Of a stretch of 54,111 bases of DNA, positions 1-54,111 are shown one piece after another; position 1 is the stretch's first letter; each line of letters begins with the position of its first letter. A model generated the notes under the pieces. That model was not told where the DNA came from, searched no databases, and saw only the letters and a program-made list of their open reading frames with translations. The DNA is from Alphaproteobacteria bacterium (GTDB lineage: Bacteria; Pseudomonadota; Alphaproteobacteria; Rhodospirillales; Rhodospirillaceae): positions 1 through 54,111 of the forward strand of contig JAURPI010000026.1 in assembly GCA_030835385.1 (NCBI GenBank), read 5' to 3'. The position numbers and the translations under genes were made by a program.

Positions 1-43
1 GATAAGGCGGTGGGTCTCTTCCTGTTCTTCCGTGTAGTTGTCT

Positions 44-73
44 TGAAAGAACCCAAGCGAGTTGGTTCTTTCA
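44..73. terminator. Inverted repeat downstream of glmS (weak terminator candidate)
   Basis: A perfect 10-bp inverted repeat (TGAAAGAACC / GGTTCTTTCA) with a 10-base loop lies about 55 bases past the glmS stop codon. No T-run follows on either strand, so it is not a classical intrinsic terminator. It may be a Rho-dependent end, a transcript-stabilising hairpin or a protein-binding palindrome. I see no gene in bases 1-128. Confidence 0.35.
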
Positions 74-128
74 GTGACAGTGAAGCAAAGGAAGTGCGAA
101 TAGGTTGGTGCTATTTCACCAGTCGAAA

Positions 129-1952
129 CTACTCGACGGTAACGCTTTTAGCCAAATTGCGGGGCTGATCCACATCTGTGCCCTTCAGAACAGCTGTGTG
201 ATAGGCCAGTAACTGCACGGGAACCGCATACAGAAGCGGCACAACCAAAGGGTCTATCGCCGGAACTTCAATTATGTGAGTGGCCAATCCCTCAAGGCGC
301 TCACGGCCTTGTGGATCTGTAACAGCAATCACCTGCCCACCCCGCGCCATCACCTGCTCGATATTTGAAGCGGTTTTAGCAAAAAGATCATCCGAGGGCG
401 CCAGCACTACAACCGGCATGTGCTCGTCGACGAGGGCGATGGGACCGTGCTTCATTTCCCCGGCGGCATAGCCCTCCGCATGGATGTATGAAATTTCTTT
501 TAGCTTCAACGCCCCTTCTAAGGCGATGGGATAGGACAACCCGCGGCCCAGATAGAGAACGTCTTTAACCTCGATCAAAGACTGCGCGATCTCGTGGACC
601 TCCGACTCTCGGTGTAAGAACTCGGCTATCCGTGCCGGGACCTCGGCCAAAGCTGTCATCAAGTGCTGTTCTGCAGCGAGGTCGATGGCATCTCGACCAC
701 GCGCCATACCGACGGCCAAGGCGGCCAACACCGCGAGCTGAGTTGAGAATGCTTTAGTCGACGCAACACCGATTTCGGGTCCCGCCAGCGTATGCAGAAC
801 GATATCGGACTCTCGTGCGATGGTGCTTTCCGTCACGTTGACGATGGAAACAATGTGCTGCCCCTTTGATTTACAATAGCGCAGCGCAGCGAGCGTATCT
901 GCCGTCTCCCCTGATTGAGAAATGAATAGCGCCAAGCCGCCATCGGGCAGTGGTGGTTCTCGATAGCGGAACTCAGACGCGATATCGACGTCGACCGGCA
1001 CCCCGGCAGTTTGCTCGATCCAATATTTAGCGACCAGCCCCGCTAAATAGGCGGTGCCGCAGGCAACGATGGTCACTTTCGGAACTGTTTTCACGTCGAA
1101 TGGCAAATCAGGCAGCGCGACAGTGCGATCTCCTGGATTAATGAACGCGGTGAGTGTGTCACCTACCACTTGGGGCTGTTCATGAATCTCTTTGATCATG
1201 AAATGGCGATATTCGCCTTTACCGATCAATGCACCTGACATTGCTGTCTCGCACGCTTCACGTTTAACCACCGTTCCGTCGACAGTGCGCACCGACATTC
1301 CATCCCGCGTCAGTACGACCCAATCACCATCTTCAAGATAAGCAATTTTTTGTGTCATCTGAGCCAACGCTAATGCGTCGGACCCGACAAACATTTCACC
1401 ATCACCGAAGCCGACGGCCAGCGGTGGGCCATGGCGTGCACCGATTAGAATATCCGGCCGGTCAGAAAAAAGAACCGTAAGCGCATATGCTCCCTGCAAC
1501 TCACCAAGCGCGGCCTGTACCGCCGCTTCATGATCTAGCCCTTCATCCAAGTGCGACGCGATGAGATGAACGACAACCTCTGAATCAGTTTCTGACTCAA
1601 ACGTTCGTCCAGCTGCTATAAGGCGATCTCGCAGGGACTGAAAATTTTCGATTATGCCGTTGTGGACAACGACAACCCGGCCATCTGAGTGCGGATGCGC
1701 GTTGGTTTCGTTGGCGGCGCCATGGGTCGCCCACCGGGTGTGACCAATTCCCAACGTACCAGCGGTGGGCTCATCGGCTAGGCGTTGCTCGAGGTTGACG
1801 ATTTTGCCTTCAGCACGGCAGCGATGAACCACGCCGTCATAAACTGTTGCAACGCCCGCAGAATCATATCCTCGGTATTCTAGACGTTTCAGACTCTCGA
1901 TCAAAAACGGCGTAACCTCGTTGACGCCTATGATGCCAATGATGCCGCACAT
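129..1952 (-). CDS. glmS: Glutamine--fructose-6-phosphate aminotransferase (isomerizing)
   Basis: This enzyme makes glucosamine-6-phosphate from fructose-6-phosphate and glutamine, the first committed step towards UDP-GlcNAc for peptidoglycan and lipopolysaccharide. The 607-residue product starts MCGIIG, so after Met removal Cys2 is the N-terminal nucleophile of the class II glutaminase domain (about residues 1-220). Two SIS sugar-isomerase domains follow (about 280-430 and 455-600), with ISQSGETADT and GRGLSYPIALEGALKLKE as recognisable sugar-phosphate and isomerase motifs; the C-terminus ends NLAKSVTVE as is typical. Length is normal for the family. It follows glmU with only 3 bases between stop and ATG, so the two form an operon and probably share a transcript. 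Nothing odd is seen in it. Confidence 0.98.
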   Translation of the reverse strand: MCGIIGIIGVNEVTPFLIESLKRLEYRGYDSAGVATVYDGVVHRCRAEGKIVNLEQRLADEPTAGTLGIGHTRWATHGAANETNAHPHSDGRVVVVHNGIIENFQSLRDRLIAAGRTFESETDSEVVVHLIASHLDEGLDHEAAVQAALGELQGAYALTVLFSDRPDILIGARHGPPLAVGFGDGEMFVGSDALALAQMTQKIAYLEDGDWVVLTRDGMSVRTVDGTVVKREACETAMSGALIGKGEYRHFMIKEIHEQPQVVGDTLTAFINPGDRTVALPDLPFDVKTVPKVTIVACGTAYLAGLVAKYWIEQTAGVPVDVDIASEFRYREPPLPDGGLALFISQSGETADTLAALRYCKSKGQHIVSIVNVTESTIARESDIVLHTLAGPEIGVASTKAFSTQLAVLAALAVGMARGRDAIDLAAEQHLMTALAEVPARIAEFLHRESEVHEIAQSLIEVKDVLYLGRGLSYPIALEGALKLKEISYIHAEGYAAGEMKHGPIALVDEHMPVVVLAPSDDLFAKTASNIEQVMARGGQVIAVTDPQGRERLEGLATHIIEVPAIDPLVVPLLYAVPVQLLAYHTAVLKGTDVDQPRNLAKSVTVE

Positions 1953-1955
1953 GCT

Positions 1956-3305
1956 TTAGCTGTCCTTGGCTTTCGACTCTTTGACGGCTTTTTGACGCGC
2001 ACGGTACGCGTCGGCCATGTCTTCACGATTTTTCTGCGCTGCCTGTGAGACAGCGATGGTATTGGCAGGCACATCTTTGCGTACGACAGTCCCTGCACCG
2101 GTAATTGCACCATCACCGACGCTGACCGGCGCCACGAGAACCGTGTTGGATCCAATAGACGCACCTGCTCCGATATCCGTATGTGATTTATTGAAGCCAT
2201 CGTAATTGGCCGTGATGGTTCCTGCCCCGACGTTCGCTCCCGGACCCACGCGGGCATCGCCAACATAGGCTAGGTGATTAACCTTTGCTCCAGACTCTAT
2301 GTGAGCGTTTTTGATTTCGACAAAATTGCCGATATGTGAATTCTCATCCAATTCGGCTCCGGGGCGCAACCGGGCGTAGGGCCCAACAACCGCCCTATCG
2401 CCAATCGTGGCATTCTCGAAATGGCAAAAACCCTTGATGGTGACGTGGCTACCAACAGTGACGCCCGGACCAAAGACCGTGAACGGCCCGACCTCAACAT
2501 CTGTTCCGAAGGTCGTGTCATGACACAGAAAAACGCTGGTGGGGTCTTGCAATGTGACACCCCCCGCCATCGCCGCCGCACGATATCGATTTTGGGCAAT
2601 TTCTTCGGCCGCCGCCAAGTCGGCGCGGTTGTTGATCCCGATCAGCTCGTCGACCTCGCCTTCGGTGTACACACAGGTGTCACCGTCCTGCCGCGCCAAT
2701 GCGACGACATGAGTTAAATAGTATTCGCCCTTGGTGTTGTCGTTCTTGAGCGCTTTTACCCAACCGCCCAGCTTCTGCCCATTGGCAACCAGGACACCGG
2801 AGTTGCACAGATCCACCACAAGCTCATCGGGTGTGGCGTCGGCCGCTTCAACAATCGACTCAACGTGATCCCCTTCGGTGAGAAGGCGTCCATATGCACC
2901 AGGCTCCTCCGGTCGAAACCCGAGAACCGCGATCGCCGCGTTCTGTTTCTCGTTGAGGAGGTCGTTGATCGTGTCGGTTGTGAGCAGTGGGGTGTCGGCA
3001 TAGACCACAAGCACATCAGACTCACCTGGATTTTGAGCCTCCAAGGCAACTTTGACCGCGTGACCCGTGCCAAGACGCTCGGTTTGAATAACCGTGTCAT
3101 GAGGCGCAAAACGGGCTGTCTGATCGGCCATTTCTGGTCCCAGAACCACGGTCGCCTTTTTGATTCCGGCAGCTGCTAACCCTGCTAGCACATGATCGAC
3201 CAAAGGGAGACCGGCAAGACGGTGCATCACTTTCGGCGTATCCGAGCGCATTCGTGTCCCCATCCCGGCGGCCAATACGATGGCGGTGGTCTGGGGAGTA
3301 GGCAT
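1956..3305 (-). CDS. glmU: Bifunctional UDP-GlcNAc pyrophosphorylase / glucosamine-1-P acetyltransferase
   Basis: GlmU acetylates glucosamine-1-phosphate and then transfers UMP to it to give UDP-GlcNAc. The 449-residue protein has an N-terminal nucleotidyltransferase domain (about 1-230) with the signature LAAGMGTRM followed by the PKVMH lysine. A C-terminal left-handed beta-helix (about 250-440) is built of hexapeptide repeats, with the acetyltransferase motif KNAHIESGAKVNHLAYVGD. Length is standard. It is the first gene of a glmU-glmS operon, three bases ahead of glmS, so both UDP-GlcNAc branch enzymes are co-expressed. A promoter should lie in the roughly 250 bases upstream, but I cannot pick it with confidence. 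Confidence 0.97.
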   Translation of the reverse strand: MPTPQTTAIVLAAGMGTRMRSDTPKVMHRLAGLPLVDHVLAGLAAAGIKKATVVLGPEMADQTARFAPHDTVIQTERLGTGHAVKVALEAQNPGESDVLVVYADTPLLTTDTINDLLNEKQNAAIAVLGFRPEEPGAYGRLLTEGDHVESIVEAADATPDELVVDLCNSGVLVANGQKLGGWVKALKNDNTKGEYYLTHVVALARQDGDTCVYTEGEVDELIGINNRADLAAAEEIAQNRYRAAAMAGGVTLQDPTSVFLCHDTTFGTDVEVGPFTVFGPGVTVGSHVTIKGFCHFENATIGDRAVVGPYARLRPGAELDENSHIGNFVEIKNAHIESGAKVNHLAYVGDARVGPGANVGAGTITANYDGFNKSHTDIGAGASIGSNTVLVAPVSVGDGAITGAGTVVRKDVPANTIAVSQAAQKNREDMADAYRARQKAVKESKAKDS

Positions 3306-3555
3306 GAAACATTTCCGGCATGATTAAGAACGAACTGCCGAGCCGCGTTTGACCTCATGCAGTTTGGACACAACATGCCACGGAGCCATGGCACGATAAA
3401 GGCAAAGAATGGTGGCATTTTGGGGGCGGGCAATCACCGCACCCTTCTCCGGCGGTCGACTTGACGGTCGATAACCCGGCTCGTATACAGCCGGGCTTCC
3501 CTCGGGAGCCAATTTAGCGGTTGATTTCGTGTTTTGACGCTTGAAGAATGGCATC
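3306..3555. other. Intergenic region between glmU and the sulfotransferase-like gene
   Basis: These 250 bases separate two divergently transcribed genes and should hold both promoters. A 77-codon minus-strand ORF (3324-3557) spans most of it; its product, rich in Pro, Lys and Arg, resembles nothing I know. Its first codons overlap the start of the plus-strand gene, so I do not call it as a gene. A short hairpin (TGCCA/TGGCA, around 3377-3395) is present. Confidence 0.4.
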
Positions 3556-4341
3556 ATGAAAAATCTATTTTACATTAGCTCAAGTGGAAGCATGGCTACG
3601 CAATGGATCAGCAAAGTCTTGTCATCTAGTCATAGAATACAGTGCTTTCATGGAAGCGTAGGGTTGACGCCGGTTTATGACAAGACCCTGTCAGCAAACT
3701 CCGCGTTAAAGTTGATCGGTGAATATGCAAAAAAAGGAGAAATAGATTACGCTGGGTGTGTCCATCTCTCAGCGCAACATGGGGTTAGCGGATTAGATGC
3801 TTGCGTTGAAAGTGGCGCTGCCTTCTGTGCTTTTGTTAGAAATCCAGTACTAGCTGTAGACTCGCAATTCCAAGAACGGTCAAAGTCATTTCAATTTAGC
3901 TCGACTAGAGAACAAACTTATTCATCGATGCTGAGGTCAGTTCCAGGTTTAGAAAAAATTGTCGATGCCTCCGATCAGTCTAACCTCGTTTTTTTCGGAT
4001 GTGTGGTGTCCGCGATCGGCCATTATCTCGAAATAGAAGCAAATCGTCACAAGTACTTTAAATTTGAGGACTACACGGTCGACTACCAAGAGGTATCGAA
4101 AATCTTACAGTTTATAACCAAGGGTGAATTGTCAGACGACCACAACATAAATACGGCGTTCTATTCACATTCGAAAACGAATACACACCGCACGAAAAAC
4201 ATCGGCGTCGATGAAACGTGGGAAAAGAAGTGGTCCCAAACTCAAAAAGCGATATTTAGAGAAGTGTGGCGGTTTATTCTAGGAAGCTTTGATAGGCCAC
4301 AAAAGATTTACCCCGAACTAGATTCATTACTCGCGTCATGA
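3556..4341 (+). CDS. Sulfotransferase-like P-loop protein
   Basis: A 261-residue protein that probably transfers a sulfo group from PAPS to a glycan or other acceptor. The N-terminus FYISSSGSMATQW (residues 5-17) resembles the PAPS 5'-phosphosulfate loop. FVRNPVLAVDSQF (93-105) matches the 3'-phosphate motif RNPxxxxxS with Arg95 and Ser103. Later, KYFKFEDY and a tail with KNIG...WEKKWSQTQKAIF fit the end of the sulfotransferase fold. I chose ATG 3556 over the upstream in-frame TTG 3541. The gene is visibly richer in A+T and uses more AAA/AAT/TTA codons than its neighbours, suggesting horizontal acquisition. It stands alone between the glmU-glmS operon and a convergent coiled-coil gene. The family is divergent, so the substrate is unknown and the assignment rests on motifs. 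Confidence 0.6.
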   Translation: MKNLFYISSSGSMATQWISKVLSSSHRIQCFHGSVGLTPVYDKTLSANSALKLIGEYAKKGEIDYAGCVHLSAQHGVSGLDACVESGAAFCAFVRNPVLAVDSQFQERSKSFQFSSTREQTYSSMLRSVPGLEKIVDASDQSNLVFFGCVVSAIGHYLEIEANRHKYFKFEDYTVDYQEVSKILQFITKGELSDDHNINTAFYSHSKTNTHRTKNIGVDETWEKKWSQTQKAIFREVWRFILGSFDRPQKIYPELDSLLAS

Positions 4342-4470
4342 TGGACCGCAAGGTTGCTGTCGTCGAAACTAACTATGTTAATCATCAGTCGAGGTTTTGA
4401 ATTGTCGATCACCAAGCAGCAAGGGATCGAGCATTACATGCTCTGCCTACTATCAAGGTTGTGATCTGAT

Positions 4471-7400
4471 CTAACTTTCTTCTGTTGCTGACGCACTCTC
4501 CATTGCCTTCGACAAAAGCATGTTAAGCTTGCCAAGGTCGGAGGTTGAGAATGTAGTCGTCAGAAACTCAGCTCGGTCTGTCGCACGGGCGTGTTTAACC
4601 AGAGAAGAGTATTCTTTGAGGTAGCGTATAACCAACGTACGGAATTTCTCGTCTGTCTCGTACTTCGTCTGGATCGCAGACAGCTTTTGACGACCGAGTG
4701 ACTTATTGACATGACGCAAGAAGACCGATTGGTCGCCTTTATGATAGAGCTTCCACAATTCTTCTTCGACAGATGGCTCGAAGATGCGCGCAATATCGAC
4801 AGACAAGGAGTGTAGCTGCTCAAAGACATAGGCAGTTTCTTCCATGAACTTCGCCGTCTTAGCTTTATCATTAGTGTCATCTAGTTTTTTAGCACTGGTT
4901 GAAGCCTTGTTGGAGGAGTACAGCAACTCTTCCACCTGACGCTGGAAGGTGGAGCTAGCTTTGGCGGTTTGGTCGGTGATTTCGTTACTCGCGTCGACCA
5001 TGATTCCGGCGTGCTTGCGCAACGTTTTCAAAACTACTTCAACGCGGGCAACGGCTTTATCAGCCGACGTGCCGAGATTTTCTAGCTCATTGCGGAAGCC
5101 ACTATCAGTCTGGCGAACACCTCCGACGATACGCTCGGAGGTTTTACCGAACTCATCCAATGATGTGCGCATTTGTTCGCTGGCAATGGCCACTTGTGCC
5201 GCGCCACGGTTGGTCGATTCTTCGAAATCTAACATGAGTTTTTGCAAGCCTTCTCGGAACCCCGAGAGACGCGATTGTGCATCATCCGCAACCGTGGTGA
5301 GATCTTCTGACCGCTGCCGGATACCGTCACCGATAACGTCCATGCGTTCACCCGCATGATCCGCTGCCTTATCTATAGTCTGTGCATGATCACGGATGGT
5401 CTCAGCTGCCTGTTCCAGATTCATGTTTGCAGAAGATGTAGCCGTTTTTAGCGTGTCTTTGGATTGATCCAATGCGTCCAAAGACCCTTTAAGCGCTTCT
5501 GTAACTTCACCGGTAAGGTTCGACAGCGCTTTAACTTCCTCACCAATTTCACGGCCAACGGCTCTGGTTTTTTCAACCGATTGATCGGCGGCTTCCATAG
5601 CCGTGTTTGCCGTTTGCTCAACCCCCTGACGAATTGACTCAAGCTCTTTAGTGATGCGCGCGCTGGCATGCATCAAATCGGACGAATTTTGGCTAAGCAC
5701 GTTAGACATATTTCGGACGTTTGACAGTACCTGCTCAGACGTAGCTCCCATTTGACGGGATTGCTGCGCCATTGAGGCTTCGCTTAATTTGACGTGGGTG
5801 GCGAGTGACCCAGCTGTAGTCTCAAGTTCTTCATTTTGTCGGCGTAGCGTTTCGCGAATGCTCTCCGCTTGTGCCGCCGCGCGTTCCGCACTGAGCGACA
5901 ATTGTTCCGCGTGTTGACGCACATGAACGCCAACAGAGTCAATCTTCTGTATCACCGCATCTGATGTAGAACCCATAACTTCAGCGCGCTCAATGGCAAC
6001 TTCTGCAGCTTTATCAAGATCCTCTGTCGCCGTCTTAAAGCGCTCAGTAACCACCCTACTTTTACCGTCAAATTCATCGCTCGACTGAGCGAGGCGCGTT
6101 TCAACCGTAGTAGCCGCTTCGCTTACGGCGTCTGCTTGTCTTTTGATCATGCTTTCAACAGCGCGCAGTCGAGCGACAGCGCCATCAGACGCGGTTGAAA
6201 GTTCTTTCGTTTGAATTGAGAGTGAATCTTCAACAATTTTTACGCGCGATAAAACCCGTTCGATAACATCGTCGAGACTTGCTGTCTGCTGACCAATGCG
6301 GGCATTCACCTTTGTGCTTAGATCATCAATGCGATCACCAGCGGAAGTCAGCTCAGTACGCTGCCTGATAAATAATTCTTCTAGGTTTTTAGATTGATCT
6401 TTAAACCTATCTACAATATCCGTGACGTTACCTTCCACCCGGTTGGCAACCTCCTCAATTTCTTCAACATGATTAGCAACAGCTTTAGCCATCTTGGTCG
6501 CATTAAGCTGTGCAGTTTCATTAGAGGACGTCAGGTTCTCTTCTTGTCGTGCGACCTGCTGAGCAATAGCAGCAGACAATCCCTTAGCGCGCTCAGTCGC
6601 CGTATTCAAACGCGTAACTTGCCCTTCTAGGGCACCACTCATAGTATTGACTTGAGCCAATGTCTTTTGAGACGCAGAGCCGATGAATTCTTGCTGACGA
6701 CGCAGAGCGTCTTCAATCTTATTATTAACGCTTGCCGCGCCGTCTATTGCTTCTTTTAATTTATCAACCTGTTCGGTCACCGCGGCAGCAGACGTGCTTG
6801 CTCCGCTTTCAAGTTGACCAGTCACCGTTGATAATTTGTCTGTGCTGCGCGCCAGGTGGGCTTGAATATCTTGCAGACGTTCGGAGACGAGTTGCCCAGC
6901 GTCGGTCAATGCGTCTGCTTGGCGCTTGAGAGACGCCGCTACAGCATCAACGTTCTCCGATGCACCTTCGGCGGGATAGGTAAGACGCGCGATATGAATA
7001 CGCAGTGCTTCACCTTCTTTAGAAAGCTGACGACCACGATCAATAAACGCAATCAGCAACCACAAGAACGCGATGGGCATCAGGCCAACAGCGAACAACC
7101 CACCAAATTCCGGAGGGAGAAGAAGGAAGAGCTCGGACCAACCGAGTGTGCGCGTAATATAGAAAGAGAAAGTCGCCAACCAAACAAGGCTGAGCCCAAT
7201 GCCAACAGAAATCGGCTTGTTGGCGTTGGCCCATGACATGGGACTGACTGGAGCAATTGCCGCGCTCTTGCTGGCATCACCAGATAGCGAGGGCGTGCTT
7301 ACCGGAGGCTTTTTCGCCTCAAACGGTGAGCCAGCCTTTTGCCACGCCCGCGTCAGCGCTTTACCAGCGTTTGGCTTGGGCGAACCCTTTTTGCTTTTGC

Positions 7401-7479
7401 CATTAGATTTGACGGATGGTCCAGGCGAACCAACCCCTGCGCGGGACGAACCCGCGCCTTTTTGTGCGTCTTCAGCCAT
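4471..7479 (-). CDS. Large membrane-anchored coiled-coil protein (TipN-like architecture)
   Basis: A 1002-residue protein of unknown function. Residues 1-88 are basic and rich in Ser, Gly, Pro and Lys (cytoplasmic, disordered). Two membrane spans follow (about 91-109 and 127-146), then roughly 700 residues of alpha-helical coiled coil with many Ala, Thr, Gln and Glu and repeated short motifs such as RLxxV, SxxA and RQ. The end (about 880-1000) is a compact conserved-looking domain with few coiled-coil features, containing EELWKLYHKGD, FLRHV and FRTLVIRYLKEYSSL. Two N-terminal spans plus a long coiled coil match the layout of the Caulobacter polarity factor TipN, but I see only architecture, not certain homology. 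The helix also resembles the signalling part of chemotaxis receptors, without a clear hairpin tip. It is divergent from a CI-like repressor. Confidence 0.75.
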   Translation of the reverse strand: MAEDAQKGAGSSRAGVGSPGPSVKSNGKSKKGSPKPNAGKALTRAWQKAGSPFEAKKPPVSTPSLSGDASKSAAIAPVSPMSWANANKPISVGIGLSLVWLATFSFYITRTLGWSELFLLLPPEFGGLFAVGLMPIAFLWLLIAFIDRGRQLSKEGEALRIHIARLTYPAEGASENVDAVAASLKRQADALTDAGQLVSERLQDIQAHLARSTDKLSTVTGQLESGASTSAAAVTEQVDKLKEAIDGAASVNNKIEDALRRQQEFIGSASQKTLAQVNTMSGALEGQVTRLNTATERAKGLSAAIAQQVARQEENLTSSNETAQLNATKMAKAVANHVEEIEEVANRVEGNVTDIVDRFKDQSKNLEELFIRQRTELTSAGDRIDDLSTKVNARIGQQTASLDDVIERVLSRVKIVEDSLSIQTKELSTASDGAVARLRAVESMIKRQADAVSEAATTVETRLAQSSDEFDGKSRVVTERFKTATEDLDKAAEVAIERAEVMGSTSDAVIQKIDSVGVHVRQHAEQLSLSAERAAAQAESIRETLRRQNEELETTAGSLATHVKLSEASMAQQSRQMGATSEQVLSNVRNMSNVLSQNSSDLMHASARITKELESIRQGVEQTANTAMEAADQSVEKTRAVGREIGEEVKALSNLTGEVTEALKGSLDALDQSKDTLKTATSSANMNLEQAAETIRDHAQTIDKAADHAGERMDVIGDGIRQRSEDLTTVADDAQSRLSGFREGLQKLMLDFEESTNRGAAQVAIASEQMRTSLDEFGKTSERIVGGVRQTDSGFRNELENLGTSADKAVARVEVVLKTLRKHAGIMVDASNEITDQTAKASSTFQRQVEELLYSSNKASTSAKKLDDTNDKAKTAKFMEETAYVFEQLHSLSVDIARIFEPSVEEELWKLYHKGDQSVFLRHVNKSLGRQKLSAIQTKYETDEKFRTLVIRYLKEYSSLVKHARATDRAEFLTTTFSTSDLGKLNMLLSKAMESASATEES

Positions 7480-7530
7480 GTTCGGCTCTTTATTTTGTTA
7501 GCGAAGTATCCCCTTCTCTCATGGAGAAGG

Positions 7531-7539
7531 TTATCCACA
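7531..7539 (+). promoter_or_regulatory. Perfect DnaA-box 9-mer
   Basis: TTATCCACA, the consensus DnaA box, sits 52 bases upstream of the coiled-coil protein ATG, in the divergent intergenic region (7480-7695). It is the only copy I noticed, and one perfect 9-mer is expected by chance in about half of windows this size, so function is uncertain. No cluster of boxes or AT-rich unwinding element is seen, so this is not an origin. Confidence 0.25.
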
Positions 7540-7695
7540 GACTATTAACAAAGTCTTCCTCAGAGCCAGGAAAATCGGCCTGGACGTGATAAATCGCCCA
7601 CTTCCGTGGCAGATGGAGCACGACAAAATATGTTGTTATTTCCACTATAACTTGATATTTTTTGGAGAATGACTCATTGATAAGGGGTACAGAAG

Positions 7696-8442
7696 ATGAC
7701 TCTTGGCGCCCGCGTTCGACAATGCCGGCTCGCGCTTAGCTGGAGCCAGGCTGAGTTAGCCAGCCGTATTGGCGTGAAACAGCAGTCAATTGATCAACTT
7801 GAATCCGGCAAAGTTAGCCGTCCTAGATATATCGTAGAACTCGCTGAATCGCTCAATGTACCTATGGATTGGCTGCGTCACGGCAAGGGTCAGGTACATT
7901 TGTCGCGCTCCACAGGTGGGCGGGCCGACGCTCCACCGGCGTGGGCATTTGAACCAGATATGGCAACCCTATCCGAACAAGGAGGCGACAAAGCCTTCTT
8001 TGAACTCGATGGCCAAGCTTTTGCAATGGTTCCAGTATATGACGCCCGGGCCTCTGCAGGTCCTGGAGCCCTTAATACTGAAACGCCACAACCGCTGTAT
8101 CACAACGTTTTCCGACAGGATTGGCTTAAAAGCCTGACCGCCTCCACCCCCGACAACCTGGCCGTCATGCGGGTCGCCGGAGATTCAATGTGGGACACGC
8201 TGCAAGACGGTGATTTCATCCTCGTCGACCGCACAATTCGGCAATGCAGCCGAGACGGTCTTTACGTGATCCGTTATCAGGACGGCGACGAATTGATGGT
8301 TAAGAGGCTCATACGACAGCCCAGCTCAAAATTGTTAATCGTCAAGAGCGATAACCCCAACTACCCCTCTCAGACGAGCCTCAAGGATGACGATCTGGAG
8401 ATCGAAGGGCGGGTTATATGGCTTAGCCGAAGCATCGGATAA
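7696..8442 (+). CDS. XRE-family repressor with S24 LexA/CI-type peptidase domain
   Basis: A 248-residue transcriptional repressor. Residues 4-60 form a Cro/CI helix-turn-helix (RQCRLALSWSQAELASRIGV, then QQSIDQLESGK). Residues 110-248 are a self-cleaving S24 domain with catalytic Ser164 in AGDSMW and Lys203 in ELMVKRL. The likely autocleavage site is Ala121-Gly122 (ASAGPG). In this family DNA damage activates RecA, which promotes cleavage and derepression; that mechanism is inferred here. No phage genes lie nearby, so it may be a stand-alone SOS-type regulator or a phage repressor kept by the host. An imperfect palindrome, GTTAT-N7-ATAAC at 7635-7651, about 45 bases upstream of its ATG, is a plausible operator. 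It is divergent from the coiled-coil protein gene. Confidence 0.9.
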   Translation: MTLGARVRQCRLALSWSQAELASRIGVKQQSIDQLESGKVSRPRYIVELAESLNVPMDWLRHGKGQVHLSRSTGGRADAPPAWAFEPDMATLSEQGGDKAFFELDGQAFAMVPVYDARASAGPGALNTETPQPLYHNVFRQDWLKSLTASTPDNLAVMRVAGDSMWDTLQDGDFILVDRTIRQCSRDGLYVIRYQDGDELMVKRLIRQPSSKLLIVKSDNPNYPSQTSLKDDDLEIEGRVIWLSRSIG

Positions 8443-8635
8443 GGATTTGTCTGACCTTAAGCCCCTATAATTAAGGCCTTTTCTGCATTTAGACCGATCC
8501 TGACCAATCTGGCGCTCGATACACCGGATCTCATTGAATATTTTCAACCTGCCCCTGTTTCCTCGCAGATTTCGCATTCCAATATAACAATTTTAAATGT
8601 ACACTTCTCTTGTTGAACCAACAAGGGACACCGCC

Positions 8636-8860
8636 ATGCCTTTTGAATCTGCCGACCTGACTGTTCTGGCCTACGCTGATGGATACACATTGTGGCACTA
8701 AGTGACCGACGATTAGGCAGACGAGGTCACCCAGTCGGGCTACTTCGAACATGCGCAAGACGTGTTTCGCAACAATGACCAGATCGAGATATTTGCGGCC
8801 GACGACTCCTTCGACGCCCGCATCACCACTGTCGGGAGGATCAGACTGCGTCTTGCCTAA
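8636..8860 (+). pseudogene. Small conserved hypothetical gene with two in-frame stops
   Basis: Reading from ATG 8636 gives a continuous 74-codon frame interrupted only by TAA at codon 22 and TAG at codon 27. Before the stops it reads MPFESADLTVLAYADGYTLWH; after them it continues with QSGYFEHAQDVFRNNDQIEI and on to IRLRLA. This resembles a small, widespread uncharacterised family beginning MPFE..DLTVLAYA.GFTLWHY. The reading frame, start and 3' end are all kept, so the gene was disrupted recently. An alternative is sequence error at two sites, which seems less likely because other genes in this window are broken in the same way. Function is unknown. Confidence 0.7.
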
Positions 8861-9067
8861 TCATCTCACGGAAAACAAAGATGAACGTCGCTATGACAGT
8901 TCGCCGCCTTCCTGGCGCCAATACAGCGGCCAAAAAAGAACCATTGAAGTGCTTGCAGCCCGGTCACTCGCAAATCGCCTGTCCACTTCGGATGAGCGGG
9001 GGGGCGTATTTCTTGGAAGAGACTTAAAGAGTCTAAGGGCTTTGCTTCAGCCCATGATAGACTTGAG

Positions 9068-9325
9068 TTAGCTTTGGGTTACTCGATCTGTCTGGACCGG
9101 CGCCTCTGATACGGGGCGACCTAAAACGCTCAACTGAGCATGGAGGTCGCACACACACTGACTGCCGGTGCGCTTGAATAAGAACGGTAATAGACCATGT
9201 ACAACACAGGCCAATCCACCAATAAGCATGCGCAGGCCAAACCCTGTCGCAAACATCAGATGCTCAAAGTACGTCTCATTGACGGACTTTGGATGCTCAC
9301 AAAACAAACGCTTCAGGCCTGACAT
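9068..9325 (-). CDS. DUF6356 family small membrane protein
   Basis: An 85-residue protein, MSGLKRLFCEHPKSVNETYF at the N-terminus, then one hydrophobic segment (about residues 26-50, containing GFGLRMLIGGLACVVHGLLPF). The pattern FxEHPxSVxETYFEH...HxxLPFLFxxTGS is that of DUF6356, a family of unknown function common in alphaproteobacteria. I chose ATG 9325 because a GGAG motif lies seven bases upstream and the homology begins there; an upstream in-frame start at 9373 would add 16 residues unlike the family. It is divergent from an Lrp/AsnC regulator gene, with 132 bases between them. The tail after about residue 60 is variable. Confidence 0.85.
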   Translation of the reverse strand: MSGLKRLFCEHPKSVNETYFEHLMFATGFGLRMLIGGLACVVHGLLPFLFKRTGSQCVCDLHAQLSVLGRPVSEAPVQTDRVTQS

Positions 9326-9413
9326 GCTCGATCTCCACAATTTGATTAGAGAAATATACCTCTGAATTGACAAAATTTGTTTGCGATATGCTCGCGCTTA
9401 ACCAACAATAATG

Positions 9414-9426
9414 AGAACGAGGTTCT
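9414..9426. promoter_or_regulatory. Palindrome upstream of the Lrp/AsnC gene (operator candidate)
   Basis: AGAAC-GAG-GTTCT is a perfect 5-3-5 inverted repeat, 31 bases upstream of the regulator ATG and between two divergent genes. Lrp/AsnC proteins usually autoregulate through short degenerate palindromes, so this is a candidate binding site; no consensus can be tested from one copy. Confidence 0.3.
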
Positions 9427-9457
9427 ATCTTACTGATTTGGGGAGTAATTTTGTTCT

Positions 9458-9916
9458 ATGGACGATAAGGACAAGAAGATTCTGACCCTCCTCCAAGAGG
9501 ATGCCATGATGCCTGTTGCGGAAGTCGCCAGCCACGTTGGTTTGTCGACGACACCCTGTTGGCGCCGCATCCAAAAACTTGAAGAAGAAGGGGTCATTAG
9601 AAAGCGCGTTGCCCTTTTGGACCGCCACAAATTAAATGTGGGGGTTACCTTGTTTGTAGCCGTTAAGACCCGGCATCACGAAACAGATTGGCTTGGGAAG
9701 TTTAAGACGGCGCTCGATTCAATTCCTGAGGTTGTTGAGGCTTACCGCTTGTCCGGTGAGATCGACTATTTGCTGCGCATCGTCGTGCCTGACATAGGCG
9801 CCTACGACGAGGTCTACAAAAAACTGATTGAGATGGTTGAGTTCTCAGACGTGAGTTCAAGTTTTGCGATGGAAGACATGAAGTTCACAACAGCACTTCC
9901 GGTGACCTACATCTAG
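9458..9916 (+). CDS. Lrp/AsnC family transcriptional regulator
   Basis: A 152-residue regulator of the leucine-responsive/feast-famine family. Residues 1-60 form the winged helix-turn-helix (LDxxILxxLQ-like start, then VAEVASHVGLSTTPCWRRIQ and a KLEEEGVI wing). Residues 65-150 form the RAM ligand-binding domain (VAVKTRHHETDWLGKF; VVEAYRLSGEIDYLLRIVVPD). Such proteins bind amino acids and control their own gene and amino-acid metabolism; here the ligand is unknown. Length is typical and the ATG lies close to a GGGGAG sequence. The neighbouring divergent gene (DUF6356) is a possible target, but that is inference only. Confidence 0.93.
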   Translation: MDDKDKKILTLLQEDAMMPVAEVASHVGLSTTPCWRRIQKLEEEGVIRKRVALLDRHKLNVGVTLFVAVKTRHHETDWLGKFKTALDSIPEVVEAYRLSGEIDYLLRIVVPDIGAYDEVYKKLIEMVEFSDVSSSFAMEDMKFTTALPVTYI

Positions 9917-9946
9917 GCCAACACCGGAACTCCATACCCCGTGCGG

Positions 9947-10324
9947 TCAACTTGACGGTTTCTCGTTGTCATATTCCGTATAGAGCGCGTTAAGAATGCG
10001 GTCCAAAAACTTACTGCGCCACTCTTCGCGGGCGGTGGCTTCTTGTTCGTTGGGGCGAAAATTCTCAACGTCGTTCTCGGAATAAACCCCTTTAGCCGCC
10101 GCCAAGCGTTCGTGCGTATCAAGTCGGTCTCGCATCACCGAAACTTCCGACGCCAGCTCTATCACCATGGCCAACAACCGGTCGGTATTTGGGTCGTTAA
10201 AAAAATGTGGATTACGACCTTTGATCTGATTCACAGACGGCTTTTCAGTTTTATCTTTGGGCACCCCACCGACCTTTCTTCTCTTTGGTTTCGCAGTTTC
10301 ACCCAGAGCCCCGGTTGAAGACAT
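9947..10324 (-). CDS. Conserved hypothetical protein
   Basis: A 125-residue soluble protein I cannot assign a function to. The first 35 residues are basic and low in complexity (KPKRRKVGG, KDKTEKP). The core, NPHFFNDPNTDRLLAMVIEL then ASEVSVMRDRLDTHERLAA, is helical and looks like a conserved family found next to metabolic genes in alphaproteobacteria. The C-terminal helix (WRSKFLDRILNALY) is amphipathic. It ends 30 bases from the convergent Lrp/AsnC gene and lies 22 bases after the ABC transporter gene start-to-stop direction, so it is probably transcribed upstream of that gene on the same strand only if they share a promoter, which I cannot show. Confidence 0.75.
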   Translation of the reverse strand: MSSTGALGETAKPKRRKVGGVPKDKTEKPSVNQIKGRNPHFFNDPNTDRLLAMVIELASEVSVMRDRLDTHERLAAAKGVYSENDVENFRPNEQEATAREEWRSKFLDRILNALYTEYDNEKPSS

Positions 10325-10346
10325 GACCTATGTCAAACAAGAGCAG

Positions 10347-12206
10347 CTATTGGGTTACGCCATACTCGTCAATAATAGGCTTCAACTCACCTGTTTCGTC
10401 AACTGATGCGTCAGCAAACGATTTTTGCTGGCGCTGCCATGCAGACGCGTAGGGTCCATTCGCCGCAATAAGGTCGGCATGAGCGCCACGCTCAACCACC
10501 TCACCGTCTTCCAGAACAAGGATCTCATCGGCATCAACAATGGTCGACAATCGGTGCGCGATCATGACTGTAGTGCGTCCAGCGCTCACCTCGGCCAAAT
10601 TGGCCTGAATTTCTTTTTCCGTGTGGGTATCGAGCGCAGACGTCGCCTCATCGAAAATCAGGATCGGCGACCTCTTGAGAATTACGCGGGCAATGGCGAC
10701 ACGTTGCTTTTCACCGCCCGAGAGCTTGAGACCACGCTCACCAACGAGAGTGTCGTAGCCATCTGGCAAGGATGAAATAAATTCATCGATATAGGCCATG
10801 CGAGCCGCGTTCTCGACCGCATCACCATCTGCACCTGCTTTCGCATACGCCAGGTTATAGCCAAGGGTGTTGTTAAAAAGGACCGTATCCTGGGGAACTA
10901 TTCCGATTTTTTCACGCAAACTATCTTGCGTAACATCTGAAATATCCTGGCCATCAACTTTTATGACGCCGCCGGTCACGTCATACATCCGAAAAATCAG
11001 ACGCCCAATTGTCGACTTACCTGACCCGGTAGACCCAACAATTGCAACAGACTTGCCGGCGGGCACATCAAAGGAGACACCCTTTAAGATTGGCCGACGC
11101 TCATCGTAAGCAAAGGTCACATTCTCGAATGTAATGCGGCCGCCGTTTACTTCTAGATCCACTGCGCCATTTTTGTCTTTGACCTCTGGCACCTCATCCA
11201 AAATATCAAACATCTTTTCGAGATCGACGAGGGCTTGCTTGATGTTGCGGTAGACGAACCCAAAGAAATTGAGGGGCTGCGCCAATTGCAACATGTAGGT
11301 GTTCACCATGACAAAATCGCCTTGGGTCATCGTTCCAGTGACGACGCCATAGCCGGCCATAATCATGAGTATCGTGACACCAATCGAGATGATCGCGGAC
11401 TGACCAATATTCATGTACGCTAGAGAAACCTGTGTACGAACAGAGGCCCGCTCATACTCGCCCATCACGGAATCGTATTCTTCCGTTTCCAGCTTCTCAT
11501 TACCAAAGGCTTTGACGGTTTCGTAGTTGAGCAAACTGTCGATAGCGCGGGTATTGGCTTGGTTATCCAGCTTGTTCATTTCGCGCCGGAACTTGAGACG
11601 CCATTCCGTGGTGTAGCCGGTAAACAAAACATACACAGCCACTGTTGAGAATGTGGCGAAAGCGAACCAGGCGTCGAAGGCACCCCATAAAATGACGGTT
11701 ACCAATCCAACTTCGAACAACGTCGGAAATAGATTGAAGAGTGTAATCGAAAGCAGTGTTTGTATCGCCACAGTGCCGCGCTCGATGGATCTTGACAGCC
11801 CTCCAGTCTTACGTTGCAAGTGGTAACGGAGGGAAAGGCGATGCAGGTGCTCAAGGATAGCGAGGGCTGATTTACGAACAGCGCGGACGCCAACTTTAGC
11901 AAACACCGCATCTCGGACCTGGCCAAAGGCGAGCGACAAAAGGCGCGCTGTGCCATAGGCAAGAATAATCCAGAGCGGTAACGCCAAAACATTTCCGTCC
12001 AGTGAGTCGACGACCAGTTTCATGAAGTAGGGAACAAATACGTTCGCTACTTTCGCTGCGACGATTGCCAGCAAAGCAAAGACAACGCGGGCGCGGATTT
12101 CAAGGTCCCCGCTCGGCCATAGGAACGGCCATAGCGAACGTAGGACATCAATGTCGCCTCGCCGACGAGCATTATCTTCTGGAAGTGGGCTTTGAGCCTG
12201 GCGCAC
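10347..12206 (-). CDS. Atm1/ABCB7-type ABC exporter (fused permease and ATPase)
   Basis: A 619-residue half-transporter expected to work as a homodimer in the inner membrane. Residues about 40-340 form the six-helix ABC membrane domain, with the Atm1-family signatures TEWRLKFRREMNKLDNQANT and DSLLNYETVKAFGNE. Residues 370-600 form the ATPase: Walker A GSTGSGKST, signature LSGGEKQRVAIARV, Walker B ILIFDEATSALD and the switch His in MIAHRLST. Bacterial Atm1 proteins export glutathione-linked species, and are tied to Fe-S cluster supply and heavy-metal resistance; that substrate is inferred from the family. Length and motifs are intact. It lies 22 bases upstream of the conserved hypothetical gene at 9947-10324, probably co-transcribed. 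Confidence 0.94.
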   Translation of the reverse strand: MRQAQSPLPEDNARRRGDIDVLRSLWPFLWPSGDLEIRARVVFALLAIVAAKVANVFVPYFMKLVVDSLDGNVLALPLWIILAYGTARLLSLAFGQVRDAVFAKVGVRAVRKSALAILEHLHRLSLRYHLQRKTGGLSRSIERGTVAIQTLLSITLFNLFPTLFEVGLVTVILWGAFDAWFAFATFSTVAVYVLFTGYTTEWRLKFRREMNKLDNQANTRAIDSLLNYETVKAFGNEKLETEEYDSVMGEYERASVRTQVSLAYMNIGQSAIISIGVTILMIMAGYGVVTGTMTQGDFVMVNTYMLQLAQPLNFFGFVYRNIKQALVDLEKMFDILDEVPEVKDKNGAVDLEVNGGRITFENVTFAYDERRPILKGVSFDVPAGKSVAIVGSTGSGKSTIGRLIFRMYDVTGGVIKVDGQDISDVTQDSLREKIGIVPQDTVLFNNTLGYNLAYAKAGADGDAVENAARMAYIDEFISSLPDGYDTLVGERGLKLSGGEKQRVAIARVILKRSPILIFDEATSALDTHTEKEIQANLAEVSAGRTTVMIAHRLSTIVDADEILVLEDGEVVERGAHADLIAANGPYASAWQRQQKSFADASVDETGELKPIIDEYGVTQ

Positions 12207-12285
12207 GATAAGACGGCCTCAATGAAAGCGTTGTATTATGAGCACGAAAGCCGCTCGAGACACGGTCTATCTTGCGAGAGCACAA

Positions 12286-12315
12286 AAGGAAAGGGCGTGA
12301 ACACCGTCCACGCCC
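12286..12315 (-). terminator. Intrinsic terminator of the AhpD-like / gabD-remnant operon
   Basis: On the minus strand a perfect 7-bp stem, GGGCGTG / CACGCCC (12293-12299 and 12309-12315) with a 9-base loop, is followed by TTTCCTTTT. It lies 36 bases after the stop codon of the gabD remnant, the right place and orientation to end that transcript before the ABC transporter gene. Confidence 0.65.
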
Positions 12316-12350
12316 GAGTATCAACAGCAGTATTAGGAGCGCATTCGTTT

Positions 12351-12539
12351 TTATGCAGTCACCGGATCAACAACAACCTCCCCAGCAACGACTGGTTCGT
12401 CCCTGAACCCGGCGACATCTGCCACGACGTCTCCAGTTGCCGGATTTGTAACTTGAAAAGTCTCGGCTGAGTTCGCCGGCACCCAAACCCCCGCAATATA
12501 GGCGGCGCTTTTAAGTAAAGAAGGGTCTTTCAAATTCAT
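12351..12539 (-). pseudogene. 5' remnant of a succinate-semialdehyde dehydrogenase gene
   Basis: A 62-residue ORF whose first 43 residues match the N-terminus of GabD-type aldehyde dehydrogenases: MNLKDPSLLKSAAYIAGVWV followed by VTNPATGDVVADV. After that it diverges into a short tail (FRDEPVVAGEVVVDPVTA) and stops. A full enzyme is about 480 residues, so the Rossmann, catalytic Cys and Glu regions are missing and it cannot be an active dehydrogenase. Its ATG overlaps the stop of the upstream AhpD-like gene (TGATG), so it is still translationally coupled, and an intrinsic terminator lies just after it. It is probably a deletion remnant; a retained short peptide is possible but unsupported. 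Confidence 0.65.
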
Positions 12540-13135
12540 CACTCTCGATCCCACCTATTCCGTCCGTGGTACTCGGGGTTTGGCATCATATCTACTGCGG
12601 TTGCGACCCTGTTTGACATATTGAAGAAACCAGCTGTATCCGCGATATCGAATATCTCGTCATCGGAAAAACCAACGTCACGCAACGACTGTCGATCTGC
12701 GTCTTCAACCAAGCTGGGCGTTGCTGTCATTTTATAAGCGAAATCAAGCATTGTACGATACCGTGGCCCCAGTTCTGCTACCCGATAATTAATCGCTAAC
12801 ATTTCACCCAACTCTGGGTCGCCGGAAAGTTCACGGACCGCTTGTCCGTGTGCGACTACACAATAGAAACAATGGTTGGTCGATGAGACCACGACCGCAA
12901 TCATTTCACGCTCAAGCTTGCTCAGGCCACTTTCACCAAGCATAAGTTCGTTATAATAGGAGACGAACGTTTTAAGCTTTTCGGGGCGAGACGCATAGGA
13001 CAGCAAAACATTCGGGACTATGCCAAGTTTCTCCCGGCACACTTTGAGGTACTTCTTCATGCCCTCATCAAGGGTTGCGTCTAACTCTGCCTCCGATGGC
13101 GTTTTTAGAGCCATGACATGCTTCGGCTGCGGCAT
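12539..13135 (-). CDS. Peroxidase-related AhpD-like (carboxymuconolactone decarboxylase fold) protein
   Basis: A 198-residue member of the uncharacterised peroxidase-related branch of the AhpD/CMD superfamily. The key motif is Cys89-x-x-Cys92 with His96 (NHCFYCVVAHG), the redox-active CxxC..H seen in AhpD. The N-terminal LKVCREKLGIVPNVLLSYA and the C-terminal RNRWDRE-type tail fit the family. The likely role is thiol-based peroxide reduction, but substrate and partner are unknown. Its stop overlaps the start of the dehydrogenase remnant. It is divergent from the DUF1499 gene, with 53 bases between the starts, so promoters must overlap there. Confidence 0.87.
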   Translation of the reverse strand: MPQPKHVMALKTPSEAELDATLDEGMKKYLKVCREKLGIVPNVLLSYASRPEKLKTFVSYYNELMLGESGLSKLEREMIAVVVSSTNHCFYCVVAHGQAVRELSGDPELGEMLAINYRVAELGPRYRTMLDFAYKMTATPSLVEDADRQSLRDVGFSDDEIFDIADTAGFFNMSNRVATAVDMMPNPEYHGRNRWDRE

Positions 13136-13188
13136 TATTAAGTCTCCAGTCGATCTATTGATAAGTGAGTGTTACCAGGACTTTCTTG

Positions 13189-13608
13189 ATGGACCTATTT
13201 AAACTTAAACCCATCACCCCGATAGAGTTTGCAACTCTAGTACGGCCGGGGTCGCCCAATACCTACTTGGTCTGTCCAACAGGCTTGAGTGATTGTGGCC
13301 CAGATAAAACCTCACCCATATTCGAACAGGCGCGTGACACCGTTCTATCGGCGTGGCTTGAAATGATCGAGAGGCAACCCCGGACTATAGAAACGGACCC
13401 ATCGACTGACGGCTACCAACGCACTTTTGTCCAAAGAACCAGATTACTTGGGTTCCCAGACGTCATCACTGTCCAGTTCATATCTATATCCCCAGAGTCG
13501 TCTACGCTGGCCATCTACAGCCGTTCTCAGTATGGGCATAGCGATTTAGGGGCAAATAAGAAGCGGGTTATGGCTTGGCTTTCTGATCTGGAGAACCGGC
13601 TAGGTTAA
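13189..13608 (+). CDS. DUF1499 family protein
   Basis: A 139-residue protein with the DUF1499 pattern: TLVRPGSPNTYLVCP (about residues 15-29), SPIFEQA, FVQRTRLLGFPDVITVQF and near the end YSRSQYGHSDLGANKKRVMAWL. The function of the family is unknown. I chose ATG 13189, with AGGA nine bases upstream, rather than an in-frame upstream GTG at 13165. The protein has no clear signal peptide. It stands alone between the AhpD-like gene, which is divergent, and metH. Confidence 0.85.
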   Translation: MDLFKLKPITPIEFATLVRPGSPNTYLVCPTGLSDCGPDKTSPIFEQARDTVLSAWLEMIERQPRTIETDPSTDGYQRTFVQRTRLLGFPDVITVQFISISPESSTLAIYSRSQYGHSDLGANKKRVMAWLSDLENRLG

Positions 13609-13723
13609 ATCCTCGTTAGTCGCACCCGTGTTTGCGTCACACGGTTTGCATACAGCGCCCAATTTCTATAAATGAACCTCAGGTTTTGCCGTTTTTCGGC
13701 AACGCGCAGCAAAGTAGAGTGCC

Positions 13724-14794
13724 ATGACATCATCAAGAGAAGATCGCCGCGCTCAACTCGTGGCCGCCATCGAGTCTCGCATCTTAGTCTTGGATGGCGC
13801 GATGGGCACAATGATCCAGTCTTATAACTTCGATGAAGCTGACTTTCGGGGTGAGCGATTCAAAGATTGGTCCCAGGATTTGCGGGGCAACAATGATCTG
13901 CTCTGCCTGACCCAGCCCGAAATATTGAGTGAAATTCATCGCGCCTATTTAGACGCCGGTGCCGACATTCTTGAAACGAACACCTTCAGTTCCACATCTA
14001 TTGCTCAAGCGGACTACGGACTTGAAGATTATGCCCGCGAGCTAAACTTTGAGTCTGCCCGTTCAGCACGGCAAGTCTGCGACATCGTCACGTCGGAGAA
14101 TCCTGACAAGCCACGTTTCGTTGCAGGCACATTGGGACCGACGAACCGGACAGCTTCCATTTCACCGGATGTCAACGATCCGGGCAAGCGCAACACAAGT
14201 TTTGACGAGTTGTGGATCGCCTATCAGGACGCGGTTGAAGGATTGATTGAAGGTGGCGTCGATCTCATCTTGGTTGAGACGATTTTTGATACGTTGAACG
14301 CTAAGGCGGCCTTGTTCGCGATTGAAGATGTTTTCGAAAGTATAGGCGATCAATTGCCTGTGATGATCTCAGGCACGATTACGGATCAGTCGGGCCGTAC
14401 TTTGTCAGGTCAGACTGCAGAGGCTTTCTGGAATTCGGTCCGTCATGTTGCACCGTTCACCATCGGACTCAATTGCGCCTTGGGTGCGGAACAATTACGC
14501 CCTTATGTTTCTGAAATATCGCGGGTCGCAGACACGTTTGTCTGCACCTACCCGAATGCTGGACTACCAAATGAATTCGGTGAATACGACCAATCGCCAG
14601 AGGAAATGGCGGTGTTGATTGGGGCTTGGGCTGATGACGGGTTGGTTAACGCCGTTGGCGGATGCTGCGGCACAACTCCGGATCACATACGAGCGATTGC
14701 TGACGCAGTCGCCGGCAAGACACCACGAGCTATACCCGCCGTTGATCGAAAACTTCGCCTCTCAGGCCTAGAGCCGTTTGCGCTGGCTTCATGA
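13724..14794 (+). CDS. metH: Methionine synthase, homocysteine-binding subunit (split MetH, N-terminal part)
   Basis: A 356-residue protein equal to the first module of cobalamin-dependent methionine synthase. It binds and activates homocysteine through a zinc ion. The start [15 protein letters not shown] is the homocysteine S-methyltransferase signature. The three zinc Cys ligands are in NCALG and in [11 protein letters not shown]. The module ends here and the rest of MetH begins in an overlapping frame (ATGA), a split common in alphaproteobacteria, so both pieces should be made in equal amounts and act together. A 6-bp hairpin with a T5 loop (13686-13702) sits just ahead of the ATG; I see no cobalamin or SAH riboswitch in the short 115-base leader. 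Confidence 0.95.
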
Positions 14795-17463
14795 CGCTAC
14801 CATCCGGCTCGGCCACTTTTGTTAATATCGGAGAGCGTACCAATGTTACCGGTTCGGCGCGGTTCAAGAAGCTCATCCTAAATAATGACTTTGAGTCGGC
14901 ACTAGATGTCGCGCGCCAACAGGTTGAGAATGGCGCTCAAATTATTGACGTCAACATGGACGAAGCCATGTTGGATTCTGAAGCGGCGATGATCCGCTTC
15001 CTCAATCTCATTGCCACCGAACCCGATATCAGCCGTGTGCCTATTATGATCGACTCATCTAAATGGTCGGTCATCGAAGCTGGCCTGAAGTGTGTGCAAG
15101 GCAAATCTGTCGTTAATTCGATTAGCTTAAAGGAAGGGGAAGAGCCCTTTTTCGAGCAAGCTCGCAAACTTAAGCGATACGGTGCCGCGGTGGTTGTCAT
15201 GGCCTTTGACCAAGACGGTCAAGCAGACACCGCAGATCGAAAAGTCGAAATTTGCACGCGATCATACAAACTACTGACAGAAAAAATTGGCTTTCCACCA
15301 GAAGACATCATCTTTGATCCAAATATTTTCGCCGTCGCGACTGGAATTGAAGAGCACAATTCCTATGCTCTGGATTTCATTGAAGCGACAAGACGGATCA
15401 AAGAGACACTGCCGCACTGTCATGTTTCGGGCGGCGTGTCTAATATCTCGTTTTCCTTCCGCGGCAATGAACCCATTCGCGAAGCAATGCATTCGGTCTT
15501 TTTGTACCATGCAATTAACGCTGGCATGGACATGGGTATCGTCAACGCTGGCCAACTTGCCATTTACGCAGACATTCCTGAGGCTCTGAAAGAACGAGTT
15601 GAAGACGTTATCCTTAACCGTCGGCCAGATGCTACAGATCGCCTGATCGAAATTGCGGATGAATATCGCGGTGAAGGCAAAAAGCGCGTTGTTGATTTGT
15701 CGTGGCGGGAGAAATCCGTCAATGAACGACTGAGCCATGCTCTTGTAAATGGCACTACCGACTTCATTATCGAAGACACGGAAGAAGCCCGAACCCAGAC
15801 GAAACGCCCTTTGGATGTGATCGAAGGCCCGCTGATGGACGGCATGAATATCGTCGGCGATCTTTTCGGCTCTGGCAAAATGTTCTTGCCGCAAGTTGTT
15901 AAAAGCGCTCGGGTCATGAAAAAAGCTGTGGCTCACCTCATCCCGTATATCGAGGAAGAGAAAGCAAACAATCCGGACTCTGATACTGGGTCAAAAGGTA
16001 AGATTGTGCTGGCCACGGTCAAAGGCGATGTCCATGACATCGGCAAGAACATCGTTGGCGTCGTCCTCCAATGTAACAATTTTGACATAGTCGATCTTGG
16101 CGTGATGGTACCGTGTGAGAAAATTCTCGAGACGGCTAAGAACGAGAATGCCGATATCATTGGTCTGTCTGGCCTGATCACACCCAGCCTCGACGAAATG
16201 GTCTACGTGGGCAGCGAAATGAAACGGCAAGGATTCGATATCCCCCTTCTCATTGGTGGTGCCACGACCTCCAAAGTTCATACGGCGGTCAAGATCGAGC
16301 CAAAATATGATGGCGCGACTGTATACGTGACCGATGCGTCTCGCGCAGTCGGTGTCGCCTCCAGTCTTTTGTCGGCAAATCAGAAAGATGACTTCATCTC
16401 ATCCGTTAAAACCGACTACGAAAAGGTTCGAGACACACATGAACGTGGGAAGTCGAAAAAAACACGGCTGACCTACGAAGACGCAAAATCAAACAGCTTC
16501 AAAATCGACTGGGCCTCATACGAACCACACCAACCCGCAAAGCCCGGACTTACTATTTTTGACGACTATGATCTCGCGGAGCTCACTACCTGCATTGATT
16601 GGTCACCCTTCTTTTCGACGTGGGAACTAAAAGGGACGTACCCCGACATATTGAGCGACCCTCGTGTCGGAGAAATAGCGCGCGGTTTGTATAACGACGC
16701 ACAGGCCATGCTGCAGCGAATAATCGGTGAGAAGTGTTTGACCGCTAAGGCGGTTGTCGGTCTTTGGCCAGCCAATTCGGTGGGTGACGACATCGAACTT
16801 TACGCTGATCCTACGGGAAAAACTGTTCTTCAGACATTCCACTCGCTGCGCCAACAGATGCCACGTCAAGGACGAGATCGGGCAAACTTCGCGCTGTCAG
16901 ATTTTGTTGCACCCAGAGATAGCGGTCACATCGACACCATCGGTGCTTTTGTTGTGACCGCAGGGTTGGGAATCGACGAGCACGTAAAAGCCTTTGAAGA
17001 CGCTCACGATGACTACAACTCCATACTTCTAAAAGCCTTGGCAGACCGGCTTGCCGAAGCCTTTGCGGAACGCATGCATCAACTGGTCCGCAAAGACCTA
17101 TGGGGGTACGCGCCAGACGAGGACTTGAACAACGAAGATCTAATTCGAGAGCAATACCAGGGTATTCGCCCCGCTCCGGGATATCCCGCGAGCCCCGACC
17201 ACACTGAAAAAGGCCTGCTGTGGGAACTGCTGGATGCCGAACGCCACACCGGCGTCTCGCTTACGGAAAGTTTTGCCATGTGGCCAGCCTCATCCATTTC
17301 AGGGCTTTATTTCGGTCATCCGGATAGCCGCTACTTCGGTGTCGGCAAAATTGAGCAAGACCAAGTTGCTGACTATGCAAAGCGCAAGGGCTCAGACATC
17401 AAGACTATGGAGCGTTGGCTTTCGCCGAACTTGAATTATGACCCGGACAACGCTGAGAAATAG
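14791..17463 (+). CDS. metH: Methionine synthase, folate-, cobalamin- and SAM-binding subunit (split MetH, C-terminal part)
   Basis: An 890-residue protein with the remaining three modules of MetH. The pterin-binding domain starts at [13 protein letters not shown] and contains the VNMDEAMLD and IDSSKW motifs (about residues 5-280). The cobalamin domain has the [15 protein letters not shown] motif with the His that coordinates cobalt, and the later [10 protein letters not shown] and GGATTS segments. The reactivation domain (about 560-890) has [15 protein letters not shown], which binds S-adenosylmethionine. It overlaps the preceding subunit by four bases. Together they transfer methyl from methyltetrahydrofolate to homocysteine. 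All key residues are present, so the split does not look like a disabling frameshift. Confidence 0.96.
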
Positions 17464-17490
17464 TGGATCAAGAAGGTCCTAGTCCAAGAC

Positions 17491-18111
17491 CTATCCTGTA
17501 AAAAGAATAAAAAAGACCGATACCGTTAGAAACGCACCTGCCGTCGCGCCACCGGTAACAGTCACAAAACGTCCTATCGGTCCCATAAGGCTCGAAAAAT
17601 TTCGGTCCGCAGCCCACTTTAAGAGCCAGCCCGACGAAAATCCAAGCAGTGTACCGACGACAACCATGGGCCAGCCAGAGACATCCGTCATGATAAAGAA
17701 TGCGGCAACAAAGAACGCCAACACGCATCCGATAAACGATGAGACCAGAGCCAAAGGAACTTCGCGGAGTGCAATTTTCGACCATCGCTGAGCCCGCCAC
17801 GCACGAACACCCGATTTTATTGGCGCAGAATTTGGCACTCCTATCCATTTTACTGCTGTGCGCTTTGCCTCCGCGACCGCAGTTCCAACACTGCTTTCTT
17901 GTCCCATCTGGATAGCAGCAATCACTTTGAACCGATTGCTGCCGCTAGGCTGGCGAAGGACGAGAACGTGATTGGTTACGGAGTCTGGAGCAATCACAAA
18001 CGCGGCGGACTCGTCATGCCTCCGAGATAGCCACCACGTGTCTTCCTCAGCATCTTCCCAAATAAAATATGCGGGGGATGTTTCAGACCCCGCCTCTTCC
18101 GTCACCGTCAT
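17491..18111 (-). CDS. Hypothetical membrane protein
   Basis: A 206-residue protein of unknown function. The first 110 residues are soluble, rich in Trp, Asp and Glu (YFIWEDAEEDTWWLSRRHDE) and have the look of a small ligand- or peptide-binding domain. Three hydrophobic spans follow (about 118-143, 145-165 and 182-205), with the protein ending in the membrane (FFILFTG). I recognise no motif. It converges on metH with 27 bases between the stops, and starts 37 bases past the end of a dead histidine kinase gene on the same strand. Confidence 0.6.
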   Translation of the reverse strand: MTVTEEAGSETSPAYFIWEDAEEDTWWLSRRHDESAAFVIAPDSVTNHVLVLRQPSGSNRFKVIAAIQMGQESSVGTAVAEAKRTAVKWIGVPNSAPIKSGVRAWRAQRWSKIALREVPLALVSSFIGCVLAFFVAAFFIMTDVSGWPMVVVGTLLGFSSGWLLKWAADRNFSSLMGPIGRFVTVTGGATAGAFLTVSVFFILFTG

Positions 18112-18147
18112 TAAATTCGCCGCTTTGTGGTCAGAGGGAGGGAAGCC

Positions 18148-19264
18148 TTAGCACCTTGGCAATGTGAAGTGAACGGTGCAGCCCTCACCTTGTTTAGAGT
18201 CGATCCAAAGGTCGCCGCCATGCCGCTGGAACAGGCTAATAAGGTATCGAGCAATGCATTCGTATTTTGGGCAGACTCCACTATGAGTGCCGCGTACTCT
18301 CTTGTTTTTTCAGGTGCCAGCTCAACGTCTTCATCAGACAACAGAGATACGAAGCCAATAATATTATTGAACGGACTCTTGAGATCGTGACCGATGATAG
18401 AAAAAAATTGGTCCTTTGCCCGCACAGAGTTCTCAAGGCTTTACCTGGCCTGCTCCAACTCAGCTTCGCGGGCATTGGCCTCGGTCACGTCTTGGACAGT
18501 TGCTATGTCGCGCTGCAACTTTCCAGCCGCATCAAAGATCGGCTGACCAATTTCCTTAAAGTACCGGTCTCCAGAGTCCGTCTTACGCCGATACTCAATA
18601 TCGTAAGGGTCCGCACCTGCGACACCTTCTGATATAGCCTCCACATAAGAAGCTCGATCATCGTCATGGAGATAAGCGGAAAATTCTGACGGGTGAACAA
18701 TGCGTCTCACCAATGCATGCGTTTCTGTTTCAAACATGAACGCCAAGCGCTCTGAGCAGAAAGCGAGACAAGTCTGATCCGGGTCCCAAACCCAATGCCC
18801 CAGTCCAGAAACACGCGCAGCAAGATCCAACATATCTTTCTGGTCGCGTACATCCTGTAGCGTGCGAAAAGCATCTGTGACGTCGGTCACGACACCGAAC
18901 ATTACCCTTTTGTGATGACGTTTCGGACTTCGCCCGCCGGCGTCACAATCCGCGCATCATATTCAAAACTGGCAGAATCGCAGATTGCCTGCTCCAATCT
19001 TGCGCGCACACGATCCCGGTCCGCCATATGCAGCGTATCGATGAACTTCTCGAAAGCCGGCTGATAGGAGGTCTGGTCCTGCCCAAAAATCGTTCAGACT
19101 TGCTCAGACCAAGACAAAGACTCGGATTGGATATACCAGTACCAATAGCCCATATTGCCGACTGTTTCGGCCAGGGATAAAACGCCAACGTCGTCTTGCG
19201 ACCCCTGTTTTCCTGCGAGCACAGCTTTACCCTGGGCTGCCGTTAGCATGCCAATACTGATCCC
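18148..19264 (-). pseudogene. PAS-domain sensor histidine kinase, multiply disrupted
   Basis: Pieces of one kinase can be read in order on the minus strand. First comes a PAS domain (SLAETVGNMGYWYWY...IFGQDQTSYQPAFEKFI), broken by TGA at 19094-19096. A frame change and apparent deletion follow near 18902, where its end RNVITKG meets MFGVVTDVTDAFRTL. A second PAS domain (GLGHWVWDPDQT) ends in a single TAA at 18441, after which the same frame continues as SLENSVRAKDQFFSIIGHDL, with the phosphoacceptor His. An internal deletion then joins the HisKA end (ALLDTLLA) to the last strand of the ATPase domain (HGGDLWIDSKQGEG, out of frame). Most of the ATP-binding domain is gone. Upstream limits are vague. 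Confidence 0.85.
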
Positions 19265-19521
19265 CGTAGCGCGTTTATCGCCAGAATATTGTTTTTACTA
19301 AAAAATAGTTATAATGTGCCAGTCAGTCTACCAAAAAGTTTGTCCAAACAATAACTATACCTTTGCGTGTATTCTGAATCAGAATCACACAAGGGATAGA
19401 AAACGCAAGCCAAAGGAATCGGCTACAAGCACCACCACTTGCGCCGTTGGATCAGGCCTGTTACAACCCCGCTCCTTCCGCAGAACACTGCGCCTTTCGC
19501 GCAATTTTGTGGATCCCGGTT

Positions 19522-19598
<77 letters not shown>

Positions 19599-19688
19599 TT
19601 TTCTTTGCTTTTCAGCCCAAAGGGTTTGAGTCATACGGCTCTGGCCCTTTTTATTTGCCAACGTCGTCTCATTAGCCAAGGTAGAGCC

Positions 19689-20882
19689 ATGACAACTGAC
19701 CGCAGCGTTGTATTTGTATCTGGCGTCCGCACAGCCATAGGCACCTTTGGTGGCAGCTTGAAGAACCATGAGCCGACGGCGTTAGCCGCAGCTGTGGTGA
19801 GAGAAGCGGTCGCCCGCGCCAATGTCGCACCGCATACCGTTGGCTCTGTTGTGATGGGTAATGTGATTCAAACCAACACCCGTGATCCTTATTTGGCGCG
19901 TGTGGCCGCCATTGACGGCGGTCTGCCCATAGAAACACCAGCAATCACGGTTAATCGGTTATGTGGCAGTGGCTTCCAAGCCATTGTTTCTGCCGCCCAA
20001 CAAATCTTACTGGGTGACGTGGACGTGGCCGTTGCCGGCGGCGCCGAATGCATGAGCCAAGCACCCTATTTGGTTCCTGCGCAGCGTTGGGGCCAAAAGA
20101 TGGGCGATGCCAAGATGGTCGACACCTTGCTTGGCGCACTGAATGATCCCTTCGGCCACGGCCACATGGGTATTACGGCTGAAAACATTGCCGCTAAGTG
20201 GAATATCGACCGCACCACTCAAGATGAAATCGCAGTTGAAAGTCATAAACGCGCCTCGAGCGCGCGTGAAGCAGGACGGTTCGACGAACAAATTCTTCCT
20301 CTGGAGGTCAAGAAGGGTCGAGACGTCGTCGTGTTTGATAAAGACGAACACATTCGAAGCGACGTAACGGTCGAGAGCCTGAGTGGTTTACGCCCGGCAT
20401 TCAAAAATGACGGTTCTGTGACCCCAGGCAACGCCTCTGGAATTAATGATGGAGCAGCCGCCTTGGTTTTGATGGATGCCGCGGCGGCAGACAAAGCAGC
20501 ATTGAAACCGTTGGCCCGGCTGGTTGGTTACGCCCAGGCTGCCGTTGAACCATCAGAAATGGGAATCGGCCCAGTACCGGCGGTGCAACAACTGCTCAAA
20601 AAAACAGGGTTATCGGTGTCCGATATGGACGTAATCGAATCCAACGAAGCTTTTGCGGCACAAGCCTGCGCGGTCGCTACCGATCTCGACTTTCCGGCAG
20701 CCAAAACCAACCCCAACGGCGGCGCAATTGCGCTCGGTCACCCGGTCGGCGCAACAGGCGCTATTCTTACGGTGAAAACCATCTACGAACTGCAACGTAC
20801 CGATGGGCGCTTCGGACTTGTCACCATGTGCATTGGCGGCGGTCAGGGAATCGCTGGAATACTGGAATCAGTTCCAGCCTAG
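19689..20882 (+). CDS. Acetyl-CoA acetyltransferase (thiolase)
   Basis: A 397-residue thiolase that condenses or cleaves acyl-CoA, with Cys92 of NRLCGSG as the acylated nucleophile, the GGAECMS and PGNASGINDGAAA signatures, His in GHPVGATGA, and the second active-site Cys in CIGGGQG. Length is standard for the family. I took ATG 19689 because AAGG lies eight bases upstream; a TTG at 19605 would add 28 unrelated residues. Homologues act either in beta-oxidation or in acetoacetyl-CoA (PHB) synthesis. The fatty acyl-CoA oxidation genes 0.5-8 kb downstream on the other strand favour a role in degradation, but both are possible. It overlaps the next gene end to end by four bases. Confidence 0.93.
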   Translation: MTTDRSVVFVSGVRTAIGTFGGSLKNHEPTALAAAVVREAVARANVAPHTVGSVVMGNVIQTNTRDPYLARVAAIDGGLPIETPAITVNRLCGSGFQAIVSAAQQILLGDVDVAVAGGAECMSQAPYLVPAQRWGQKMGDAKMVDTLLGALNDPFGHGHMGITAENIAAKWNIDRTTQDEIAVESHKRASSAREAGRFDEQILPLEVKKGRDVVVFDKDEHIRSDVTVESLSGLRPAFKNDGSVTPGNASGINDGAAALVLMDAAAADKAALKPLARLVGYAQAAVEPSEMGIGPVPAVQQLLKKTGLSVSDMDVIESNEAFAAQACAVATDLDFPAAKTNPNGGAIALGHPVGATGAILTVKTIYELQRTDGRFGLVTMCIGGGQGIAGILESVPA

Positions 20883-21490
20883 TTGCCTGCAATTCGTAAG
20901 TTCGCAGCCGGCACAATGACCTTGTCGCGCTTCAGCTGGCGCATCGTACGCTGAACCATATCGATTGACAGAGCCGCCCACCCCGCATTCTCTGCGCCGC
21001 GAACAACTGTATTGGCCCTCCACACAGTTGCTATCCATCCATCCGGTTCACTCCGGTTCAGCGTGAAGGCTGCCTGCGCTTTGGGAACGTCATAGAAATA
21101 CCCACCGGTCGTGTACCCAGGGCGTTCTTTGATTTTAGTGATGGTCTTACCCTTCTTCTCATAGGTCATGACCTTTGTTTCACCAGGATGGTAGACCAGC
21201 GGGACGTCAATCGTCACATAGCGTTGACCCAAGAGACGCATCGTCAACAAGGTATCTGCTTTCGCGTCCGCATCGACCGGTACAACACCCATCTTCGAGA
21301 GCTCCTCGGCCAACTTTTGCTCTCACCAACTACGGCTAGGTTCGGGCATATCCTGAACATCGATAGCCATCCGGGAGACCTGCACACCATTTTGGTATTT
21401 AGGTGCCACGGCACTCCATACAGCGGGATCAGCGCACCCAGCCAGGATTACCAATACTAGCGCAATCGCACCGTTTCTCTGAACCAACAC
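20879..21490 (-). pseudogene. Lipoprotein gene of unknown function with an in-frame TGA
   Basis: From a GTG at 21490, with GGGAG seven bases upstream, the frame reads MLVQRNGAIALVLVILAGCA, a clear lipoprotein signal with lipobox LAGC. It continues to SRSW and then TGA at 21323-21325. The same frame continues without further stops for another 148 codons (EQKLAEELSKMGVVPVDADA... ending LRIAGN). The second part alone could start at a TTG, but it would lack the export signal. The codon was probably TGG or CGA before mutation. The domain, with strands around MRLLGQRYVTIDVPLVY and WIATVWRANTVVRG, may be a DUF4136-like periplasmic domain; that is a guess. It overlaps the convergent thiolase gene by four bases. 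Confidence 0.65.
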
Positions 21491-21607
21491 TTCAACGCTC
21501 CCATGCCCTCGATCCGATAAATCTGAATGACATGGGAAAGGAGATATACGGCGCCATTAAGACAATGGCGCCCCTCTTGAACACAAAGTCGTGAAACGGT
21601 TTGCCGG

Positions 21608-22960
21608 TCAGTCAGCCGCCTCAATCGCGTGGTAAATCTTGCGCTCAGCGTCGGGGTCGTCGAAAGCCTGAATTAGGAGCCTCGCAACTTCAGCCCGAGG
21701 AATTTGACCGAATTCAAACCGCTCGCTGCCTTCAACTAAGAAACCGGTTTCAGTTGCAGGTCCGGTTCCTAAGCCACCCGGCCGGATAATTGTGTAGTCG
21801 AGGCCGCTAGCAATAAGATGATCCTCGGCCGTTGTTTTACGTTCGAGCGCTGATCCCAAAATCCAACGCACGTAGAATGGCAGAGCATCTCTGCTGTCAC
21901 CGGCACCGATGGAACTCACCATCAGAATCCGATCAACCCCTGTCGCTTTGGCCGCTTCTGCGACATTGATTGTGCCAACATCATCGACAGGACTATCACC
22001 ACGGGTACTGCCAAGAGAACTAATGACGGACCCAAAGTTATCGCTCTCAAATGCTGCTAGAACCGAGTCCGCCTCTAATGCATCACCGACGAACACCGTC
22101 ACGCCGAGTTCTTCTAGAGCTGAAACATCTGACGTTGGACGCACGAAAGCCGTCACAGGTTGGCCACGGGCGGCAAGAATTTTGATAATCTCCAAACCCG
22201 TGGCTCGCGTCCCGCCAAATACCAGCACGGCTGCCGATTCCTCATCGTCTATGCCGCTCACCCGTTTGAGCTTGTTCAACTCGTCGCTCTCGGTTCCCCA
22301 CACAACCGCACCGTCATTATCGAGATAACGGCCTAGGAACCAATATTCGTCGGAAGTGATATGAATTTCGTCCTCAGCGACCATCTCGCCGCCGCCAGGC
22401 ATTTCCATGCGACAGGGGCCGAAGTCCATCGGACCGGAAATCGACTGACCGTCCGCGCTCATCGTTAGTTTGAAATCACAGCTCTCACGCCAGGTGAAAT
22501 CCTCAAGGGTTAGCCCGGCCAGGAATTCTGGATCGCGATGAACATTGAAAACATTATCAGCGTCTTTGAAATCCAACTCGCGTTGATGTACCTGCCCGGT
22601 CTCCGCATTAACATAAAATTGAAGCAACCCTCGCCGGGTAATCCAGTCAGGGTCTTCCGACCCGTCCATCGACGACTGTTGGTAGACAAGAACGCCATCC
22701 GCAAACGATACATCGACAGGAGCAAAGAGCTGATACATAAGCCGATGCTGAAGATGATCAGCCACGCCCATATCAATATCGCGTTGATACTGCTCGGAGC
22801 TATCGTACCGGCCAGAGACCCACTCATTAACCGCTGCTAGAATGCGTTCATTCTCAACAGGAGTCTGGGCGCGTGCTTCATTGCCAAAAACAAGACTATA
22901 CGTGAGGAATGACACCCCAATTCCTACGACAAAGAATATGATGCGTTTTTTTAAGCTCAC
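21608..22960 (-). CDS. Exported CpeT-like / NAD(P)-binding fusion protein
   Basis: A 450-residue protein with two unlike halves. I chose GTG 22960 because GGAGG lies six bases upstream; it gives a signal peptide (KKRIIFFVVGIGVSFLTYSL, cleavage after ARA at about residue 31). Residues 40-230 resemble the CpeT/CpcT bilin-lyase fold: WVSGRYDSSEQYQRD, then a Cys-Asp pattern SCDFKLTMSADG...GPCRMEM, and a final GRYLDNDGAVVWG. Residues 243-450 are an NmrA-like Rossmann domain with nucleotide loop GGTRATG (249-255) and IRPGGLGTGP. CpeT proteins attach bilins in cyanobacteria; no phycobiliprotein is expected here, so function is unknown. Exporting an NAD(P)-binding domain is odd. Its gene follows a beta-lactamase remnant on the same strand. 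Confidence 0.75.
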   Translation of the reverse strand: MSLKKRIIFFVVGIGVSFLTYSLVFGNEARAQTPVENERILAAVNEWVSGRYDSSEQYQRDIDMGVADHLQHRLMYQLFAPVDVSFADGVLVYQQSSMDGSEDPDWITRRGLLQFYVNAETGQVHQRELDFKDADNVFNVHRDPEFLAGLTLEDFTWRESCDFKLTMSADGQSISGPMDFGPCRMEMPGGGEMVAEDEIHITSDEYWFLGRYLDNDGAVVWGTESDELNKLKRVSGIDDEESAAVLVFGGTRATGLEIIKILAARGQPVTAFVRPTSDVSALEELGVTVFVGDALEADSVLAAFESDNFGSVISSLGSTRGDSPVDDVGTINVAEAAKATGVDRILMVSSIGAGDSRDALPFYVRWILGSALERKTTAEDHLIASGLDYTIIRPGGLGTGPATETGFLVEGSERFEFGQIPRAEVARLLIQAFDDPDAERKIYHAIEAAD

Positions 22961-23114
22961 TGGTCCCTCCGAAAAATCATGCGCGATGGCTGTGAACCGA
23001 ACTCTGACGATTTCCGGCTCCTGAGTCGAGAGAACGGACAAAATTAAAGCTGCTGTTCGGTTTGCGGCGAACCCAATATTGCCGTAGCGTCGATGGAAAA
23101 GGCCGGTATCCAGT

Positions 23115-23432
23115 GGTGGTGATCGCCTTGGTCATTAAATAGATACGAAACACTGAGTCCTCTGTTAGAGGGCTTTGGCTTTCTACATCCGCAAACCCGA
23201 CAGTATCTCGGTATACAATCTTTCCATCGCGCACGATGACCATTGCAGCGCCAGACAAACGCCCTTCGTCGACGTGGGTTTGCATGACCGGGGCAATACG
23301 CTCCATACGCCCTGGATCAAACCCGAGACGCTTAGCGTTGCCGGACGGTAACCAGTCGCCAGCCGAAAGCTAGCCGGCTCCGAAAAGACACAAACAAGCC
23401 ACAACACAACACATCGACGTTTTCGTACTCAC
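23115..23432 (-). pseudogene. Remnant of an exported beta-lactamase-fold serine hydrolase gene
   Basis: From a GTG at 23432, preceded by GGGAG, the frame gives a signal-like start (STKTSMCCVVACLCLFGAG) and then a TAG at codon 21. The frame continues into RMERIAPVMQTHVDEGRLSG and a typical PF00144 segment, IVYRDTVGFADVESQSPLTE then DSVFRIYLMTKAITT. The catalytic SxxK motif reads LMTK, so the nucleophile Ser is replaced by Leu, which one C-to-T change would explain. After KAITT the similarity ends; only about 64 of some 380 residues remain. Immediately downstream is the CpeT fusion gene on the same strand. The gene is dead. Confidence 0.75.
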
Positions 23433-23483
23433 CTCCCATACACCTCAGCAACGCTATCACGTGCTTCTCGCCCAGGAGAAGAA

Positions 23484-25283
23484 TTAGAGGGCGTCGGTGG
23501 GTACGGTTAGAGTTGTGTCATCCATGGAGGCTAGTAAATCTGCGTTACTGTGGAGTTTTGGGAGTTCGCGCCGAAAGAAAAACTGGCAGGCCGCCAATTT
23601 GCCCGCGTAAAACTCAATATCATCTCCTTGAGCGGCCGGAGTCGCCCCCGCAGCCACTAAGGCCTGTTGCAGCCACATCCAAGCAATGACAAGGTGCCCA
23701 AGAGTATCAAGATATAAGGTCGCGTCCGCCAAGGCCTGTCGAATATTCTCTTTTCGTGCTGCCACCAACTTTTGAGTCACATCGCTGATACAATCAATTG
23801 CGGTCGCAAGAGCGGCGGCATAGTGATGCAGCGATGCTTCTGCAGCAGCGCTTGCGATAGTCGAACGCATTTCATTCTTAAGGGCGTCAAATGCAGCACC
23901 TTCTTCCATGACGACTTTTCGACCCAATAGATCAAGACCGTGTATGCCGTGAGTTCCTTCGTGGATCGGGTTAAGACGATTATCCCGATACAATCGCTCG
24001 ACAGGGTAATCTCGGGTATAGCCGTAGCCGCCGAGCACTTGGATGGCATGCTTGTTGGCCTCGAGACAAAACTCAGAAGGCCAGGATTTTGTTATTGGCG
24101 TGAGGATATCAAGCAGCAGGTTCAGTCTTTTCTTTTCGGGAGTGCTCTTTGTCGTTTTTTTCTCATCTACCAATCGTGCGCAATACAAAACTAGGGCCAA
24201 TGCGCCCTCAACCGCCACCTTTTGTGAGAGTAACAATCGCCTAACATCGGTATGTTCGACTATCATTACAGGCTGCTTGTCAGGCGCGTTGGCATCCAGA
24301 TGACGCCCTTGCGGCCGTTCTTTGGCGTAGGCCAAGCTTGCGCTGTACCCGGCGTAGCCAAGCGCCACGGCACCGAGACCAACTCCGATCCGGGCTTCAT
24401 TCATCATATGAAACATGTAAGCGAGACCCTGGTGCGGTTCGCCAACCAGAAAGCCTCTCGTTTCTCCGGACTCTCCAAAATTCAGCAGCGCGTTAACTGT
24501 GCCGCGATATCCCATTTTGTGATTGAGGCCTGCAAGCGCGATGTTATTGCTTTCACCGACCAATCCATCGTTTCCGAGACGATGTTTGGGCACGATAAAA
24601 AGAGAGATTCCTTTCACGCCCGACGGACCACCCGGAATCTTTGCGAGCACCATGTGAATAATATTCTCAGAAAGGGTGTGATCACCGCCAGAGATCCACA
24701 TCTTAGATCCCGTGATTCGGTAATAACCATCATTTGTGAGTTCGGCGCGGGTAGAAATATCAGTCAGTGACGAGCCAGCTTGAGGTTCAGATAGACACAT
24801 GGTGCCAAAAAACCGGCCCTCAACCATAGGCGCGAGGAACTTTTGCTTTTGTTCTTCGGATCCAAAAGCCGCCAATAAATTCCCGGCGCCAATCGTGAGA
24901 AATGGATAAGCCGTTGTGGAAATATTCGCCGCAGAAAAAATCGCCTGACAGGCCTGACCAACGACCACAGGCAGTTGCATACCTCCAACTTCGGTATTGA
25001 ATGTTGCGCCCATGAGCCCAGCGCCCACATAAGCCTCGAGGGCCGCTTTTACCTCTGGGATAATGCGCACTTCTGCACCATCGAACTCCGGCTCCTGCTC
25101 ATCTACGAGAGCGGCATGAGGGGCAAAGTGATCAACGGCGATCGTCTCTGCTGTATCGAGCACAGCTTCGAATACCGTCCGGTCATGGCTGGCGTATCGG
25201 TCTGTCCCTACGAGAGACTCAATCTTCAGGACCTCATAGAGCAGAAACGCGAGGTCGCGACGAGGAATGTAGGTGTCAGACAT
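23484..25283 (-). CDS. Acyl-CoA dehydrogenase (DmdC-like, with C-terminal extension)
   Basis: A 599-residue FAD enzyme that oxidises acyl-CoA to trans-2-enoyl-CoA. It has the N-terminal helical part (about 30-160), then the FAD-binding signature MCLSEPQAGSSLTDISTRAE, the central beta domain with YRITGSKMWISGGDH, and the C-terminal helices with YTRDYPVERLYRDNRLNPIHEGTHGIHGLDLLGRK, which carries the active-site Glu. An extra C-terminal helical domain (about 460-599) is typical of the long FadE/DmdC-type group; DmdC acts on 3-methylmercaptopropionyl-CoA, but I cannot tell the substrate. I chose ATG 25283, 13 bases after the SDR stop; a TTG at 25313 is also in frame. It follows the SDR and hydratase/dehydrogenase genes in one operon. 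Confidence 0.93.
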   Translation of the reverse strand: MSDTYIPRRDLAFLLYEVLKIESLVGTDRYASHDRTVFEAVLDTAETIAVDHFAPHAALVDEQEPEFDGAEVRIIPEVKAALEAYVGAGLMGATFNTEVGGMQLPVVVGQACQAIFSAANISTTAYPFLTIGAGNLLAAFGSEEQKQKFLAPMVEGRFFGTMCLSEPQAGSSLTDISTRAELTNDGYYRITGSKMWISGGDHTLSENIIHMVLAKIPGGPSGVKGISLFIVPKHRLGNDGLVGESNNIALAGLNHKMGYRGTVNALLNFGESGETRGFLVGEPHQGLAYMFHMMNEARIGVGLGAVALGYAGYSASLAYAKERPQGRHLDANAPDKQPVMIVEHTDVRRLLLSQKVAVEGALALVLYCARLVDEKKTTKSTPEKKRLNLLLDILTPITKSWPSEFCLEANKHAIQVLGGYGYTRDYPVERLYRDNRLNPIHEGTHGIHGLDLLGRKVVMEEGAAFDALKNEMRSTIASAAAEASLHHYAAALATAIDCISDVTQKLVAARKENIRQALADATLYLDTLGHLVIAWMWLQQALVAAGATPAAQGDDIEFYAGKLAACQFFFRRELPKLHSNADLLASMDDTTLTVPTDAL

Positions 25284-25296
25284 ATCCGGACTGCCG

Positions 25297-26064
25297 TTAG
25301 AACGGATCGGCAATCAAAGCGCCGCCGTCTACGACAATAACTTGGCCCGTTATAAACCGGGCCGCGTCTGAGGCCAGAAAAGAGGCCACGCCGGCGATAT
25401 CGTCCGGCTCGCCTAGACGCCCTAAAGGTGTGCGCGCTGCAAAGGCTTGGCCATCTTCACCTTCCCACAAGGCGCGGGCGAAGTCCGTGCGGATAAGCCC
25501 AGGCGAGATGGCATTGACCCGAATGTTTTGAGCGCCTAATTCAACAGCATAATTGCGGGCAAGTTGGGCGTCGGCCGCCTTTGAAACCGCATAAGCGCCC
25601 AAGTTCTTGCTCCCCGTAAGGCCGGCTATGGACGACAGAAGAATAATCGCCCCACCACCACTTTCGGCCATTTGCGGGGCCACAAGATTGATCAACCAAG
25701 CCGGGCCCTGAACATTCGTTGTGAATATTTTTTCGACGGCTCTGTCGTCAAGATCAGCCATTGGACCATAGACAGGATTGATTGCCGCATTGCAGACCAA
25801 GATATCAACAGGTCCATGCTGAGCCTGAGTCTCCTTAACCAAATTACTGACCTGCACTTTGTCGGACACATTACAGGCGACGGCGATGGCTTTGCCTCCA
25901 TCGGCGACGATCTCAGACGCCACTGCCTCACACGCTTCAATTTTGCGACTTGTCACCGTTATTCTCGCCCCGGCACCGGCTAGTGTTCGGGCGATGGCCC
26001 GACCAATGCCGCGCGATGAGCCTGTCACCACCGCGACTTTCCCTGATAGGTCGAAGTGATCCAC
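25297..26064 (-). CDS. SDR family NAD(P)-dependent oxidoreductase
   Basis: A 255-residue classical short-chain dehydrogenase. The cofactor loop is TGSSRGIG (about residues 14-21), the NAG-like strand motif appears as CNAAI, and the catalytic residues are Ser in LLSSIAG and Tyr/Lys in YAVSKAA. The C-terminus has the usual ITGQVIVVDGGALI. The start is uncertain: GTG 26064 has AAAGGG before it, while TTG 26070 overlaps the stop of the upstream gene; they differ by two residues. It is between the hydratase/dehydrogenase and acyl-CoA dehydrogenase genes, so it probably acts on a hydroxyacyl or ketoacyl intermediate. The substrate is not predictable. Confidence 0.92.
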   Translation of the reverse strand: MDHFDLSGKVAVVTGSSRGIGRAIARTLAGAGARITVTSRKIEACEAVASEIVADGGKAIAVACNVSDKVQVSNLVKETQAQHGPVDILVCNAAINPVYGPMADLDDRAVEKIFTTNVQGPAWLINLVAPQMAESGGGAIILLSSIAGLTGSKNLGAYAVSKAADAQLARNYAVELGAQNIRVNAISPGLIRTDFARALWEGEDGQAFAARTPLGRLGEPDDIAGVASFLASDAARFITGQVIVVDGGALIADPF

Positions 26065-26066
26065 GG

Positions 26067-28187
26067 TCAAGCCCTTTCCCTATTTTCCGCGTCATATTCC
26101 GCAAAAGTCTTACCCGCTTTAGCCAGATTGGCTAGCAAGGGTGCAGTTGTCCAATACCCGTAATCATTCCCGAACTTACTCGCCAGGGTATCGAAAGAGT
26201 CGACAATGACGTCTAAACCGACTGAATCCGCATAGAACATCGGGCCACCCCGATATGCCGGAAAACCATATCCCGCTGACCACACAACGTCGATGTCGCT
26301 CGCTCGCAACGCAATACTGTCATCTAGCAGCTGCGCACCACGATTGATGAGGGCGTGAAGGCAACGATCAAGAATTTCTTGGTCAGAAATTCCCTGTCTA
26401 CTTTGAACACCTAGAGACGTCGCGGCCGTTCTAATAAGATTTAGCGCGTCTGGGTCAGCCTGTCGCGTCCGGCCATCGGGATACAAATAAAATCCTTTGC
26501 CGGTCTTTTGGCCAAACCGACCTTTTGCATTCATGATATCGCCTGGCACACAATAGAGAGGGTCAGAAGGAAGCAGGTCCCGGTTTTGATCGCGCGTGAG
26601 AAAACTTACGTCCTGCCCGGCAAGGTCCATAACGGCACACGGCCCCATCGCCATGCCCCAATTTTCCAGCGCACCATCGACTTGGGCCGGGCTCGCCCCT
26701 TCCATCAACAACATCTGAGACTCACGAACATAGTCTTCAAGCATTCGATTGCCGATAAAACCGTACCCGACGCCAGATAAGGCCGGAATCTTGCCAATGC
26801 GACGACCCAGTTTCATGGTCGTCGCGACCACGGTCTTCGCTGTTTTTTTTCCTCGGACGACTTCAAGCAGTTTCATCACATTGGCTGGTGAAAAGAAGTG
26901 CGTGCCGATTACGCGTTCCGGTGAGTCGGTGACGGCCGCGATATCATTGATATCCAGCGTCGAGGTGTTGGTTGCCAGAATTGCAGACTCTTTGCAAATC
27001 CCATCAAGTGCAGAGAATATTTGCTTCTTCACGGGCATCGATTCAAACACGGCTTCGACCACAATATCGACAAAACTCAGAGCCTCAAGACTCAGCGCGC
27101 CGCTCAAACGCGAGAGACGGTCGTCCCGCACATCAGATTTTAAGCGCCCGCGTTCAACATCACGGTCTAGCGTTTTTTCGATACGTGCCAGCCCCCTATC
27201 AAGCGCCTTCTGATCAGTTTCGACCAGAGTGACCGGCAAATCTGCGTTGAGAAGACAAATTGCGATCCCTGCCCCCATCGTGCCCGCACCAATAACGCCA
27301 GTGTTTGCGATATTAAGAATTGGGGTCTCTTTGGGAATATCTGGAATGTTCAGTGCACGCCGTTCTGCAAAAAACAAATGTCGTTGCGCTTTTGACTGAA
27401 GGGAGGCTTTGAGCTTGGATGAGAGTTTCCGTTCTTTCAGCAACCCTGCCTCAATTGGAAAAGTACACGCCCACTCAATCGCGTCGACAGCCGCTGGCGG
27501 CGCGTTAAAACCGCGGCGCCGCTTCGCCAATGCTTTTTTTGCCTTTGCAAAAATGTTGTCTTCCAGTGTTGCCGGATCGACACTGCGGTCGCCGGTGCAA
27601 GACACGTGTCCTTCATTGGAAAGCTTGTGGGCGGCGGTTAGTCCGGCTTGAAGTAAGTCATCAGATACAACGTCGTCTAAAATTCCTAAATCTCGCGCTT
27701 CATTGGCTGGTATATGGCGACCGGTTGTTATGGCTTCTATAGCGGCCGCAGCGCCTATGAGACGGGGGAGACGCTGAGTTCCGCCAGCTCCAGGAATTAG
27801 TCCGAGATGAACTTCGGGCAGGCCGACATGAGTTCCTTCGAGCGCGACGCGATAGTGACAGCTCATGGCCAGTTCAAGGCCACCTCCCAGAGTGGTCCCG
27901 TGTAGAGCGGCAACGACGGGTTTAGAACTTGCCTCAATGAAATCATTTAAAATCGGCAACGTAGGGTCTTTGGGCGGCGCATCGAACTCTCGAATATCAG
28001 CTCCAGCGCTGAATGTTCTCCCGGCACAGGCGATAACAACGGCCCGAATCTCGTCATCTTCGACAACGGCAGAAATTTTTTCGCGAATGGCTTGGCGGAC
28101 CGGCTGAGAGAGCGCATTAACTGGTGGATTATCTATCAGAAGAACGGCAATGCCATCTTCTATGGAATAACTAACGAGTTTGCTCAT
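26067..28187 (-). CDS. Bifunctional enoyl-CoA hydratase / 3-hydroxyacyl-CoA dehydrogenase (FadB-like)
   Basis: A 706-residue enzyme doing the second and third steps of beta-oxidation. Residues 1-190 are a crotonase domain: oxyanion hole AGRTFSAGADIREF, GGGLELA with Glu105, and LPEVHLGLIPGAGGT with Glu125, the two catalytic acids. Residues 295-480 are a Rossmann domain with loop GAGTMG (300-305) for NAD and the HFFSPANVMKLLEVV segment; two C-terminal dehydrogenase domains follow (PFAM 3HCDH; GYGFIGNRML, then GYGFPAYRGGPMFYAD). The layout is that of the single-chain peroxisomal-type enzyme. It leads an operon with an SDR and an acyl-CoA dehydrogenase, with overlapping stop and start. Confidence 0.95.
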   Translation of the reverse strand: MSKLVSYSIEDGIAVLLIDNPPVNALSQPVRQAIREKISAVVEDDEIRAVVIACAGRTFSAGADIREFDAPPKDPTLPILNDFIEASSKPVVAALHGTTLGGGLELAMSCHYRVALEGTHVGLPEVHLGLIPGAGGTQRLPRLIGAAAAIEAITTGRHIPANEARDLGILDDVVSDDLLQAGLTAAHKLSNEGHVSCTGDRSVDPATLEDNIFAKAKKALAKRRRGFNAPPAAVDAIEWACTFPIEAGLLKERKLSSKLKASLQSKAQRHLFFAERRALNIPDIPKETPILNIANTGVIGAGTMGAGIAICLLNADLPVTLVETDQKALDRGLARIEKTLDRDVERGRLKSDVRDDRLSRLSGALSLEALSFVDIVVEAVFESMPVKKQIFSALDGICKESAILATNTSTLDINDIAAVTDSPERVIGTHFFSPANVMKLLEVVRGKKTAKTVVATTMKLGRRIGKIPALSGVGYGFIGNRMLEDYVRESQMLLMEGASPAQVDGALENWGMAMGPCAVMDLAGQDVSFLTRDQNRDLLPSDPLYCVPGDIMNAKGRFGQKTGKGFYLYPDGRTRQADPDALNLIRTAATSLGVQSRQGISDQEILDRCLHALINRGAQLLDDSIALRASDIDVVWSAGYGFPAYRGGPMFYADSVGLDVIVDSFDTLASKFGNDYGYWTTAPLLANLAKAGKTFAEYDAENRERA

Positions 28188-28327
28188 TTTGGAAATTCGC
28201 CGGACCAGTGGACATCTGTATCGCTGTTTACCGTCCCGTTTAGGTCAAGGAAAGCCTCATTCCCAGCGCCATCGCTCTATGATTGAATAAGAAACAACCT
28301 AACTGCATCGTCCTAGGAAAGATAGAT

Positions 28328-29267
28328 ATGTCCGTAACTTTACGGCACCAGACGCACATTATTTTGTCGACCGAACCGCCTCACCCCCCGCTATCGATTC
28401 TCGCGGCAGTCGTGATTACTGGGATGATCATTATAAATGTTGTTGCCGTTATTTTGGCGTCCGTTCCTAGCATCAACCAGCAATTCTTTTTGGTTCAAAA
28501 TAATCGAGCTGGTTTCAGCTGTCTTCTTCACGGCTGAATGGATACTGAGGGTTTGGTCTAGCGTAGAGCGCAGTGAATATTTCGGCTTCAGCGCTGTCAG
28601 AGCCAGAATGCGCTACATCGTATCTCCACTCTCCCTGATTGATATCATTGCCGTTGTGCCTCTCTACCTCGCGATCTTTGATATCGTTAGTGCTGAAAGT
28701 TTAATTGCGCTTCGTTTGCTTCCGCTCCTTCAACTGGTGCATTTCTTCTCACCCCTTGTGGCCCTCTGGAAAGTTATTCGCTCAGAGGCCCCGGCCATGA
28801 TGGGCACCATCTTTATTGTCTTTGTCCTCATCGTTATTTCCGCGAGTGGAATGTACTTGGTCGAACGGGGTGTATAGCCAGAAGACCTCGGCAGCATACC
28901 AGCAGCGATGTGGTGGGCGGCTGTAACTTTGTCGACAGTGGGATACGGGAATGTAACGCCAATCACAGTCGCCGGTCGCATGATCGGGGTTGTCATTATG
29001 ATTCTTGGAATCGGCTTAGTAGCTTTCCCTGGCGGTATGCTTGCTTCCAGATTTTCAGAAGAACTGCACCATCGACGGGAAGAGTATCGCCGGCGTGTTG
29101 ATCTCGCATTGCAAGATGGTCAGCTAGATAATGATGAACTCGTCAGTCTAAAAGCAGCACAACGCGAGTACATGCTGACAGATCAATCAGCAAATCAAAT
29201 CGTTTCTGAAGAAAGCAAACGTCGCACCCATGTCTGCCAGACGTGCGGCAAGACGGTCATTAGCTGA
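28328..29267 (+). pseudogene. Voltage-gated-type K+ channel gene, frameshifted and nonsense-mutated
   Basis: From ATG 28328 the frame reads into a first membrane helix (ILAAVVITGMIIINVVAVIL). It shifts by one at a run of five T (28487-28491); with four T the frame joins QQFF to WFKIIELVSAVFFTAEWILR. The next frame carries S3-S5-like helices (SPLSLIDIIAVVPLYLAIFD) to ERGV, then TAG at 28875-28877, and continues in frame with PEDLGSIPAAMWWAAVTLST and the selectivity filter TVGYGN. The TAG stands where relatives have Gln (GVQPE), a C-to-T change. The C-terminal tail ends in CQTCGKTVIS. No product can be made without two corrections. Filter Asp is Asn here. Confidence 0.85.
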
Positions 29268-29283
29268 CGTCTGGCTGCGACCC

Positions 29284-29910
29284 TTAGTCAACAAACAGCG
29301 CCATGCCGAGTTTCACGGCATCACGCTCGGCGATACTATCCCGCCACCGCTTTAACGCTGGGTAGTCGTCAATACCTCCATCCAGGCTATTAATGGAGGT
29401 TGCTGCAACTGGATAGGCGTGGATGTCAGCGATCGAATATGCGTCACCTGCAACATAGTCACGTCCCTCAAGGTGAGTATCGAGCGCTCGCAATCCGCGA
29501 TGCGCTTCAGCAACGTAGCGGTCTAATGTCATTTGGCTTTTCTCGGGCGCCAAGTTTCTAAACCAGAATAAAGCCGAGAACGCCGGACCAATATTTGCCG
29601 ATACAGCACTCATCCACGTGTGAATTTCTGCTCGAACAGCAAGATCATCCGGATAAAACCGTCCACTTTTCTCGGCGAGGTAATACAGGATTGCGTGACC
29701 TTCAAATAGGGTTACTTCGGCTCCATTCGGTCCATCCCGGTCAATAATAGCGGGTACGCGGCCGAATGGATTCTTAGCCAAGAATTCAGGATCAAGGTGC
29801 TTGCCGCCAGGTAGATCGACAATATGCGGCGTATAGGAAAGCCCGGCTTCTTCCAACATAATGTGGACTCGTTGGCCATTGGTCGTGGGAACGCTGTATA
29901 GATCGATCAT
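29284..29910 (-). CDS. Glutathione S-transferase family protein
   Basis: A 208-residue GST. The N-terminal thioredoxin-fold domain (1-80) starts MIDLYSVPTTNGQRVHIMLE, with the conserved cis-Pro in GRVPAI and the glutathione-binding EGHAILYYLAEK segment. The helical domain follows (90-205). I set the start at ATG 29910 because GGAGGTGA lies right before it; a codon further upstream would overlap that site. Bacterial GSTs detoxify or reduce thiol adducts; a YfcG/Nu-like disulfide reductase is possible here, given the TNGQR motif, but no substrate is shown. It converges on the dead K+ channel gene (16 bases apart) and is divergent from the large hydrolase gene. Confidence 0.92.
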   Translation of the reverse strand: MIDLYSVPTTNGQRVHIMLEEAGLSYTPHIVDLPGGKHLDPEFLAKNPFGRVPAIIDRDGPNGAEVTLFEGHAILYYLAEKSGRFYPDDLAVRAEIHTWMSAVSANIGPAFSALFWFRNLAPEKSQMTLDRYVAEAHRGLRALDTHLEGRDYVAGDAYSIADIHAYPVAATSINSLDGGIDDYPALKRWRDSIAERDAVKLGMALFVD

Positions 29911-29997
29911 AATCACCTCCAATTCTGCAGTGCTGGACGTTTTGCGTCAGTCGACTATAAACCATTTCTAATCCGGCGGGAGACTTAGGAGTATTTT

Positions 29998-32124
29998 GTG
30001 AATCGCAGTTTATCGTCAATTTCAATCGTTGCGGTTCTCCTCTTCGTAGCACTCGCGATAGAACCTCGTTCTATCCGGGCTGCAGTCGATCGTGTCGAAG
30101 TTCAAACACGCGCGATCGTCGCAGACGGCGCTTCTTTTGGATTGGTTGGGCCTTACGTTCGGCTCTCCGGCCGTCTGTACTATTCCGTTGACCCGGAATC
30201 AGAATTCAATGCCGCTATCCACGACTTGGACCTAGCCCCCAAAGATGGTCGGGGTCACGTCACATTTAGTGGTGATTTCGTGTTGCTCATGCCCCTCGAT
30301 CCAGAACGAGGCAACGGACGGCTTATCCATGACGTCACAAATCGCGGGAACATGGTTGCACTTGGCCGATTTAATGACGCGCAAGGCCGTACCGGCGCTC
30401 GAACCGGCGTTGATTTGGGCAATGGCTTTCTCATGGAACAGGGCTATGCGGTCCTATGGACAGGCTGGAATTGGGACGTGTTGCCACGCACCAATACCCT
30501 AACCATCGACCTTCCCATCGCAACTGAAGAAGATGGGTCTTCAATAACTGGTCGTGTCATAGGTGAGATTGCTCCGGTGAGACCGATGAGCAGCGCAAGG
30601 CACGTTGGCTTAGGTGCGATCGGCTACCCTCCCGCGAACTGGCTTTCGCAACGCGCCCGTCTGTCGGTTCGAAATGCCGGAGCCGATACATATGACCCGC
30701 TACCGCGTCAATCGTGGCGATTAGGTCGCCCAATCGCAAAGGCGAATGACGACCAAACGCTTCGAGACCCAGCCTGGATAACCTTGGACACTGGGTTTGA
30801 ACCGGGGCGCGTCTACCGACTGACCTATACGGCACGCAACCCTCCAGTCACTGGTCTTGGATTAGCTGCACTGCGTGACGCTCTTTCCTTCTTCCGATAT
30901 GAACCTCGCGACTCTGTTGGAACGGCAAACCCTCTAATGACCCAAGGGGGGACACTTCCGAGCGCGGCATTGGCCTATGGTCACTCGCAATCGGGACGCG
31001 CGCTTAACACTATGCTTTGGGATGGCCTGCACGTTGACGAACAAGGTCGCATGGTATTCGACGGCGTGATGATCGACGGCGCTGGCGGCGGCAAGGGCAG
31101 CTTTAACTTCAGATTTGCGCAGACGTCACGTCACTTTAGTCCAGATATCGAACTCGATTTCCCAACAGACTTTTTCCCGTTTTCAACCGTCGAACAGTTC
31201 GACACGATTACGGGAGAGCGAAGCAGCTTGCTCTCAGAAGCACGTCGCCTTAACTCCGTGCCACGCATTTTTATCGTTAACACTTCCACTGAGTATTGGG
31301 CGCGCTCCGCCTCTCTAGTGCATACGGACACTTTAGGCACGACCGACGTGCCTCCCGATCCATCTGTCCGCCTATACGTCATTGCCGGTGGACAACATGC
31401 TGTCGGCACCTCAGCGCAGCGCGGGTCTTTGGTGCATTGCCGGAGCCCATTGGATCACCGCCCCGTTCTCCGCGCCTTGCTGTCCCATTTAGATGCCTGG
31501 GTATCCTTAGACCGCGCCCCACCTGCAAGCCGCTATCCACTGCTCTCGGATGGAACCTTGGTGCCTGCCGAAGCCTATCGGGCGGTTTTTCCGGACGCCG
31601 CATTCATGCGCACACCAGAGGGGCCGTTTAGCCCTCCCAGTCTTGATCATGGCGCGCAATTTTCAGATGCTGGGATCGCCGAAAAAGTTCCACCGACACG
31701 CGGCGCACTTTACGGCACGCGAATTTTGGCATCGAACGAAGACGGTCTTGAAATAGCGGGGATACGACTACCGGACATAACAGTACCTCTTGGTTCTCAC
31801 ACCGGGTGGAACCCTCAAAACGCGGAAACTGGCGCCCCAAACCGTCTGTCTCGCTGGTTTGGTAGTTTTATTCCCTTTGCCAGAACCGTAACAGAACGCA
31901 ATGCAACGGGCGATCCAAGACCCGCGATCACCGAACGGTATATCTCAAAAGATGACTATGTGACCGCATACGCAGAAGCAACACTCGACCTTGCCAATCA
32001 AGAAATGATTTTAGGAATAGATATCAACCCAATGATCGAGCGTGCGGGTTTACTTTACGAACAGGTTCTATCCCACACGCCATCAGATGAAAGCTGTGGC
32101 TTCACGACGGTCCAGCCGCAGTAA
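29998..32124 (+). CDS. Exported alpha/beta-hydrolase domain protein (PF20091-like)
   Basis: A 708-residue exported protein. GTG 29998 is preceded by GGAG, and the N-terminus has a signal peptide (SIVAVLLFVALAI, cleavage near RAA-VD, about residue 28). It has the pattern of the large uncharacterised alpha/beta-hydrolase domain family: YAVLWTGWNWDV around residue 150 and AYGHSQSGR at 327-334, with the nucleophile Ser in GHSQSG, and later VYVIAGGQHAVG-like (RLYVIAGGQHAVG) with a plausible catalytic His. The function is probably hydrolysis of an ester outside the cytoplasm. It is flanked by a GST gene (divergent) and the dihydroorotase gene (convergent, 4 bases between stops). No frame problems are seen. 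Confidence 0.85.
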   Translation: MNRSLSSISIVAVLLFVALAIEPRSIRAAVDRVEVQTRAIVADGASFGLVGPYVRLSGRLYYSVDPESEFNAAIHDLDLAPKDGRGHVTFSGDFVLLMPLDPERGNGRLIHDVTNRGNMVALGRFNDAQGRTGARTGVDLGNGFLMEQGYAVLWTGWNWDVLPRTNTLTIDLPIATEEDGSSITGRVIGEIAPVRPMSSARHVGLGAIGYPPANWLSQRARLSVRNAGADTYDPLPRQSWRLGRPIAKANDDQTLRDPAWITLDTGFEPGRVYRLTYTARNPPVTGLGLAALRDALSFFRYEPRDSVGTANPLMTQGGTLPSAALAYGHSQSGRALNTMLWDGLHVDEQGRMVFDGVMIDGAGGGKGSFNFRFAQTSRHFSPDIELDFPTDFFPFSTVEQFDTITGERSSLLSEARRLNSVPRIFIVNTSTEYWARSASLVHTDTLGTTDVPPDPSVRLYVIAGGQHAVGTSAQRGSLVHCRSPLDHRPVLRALLSHLDAWVSLDRAPPASRYPLLSDGTLVPAEAYRAVFPDAAFMRTPEGPFSPPSLDHGAQFSDAGIAEKVPPTRGALYGTRILASNEDGLEIAGIRLPDITVPLGSHTGWNPQNAETGAPNRLSRWFGSFIPFARTVTERNATGDPRPAITERYISKDDYVTAYAEATLDLANQEMILGIDINPMIERAGLLYEQVLSHTPSDESCGFTTVQPQ

Positions 32125-32128
32125 ATAC

Positions 32129-33460
32129 TTACAATGTTTCTGTGAACCGGGTCGGCGCCCCAACCGGACTCCCGATCACTTCGTCATTTTGCATGATCAC
32201 CTGGCCTCGCAAGACTGTCGCGACCGGCCAGCCCATTACGGTTTGACCATCGTACGCCGTCCACCCTGACTTCGATGCGATCCAGGAATTTTCAATAGTT
32301 CGTTTCGCTTTCAAATCGACGATTGTTAAATCTGCATCGTAGCCCAGTACAATTCGACCCTTACCGGCGACACCATATACGCGAGCCGGCCCAGCGCTTG
32401 TCAGGTCTATAAACCGTTGCAGTGTCAACCTGCCTGCATTGACATGATCGAGCATGATTGGAACGAGCGTTTGAACGCCAGTCATACCGGACGGACTCTG
32501 AGGATACGGCCTTTGTTTTTCTTCTAAAGTATGCGGCGCATGATCAGAGCCGATACAATCGACAATTCCGTCACGCACAGCCTTCCACAACGCCTCTCTA
32601 TGACGAGCAGCGCGAATTGGTGGGTTCTGTTGCGCAAGAGTACCAAGGCGGTCATAGGCCTCGGGCGCGGAAAGAGTGAGATGTTGCGGCAAAACTTCAA
32701 CAGTCGCGATATCGCGGTTGTCTTCAAGAAACTCCATCTCTTCCGCAGTGGATATATGAAGTGTATGGACCCGGCGGCCGGTTTCACGCGCCAGTCGGAC
32801 GAGACGCTTCGTAGCGAGTAAAGCCGTTTCCGCATCTCGCCACTCCGCATGCATGGCAACGGGGGCGCCGCCCTTTACAAGATGCATGCGGTCATTCAAC
32901 CGATCTTCGTCTTCACAATGGACGGCCATGCGGCGCGTGCCATTCTTAAGAACCCGTGCAACATTTTTATCGTCAGATACCAGCAATGAACCGGTCGACG
33001 ATCCCATAAACATTTTGACCCCTGACACGCCCGGCAAGCGTTCCAGGGTCTTCAGCTCAGTGGCATTTTCAGGACTCGCGCCAACAAAAAATGAGAAATC
33101 GACCCAAGCCCGGCCAAGGGCCCGCGTGATCTTATCGTTGATCGCATCTGCCGTGGTCGTTGGAGGGTCCGTGTTCGGCATCTCAAAAACAGCAACCACA
33201 CCACCGAGCGCAGCACCACGGGTTCCAGCTTCAAGGTCCTCTTTATGCTCTAAACCGGGCTCTCTGAAATGCACTTGGCTATCAATGACGCCTGGCAGAA
33301 CGGTTAGACCAGAGGCGTCGAATACTTCAGCAGCCCTCGCTCCTTTAAGGTGACCAAATGCGGCGACCCGCCCGCTGCGGATTCCGACGTCTGTTTCAAC
33401 CGGGCCATTTGGTGTCCACACCGTGCCACCGACAACAATACGATCAAAACTATCTGGCAC
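32129..33460 (-). CDS. pyrC: Dihydroorotase (class I type, QxH variant)
   Basis: A 443-residue amidohydrolase that forms dihydroorotate from carbamoyl-aspartate in pyrimidine synthesis. The sequence has the metal ligands in the usual order: Lys in SGVKMFMGSS, His in MAVHCEDE, His in HTLHIST, and Asp in IGSDHAPHT. The first motif, normally HxH, reads IDSQVHFREPG, with Gln62 replacing the first His and His64 kept. In the alphaproteobacterial branch this Gln seems to be the rule, so it may be a lineage form rather than loss of function. The PGxxxNQNPPI motif is present (LAQQNPPIR). It ends the polysaccharide gene cluster, 38 bases after the AsnB-type gene. Confidence 0.9.
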   Translation of the reverse strand: MPDSFDRIVVGGTVWTPNGPVETDVGIRSGRVAAFGHLKGARAAEVFDASGLTVLPGVIDSQVHFREPGLEHKEDLEAGTRGAALGGVVAVFEMPNTDPPTTTADAINDKITRALGRAWVDFSFFVGASPENATELKTLERLPGVSGVKMFMGSSTGSLLVSDDKNVARVLKNGTRRMAVHCEDEDRLNDRMHLVKGGAPVAMHAEWRDAETALLATKRLVRLARETGRRVHTLHISTAEEMEFLEDNRDIATVEVLPQHLTLSAPEAYDRLGTLAQQNPPIRAARHREALWKAVRDGIVDCIGSDHAPHTLEEKQRPYPQSPSGMTGVQTLVPIMLDHVNAGRLTLQRFIDLTSAGPARVYGVAGKGRIVLGYDADLTIVDLKAKRTIENSWIASKSGWTAYDGQTVMGWPVATVLRGQVIMQNDEVIGSPVGAPTRFTETL

Positions 33461-33498
33461 GTTGCGAGTCCCTTCTGTCGACTTGTCTTAGTTAATGT

Positions 33499-35247
33499 CT
33501 AATTCTGCGCAAGCACATCAAACGCAGAGCCGCTGTGATCCAGTCCAAGGATATGGCTTTGGTGCCACAGAGCATAGAACAGCAGCACCCATGCTGGAAA
33601 CGCTGTCTTCGAGTTAATCGACCGAAACAGGCTTTGGACTACATCTGGATGACAGCAGTCCACAACACCAGTCTGCTGAGAGACGAGCGAAGCTAACCGA
33701 CCTCCTTGCTGTTCCAGCCACGGGCCAACCGGCACTGAAAAGCCTCGCTTGCGAGAGAACGGCTGGGCCTCTGGAAGAGTCTCGGCCAACCATTGGCGTA
33801 CTGTCTGCTTGCCAAGCCGACCCGTGACTTTATCCCTGTCCGTTAAATTGAAGCCGAATGAAGCGAGACGCCTATCTAGAAATGGGACACGCCCCTCGAG
33901 ACCATGGGCCATAAGGCACCTGTCCACCTTGGTTAGAAGGTCTTGCGGCAACCAATGGCGAATATCTAAGGCTTGCGCCTTTTGAAGCCGTGTCCAAGGC
34001 TCAGACTTTGCTTGTTCTTCGGACGCATCAAGAGTTTGCCGCCAATTTGTCGGTATCTGCCGTAGTACCCCTGTGCCGGCAAGAACATGGCGGGACCAAG
34101 GTGCCTTTCGGAAAGGCCACGGCCGACAGCTAGCTCTATAACGACCATATCCGGCAAAAACCTCATCCCCACCCTCGCCGGTAAGGATCACCTTCACCTC
34201 CTGAGCGGCAGCTTTGGCCAGCAGATAAGTTGGCACGATGGCGTAATCGGCCACGGGATCGTCCATACATGCAGCGATGACTGGCAAATGAGTCCAGAAG
34301 TCGTCAGATGAAATTTCAATTGTGCGGTGGTCAGCCCCCGTCGCCTTAGCGACGGTCGCCGCGTGTTCCCGCTCGTCATGAACAGGATCACCTGAAAAAC
34401 CGGCGGTATATGCAATAACTGGTCGGTCTTCGAGACGCGCCATCGCCGCCATAACAGCGGCAGAGTCTACCCCGCCGGATAAGAATACACCGTAAGGAAC
34501 GTCGGAACGTCGATGAGACGTGACACTGTCCATCCACAGAGTTTCAAATGTTGTTGTGCGTGACGCCTGAGTCTGGGAATCATGTGACAAGGGGTCGAGA
34601 CGTATGCGATCAACGATACGACCCTCTCGCACGATTAGTGTTTCACCGGGCTCGACCCTTCGAATACCCCGAAACGCAGTCTTAGGACTAGCTGAGAACT
34701 GCAGCGCAAACAATTCATCGCGGGCTTGCTCATAAATGACTGGCGCCACAACACCAGCTGCGACAAGAGCGTGGGGTTCAGAAGAAAACCACAGACCATC
34801 ATGTGTTTCCGCGACATAGAGCGGCTTAATGCCGAACGGATCACGTGCGAGAATGAGACATTCGTCTCGAGGGTCATACAAAGCAACGGCATACATGCCG
34901 TGAAGGTGCTTTGCGAAGTCTGTGCTGTAACGAAGATAGAGATGAAGAATAGATTCGTTATCACTACCCGTCACATAGGCGCTGTCAGGCAAATCGCGCC
35001 TTATTTCAAGATCGTTATAGATCTCACCATTGGCGACCAGAGAAACACCTTCGCTTGATACGAAGGGTTGAATGCCATTCTGCGGATCAATAATGGCAAG
35101 ACGGGTATGGACCAGACCGACTTTGCCAGACCTATGCAAACCCTGACCGTCTGGTCCGCGGTGGCGCAATGCGGTTTGGAGGTCTAACAGAATTTTATCT
35201 TCTGGCTGAAAACAAGCCTTGGTCATACCCCCAGCGATACCGCACAT
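33499..35247 (-). CDS. asnB: Asparagine synthase (glutamine-hydrolysing)-like amidotransferase
   Basis: A 582-residue protein with Cys2 as the glutaminase nucleophile (MCGIAGGM) and the class II glutaminase motifs LRHRGPDGQG, HTRLAIID, NGEIYND (about 1-190). The synthetase domain (about 215-560) has the ATP loop FLSGGVDSAAV, then GEGGDEVFAGYGRY and KVDRCLMAHGLEGRVPFLD. All catalytic residues are present. It lies in a run of glycosyltransferase genes with short gaps, so rather than free asparagine it may amidate a sugar acid of a surface polysaccharide, as seen for other AsnB-like proteins in LPS clusters. True AsnB remains the default call. It is 582 residues, slightly longer than E. coli AsnB. 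Confidence 0.85.
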   Translation of the reverse strand: MCGIAGGMTKACFQPEDKILLDLQTALRHRGPDGQGLHRSGKVGLVHTRLAIIDPQNGIQPFVSSEGVSLVANGEIYNDLEIRRDLPDSAYVTGSDNESILHLYLRYSTDFAKHLHGMYAVALYDPRDECLILARDPFGIKPLYVAETHDGLWFSSEPHALVAAGVVAPVIYEQARDELFALQFSASPKTAFRGIRRVEPGETLIVREGRIVDRIRLDPLSHDSQTQASRTTTFETLWMDSVTSHRRSDVPYGVFLSGGVDSAAVMAAMARLEDRPVIAYTAGFSGDPVHDEREHAATVAKATGADHRTIEISSDDFWTHLPVIAACMDDPVADYAIVPTYLLAKAAAQEVKVILTGEGGDEVFAGYGRYRASCRPWPFRKAPWSRHVLAGTGVLRQIPTNWRQTLDASEEQAKSEPWTRLQKAQALDIRHWLPQDLLTKVDRCLMAHGLEGRVPFLDRRLASFGFNLTDRDKVTGRLGKQTVRQWLAETLPEAQPFSRKRGFSVPVGPWLEQQGGRLASLVSQQTGVVDCCHPDVVQSLFRSINSKTAFPAWVLLFYALWHQSHILGLDHSGSAFDVLAQN

Positions 35248-35265
35248 AAGAGTGTCAGACGCCGC

Positions 35266-36315
35266 TTATTGATCTGATTGTGGCGCAGCTTCGCCGACCA
35301 GAACTTGCTGCAGAAACGTAAGGTACTCGGGTATCACGGCTTTATCATTGTGAGACTCGGAAAACGTAGCCATGCCAGCAGCCGCAATGCGTTGGGCAAA
35401 ATCCACATCCTGGTTCAACCATTTAATCGCCTCTGCCAAGCTGCGCGCGTCATCAATAGGAACGAGCACCCCGTTCTCTCTGTGCTTGATGAGCAACCCT
35501 GGACCGAGCGCATCGGCTGCGATAACCGGCTTGGCACACGCCCACGACTGAAGAACCTGCTCGCCAATATCGTCATGCCGTGCCGGGCATATGACGAGGT
35601 CAGCTGCCGCCACAAGAGGCATCACATCACCCTGCCGACCAACAAATCTCGTCCGGGGCTTAATGCCGATTTCTAACGCGTGATCTTCCAGTTGACCGCG
35701 GTCTGGCCCATCCCCAACAACCCACAAATAGTGGCCTGAAATTCGGGCGATGGCTTCCATGAGCACATCCAAACCTTGATCCAAATCTAGATTGCCCACG
35801 ACCACCACAAGCTTTGCCGTGTCAGGGGTAAAGTATATCTTTCTATCAATGGGGCTAATTGCATCAGATTGCATAACAGGCGGCATAAGAGTGATGTTCT
35901 CTTTTGACCACCCAGCCGCACCAGCACGGTCTACCCGTTGTTGACTCAACGCGAACAAATGATTGCACGTTTGAAACTTCGTGACCGGAAAATTGTTTGT
36001 GACGTATCCGACGTGTCGCGCCGACCCTGGCGCGACTTGATTCGAAACGTCGGGGGTCCAACTGATAACCAGATCAGCACCGAACGCCCCTATTTCATTG
36101 TTTAGTTTTCGCTTGCTCGAAAAATCAAATCGCGCCCTGAAAGGAAGTTCGACGGGCTCAAGACCTACCGCCTTCAGGCGATTCATGCTGTCAGACTCAC
36201 TTTTGATCACGACACGCTGAGCCACGTCGTGGCGCGAGAGAGCCACAACTGTTTGCTCGAAAGCCCGTTCCATAGCGCCGTCAACGGCGGTAGACATGGC
36301 ATGCAGTATTCTCAT
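35266..36315 (-). CDS. Glycosyltransferase (GT4-like)
   Basis: A 349-residue glycosyltransferase with the GT-B fold. The start MRILHAMSTAVDGAMERAFE suits the N-terminal Rossmann domain; the C-terminal donor domain has KLVVVVGNLDLDQGLDVLMEAI, WVVGDGPDRGQLE and FVGRQGDVMPLVAAADLVICPARHDDIGEQVL. The last motif corresponds to the nucleotide-sugar-binding E-x7-E region (the first acid position is not the classical one). I chose ATG 36315 because the homology begins there, though 21 further in-frame codons exist to 36378. It belongs to a run of three glycosyltransferase genes with short gaps, probably making LPS core or another surface glycan. Donor and acceptor are unknown. Confidence 0.87.
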   Translation of the reverse strand: MRILHAMSTAVDGAMERAFEQTVVALSRHDVAQRVVIKSESDSMNRLKAVGLEPVELPFRARFDFSSKRKLNNEIGAFGADLVISWTPDVSNQVAPGSARHVGYVTNNFPVTKFQTCNHLFALSQQRVDRAGAAGWSKENITLMPPVMQSDAISPIDRKIYFTPDTAKLVVVVGNLDLDQGLDVLMEAIARISGHYLWVVGDGPDRGQLEDHALEIGIKPRTRFVGRQGDVMPLVAAADLVICPARHDDIGEQVLQSWACAKPVIAADALGPGLLIKHRENGVLVPIDDARSLAEAIKWLNQDVDFAQRIAAAGMATFSESHNDKAVIPEYLTFLQQVLVGEAAPQSDQ

Positions 36316-36425
36316 GGGCCGTGCACCCAATTCCCCTCTGCCGACAAACTTTAGGTCAACCGCCCCCCCGGGCATCAAGCCTGACCACGTCTTCGGCGCC
36401 CATGCTTATAACAGGGTCTGCGGAA

Positions 36426-37328
36426 TCAATCCAAAACCGAGTGAATTCCCGACACGACAGAATCGACGTCAATGTCTGCAATACTGCGATCGCCCAGGTT
36501 TTCGGGCGCTTGCACAACGGATACGCGTACTCCCCACGGCTTATATAAATCTAAACGTGTTGGTCCGAACAAAGCCACCGTGGGAGATCCTGCCGCAGCG
36601 GCAAGATGCGCCAGACCAGAATCGTTGGCGACGGTCACCAGGCATCGCGATAGAACTGCGGCAACGCACTGGAGATTTTGGCATCCAGCCAGAATGACGG
36701 ATTTATTCTCCGGCAGAGAAGAGGCGAGTTGGTCAAGCACCTGGAGATCTTCCTCAGCGCCGACCAATAGAAACTGGGCGTTCGCGAACGAGTTTTGATC
36801 GTTCATCAGCGCACTGGCGAGATGGATAAACCGATCAATAGGCCAAGTCTTTTCGGGTCGCGCCGCGGTCGGGCACAAAGCAATTGTGGGCTCGTTATTT
36901 GGCAATAGAACTTTTGCAAGTGCGTCTTGGTCGTCTGATATCCAAAGCTTCGGTGGTAATGGTGGCTCTACATCAAACAACTGACTCAATAGTGCAACGC
37001 GGTGAGACTGATCATCGTCAGGCCCAAGTCGATATCGGTGTCTTGTGCGAACCAGAAACGGAATAAGGGAACGACGCAAATCAACAACGATGTCCCATCG
37101 CTGTTTGCGCACGTCGTTCCACAATCGAAACCAATGGCCGCTGAAAGCTGTCTTTGAAAGAACGATGACACGTTCAAGCCCAGGAACAGCTGTAAAAATA
37201 CTTTCAGCTAAGGGGCCGCAGGCCACGGTAATTTGAGCGCCAGAATTCTGCGTGACGAGATGGTTTAGCAAACCAGTTGAAATCACTGCGTCACCAATTC
37301 GGGTCGCTGTGATGAACAAGATTTTCAT
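36426..37328 (-). CDS. Glycosyltransferase family 9 (heptosyltransferase-like)
   Basis: A 300-residue GT9 enzyme like the ADP-heptose:LPS heptosyltransferases WaaC/WaaF. It starts MKILFITATRIGDAVISTGL, matching the acceptor-side motif of the family. The donor domain has ALCPTAARPEKTWPIDRF (compare the GASWPEKRWP pattern) and TVANDSGLAHLAAAAGSPTVALFGPT, the ADP-sugar motif. The end with LYKPWGVRVSVVQAPE fits too. Length is shorter than E. coli WaaF (about 350). The ATG at 37328 is 17 bases after the stop of the upstream glycosyltransferase gene, so the genes are probably one operon. Gene product adds heptose or another ADP-sugar to lipid A core; which one is not known. Confidence 0.9.
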   Translation of the reverse strand: MKILFITATRIGDAVISTGLLNHLVTQNSGAQITVACGPLAESIFTAVPGLERVIVLSKTAFSGHWFRLWNDVRKQRWDIVVDLRRSLIPFLVRTRHRYRLGPDDDQSHRVALLSQLFDVEPPLPPKLWISDDQDALAKVLLPNNEPTIALCPTAARPEKTWPIDRFIHLASALMNDQNSFANAQFLLVGAEEDLQVLDQLASSLPENKSVILAGCQNLQCVAAVLSRCLVTVANDSGLAHLAAAAGSPTVALFGPTRLDLYKPWGVRVSVVQAPENLGDRSIADIDVDSVVSGIHSVLD

Positions 37329-37345
37329 ATCAGGGAGTGTCGACC

Positions 37346-38437
37346 CTAGAGCCACAACTGGGTGACGATATCCGCAGCCGATGCCCAAGTTTTACGGCGC
37401 TCAATGGCAGAGGCCGTTTCATTGAAGGAAGCGTACACGCCATCATCCGTCAAAAGTTGCAACGCGACGTTTGCAAAGGCCTCATCGTCTGGAACTATGA
37501 AACCCGTTTGCCCGTTGTCGACGACATCTTCCACACCGCCTAATCCACGGGCGACGGCAGGAAGGCCAGATGCCTGACTGTCACGCAAAGTCCAGCATGC
37601 GAAATCACGGGCATGCCCCGGATACAAATGAACTCGAGACCGTCGATACTCTTCCGCCATGATACGATCACCCTTAGGGGCGGACACTTCAACATTCGCG
37701 TCAGCACAAGCTTTGACCAACTCCAAAACCGGTTGAATTGGTTCAGGAACGTCTTCGCCGGCCATTCCCTTTGCCAGCACCGATGAATACACAGTCAATT
37801 TGGCATCTGCTTTTGCTGGATTTATTTTGTCGTGCCATAGTTCAAGGATATTGGAAAGTCCGTGCTGGGGATGCGTTGTCACAATGGCGCGGGGCGGTGG
37901 CAGTTCTTCTTGTTCTTCAGCCTTCTCCGTCTCATCAAGCGGAATCGCTGGGTGATTGGCATCAGGATAAGGGTCTGCGCCGGACTTTTCAGGGAAGAAC
38001 GACTTCGTCACCCCTGGCGGCGCGACTACGGCCGAAAGACGTCCGCCGTAGTCAGCTGCTTGGCGCTCGGTAAGAAACAAAAGTCTCGGCGCATAAGAGG
38101 CCAAGAGGTCAGCGTTGTGGGTGTTCCCTAAATATTTGGGGTCACCTGGCACCCAGAGCACCCGGGTATCAACCCGGCGCACACCGCCAAGCAACTCAGG
38201 GTTTCTCAGAGCAATAAGAACGTCAGCCTCTTGGGGTCGCGTGCTATCCCAAGGCCGCCAGCGCGCGCCCTCAGCCATGAGAGCGTGCTTACAGCGATTG
38301 GTGACTGTGACTGTGTGGCCGGCCTTGGCAAGGGCACCGGCAAGGGCGGCAAACGCCTTCTCCGCTCCACCCAACGGCTTGGTCGCCGCAGTGAACCCGT
38401 CAAAAGGCACAGAGTCATCAAACATCACGATATTCAT
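37346..38437 (-). CDS. Glycosyltransferase (GT4 family)
   Basis: A 363-residue glycosyltransferase of family 4. The N-terminal domain contains the KPLGGAEKAFAALAGALAKAGHTVTV segment, a typical GGxE...L...L...GHxV start. The donor domain has PPPRAIVTTHPQHGLSNILELW, then YRRSRVHLYPGHARDFACWTLRDSQASGLPAVARGLGGVEDVV, which carries the acid residues and Gly of the nucleotide-sugar loop. An acidic insert (about 160-180, ETEKAEEQEELPPP) separates the domains. It leads the three-glycosyltransferase run and is divergent from ygfZ (138 bases apart). Its product is probably cytoplasmic or membrane-associated and acts in LPS or exopolysaccharide assembly. Substrates are not known. Confidence 0.87.
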   Translation of the reverse strand: MNIVMFDDSVPFDGFTAATKPLGGAEKAFAALAGALAKAGHTVTVTNRCKHALMAEGARWRPWDSTRPQEADVLIALRNPELLGGVRRVDTRVLWVPGDPKYLGNTHNADLLASYAPRLLFLTERQAADYGGRLSAVVAPPGVTKSFFPEKSGADPYPDANHPAIPLDETEKAEEQEELPPPRAIVTTHPQHGLSNILELWHDKINPAKADAKLTVYSSVLAKGMAGEDVPEPIQPVLELVKACADANVEVSAPKGDRIMAEEYRRSRVHLYPGHARDFACWTLRDSQASGLPAVARGLGGVEDVVDNGQTGFIVPDDEAFANVALQLLTDDGVYASFNETASAIERRKTWASAADIVTQLWL

Positions 38438-38575
38438 GGCTGCGGTTTATACCCGGCTCGGGGAAAAAGTTCCAAACAAACAACACGTTTTGTCGGGCTT
38501 TTCCTTGCCCTCCCACATTTAGGGACTACATTCGATGACATAACGAATAGCCCTGACAGCAAGACATAAACAGCA

Positions 38576-39508
38576 ATGGCCTCTTCACACTTTACGATCC
38601 TGGAAAACCGGGCCGTTCTCTCGGTTTCTGGCGTTGATTCCGTCAGTTTCCTACAGGGCTTGGTGTCCAACGACGTAGAACAGGTTTCCGAGACGAAAGC
38701 TATTTGGGCCGCTTTCTTGACGCCCCAAGGCAAGTTTCTCCACGAATTCATGGTTGCCGGCAGACCAGACAGATTGCTCTTGGACTGTGAGGCTGATCGC
38801 CGCGATGACCTATTCACCCGGCTCAAACGCTATCGCCTGCGCTCCAAGGTCGAAATTGAGGACGAAGACAATCTGGTTGTCGCCGCAGCGTGGGGCGATA
38901 CCCCGACCGACGCCTTCACCTTATCGGATGAAAAGGGTGCCGCGGCTCTCTTGGATGACGGCTTTGTTTTTCGTGACCCCCGATTGATCCAAGCGGGTCT
39001 CAGACTCATTGGTTCATCAAGCACGATTGAAAAGACGTGTGCGGACCCTGGATTCACTCCTTCTGATCAGGCCACTTATGACGCTCATCGCATTGCGCTC
39101 GGACTACCCGATGGCAGTCGCGACCTAGAAATTGAAAAAGCGTTACTCCTTGAGAACGGTTTTGAAGAACTTGGCGGTGTCGATTTTCAAAAGGGATGCT
39201 ATGTGGGTCAGGAATTGACAGCACGGACTCATTATCGCGCATTAATAAAGAAGCGATTGTTGCCCGTACGTATTGAAGGTGACGCTCCGCCACCCGGAAC
39301 TGCATTATCGGTTAACGGCATAAACGCAGGAGAGATGAAATCATCGTCCGGCGCACATGGCCTAGCACTGGTTCGGCTGGCGACATGGCAGTCAGCATCT
39401 GATGGGCAAATGACCGGCGGAGGCGCAACACTACGCCCTGAACCAACACCTTGGATAAAACTCCCAGCGCTGGCTGAGAAACAAACGAAAACAGAGTTTT
39501 CTAATTAA
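38576..39508 (+). CDS. ygfZ: YgfZ/GcvT-family folate-binding protein
   Basis: A 310-residue YgfZ-like protein (also called IBA57 family). The hallmark motif KGCYVGQE is at 206-213, with Cys208 invariant; VSGVDSVSFLQGLVSNDV at the N-terminus and FLTPQGKFLHEF belong to the same fold. YgfZ acts with folate in assembling or repairing Fe-S clusters in certain radical-SAM enzymes such as MiaB. The ATG has AGCAA upstream, a weak ribosome-binding site. The gene converges with ppdK and overlaps it by four bases. Nothing is odd in it. Confidence 0.94.
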   Translation: MASSHFTILENRAVLSVSGVDSVSFLQGLVSNDVEQVSETKAIWAAFLTPQGKFLHEFMVAGRPDRLLLDCEADRRDDLFTRLKRYRLRSKVEIEDEDNLVVAAAWGDTPTDAFTLSDEKGAAALLDDGFVFRDPRLIQAGLRLIGSSSTIEKTCADPGFTPSDQATYDAHRIALGLPDGSRDLEIEKALLLENGFEELGGVDFQKGCYVGQELTARTHYRALIKKRLLPVRIEGDAPPPGTALSVNGINAGEMKSSSGAHGLALVRLATWQSASDGQMTGGGATLRPEPTPWIKLPALAEKQTKTEFSN

Positions 39509-42396
39509 CTTTTGGACCTCTCAGCCAAAGCCGCTTGTGCCGCCGCAAGTCGAGCCACAGGCACCCGATAGGGTGAACAGGATACGTAGTCGAGCCCGAC
39601 TTCCTGACAGAACGCTATGGAGTCCGGATCACCACCATGCTCCCCGCAAATACCGAGCTTGATGTTTTCCCGTGTCTTACGGCCACGCTCAGCAGCTATC
39701 TCGATGAGTTCGCCGACACCTTCACGATCCAATGTGGCAAAAGGATCGCGTTCGTAGATTCCTGTGGCCGTGTAGACCTCTAGCACCGGAGCGCAATCGT
39801 CCCGAGACATGCCGAGGGTTGTTTGTGTGAGATCGTTGGTGCCGAAGCTAAAGAATTCTGCCGTTTCAGCGATATCACCGGCACGTAACGCGGCTCGAGG
39901 TAATTCGATCATGGTACCGACAACGTAATCGACTTTTTTGCCACTCTTCTCAAATACGTCCTGTGCGGTCTCGTCGACCACCGTCTTCATCAATTCCAAT
40001 TCAGCTTTGGTGCCAACCAGCGGGATCATGATTTCTGGAAGCACATCCGCGCCGCCGCCTGACACGTCTACAGCCGCTTCAAAGATCGCCCTGGCCTGCA
40101 TAGCGTAAATCTCTGGATAGGTGACACCCAATCGGCAGCCGCGGTGTCCAAGCATAGGATTCAATTCAGCCAATCGATTAAGAGCGTTGTGAACGGTTTC
40201 AATGGACACACCGGCTGACTCGGCTACCTCCGTAATCTCAGCATCGCTGTGGGGCAGAAACTCGTGCAGAGGCGGATCAAGTAAGCGCACGGTCACTGGA
40301 AGCCCTGCCATAATTTTGAACAGCTTAATGAAGTCGTCGCGCTGATAAGGCAGCAGCCGGTTCAGAGCAGCTGTCCGCCCGCCCTCGTCCGCAGCGAGGA
40401 TCATATGGCGAATGCTAATGATACGCTCTTGATCGAAAAACATATGTTCGGTGCGACAGAGGCCGATGCCCTCAGCGCCAAATTTCAACGCCTTATCCGC
40501 ATCCACAGGGGTTTCTGCGTTTGCCCGCACTTTGAGACTTCGGATTTCGTCGACCCATTCCATCAGGGTGCCAAAGTCACCCGTCATCTCAGGTTCGATC
40601 GTTGCAACCCGACCGACAAATACTTCGCCGGTTGAACCATCAAGCGTGAGCACGTCGCCCTCGTAGAGCATTTCATCTCTAACACGCAGGAATTTTTCCT
40701 TGGCATCGACCTGAATTTCTCCAGCACCCGATACACAAGGTGTTCCCATGCCGCGTGCAACGACCGCCGCGTGACTGGTCATGCCGCCACGCGTCGTCAA
40801 AATACCTTCGGCTACGTGCATACCACCAATATCTTCTGGGCTGGTCTCCCGGCGTACCAAGATGACCCTCTCACCTTTTTTCACCCAGTCTTCGGCCTCC
40901 TCAGCTGTGAATACAATCTTCCCTGCCGCCGCGCCCGGTGACGCTGGTAAGCCACGGGAAAGAAGAGTGCGTTGGGCATTAGGGTCGAGGGTCGGATGCA
41001 ACAGTTGATCCAATTGCGCCGGATCGATACGCGCGACAGCTTCTTCTTTGGTGATGAGCCCCTCGTTGGACATGTCGACTGCGATTTTCAAAGATGCCTT
41101 TGCCGTCCGTTTGCCACCGCGGGTCTGCAGCATCCAGAGCTTACCCTTCTGGATCGTGAACTCCATGTCCTGCATATCGCGATAATGACGTTCGAGCTTG
41201 TCGCGCACAGCGACCAACTCCTCGTACATTTTGGGCATTGATTCTTCCATTGCTGGAAGCGTGGAATCCTGCGCGTCCTTCCCAACAATGGTGATCTGCT
41301 GAGGAGTGCGGATGCCGGCAACAACATCCTCGCCTTGGGCATTGACCAAGTATTCGCCGTAGAATTCGTTATCGCCGTTCGATGGATCGCGAGAGAAACA
41401 AACGCCGGTCGCGCAATCCTCTCCCATGTTGCCGAACACCATAGACTGCACGTTTACAGCAGTACCCCAGGCATCAGGGATATCATGCAAAGAGCGATAG
41501 GTAATCGCCCGCTGATTCATCCAGCTTCCAAAGACTGCGCCTACAGCACCCCACAATTGGTCTTGTGGGTCTTGAGGAAAGGCCGCACCGGTGTCTCTCT
41601 CGACTGTCTCTTTGTATGCCAGCACCAATTCTTTGAGATCATCCGCCGTCAAGCCCGTATCTTGATCAACCCCTTTATCCTCTTTTGCCAAATCGAGAAG
41701 TTCTTCAAAGGTGTAATGGTCGACGCCCAACACGACATCGGAATACATTTGAATGAATCGCCGATAACTGTCGTAGGCAAAACGCGGATCCCCAGAATGT
41801 TGAGCGAGGCCCTCAACAGTTGCGTCGTTCAAACCGAGATTGAGGACCGTGTCCATCATCCCGGGCATTGATGCGCGTGCGCCAGAGCGCACAGACACAA
41901 GCAACGGATTGCTGGGGTCTCCAAACTTTGCGCCAATTGTTTCTTCAATGCGTCGCAAGCCCTCATTGACCTGATCTTTCAAATCGGAGGGATAAACGCG
42001 GTCATGGTCGTAGAAGTAAGTGCAGACGCCAGTTGTAACTGTGAATCCGGGCGGCACGGGTACACCGATGGCACTCATTTCGGCCAGGTTCGCCCCCTTG
42101 CCTCCCAGGAGATCTCTCATCTCCGCTCGGCCATCCGCTTCGCCGTCACCAAAGAAATAAACCCACTTCCTATCCGACGGTGCGCTAGCAGCGCTGTCAC
42201 CTGCTGACGGATATAGGTCAGGCCTGAGATCACTGCGGGTCACCTTGCCACCGGTTGCTTCTTCTACGGCGATCACCCGCTCGGCCGGAACACGATCCCA
42301 CTGGCTGATGGCTTGCGGCGTCACATTGATGGTTCGCGCCAAAGCCGCCGTGCCGCCGGCTGCATCGATTGCTGTTTCTAAGGCTGTATCGCGCAT
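39505..42396 (-). CDS. ppdK: Pyruvate phosphate dikinase with N-terminal YdaS/Cro-like HTH domain
   Basis: A 963-residue enzyme that interconverts pyruvate and phosphoenolpyruvate with ATP and Pi. Residues 76-963 are a complete PPDK: ATP-grasp start (KWVYFFGDGEADGRAEMRDL and LLGGKGANLAEM), catalytic His in GGMTSHAAVVARG (about 535), and the C-terminal PEP-binding domain with GLCRTEHMFF and ICGEHGGDPDSIAF. Residues 1-63 are additional: AIDAAGGTAALARTINVTPQ then AISQWDRVPAERVIAVEEATGG, a YdaS/Cro-like helix-turn-helix, with a linker at 64-75. No start codon lies between HTH and enzyme, so the fusion is real. Sites upstream (42419-42483) may be its own operator. It converges on ygfZ. Confidence 0.95.
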   Translation of the reverse strand: MRDTALETAIDAAGGTAALARTINVTPQAISQWDRVPAERVIAVEEATGGKVTRSDLRPDLYPSAGDSAASAPSDRKWVYFFGDGEADGRAEMRDLLGGKGANLAEMSAIGVPVPPGFTVTTGVCTYFYDHDRVYPSDLKDQVNEGLRRIEETIGAKFGDPSNPLLVSVRSGARASMPGMMDTVLNLGLNDATVEGLAQHSGDPRFAYDSYRRFIQMYSDVVLGVDHYTFEELLDLAKEDKGVDQDTGLTADDLKELVLAYKETVERDTGAAFPQDPQDQLWGAVGAVFGSWMNQRAITYRSLHDIPDAWGTAVNVQSMVFGNMGEDCATGVCFSRDPSNGDNEFYGEYLVNAQGEDVVAGIRTPQQITIVGKDAQDSTLPAMEESMPKMYEELVAVRDKLERHYRDMQDMEFTIQKGKLWMLQTRGGKRTAKASLKIAVDMSNEGLITKEEAVARIDPAQLDQLLHPTLDPNAQRTLLSRGLPASPGAAAGKIVFTAEEAEDWVKKGERVILVRRETSPEDIGGMHVAEGILTTRGGMTSHAAVVARGMGTPCVSGAGEIQVDAKEKFLRVRDEMLYEGDVLTLDGSTGEVFVGRVATIEPEMTGDFGTLMEWVDEIRSLKVRANAETPVDADKALKFGAEGIGLCRTEHMFFDQERIISIRHMILAADEGGRTAALNRLLPYQRDDFIKLFKIMAGLPVTVRLLDPPLHEFLPHSDAEITEVAESAGVSIETVHNALNRLAELNPMLGHRGCRLGVTYPEIYAMQARAIFEAAVDVSGGGADVLPEIMIPLVGTKAELELMKTVVDETAQDVFEKSGKKVDYVVGTMIELPRAALRAGDIAETAEFFSFGTNDLTQTTLGMSRDDCAPVLEVYTATGIYERDPFATLDREGVGELIEIAAERGRKTRENIKLGICGEHGGDPDSIAFCQEVGLDYVSCSPYRVPVARLAAAQAALAERSKS

Positions 42397-42437
42397 ATCC
42401 GTCCCATTTTCGTCAAATGTAAGCTACCGGCAGATAT

Positions 42438-42457
42438 GTAAGTTAAGCCCAACTTAC
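42438..42457. promoter_or_regulatory. Palindromic operator candidate upstream of ppdK
   Basis: GTAAGTT-AAGCCC-AACTTAC is a perfect 7-6-7 inverted repeat, 42 bases upstream of the ppdK ATG. Further GTAAG / CTTAC half-sites lie at 42419-42423, 42475-42479, 42479-42483 and 42559-42563. The spacing resembles the operators of Cro-type proteins, and the gene product itself carries such a domain, so autoregulation is a natural hypothesis. Confidence 0.55.
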
Positions 42458-42522
42458 GAAAGCCGTGCGGAAGCCTTACTTACAAATCTGGGCCGTGAAA
42501 AGACGAAAAATGCCATAGTTCT

Positions 42523-42550
42523 GGGATTTCTAAAGAATCCCCAAGATTCT
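42523..42550 (-). terminator. Overlapping hairpins between glyS and ppdK
   Basis: Two stems share bases and exclude each other: GGGATT / AATCCC (42523-42528 with 42536-42541) and AGAATC / GATTCT (42534-42539 with 42545-42550, loop CCCAA). On the minus strand the second is followed by only TTT, so termination of glyS would be weak. It might act as an attenuator between glyS and ppdK. Confidence 0.35.
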
Positions 42551-42592
42551 GGGACAGTGTAAGCCCGGATTGGTGGCTTCTGAACGGTCTAC

Positions 42593-44665
42593 CTAACCTT
42601 CAACGTTTGAGAAGACGGCAACTTGATCCATCGACTGGCCGATTCGAGCCAGTAAATTGAGATTTGCGATCCGCACTGCCGCGTCATCAGCGTTTACGGT
42701 CACATTTTCAAAGAAAACGTCCAGGGGCTGACGCAACGCCGCAAGGGATGACATAGCGACCGCAAAATCTTCTTTAGAGAGCGCCGCTGACACATCAGCC
42801 TCAATCCCACTCAAAGTGGCTGCGAGACCTTGGGCCTCTTGCTGCTCAAACACAGCCACATCAAATTCGCCCGCAAACGTCGCTTTGTCTTTCTTCTCTT
42901 CAATCCGAACAATGTTGGCCGCCCGTTTATAGGCCGTGAGTAGATTGGACCCATCGTCGCTCTCGAGAAATTTGGCCAACGCCTCAACACGCGCCATCAA
43001 CCGCACCAAATCATCTTCACCACCGACAGCGAACACGGCTGCAATCAGGTCATGCCGTGCTCCACGGTCTTTCAAATATACTTTGAGCCGGTCCGCGAAA
43101 AACGTGAGCAATTCCTGAATTAGAGTCTCTTGCTCGACCTTCAGAACCTTTCCATAGGCTTCATACGCTGAGGCGAACACATCTCTTAAGGTCAGACGAA
43201 GATCATTTTCGAGAATCAAACGGATCACACCTAAAGCAGCTCGTCTCAGCGCATAAGGGTCCTTCGAACCGGTTGGCTTCTGATCAATTCCAAAAAAGCC
43301 AACTAAAGTGTCGACCTTATCCGCGAGTGCAACGCATACGCTGGCTGGTGCTGACGGACAGGAATCTGACGGACCCAGCGGTGAATAGTGTTCAGCAATT
43401 GCGTTGCAGATACCTTCAGCTTCACGGTCTTGCTCGGCATAGTATCGCCCCATCAGACCTTGCAGATCAGGAAACTCGGCAACCATGCCGGTGGACAGAT
43501 CGGCTTTGCATAACTCTGCGGCACGCTTGGCATCGGCTACATCCACATTGCCGAGCTGCTTTGCCAATGACGCCGACAACACTTCTAGTCGGGTTACTTT
43601 TTCCCGAACGGTTCCAAGGTCAGCCTGGAACACGCGCTCACTTAGTTTATCAACACGACTTTCCAGTTTTTGTTGGCGGTCTTGATCCCAGAAAAACTTG
43701 GCGTCGGACAGCCGGGCGCGCAAAACACGCTCATTACCCACAATGATCGCTTTGCCGGCGTCGGGAGTTTCTATATTGGCAACCAATGCATATCTGTTTG
43801 AAAACGCTCCTGCACTGGTCTCCAGAGCGAAGTATTTTTGGTGCTTGCGCATGGCGGAGGTGAGAACCTCCGACGGCACATCCATAAAGTCATCGTCGAT
43901 GGTTCCCAATAAGGGGATCGGCCACTCGACAAGACCTGTGACCTCGTCCAGCAAACCGGAGTCTTCGGGTAAAGTCAAACCTTCGGACTTGGCCAACGAG
44001 GCAATACCATCGGCTATCATGTCACGACGACGGTCTTGGTCGATTACAACCTTCGCCGCCTCCAACTTCTTCAAATAATCGGCTGAATTGGCAACTGTGA
44101 TCGCGCCCGAAGACTGAAAACGATGCCCAACTGTTTCTGCACCGGCTGAAACGCCAGCAAAAGACACCGACACCACCGCACCGTCAAATAAGCATAAAAT
44201 GCCGTGGAGCGGTCGGACCCAGCGGGTGTCGCCTGACGCCCAACGCATAGATTTTGGCCAGGGCAAAGTAGCCAGCGCCGCTTCGATTAAGTCTTTTAGA
44301 ACTTCAGCCGTAGGGCGTCCTTTACGCTCGACCACCGCAAAGTAAAACTGACCCTTTGGTAAGTCGCGCACCTCAGCCTCGTCGACCGATGACAGACCGT
44401 TGGCTTTGAGAAACCCTTCAATGGCTTTCTCGGGCGCACCGACGCCAGGCCCTTTACGTTCATCTGTCACATCGGGCTGTGCCGTGGGCAGATCATCAAT
44501 AACAATGGTCAGGCGGCGTGGCCCAGCGAAGGCATTCAGGCTACCATAACTAAGACCAGCGTCTTTAAGGCCATCGACGATCAATCTTTTCAAGTCACCT
44601 GCGGCCCGCGTTTGCATGCGCGCCGGAATCTCTTCGGAAAGAAGTTCGAGTAAGAGCTCTGCCAC
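42593..44665 (-). CDS. glyS: Glycyl-tRNA synthetase, beta subunit
   Basis: A 690-residue beta subunit of the bacterial alpha2-beta2 glycyl-tRNA synthetase, which charges tRNA-Gly. The N-terminus MAELLLELLSEEIPARMQTR is the family signature. The middle (WGDTRWVRPLHGILCLFDG-type ASGDTRWVRPLHGI, then HRFQSSG) and DKVDTLVGFFGIDQKPTGSK with the YALRRAALGVIRL segment are present; the C-terminal anticodon-binding part contains FFENVTVNADDAAVRIANLNLL. Length fits the family. It follows glyQ by six bases, so both are made together in a fixed ratio. The following gap to ppdK (196 bases) holds hairpins and the operator-like repeat. Confidence 0.97.
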   Translation of the reverse strand: MAELLLELLSEEIPARMQTRAAGDLKRLIVDGLKDAGLSYGSLNAFAGPRRLTIVIDDLPTAQPDVTDERKGPGVGAPEKAIEGFLKANGLSSVDEAEVRDLPKGQFYFAVVERKGRPTAEVLKDLIEAALATLPWPKSMRWASGDTRWVRPLHGILCLFDGAVVSVSFAGVSAGAETVGHRFQSSGAITVANSADYLKKLEAAKVVIDQDRRRDMIADGIASLAKSEGLTLPEDSGLLDEVTGLVEWPIPLLGTIDDDFMDVPSEVLTSAMRKHQKYFALETSAGAFSNRYALVANIETPDAGKAIIVGNERVLRARLSDAKFFWDQDRQQKLESRVDKLSERVFQADLGTVREKVTRLEVLSASLAKQLGNVDVADAKRAAELCKADLSTGMVAEFPDLQGLMGRYYAEQDREAEGICNAIAEHYSPLGPSDSCPSAPASVCVALADKVDTLVGFFGIDQKPTGSKDPYALRRAALGVIRLILENDLRLTLRDVFASAYEAYGKVLKVEQETLIQELLTFFADRLKVYLKDRGARHDLIAAVFAVGGEDDLVRLMARVEALAKFLESDDGSNLLTAYKRAANIVRIEEKKDKATFAGEFDVAVFEQQEAQGLAATLSGIEADVSAALSKEDFAVAMSSLAALRQPLDVFFENVTVNADDAAVRIANLNLLARIGQSMDQVAVFSNVEG

Positions 44666-44671
44666 GACTTA

Positions 44672-45553
44672 CTACTCCCAGTCCGAGGCTTGGCTGATCA
44701 ACCAAGCTTCACAACAGGACTTCGCGAGAGCGCGGACACGACCAATGTAGGCGGCGCGTTCAGTCACACTGATCACGCCGCGCGCATCTAATAGATTAAA
44801 CGCATGGCTGGCCTTGATGCAGTGATCATATGCCGGCAATGCCAAATTGCTATTGAGCAAAGATTGGCATTCCGCCTCTGAGTCAGCGAAATGGCGCAAC
44901 AGCATTTCGGTGTTGGCATGCTCAAAGTTATGGGCGGAATACTCACGCTCGGCTTGCAAGAAAATGTCGCCGTAAGTCACACCATCATCGTTAAACGCTA
45001 GGTCATAGACTCGCTCAACACCCTGAACGTACATGGCCAACCGTTCGAGACCATAGGTCAACTCAACAGAAATAGGTGAGCAATCGATACCACCAACTTG
45101 CTGGAAGTAGGTAAATTGGGTGACCTCCATTCCGTCACACCAAACTTCCCAACCCAAGCCCCAAGCGCCGAGTGTCGGACTTTCCCAATCATCTTCGACG
45201 AAACGGATGTCATGAGCTAACGCATCAATGCCAATAGCCTTCAAACTGTCGAGATAGAGACCTTGAGAGTCCTCCAGAGACGGTTTGAGGATCACCTGAA
45301 ACTGATAGTAGTGCTGGAGCCGGTTCGGGTTTTCTCCGTACCGGCCATCAGTGGGTCGACGTGATGGCTGTACGTAGGCCGCTTTCCACGGCTTCGGGCC
45401 TAACGCCCGCAAGGTCGTGGCGGGATGAAACGTACCGGCACCCATCTCCATATCGTACGGCTGGAGAATGACGCACCCCTGCTCAGCCCAAAAGGACTGA
45501 AGCTTGAGTATGAGGCCCTGAAAACTGGGCGCCTGGGTCTGCGTGGCCGCCAT
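44672..45553 (-). CDS. glyQ: Glycyl-tRNA synthetase, alpha subunit
   Basis: A 293-residue catalytic subunit of the class II, heterotetrameric glycyl-tRNA synthetase. The start [20 protein letters not shown], then [23 protein letters not shown], is the motif region of the family; the ATP and glycine site includes [20 protein letters not shown] and, further on, [12 protein letters not shown]. Length is normal. It precedes glyS by six bases. Upstream, 127 bases without a gene separate it from a small membrane protein gene. Confidence 0.98.
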
Positions 45554-45680
45554 GGATAAAGTCCACTTGGTGTTAACTGATCACAAGAGACGAAAACCTC
45601 TTGGGCGGCGCAAGCTACTCGTCGATTCGGCTGGAATCAAGCACTCACCTTGGCTTAGCCACTTATCGCCAAAGCCAGAC

Positions 45681-45953
45681 TTAGGCCTGCATCGGGCAAT
45701 CTTTAGGCGCCCGCCCACAACCCGGGTTTAAACCAGTCGCCACATAAGCCCCACAACTGGGGCAAGCGGTCAGGTCCTCAACCTTTTCGGCGTTCTGATT
45801 TGATGTTTCATCAGCTGTGTCTTGCGTCTTATTTACGCGCGGTTTCGATCTAGGCTCTCCACCTGAAATCATATTTATTTTTCTGCAGATCCACCAAACG
45901 ACGGCAATCATGACAGCAGTAAAGAGGAGCTTCGAAAGGCTAAACCCGAACAT
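45681..45953 (-). CDS. Small membrane-anchored zinc-ribbon-like protein
   Basis: A 90-residue protein with one N-terminal membrane helix (LSKLLFTAVMIAVVWWICRK, residues 6-25), a charged linker, and a Cys-rich end, CPSCGAYVATGLNPGCGRAP then DCPMQA. The CPxCGxYV...CGR..DCP pattern is like a family of short conserved bacterial proteins of unknown function. The Cys pairs may bind zinc. It lies 11 bases after the S49 peptidase gene, so they are probably in one transcript and it might be a partner of that peptidase or of the membrane; this is inference. Confidence 0.8.
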   Translation of the reverse strand: MFGFSLSKLLFTAVMIAVVWWICRKINMISGGEPRSKPRVNKTQDTADETSNQNAEKVEDLTACPSCGAYVATGLNPGCGRAPKDCPMQA

Positions 45954-45964
45954 GAATACCTATC

Positions 45965-46834
45965 CTAAAGACCGAACCGTGCCCACAACGCGCGCTCCTC
46001 AGCTGCGGCAATGAGATCACGAGACCAATTCGTACCTGTCATCATGTCGGCCCCGCCGAATCGACGTTGTAGCCATCCTCCCTGCCGCTGAACTGGCATG
46101 AAGCGAACTTTTTCACCAAGCTTCTCTCTCATCACCGACCGCATCTCTCCCAGACCATCAACCAAGCCTTTCTTAATAGCCCGTTCGCCCGTCCAAACAT
46201 CGCCGTTAAAGAGAGTCTTGTCTGCACCTTTGAGTTTGTCGCCTCTGCGAGACTTTATGTAAGCCTTAAACTGCTCGTGAATGTCCTTTTGTAAATCGAG
46301 CAGGCGCTTGACATCGTCAGGGTTCTCCGCCTTGAACGGATCAAGCATACTTTTGTTGTCGCCTTGAGCATAAACACGACGCTCAACGCCAATTTTTTCA
46401 AGCAACTCTGGAAAACCAAACGTGGCAGCAATGACACCCACCGACCCAACAATAGACATGGGGTCCGCGTAAATCTCATCGGCTGAACACGCCAACCAAT
46501 ACCCGCCTGATGCTGCAACGTCCTCGGTAAACGCGTAGACCGGAATCTCTTTTTCATCGGACAACTGGCGAATACGACTTGCAATCAACGATGACTGCAC
46601 CGGCGACCCACCCGGTGAATTTATCTGGAGTGCAACAGCGCACACACCGCGCTTCCCAAACGCGCGGCGCAACGGCATCTCCAGAGAGGCCATATTCAAA
46701 CTGCGGCGACCGATGCCAGATGACATCCCTATTGCGCCGTTCAGTTTCACTACGCTCACAAGAGGTGAAGACCCCCGCACCATCGAGCCCCCGAAACGCG
46801 CCGCAAACTGATTAAAGTGACCAATAATTGCCAT
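45965..46834 (-). CDS. S49 family peptidase (SppA/SohB-like)
   Basis: A 289-residue serine protease of the signal-peptide-peptidase A family. The catalytic dyad is Ser109 in VAASGGYW and Lys161 in QGDNKSMLDPF. LQINSPGGSPVQS (69-81) is the substrate-positioning motif, and SIVGSVGVI another conserved strand. It has no strong transmembrane N-terminus in this start choice. I chose ATG 46834 because it lies after the stop of the upstream gene; in-frame codons extend to 46936 within that gene. The family degrades cleaved signal peptides or membrane proteins at the cytoplasmic membrane. Gene order with the methyltransferase and DUF2007 genes is typical of alphaproteobacteria. Confidence 0.92.
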   Translation of the reverse strand: MAIIGHFNQFAARFGGSMVRGSSPLVSVVKLNGAIGMSSGIGRRSLNMASLEMPLRRAFGKRGVCAVALQINSPGGSPVQSSLIASRIRQLSDEKEIPVYAFTEDVAASGGYWLACSADEIYADPMSIVGSVGVIAATFGFPELLEKIGVERRVYAQGDNKSMLDPFKAENPDDVKRLLDLQKDIHEQFKAYIKSRRGDKLKGADKTLFNGDVWTGERAIKKGLVDGLGEMRSVMREKLGEKVRFMPVQRQGGWLQRRFGGADMMTGTNWSRDLIAAAEERALWARFGL

Positions 46835-46865
46835 AGGCACAGCATAGACGCAGGAAACCAATAGG

Positions 46866-47615
46866 TTAAGAGACGAACTGTAACGCCTCTCCGCCTCTAA
46901 GAATGGCAGCTGCCTCATCGGTATAAGCATCGTCATCAGAATGAAGAACGAGACCAGGACTCAGGGTGGTCGGCGACTTGCGGTCCTTCAGGGCAGTGAC
47001 AATGACCCGCTTCGCCACCATATTCGCTTTGGGCCATAACGGGATTACCACAATGGATCCACAGCCGGACAACGCCTGAATAATATCAGCCAAACGCTCG
47101 GCCCGGTGAATAATAGAAAATTGCCCGCCTCGCTTTAGCAAGGACACACATTGCGTAATCCAATACCGGAGCGACAAATCTGTAACGGCGTGGGTAGCAT
47201 CTTGGCCTGGCCGATCGGGGACTGTTCCCACTTCAAAAAATGGAGGGTTGGTCATCACGGCGTCGCAGGCGCCGATCAACCTCTCAGGTGGCTTTGCTAA
47301 ATCACCAACAACGACCTCGGCCCGCGGTAAGAACTCATTTTCTTTGATGCCCCGTCGGGCCAAATCAGCGAAAGGTTCATGTTGCTCAAGCCCGATGCCA
47401 CGGACACCGGCTAAGCGAGACAACAGACAGAACAGGGCTGCGCCCGTTCCACACCCAACGTCTACAACGGTCGACCCAGGCGCCGGAGAGATCGACGCCG
47501 CCAACAGGACGGGGTCTATTGCTACACGGTACCCCTCCTCTGGCTGAACAATCTTGACCCGTCCGCCATGGAGCGTATCGACGGTGGGTATAGTCCCTAT
47601 AGCCTGAGGGGTCAT
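46866..47615 (-). CDS. N6-adenine methyltransferase, TrmN6-like
   Basis: A 249-residue class I methyltransferase. SAM binds at VDVGCGTG (51-58); NPPFF (123-127) is the catalytic motif IV of N6-adenine methylases. The family includes the enzyme that methylates A37 of tRNA1(Val) (TrmN6/YfiC), so tRNA modification is the most likely role. Others of the family methylate different RNAs. I set the start at ATG 47615, which overlaps the stop of the DUF2007 gene (ATGA); an in-frame codon at 47633 would run into that gene. The gene lies between the DUF2007 gene and the S49 peptidase gene in one direction. Confidence 0.88.
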   Translation of the reverse strand: MTPQAIGTIPTVDTLHGGRVKIVQPEEGYRVAIDPVLLAASISPAPGSTVVDVGCGTGAALFCLLSRLAGVRGIGLEQHEPFADLARRGIKENEFLPRAEVVVGDLAKPPERLIGACDAVMTNPPFFEVGTVPDRPGQDATHAVTDLSLRYWITQCVSLLKRGGQFSIIHRAERLADIIQALSGCGSIVVIPLWPKANMVAKRVIVTALKDRKSPTTLSPGLVLHSDDDAYTDEAAAILRGGEALQFVS

Positions 47616-47827
47616 TGAACATAATCGGGACAAATGGCACGTGCCACTTCAGTGGCGGGTTCGTAATCCTCGGCCAGCACCATAAGACGTCGAGGAAAAG
47701 GGTCTATGCCGCCATAGGTGCTCGAAATATCGCCATCAAATTCGAAGGCTTCGATACCTTCGGCGGACAAGGCAGCTTTAAGAGCCGACATCACGACAAT
47801 ATCAGTGGTGCGGATAAGTTCTTTCAT
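47612..47827 (-). CDS. DUF2007 family protein
   Basis: A 71-residue protein beginning MKELIRTTDIVVMSALKAAL. DUF2007 proteins are small and act as predicted signal-transducing or regulatory partners, with no known target. The start at ATG 47827 is supported by the family's usual MKELLRTND-like N-terminus; upstream in-frame codons to 47938 overlap the promoter of the divergent synthase. It is coupled by overlapping stop and start to the methyltransferase gene. The pattern is conserved in alphaproteobacteria next to a polyprenyl synthase. Confidence 0.88.
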   Translation of the reverse strand: MKELIRTTDIVVMSALKAALSAEGIEAFEFDGDISSTYGGIDPFPRRLMVLAEDYEPATEVARAICPDYVQ

Positions 47828-47968
47828 GGGCTGCACGGTGAGGCCTGATGCCAAAAATGGCAAGACCCTGGGAATGCGGCTTGGTTGCTCCACCACAACG
47901 AGGCCCTTATGCTTTGTAGCGGAAGGGCCAGGCGGCAAAATTCAGAACAAAGAAAAGGGTAGTCTCTC

Positions 47969-48988
47969 GTGGCGACCATCGTTCAACTAGATAACAGACG
48001 GGCCGGACCGGCCGAACCACTCGATGCGCTGATTGCGCTCGTGGAAGACGATCTCAAGGCTGTCAATCAAACGATTGTCGACCGGATGCACAGCCCGGTC
48101 GCACTGATTCCTCAATTGGCCGGACACATTGTTGCAGCCGGCGGCAAGCGGTTACGACCCCTCCTCACCCTGGCCGCAGCAAAATTGTGCGGGTACACAG
48201 AGAAACGCCACATCAAATTGGCGACCTGTGTTGAATTCATACACACGGCAACGCTGCTCCACGATGACGTGGTGGATGACAGTGAGTTGCGCCGTGGACA
48301 ATCCAGTGCCAACGCGTTGTGGGGCAATCAGCCCAGCGTGCTCGTAGGGGATTTTCTTTTCAGTCGTGCCTTCGAACTGATGGTTGAAGACGGATCACTC
48401 AAAGTGCTGGGCATTCTTTCTGGTGCGTCTTCGATTATCGCTGAAGGCGAAGTCCATCAGTTGATGACAACCAACGACACAGAAACCAGTGAGGCGCAGT
48501 ACCTAGAAGTGGTTCAGGCGAAAACCGCAGAATTGTTTGCTGCCGCGTCTCGTATCGGTGCGGTCGTTGCCGACCGGCCTGAAGTGGAAGAAGAAGCACT
48601 GCAAGTCTATGGGCTTAATCTCGGCATCGCTTTTCAACTCATTGACGACGTACTCGACTATTCAGCGAAGCAGGCTGAACTCGGCAAAACGATTGGTGAT
48701 GATTTCCGCGAAGGAAAAATCACTTTGCCTGTCATTCTTGCCTTCCGCCGTGGGGATGATGATGAACGCGCCTTTTGGCATCGCTGTCTTCACGACCTTG
48801 AACAAGGTGACGAAGAACTCTCGCACGCGCTCAGCCTTATGGAAAAACATGGCAGCCTGACCGACACCATTCATCGGGCTCAGCACTACGGTGATGTTGC
48901 GCGAGACGCGCTCGGTATCTTCCCAGACAGCCCGGTAAAGACAGTCCTCATCGACATCATCGATTTCTGTATAAAACGGGCCTACTAA
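47969..48988 (+). CDS. ispB: Long-chain polyprenyl diphosphate synthase
   Basis: A 339-residue trans-prenyltransferase that builds the octa-, nona- or decaprenyl tail of ubiquinone from farnesyl diphosphate and isopentenyl diphosphate. Both Asp-rich motifs are present: LLHDDVVDD (DDxxD at 99-103) and QLIDDVLDY (about 222). GGKRLRP (59-65) binds isopentenyl diphosphate. Chain length cannot be read from the sequence. It starts at GTG 47969, with AAGGG about ten bases upstream, and is divergent from the DUF2007 gene (141 bases). The tRNA-Pro gene follows 97 bases downstream. Confidence 0.93.
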   Translation: MATIVQLDNRRAGPAEPLDALIALVEDDLKAVNQTIVDRMHSPVALIPQLAGHIVAAGGKRLRPLLTLAAAKLCGYTEKRHIKLATCVEFIHTATLLHDDVVDDSELRRGQSSANALWGNQPSVLVGDFLFSRAFELMVEDGSLKVLGILSGASSIIAEGEVHQLMTTNDTETSEAQYLEVVQAKTAELFAAASRIGAVVADRPEVEEEALQVYGLNLGIAFQLIDDVLDYSAKQAELGKTIGDDFREGKITLPVILAFRRGDDDERAFWHRCLHDLEQGDEELSHALSLMEKHGSLTDTIHRAQHYGDVARDALGIFPDSPVKTVLIDIIDFCIKRAY

Positions 48989-49085
48989 GCCACAGCTACG
49001 GACACATCTTGCGCCAAAACTAGGCCAGCGGTATAAGCCGGACCGCGTACCACCCACCTTATGAAGTTGGTGATCGACGCCGGGA

Positions 49086-49162
49086 CGGAGTGTAGCTCAG
49101 CCAGGTAGAGCACTGCCTTCGGGAGGCAGGGGCCGGAGGTTCGAATCCTCTCACTCCGACCA
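49086..49162 (+). tRNA. tRNA-Pro (anticodon CGG)
   Basis: A full cloverleaf with encoded CCA. The acceptor stem is CGGAGTG / CACTCCG, the anticodon stem CTGCC / GGCAG closes loop TTCGGGA with anticodon CGG at 49120-49122, the T arm is GGAGGTTCGAATCCTCT, and the discriminator is A. C1-G72 and the CGG anticodon identify tRNA-Pro. Immediately 3' the sequence turns A+T-rich and leads to a defence operon, so its 3' end may be an integration site. Confidence 0.97.
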
Positions 49163-49722
49163 ATTAAACATTTAAAATCAATAACTTAAGAATCAGGCAA
49201 ACTCGTCTGATTTGCTTCATGGTGTTCTGGTGGTGCTGCTTTTTTCGCGCATAAAAATGAAGACGTCACACTTCAATGAAGCGTCTCTTCAGTGGTCTTT
49301 ACAGAAAGCATGCGAATCGCGTCGATCACCTTTAACTAAGCCCGCTCGCCACCTGCATCACCATCGTCTAGTAGTCTATCTGCCCGGCCTGCCGCACCGG
49401 GCTCGACCTCCGCTACTTGCGATCGAATATGCACCTTAAAGGCATATTGCTATAGGACACTTGCTCGTAAAGTTTTCGGCACGGATTACTCGGAAAACCA
49501 AGCCTGTTTGAATTATTGATCTTATTGGTGGGCGCACAAGAGCTCGAACCTAATGTCCGTTAATTAAGCTTAAGAAAGCAAAGATGGTCAAAAACGAATG
49601 ACGATCAGAAAGGGCCGCAAATCAGAGCCTTTGATACAATTACAATATCGCCAGATTTGTCATCTGGCTCTCTGTTTTCGGACTGAAGTGCATCACAGTT
49701 AATAAATAGAAGGTTAGGATTC
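49163..49722. other. Gene-poor spacer between tRNA-Pro and the defence operon
   Basis: I find no convincing gene in these 560 bases; a 75-codon plus-strand ORF (49212-49439) has no recognisable features. There are several hairpins: GCCAGAT-TTGTC-ATCTGGC (49650-49668), a small GCCCGG/CCGGGC one (49382-49402), and GTTAGG-ATT-CCTAAC (49713-49727), which spans the stop codon of the ATPase gene and is followed on the minus strand by a T/A-rich run, a possible weak terminator. Such spacers commonly mark the margin of an integrated island. No integrase gene or direct repeat of the tRNA end was seen inside the window. Confidence 0.5.
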
Positions 49723-52700
49723 CTAACTCAGTTCCTTGTCAATAAAACCTAACGTGTTCGCGTTTTCAAGAAGCGTCCTCGATTTACCCTTATCAATCCC
49801 ACCTGGGACATCTGCATCTATCTCCAACTTTATCTCTACTGACGCACCAGCTATCGTTGTGAGCTGTTCAATTATGCCCTCAACGACCTGATGAATCTCT
49901 TTGGCAGGCCTGTCTGACGAAATCATAACAGCGCCTAAAAACCTAGTAGGTAGTTTTTCATCATCAACTGTTTCAGGCTTATCACTTGGTGGTCTATCAC
50001 CAAATCCGTCAGGTTCAGGGCCGTCACCAAAATCATCGCCAGCTTCTTCAGGAATTTTTGGCAAGTGTGCCTCAGCGATTGCTGGCCGGACAATCATAGA
50101 CTCCCCGTCAATCACGACCGGTACCGCGGCCTGCTTAATTGCAATCCCGGCATAGGTTCGGTTTTCTTCATCCCATCGCTCTGCGTAAGCGAAGGGGCCA
50201 GGTATCATTCCACTAATGGAAGCCAAAACAGTCTTGGTCAACACATCACTATTCTTAAGTCGTGGTAGATAGTTATATCGATTCAGATACTCCCACAGGT
50301 CTTTCAAAAGTATGTGATCTTTTCCATTCCATATGTATTTTTGCAGTTCTCTATCTAGACGCGCTGGCCCTAACTCAGGCAACAGCCCCTCATCACTTAC
50401 TAGCTTCTTGCTCGCTCTGGACAATAGCCCATCCTGCGCTGAAATTTTCGCGGTAATCCATTCGACCTCAGCTTGGGCATTATCTTGCCAAGGATAAATG
50501 AGATAACACCAAGCTTCCTTCAGGCGTGTCTTGATCGTCTCACTTGCCTCATTGGATTTAGCCTTGGCCAATGCGCTATCGCTTTGAGTAAGATTCAGGC
50601 GCTCGGTTTCGCGAACAATCTCTGCCCAGGCGAGCGAAGCGCGCATGGCTTCTTTTAGGTTATCAATCTGGCGCATCTCGGCCGCAAAAAACACAAGGGT
50701 ATTCCGATTGATCCGCGATGTTGTTCCACGCTGCAGCAGAATATCTTTGGCCTCTGTCATTGCGTTTGAGCCGTCACGGCCTGAGTGCGGATGTGCTACA
50801 CCTAAAACAACTGCGCGAACACCGCCAGGTTCGTCGGGAACGTCAGCGGACGTACCAGGTGTTACTTGAACTGTGTCAAAGTGCCCTCTATCAGTAATTC
50901 CATTGATATAGGTTGCGAGCGTCTTGTCTATTTCGACCAAGACCAGTGCTTCGTCTAACTGCTGAGCTCGGTCTGAAGCAATCCGATTTAGGCTGGCAGA
51001 CATGGAATACCAGTAGCGACCTAGGTCACTATGCATAAACTTTGCTTGGTTGGATAAACGCCTGAGAGCATCACTAAAAATCGCTGGCCGTTCGCCAGGT
51101 TGCACAACACCGAGATTTATTTGCTTGTCATCCAAACCCTTGTTCTCTTGACCTTTCATAGGCGCCGTCCCCATAAAGATGGAGCGCGCCACACGGCGTG
51201 TTGCGGAATAACGATTCAGGTTAGGTGCAGCTTGATCTATTTTATAAGGCGTAGAAGAGGCACCATCCACATCAGCAGCAATAATTGACTGCCAGGTAAC
51301 ATCCAAATAGTGAAGCAGTTCCGGCTCTACACGAGCTGAACTGATAGCCATACTGCCTGGCATAATCATTACTGATGGGTCATTGTTCATCCATAGTTCG
51401 TGAATAACCTGAGCCATCAGGCGAAGCACACCCCGTGTCCGCTGAAATTTTTCAAGTGAACCCCAACCTGTGTAAAGCTGATCGAAAAGCTCAGGATGAA
51501 TAGGGTAAGCTTTTTCTAACTTTCGACGGTAATCCTCATCTGCGCACCCTTGGGGAAAGTCGTTTGAGTTGTCACGGTATAGTTTGCCAAACTGCTTTAA
51601 CGTGTTGTCTCTATGATGAAACCTGTCTCCAGGAATTTCCTTGAAAAGGCGGCGCCGAACGATCTCGTAGCTCTCATCCTGTGATGCTGGACGCCAAGGC
51701 GACTCAACCCTTGAGAATGTCTGCTTTAAGCGTGTTAAAGCCTCTTGACCTCCTTCCCCCCCAACTTCAATTTGGGAGGCAGGCAATGACGCCACGAGCA
51801 GGGTGCCAGGACTCGCTTTAACTGCCTCTGTGAGAGACTGTACGAATGAAAGATTAGCATCAAAGGAACCAGAGGGCAGGCCATCTACTTTGTAAATCTG
51901 GCGAAGATAAGCTACCCATTCGTCTATGAGTATTAAGCACGGCGCGCACTTCTTAAAAAGCTCTTCCAGTAAATTCGAGCCAGGCGCAATCCCCTTAGCA
52001 TCGTTTTCCGCAACCATCTTAAATGCGTCTTCGCCGCCTAGTTGCCACGCGAGTTCCCCCCATGTGGTTCGAACTTCTTGCCCATCTTTAAGCTTAATTA
52101 TATCCTGTGGGCCTCTAGAAGTGCCTACGAGTACAGCCCGCCCCACCTTATCGGGCACTGTTAAATCGTTCATAGATAGCAGTTGATCAAGGCCGGAAAG
52201 ATCATCTGTAGGAGCGCTACCGATCATGTGATATAGCGCCAACATTGAATGAGTTTTACCTCCCCCAAAGTTTGTTTGCAGTTCAACAACCGGATCACCG
52301 CCGGAATTGGAAAATCTTTTTGCAGCGCCGACTAAGAGAGTGCTGAGACCATCTGTAAGATACGTCCTACTAAAAAATTCACGCGGGTCTCTATACTCAG
52401 ATGGTGCACTTCCGTTATGCACTTTGCCTAGGTCTGCAGCAAACTCTGCCTGCTGGAATTCACCGGTAGCCACATCCTGATGTGGCTCTACTACTTCGCG
52501 CCACGGCATTAAACCAGCAACCGTTTCGACTGAAATCTCAGACTTTTGAGATTTCTTGCGTTCCTCATTCCGCTGAAGTTCTGTGAACTTTGTGCGTAAG
52601 ATCGTATCACGCATCTTACTTAGTTGATTCGCTGTCTCTCCGGCACTGATTGCGTCCATCAATCGCCTCATAGAGTCTAGAGCTCGCTCAGCGTCGTCGT

Positions 52701-53010
52701 ACGAGAACGACTCATTGTGTGACAGCTTGTTGCGAACCATAACAAGTTCATTGACGAGTGATCGTTCCGCCCGACCAAGTACTGCTTTGAACGCGTCTAC
52801 CCAGAATCGATCGATGACATTGAACAAAGCGTGCTGGTCCCATCCAAACTGTCCGTTCTTGCCAGCACGAAGGCTAGGCAGTTTTTCGGATACTTGGGCC
52901 TGCCAATGTCCAGTTAAAGAACTTTCAAGCCGCTTTTCGACAAACGGGACTAGTGCTTCTGGGAGGAGCTCCATTCCCTCAAAAACTGTCTGTCGTGCGC
53001 TCTTCGCCAT
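49723..53010 (-). CDS. DUF499 AAA+ ATPase with N-terminal Swt1-like HEPN domain (anti-phage associated)
   Basis: A 1095-residue protein in two parts. Residues 1-125 look like the Swt1-type HEPN domain: helix FNVIDRFWVDAFKAVLGRAE, then MVRNKLSHNESFSYDDAERA, which has the RxxxxH motif Arg93-Asn-Lys-Leu-Ser-His98 of HEPN RNases. The rest is DUF499 (COG1483), an AAA+ ATPase: P-loop TNFGGGKTHS (246-255), DEWVAYLR in the Walker B region with Asp363-Glu364, and a long C-terminal part. An acidic, low-complexity stretch (about 1000-1040) precedes a small C-terminal domain. DUF499 proteins occur with DUF1156 methyltransferases in predicted defence islands. Start ATG 53010 is 12 bases after the upstream stop; its ribosome site TAGGAG overlaps that stop. 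Confidence 0.92.
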   Translation of the reverse strand: MAKSARQTVFEGMELLPEALVPFVEKRLESSLTGHWQAQVSEKLPSLRAGKNGQFGWDQHALFNVIDRFWVDAFKAVLGRAERSLVNELVMVRNKLSHNESFSYDDAERALDSMRRLMDAISAGETANQLSKMRDTILRTKFTELQRNEERKKSQKSEISVETVAGLMPWREVVEPHQDVATGEFQQAEFAADLGKVHNGSAPSEYRDPREFFSRTYLTDGLSTLLVGAAKRFSNSGGDPVVELQTNFGGGKTHSMLALYHMIGSAPTDDLSGLDQLLSMNDLTVPDKVGRAVLVGTSRGPQDIIKLKDGQEVRTTWGELAWQLGGEDAFKMVAENDAKGIAPGSNLLEELFKKCAPCLILIDEWVAYLRQIYKVDGLPSGSFDANLSFVQSLTEAVKASPGTLLVASLPASQIEVGGEGGQEALTRLKQTFSRVESPWRPASQDESYEIVRRRLFKEIPGDRFHHRDNTLKQFGKLYRDNSNDFPQGCADEDYRRKLEKAYPIHPELFDQLYTGWGSLEKFQRTRGVLRLMAQVIHELWMNNDPSVMIMPGSMAISSARVEPELLHYLDVTWQSIIAADVDGASSTPYKIDQAAPNLNRYSATRRVARSIFMGTAPMKGQENKGLDDKQINLGVVQPGERPAIFSDALRRLSNQAKFMHSDLGRYWYSMSASLNRIASDRAQQLDEALVLVEIDKTLATYINGITDRGHFDTVQVTPGTSADVPDEPGGVRAVVLGVAHPHSGRDGSNAMTEAKDILLQRGTTSRINRNTLVFFAAEMRQIDNLKEAMRASLAWAEIVRETERLNLTQSDSALAKAKSNEASETIKTRLKEAWCYLIYPWQDNAQAEVEWITAKISAQDGLLSRASKKLVSDEGLLPELGPARLDRELQKYIWNGKDHILLKDLWEYLNRYNYLPRLKNSDVLTKTVLASISGMIPGPFAYAERWDEENRTYAGIAIKQAAVPVVIDGESMIVRPAIAEAHLPKIPEEAGDDFGDGPEPDGFGDRPPSDKPETVDDEKLPTRFLGAVMISSDRPAKEIHQVVEGIIEQLTTIAGASVEIKLEIDADVPGGIDKGKSRTLLENANTLGFIDKELS

Positions 53011-53022
53011 TTAATCAGACTC

Positions 53023-54111
53023 CTACAAGTCAAGCTGCGTCTGACCATCACGGCGGACGTCATGTATCGTTTCAGCCAAGCGTGTTAGCTCAGTCCATAC
53101 GGCAATCAGAGTGTTATAGGATACAGCTTCCTTCGCATCATTTCGCTTGTTGGAACAAAGGTCGTAGAGGCAGTAGGCAAGGTCTTTAACTGCTTCTGCT
53201 TTTTCACTTCCATATTTTTTTAGAAGAATTGCGGCTTCATACTCACCTTCGTTCTCCAACGCCCTGATGAGATATTGGCAACACTCCCAAATCGTCAAAT
53301 GAGTATCGGTTTCGGGCTCCCAATCGTCTAAAAGCTCTTGCCGCTTTAGAATACGTACTTTGCCAGCTGCGCTCTCAACAATCCCAGCGTGCTTTACACT
53401 ATCAACTGCGATTCCCCTCGCCTGCGCTATGTTATTTGCCGTACCGAAATCGCCTTTTTCCATTCCGTATTGCTCGAACCAAGTGATTGCAAAACGCGTA
53501 TCAGCATCAAATTCCCCTTGTATTCCGCCAAGGTAATCGTCCAGCTCCTGATTAATGAGCTGAAGTGCGGTTTTGACACTCATTGGGCTGTCATTGCTCT
53601 CTAAAACGGAATTGTATCGAGAGAATATTCCCATGCCTGGCCCTATGGCAGACTGTGGCATGTCGGCAGGAGCAATATTGGCAGACTGTAGCTCAGCTAT
53701 CCCAGACGGCAATTCGCGCTTAAGCGCTCGAATAAATTCTGCGCGACTAATACTTTCAGCAGCTAGTTCCCTCTTACGGCAAACCAACACTACAGAGTTG
53801 GCGAGGGCATTAGCTCCAGACGCAATCATTCGATTAGAGAGTTCTGTCCGGAGGGGCCAAGTGCCGACCACGGCAAACCCCGCCCTAAGTATCGCGTCTA
53901 GGAAAGTTGCCCATCCCTTAGATGTAACGCCCTCGGTGCTGACTTCGCTTTGTTTGAAAGCATAGTATATCGTCGTTGGAAAACTCTCTGATGCATTCAT
54001 GGCCATACCTCGAATTGCTTCAGTCATTCCATCGAGAAAATGCTTTTCTGCGTGGCTTTTAGTTCTATGCCGGAACTGCGAGGCTACCAATTCGTCAGAT
54101 TTGGGTGCTGA
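53023..54111 (-). CDS. DUF1156 adenine-specific DNA methyltransferase, C-terminal part (runs off window)
   Basis: The last 362 residues of a larger protein; the frame stays open to the window edge (SAPKSDELVASQFRHRTKSH), so the true start lies beyond 54111. DUF1156 proteins (COG1743) are predicted adenine-specific DNA methylases of 900-1000 residues. The visible KSDELVASQFRH, TTIYYAFKQSE, AGFAVVGTWPLRTELSNRMI then ASGANALANSVVLVCRKRE segments match the C-terminal half of the methylase fold and the tail that follows; the catalytic DPPY-type motif must be upstream. It is directly upstream of the DUF499 gene, 12 bases apart, so both are one operon. Its role would be to mark or modify host DNA, inferred from the family. 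Confidence 0.88.
   Translation of the reverse strand, partial: SAPKSDELVASQFRHRTKSHAEKHFLDGMTEAIRGMAMNASESFPTTIYYAFKQSEVSTEGVTSKGWATFLDAILRAGFAVVGTWPLRTELSNRMIASGANALANSVVLVCRKRELAAESISRAEFIRALKRELPSGIAELQSANIAPADMPQSAIGPGMGIFSRYNSVLESNDSPMSVKTALQLINQELDDYLGGIQGEFDADTRFAITWFEQYGMEKGDFGTANNIAQARGIAVDSVKHAGIVESAAGKVRILKRQELLDDWEPETDTHLTIWECCQYLIRALENEGEYEAAILLKKYGSEKAEAVKDLAYCLYDLCSNKRNDAKEAVSYNTLIAVWTELTRLAETIHDVRRDGQTQLDL

Follow-up and report, generated by a model that had tools for sequence, protein, structure and literature searches.

The fusion of a HEPN domain to an AAA+ ATPase, in the Ava_2192-type arrangement with an SNF2-DUF3883 helicase, was described in 2013 (PMC3710099, in its available part). 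The Hma system, an HmaABC operon, was named in 2021, and HEPN goes unmentioned in the available portion of the main text of that report (PMC8565338). A 2026 study gives, in the part available, a HEPN fusion for 1370 of 2446 taxa with Type-1 BREX-related (BR) systems, and lists DUF3780 and an HKD helicase as partners in Type-2 BR systems (PMC12839542). Genes embedded in Hma operons have already been described as 'Hma-embedded candidates' (PMC12988326, as far as its available text goes).

The window analysed here, i.e. the whole stretch of 54,111 bp, corresponds to the entire contig C14 of an assembly of 47 contigs, rated 99.6% complete with 2.3% contamination, the smallest contig of which is 3086 bp long. 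The right-hand end of this contig probably holds the promoter-distal end (the 3′ part of hmaB plus hmaC) of a HEPN-fused Type-1 BREX-related/Hma system, within an accessory block that starts at the 3′ end of a tRNA-Pro(CGG) gene. The locus resembles Hma as presented in the available text of PMC8565338 in that HmaC matches over the full profile, HmaB matches up to the contig edge, and the relatives show the gene order hmaA-hmaB-hmaC. The PADLOC HmaC profile, however, begins at residue 167 of this protein, the HEPN domain lying outside it. With the HEPN-fused variant of Type-1 BR (PMC12839542, available part) the locus shares the HEPN domain and DUF499 ATPase, the DUF1156 N6-methylase and, in relatives, the helicase-nuclease; in the visible parts no difference was noted, and the assembly did not yield the helicase gene. 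The optional N-terminal HEPN domain with an R-x4-6-H motif, known from Hma/Type-1 BR, is present in this HmaC. The likeness to the Ava_2192-type fusion, drawn from its description in the available part of PMC3710099, lies in the same domain fusion and in the same kind of helicase in the HmaA of a relative. The locus is thus a further example of the known HEPN-fused Type-1 BR/Hma system, its setting at tRNA-Pro being the only fresh part.

The hmaB-hmaC pair at the contig end

The hmaC gene (positions 49723..53010, minus strand) is complete, starts with ATG and codes for a HEPN(Swt1)-DUF499 AAA+ ATPase of 1095 aa with matches to PADLOC HmaC, PF04465 and PF18731. Upstream of it and in the same direction lies the 3′ part of hmaB (53023..54111, minus strand; PADLOC HmaB), coding for the C-terminal 362 residues of a DUF1156-type DNA methylase and truncated by the contig end; since position 54111 is the last of the contig, nothing can be read past it. 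The two genes are separated by a 12-base spacer (53011-53022), and a spacer of 9-15 bp was seen in 53 of the 64 relatives' loci. The initial annotation had placed a DUF499 ATPase gene behind the 3′ part of a DUF1156-type methylase gene with the same 12 bases between them and in the same direction, and both the coordinates and the PADLOC HmaC/HmaB assignments agree with this.

The same annotation had read the pair as a DUF499-DUF1156 defence module, a reading borne out by the PADLOC models for HmaC (E 2.1e-282, 937.7 bits, profile positions 3-938 of 941) and HmaB (E 3.8e-136, profile positions 612-962 of 973). The HMM searches it had proposed turned out differently for the two proteins. The Pfam DUF499 family (PF04465) matched the ATPase above its cut-off (E 2.5e-33), whereas PF06634 (DUF1156) gave no match on the methylase fragment. 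In a complete homologue, that of locus L057, PF06634 was found at residues 13-79 (E 2.6e-27); its silence on the fragment is explained by the N-terminal position of DUF1156, beyond the cut. Scores with two NCBIfam models were far below their cut-offs (DUF499_antiphage, 169.8 bits against 1200 for HmaC; DUF1156_antiphage, 20.9 bits against 1000 for HmaB, of which only a fragment was scored). Such low scores are to be expected if those models describe another subtype.

The HmaB fragment is 57.6-74.1% identical to the HmaB of the relatives, with the exception of L073, L074 and L077 (39-45%). The motif DPPY was present in 56 of the 57 relatives with a long HmaB, and [PS]PC[QN] in none of the 57, a pattern indicative of adenine methylation given the usual meaning of the DPPY and PCQ motifs. 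The DPPY of L057 is located about 36 residues ahead of the point that matches the contig cut, and both DUF1156 and DPPY were seen only in relatives. HmaB is given as an m5C methylase in the available text of PMC8565338, in contrast to the adenine specificity indicated here by the relatives' DPPY and by the PADLOC-DB label.

The tRNA-Pro junction

A tRNA-Pro(CGG) gene detected by ARAGORN (49086..49162, plus strand) points its 3′ end towards hmaC and is a probable integration site. The region between the two genes (49163..49722), where the accessory block starts, holds no assigned gene according to the list of open reading frames. It contains a hairpin at 49650-49668 (plus strand), and a second, weak hairpin lies at the hmaC stop; terminator-like sites between 49000 and 50000 numbered three, not clearly more than expected by chance (mean of shuffled sequences 1.0, sd 1.2).

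The initial annotation had inferred the margin of an accessory block here, and this margin can now be set between the tRNA-Pro and ATPase genes. Homology to the genomes G005, G003, G002 and G006 ends within one base of the tRNA-Pro 3′ end, and the G+C content is about 0.54 before the tRNA and drops to about 0.48 on its right. The distribution of HmaC is patchy as well: at E ≤ 1e-50 it was found in one of the seven genomes of the genus and in four of 98 relatives, the genome under study being counted in. On the left side, a polyprenyl synthetase gene followed by tRNA-Pro was present in each of the other six genomes from the genus. The view that only housekeeping genes lie to the left was followed up in the ten nearby genes between 35266 and 48988: eight of them matched Pfam families of metabolism, translation, cell envelope or peptidases at E ≤ 1e-10, and the other two had no match at that limit.

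A second contig of the same genome, C28, bears on the nature of this block. Its end is identical to the 119 bp at 49019..49137 (plus strand) of the window. The two contigs differ at positions 49138 and 49148, match again as far as 49165, the third base beyond the tRNA, and diverge from there on. The two differing bases form one pair of the T-stem, G-C on C14 and A-T on C28, so that the pairing is intact in both tRNAs. The A-T pair occurs in five of the six relatives from the genus; G-C is found in the remaining one, G001, which lacks HmaC, and is also common in genomes from outside the genus. The pair could therefore be an old allele, and is no proof of an island origin. The flank carried by C28 is shared, from about 3.4 kb past the tRNA on that contig, with two of the six relatives from the genus, its counterpart lying 128 bases past tRNA-Pro in G002 and about 10.6 kb past it in G004. 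It was absent from the stretches fetched for G001, G005, G006 and G009, which extend some 5.9 to 14.2 kb beyond the tRNA; those for G003 and G029 were short. Since this flank is common to G002 and G004, C28 looks like the ordinary right flank of tRNA-Pro, at a spot that varies between species.

Among the 94 contig ends of the assembly, terminal overlaps of exactly 141 bases occur in three pairs and one of 119 bases in a fourth, with other overlaps of 42-140 bases also present. The default k-mer list of the assembler MEGAHIT includes both 119 and 141. Overlaps of 141 and 119 bases may be what a k-mer assembler leaves at branch points. The 119-base overlap of C14 and C28 would then mark a branch after tRNA-Pro, one arm of which leads into the accessory block and the other into the flank of an empty site. 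These observations suggest an island that integrated at tRNA-Pro, and the sample may also contain the empty site. No integrase was identified on the contig part of the block, whose far end falls outside the assembly.

A rather unlikely explanation does without a mixed population: the tRNA-Pro region might be duplicated within one chromosome, with the block between the copies and C28 as the second copy, or C28 might come from another strain in the bin. Two close copies of tRNA-Pro do occur in four genomes of the family (G015, G027, G033 and G035), and the bin has the 2.3% contamination mentioned above. Yet ARAGORN found one tRNA-Pro in each of the stretches fetched for G001-G006, and exactly 119 bases separate the end of C28 from the first difference; overlaps of 141 and 119 bases fit branch points of the assembly graph, though lengths of 42-140 also occur.

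Adjacency to a tRNA does not look general for Hma loci. A tRNA was present in nine of the 79 relatives' loci, and within 1 kb past hmaC only in L019, a tally that is an undercount, since several of these loci stop soon after hmaC. In eight of the nine tRNA-bearing loci (L075 being left out) a search for a further copy of the tRNA 3′ end found none. Of 72,556 plasmid records, 92 carried relatives of HmaC (E ≤ 1e-50); among 50,697 phage records there was no such relative (E ≤ 1e-5).

The HEPN domain and the ATPase of HmaC

The relatives of HmaC were taken from the best 80 of 91 confirmed stretches in the genome collection, corresponding to 79 distinct loci, and the conservation of motifs was counted over the 64 full-length HmaC proteins among them. 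The top relatives in these best 80 of 91 are 78-79% identical to HmaC across the whole protein, and many bear alphaproteobacterial names. A HEPN_Swt1 domain (PF18731, E 5.5e-27) occupies residues 12-122 (52645..52977, minus strand). This fusion, a trait of Type-1 BR/Hma, had been missed by the initial annotation. Its R-x4-H motif, RNKLSH (R93 to H98; 52717..52734, minus strand), has both residues identical in all 64 relatives. In the ATPase part, the Walker A-type motif NFGGGKTH (residues 247-254; 52249..52272, minus strand) is identical from F248 to H254 in the 64 relatives, N247 being present in 62, and D363 and E364 of the Walker B-type motif LILIDEWV (residues 359-366; 51913..51936, minus strand) are likewise identical in all of them. 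As read from the sequence, both the HEPN and the AAA+ motifs are intact and conserved, and they fit the published proposal of a suicide RNase in HmaC.

It is unlikely, though a case can be made, that the HEPN domain is instead a sensor of nucleic acids or a regulator of the AAA+ motor and no RNase effector. The HEPN domain of the eukaryotic Swt1 is thought to be inactive and to bind RNA, whereas the bacterial DUF499-fused version is listed as active (both in the available part of PMC3710099). Further, R93 and H98 are invariant even though the HEPN domain is less conserved (mean identity of the relatives to this HmaC, 0.69) than residues 123-700 (0.81-0.85); the C-terminal parts are equally variable (0.65-0.72).

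A relative of solved structure was sought with a profile of 33 HmaC sequences, and none was found at E ≤ 0.1. The structure model of HmaC was of moderate quality (mean pLDDT 67, pTM 0.37), and in a Foldseek search of the PDB none of 434 matches (E ≤ 10) reached E 0.001; no claim about the fold is therefore built on the model. The top matches, both weak, were a chain of the MCM-loading complex (E 5.1e-3), a complex of which ORC/Cdc6 proteins are part, and then BrxC (E 8.3e-3), with TM values of 0.12-0.14 on the query. The AAA+ core is related to that of BREX BrxC/Type-3 BREX according to the available text of PMC12839542; the HmaC studied here differs from these in its N-terminal HEPN domain, and no PglZ gene was noticed at the locus.

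The mechanism that may be proposed for the system leans on the families of its proteins as treated in the available parts of PMC3710099 and PMC12839542. HmaB, an N6-adenine methylase, would mark the host DNA. On unmarked DNA, HmaC, as a BrxC/ORC-like AAA+ ATPase, would assemble a scanning complex with HmaB and HmaA, and this DNA would then be cut by the helicase-nuclease HmaA. The HEPN domain of HmaC would be a conditional RNase of last resort, halting or killing the cell once restriction fails. To judge from the contig overlap, the island may be integrated at tRNA-Pro in a sampled population that contains both occupied and empty sites. A wider picture is conceivable but doubtful: an integrative element carrying a HEPN-armed Hma system might segregate or excise at tRNA-Pro(CGG) in the sampled population and supply the 3′ end of the tRNA itself, with the T-stem change compensated, while HmaC would do the scanning and also, by cutting RNA, act as executioner.

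The rest of the operon

HmaA was scanned in one relative, L011, where it proved to be an SNF2-type helicase with a C-terminal NOV_C domain (E 8.6e-21) and a PADLOC HmaA score of 1612 bits. NOV_C and DUF3883 are presumably two names of one domain. A search of the 47 contigs for HmaA yielded only two short partial matches, both on other contigs, whereas the same search gave matches in 14 of 14 control genomes. No match to NOV_C was obtained in the assembly; a search for a second piece of HmaB returned the known fragment alone, and one for a further copy of the contig end returned none. Since the searches of the assembly recovered neither HmaA nor about 60% of HmaB, hmaC and the 3′ part of hmaB are all that is documented here.

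These negative searches in a genome rated 99.6% complete would agree with a decayed remnant, in which hmaC and the end of hmaB survive while hmaA and the start of hmaB are truly lost. Such decay is improbable, as hmaC is intact and has its motifs, and the hmaB fragment is open and similar to its relatives right up to the contig end. With a smallest contig of 3086 bp, short or unbinned contigs lie outside the view, and the absence of such a contig is the simplest reason for the missing hmaA and hmaB start.

The spacing of hmaA and hmaB was followed in 58 relatives' loci. In nine of them the two genes overlap by 4 bases, which leaves no space for an intervening gene. The spacing exceeds 150 bp in 44 of the 58, a count that misassigns L052 and L054 (gaps near -9.7 kb), both of which would probably add to it, to judge from the gene table. 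One of the inserts matches PADLOC HEC-07 (1.2e-179). The variable inserts were considered as a new finding, which was rejected because 'Hma-embedded candidates' are known (PMC12988326, available part) and one insert has this match to HEC-07.

A DUF3780 gene, a PLD nuclease and a DUF1998/YprA-type helicase had been predicted as partners by the initial annotation. This prediction failed for the helicase in the one relative scanned, whose HmaA is the SNF2 type with NOV_C. DUF3780 and an HKD helicase are traits of Type-2 BR (PMC12839542, available part), and the locus probably belongs to Type-1 BR/Hma. PLD and HKD are names of one domain, so that the Type-2 partners come close to those predicted. 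A Type-2 BR system, combining DUF499, DUF1156 and DUF3780 with a PLD or YprA helicase, is highly improbable, for although DUF499 and DUF1156 are common to the BR subtypes (PMC12839542, available part), HmaC scored 937.7 bits with the PADLOC HmaC model against 135 with the DUF499 model, an N-terminal HEPN domain is reported there for Type-1, the 4-base overlap of hmaA and hmaB in nine of 58 relatives leaves a gene between them no space, and DUF3780 had no match in this genome, in a search without a positive control that matched none of the 14 control genomes either.

The locus, incomplete as assembled, is a further HEPN-fused representative of Hma, and the partners predicted earlier belong to a different subtype. 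Its tRNA-Pro junction provides a concrete case of Hma on a possibly mobile island.

Variation around the hma genes in relatives

The interval between hmaA (SNF2 helicase) and hmaB (DUF1156-type methylase) was a variable slot among the relatives' loci (L003 to L081). Of 58 loci among the best 80 of the 91 stretches, 44 had a gap longer than 150 bp here. The largest family of inserts was present in 17 loci; the protein scanned from this family was TmtA-like. HEC-07 was also found among the scanned inserts, as were GmrSD and DUF4917 genes. At locus L046, a Schlafen AlbA_2 gene sat between hmaB and hmaC (HEPN-DUF499 ATPase).

A gene family represented by L011:2247-3176, for which the scan of one member detected a WYL domain, was present in 22 relatives' loci (again from the best 80 of 91 stretches) and lay immediately 5′ of hmaA in many of them. 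This family is a candidate regulator.

The gene table of the Mesorhizobium sp. Root552 locus (L018) contained no separate hmaA ORF, and a 1467-aa ORF (L018:5587-9990) matched HmaB in its last 362 residues; this ORF is perhaps a fusion following a deletion. In genome G023, the HmaC homologue was split over two adjacent frames (C419:6700-9971; stretches L113 and L114), matching query residues 6-413 and 414-1091.

A dikinase gene with a helix-turn-helix domain

The window contains a gene for a 963-aa pyruvate phosphate dikinase (39505-42396, minus strand) with an N-terminal YdaS/Cro-like helix-turn-helix domain; in a profile search, YdaS_toxin matched residues 6-64 (E 3e-21). The N-terminal 77-residue piece had matches in 13 of the 41 genomes searched, including all seven of the genus. 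Each of the matched frames was open and 965-1041 aa long.

tRNA genes as possible insertion sites

At L019, a tRNA-Ser gene (10086-10175, minus strand) was located ∼280 bp beyond the end of hmaC, its 3′ end toward hmaC, the same geometry seen for tRNA-Pro and hmaC in the window. The sister species G003 has, close to a contig end and 88-387 bases beyond tRNA-Pro, a gene (L117:2236-2535, minus strand) whose product contains an HTH_17 domain (E 3.8e-10) and is perhaps an excisionase. The presence of this gene near tRNA-Pro suggests that this tRNA may be used repeatedly as an insertion site within the genus.
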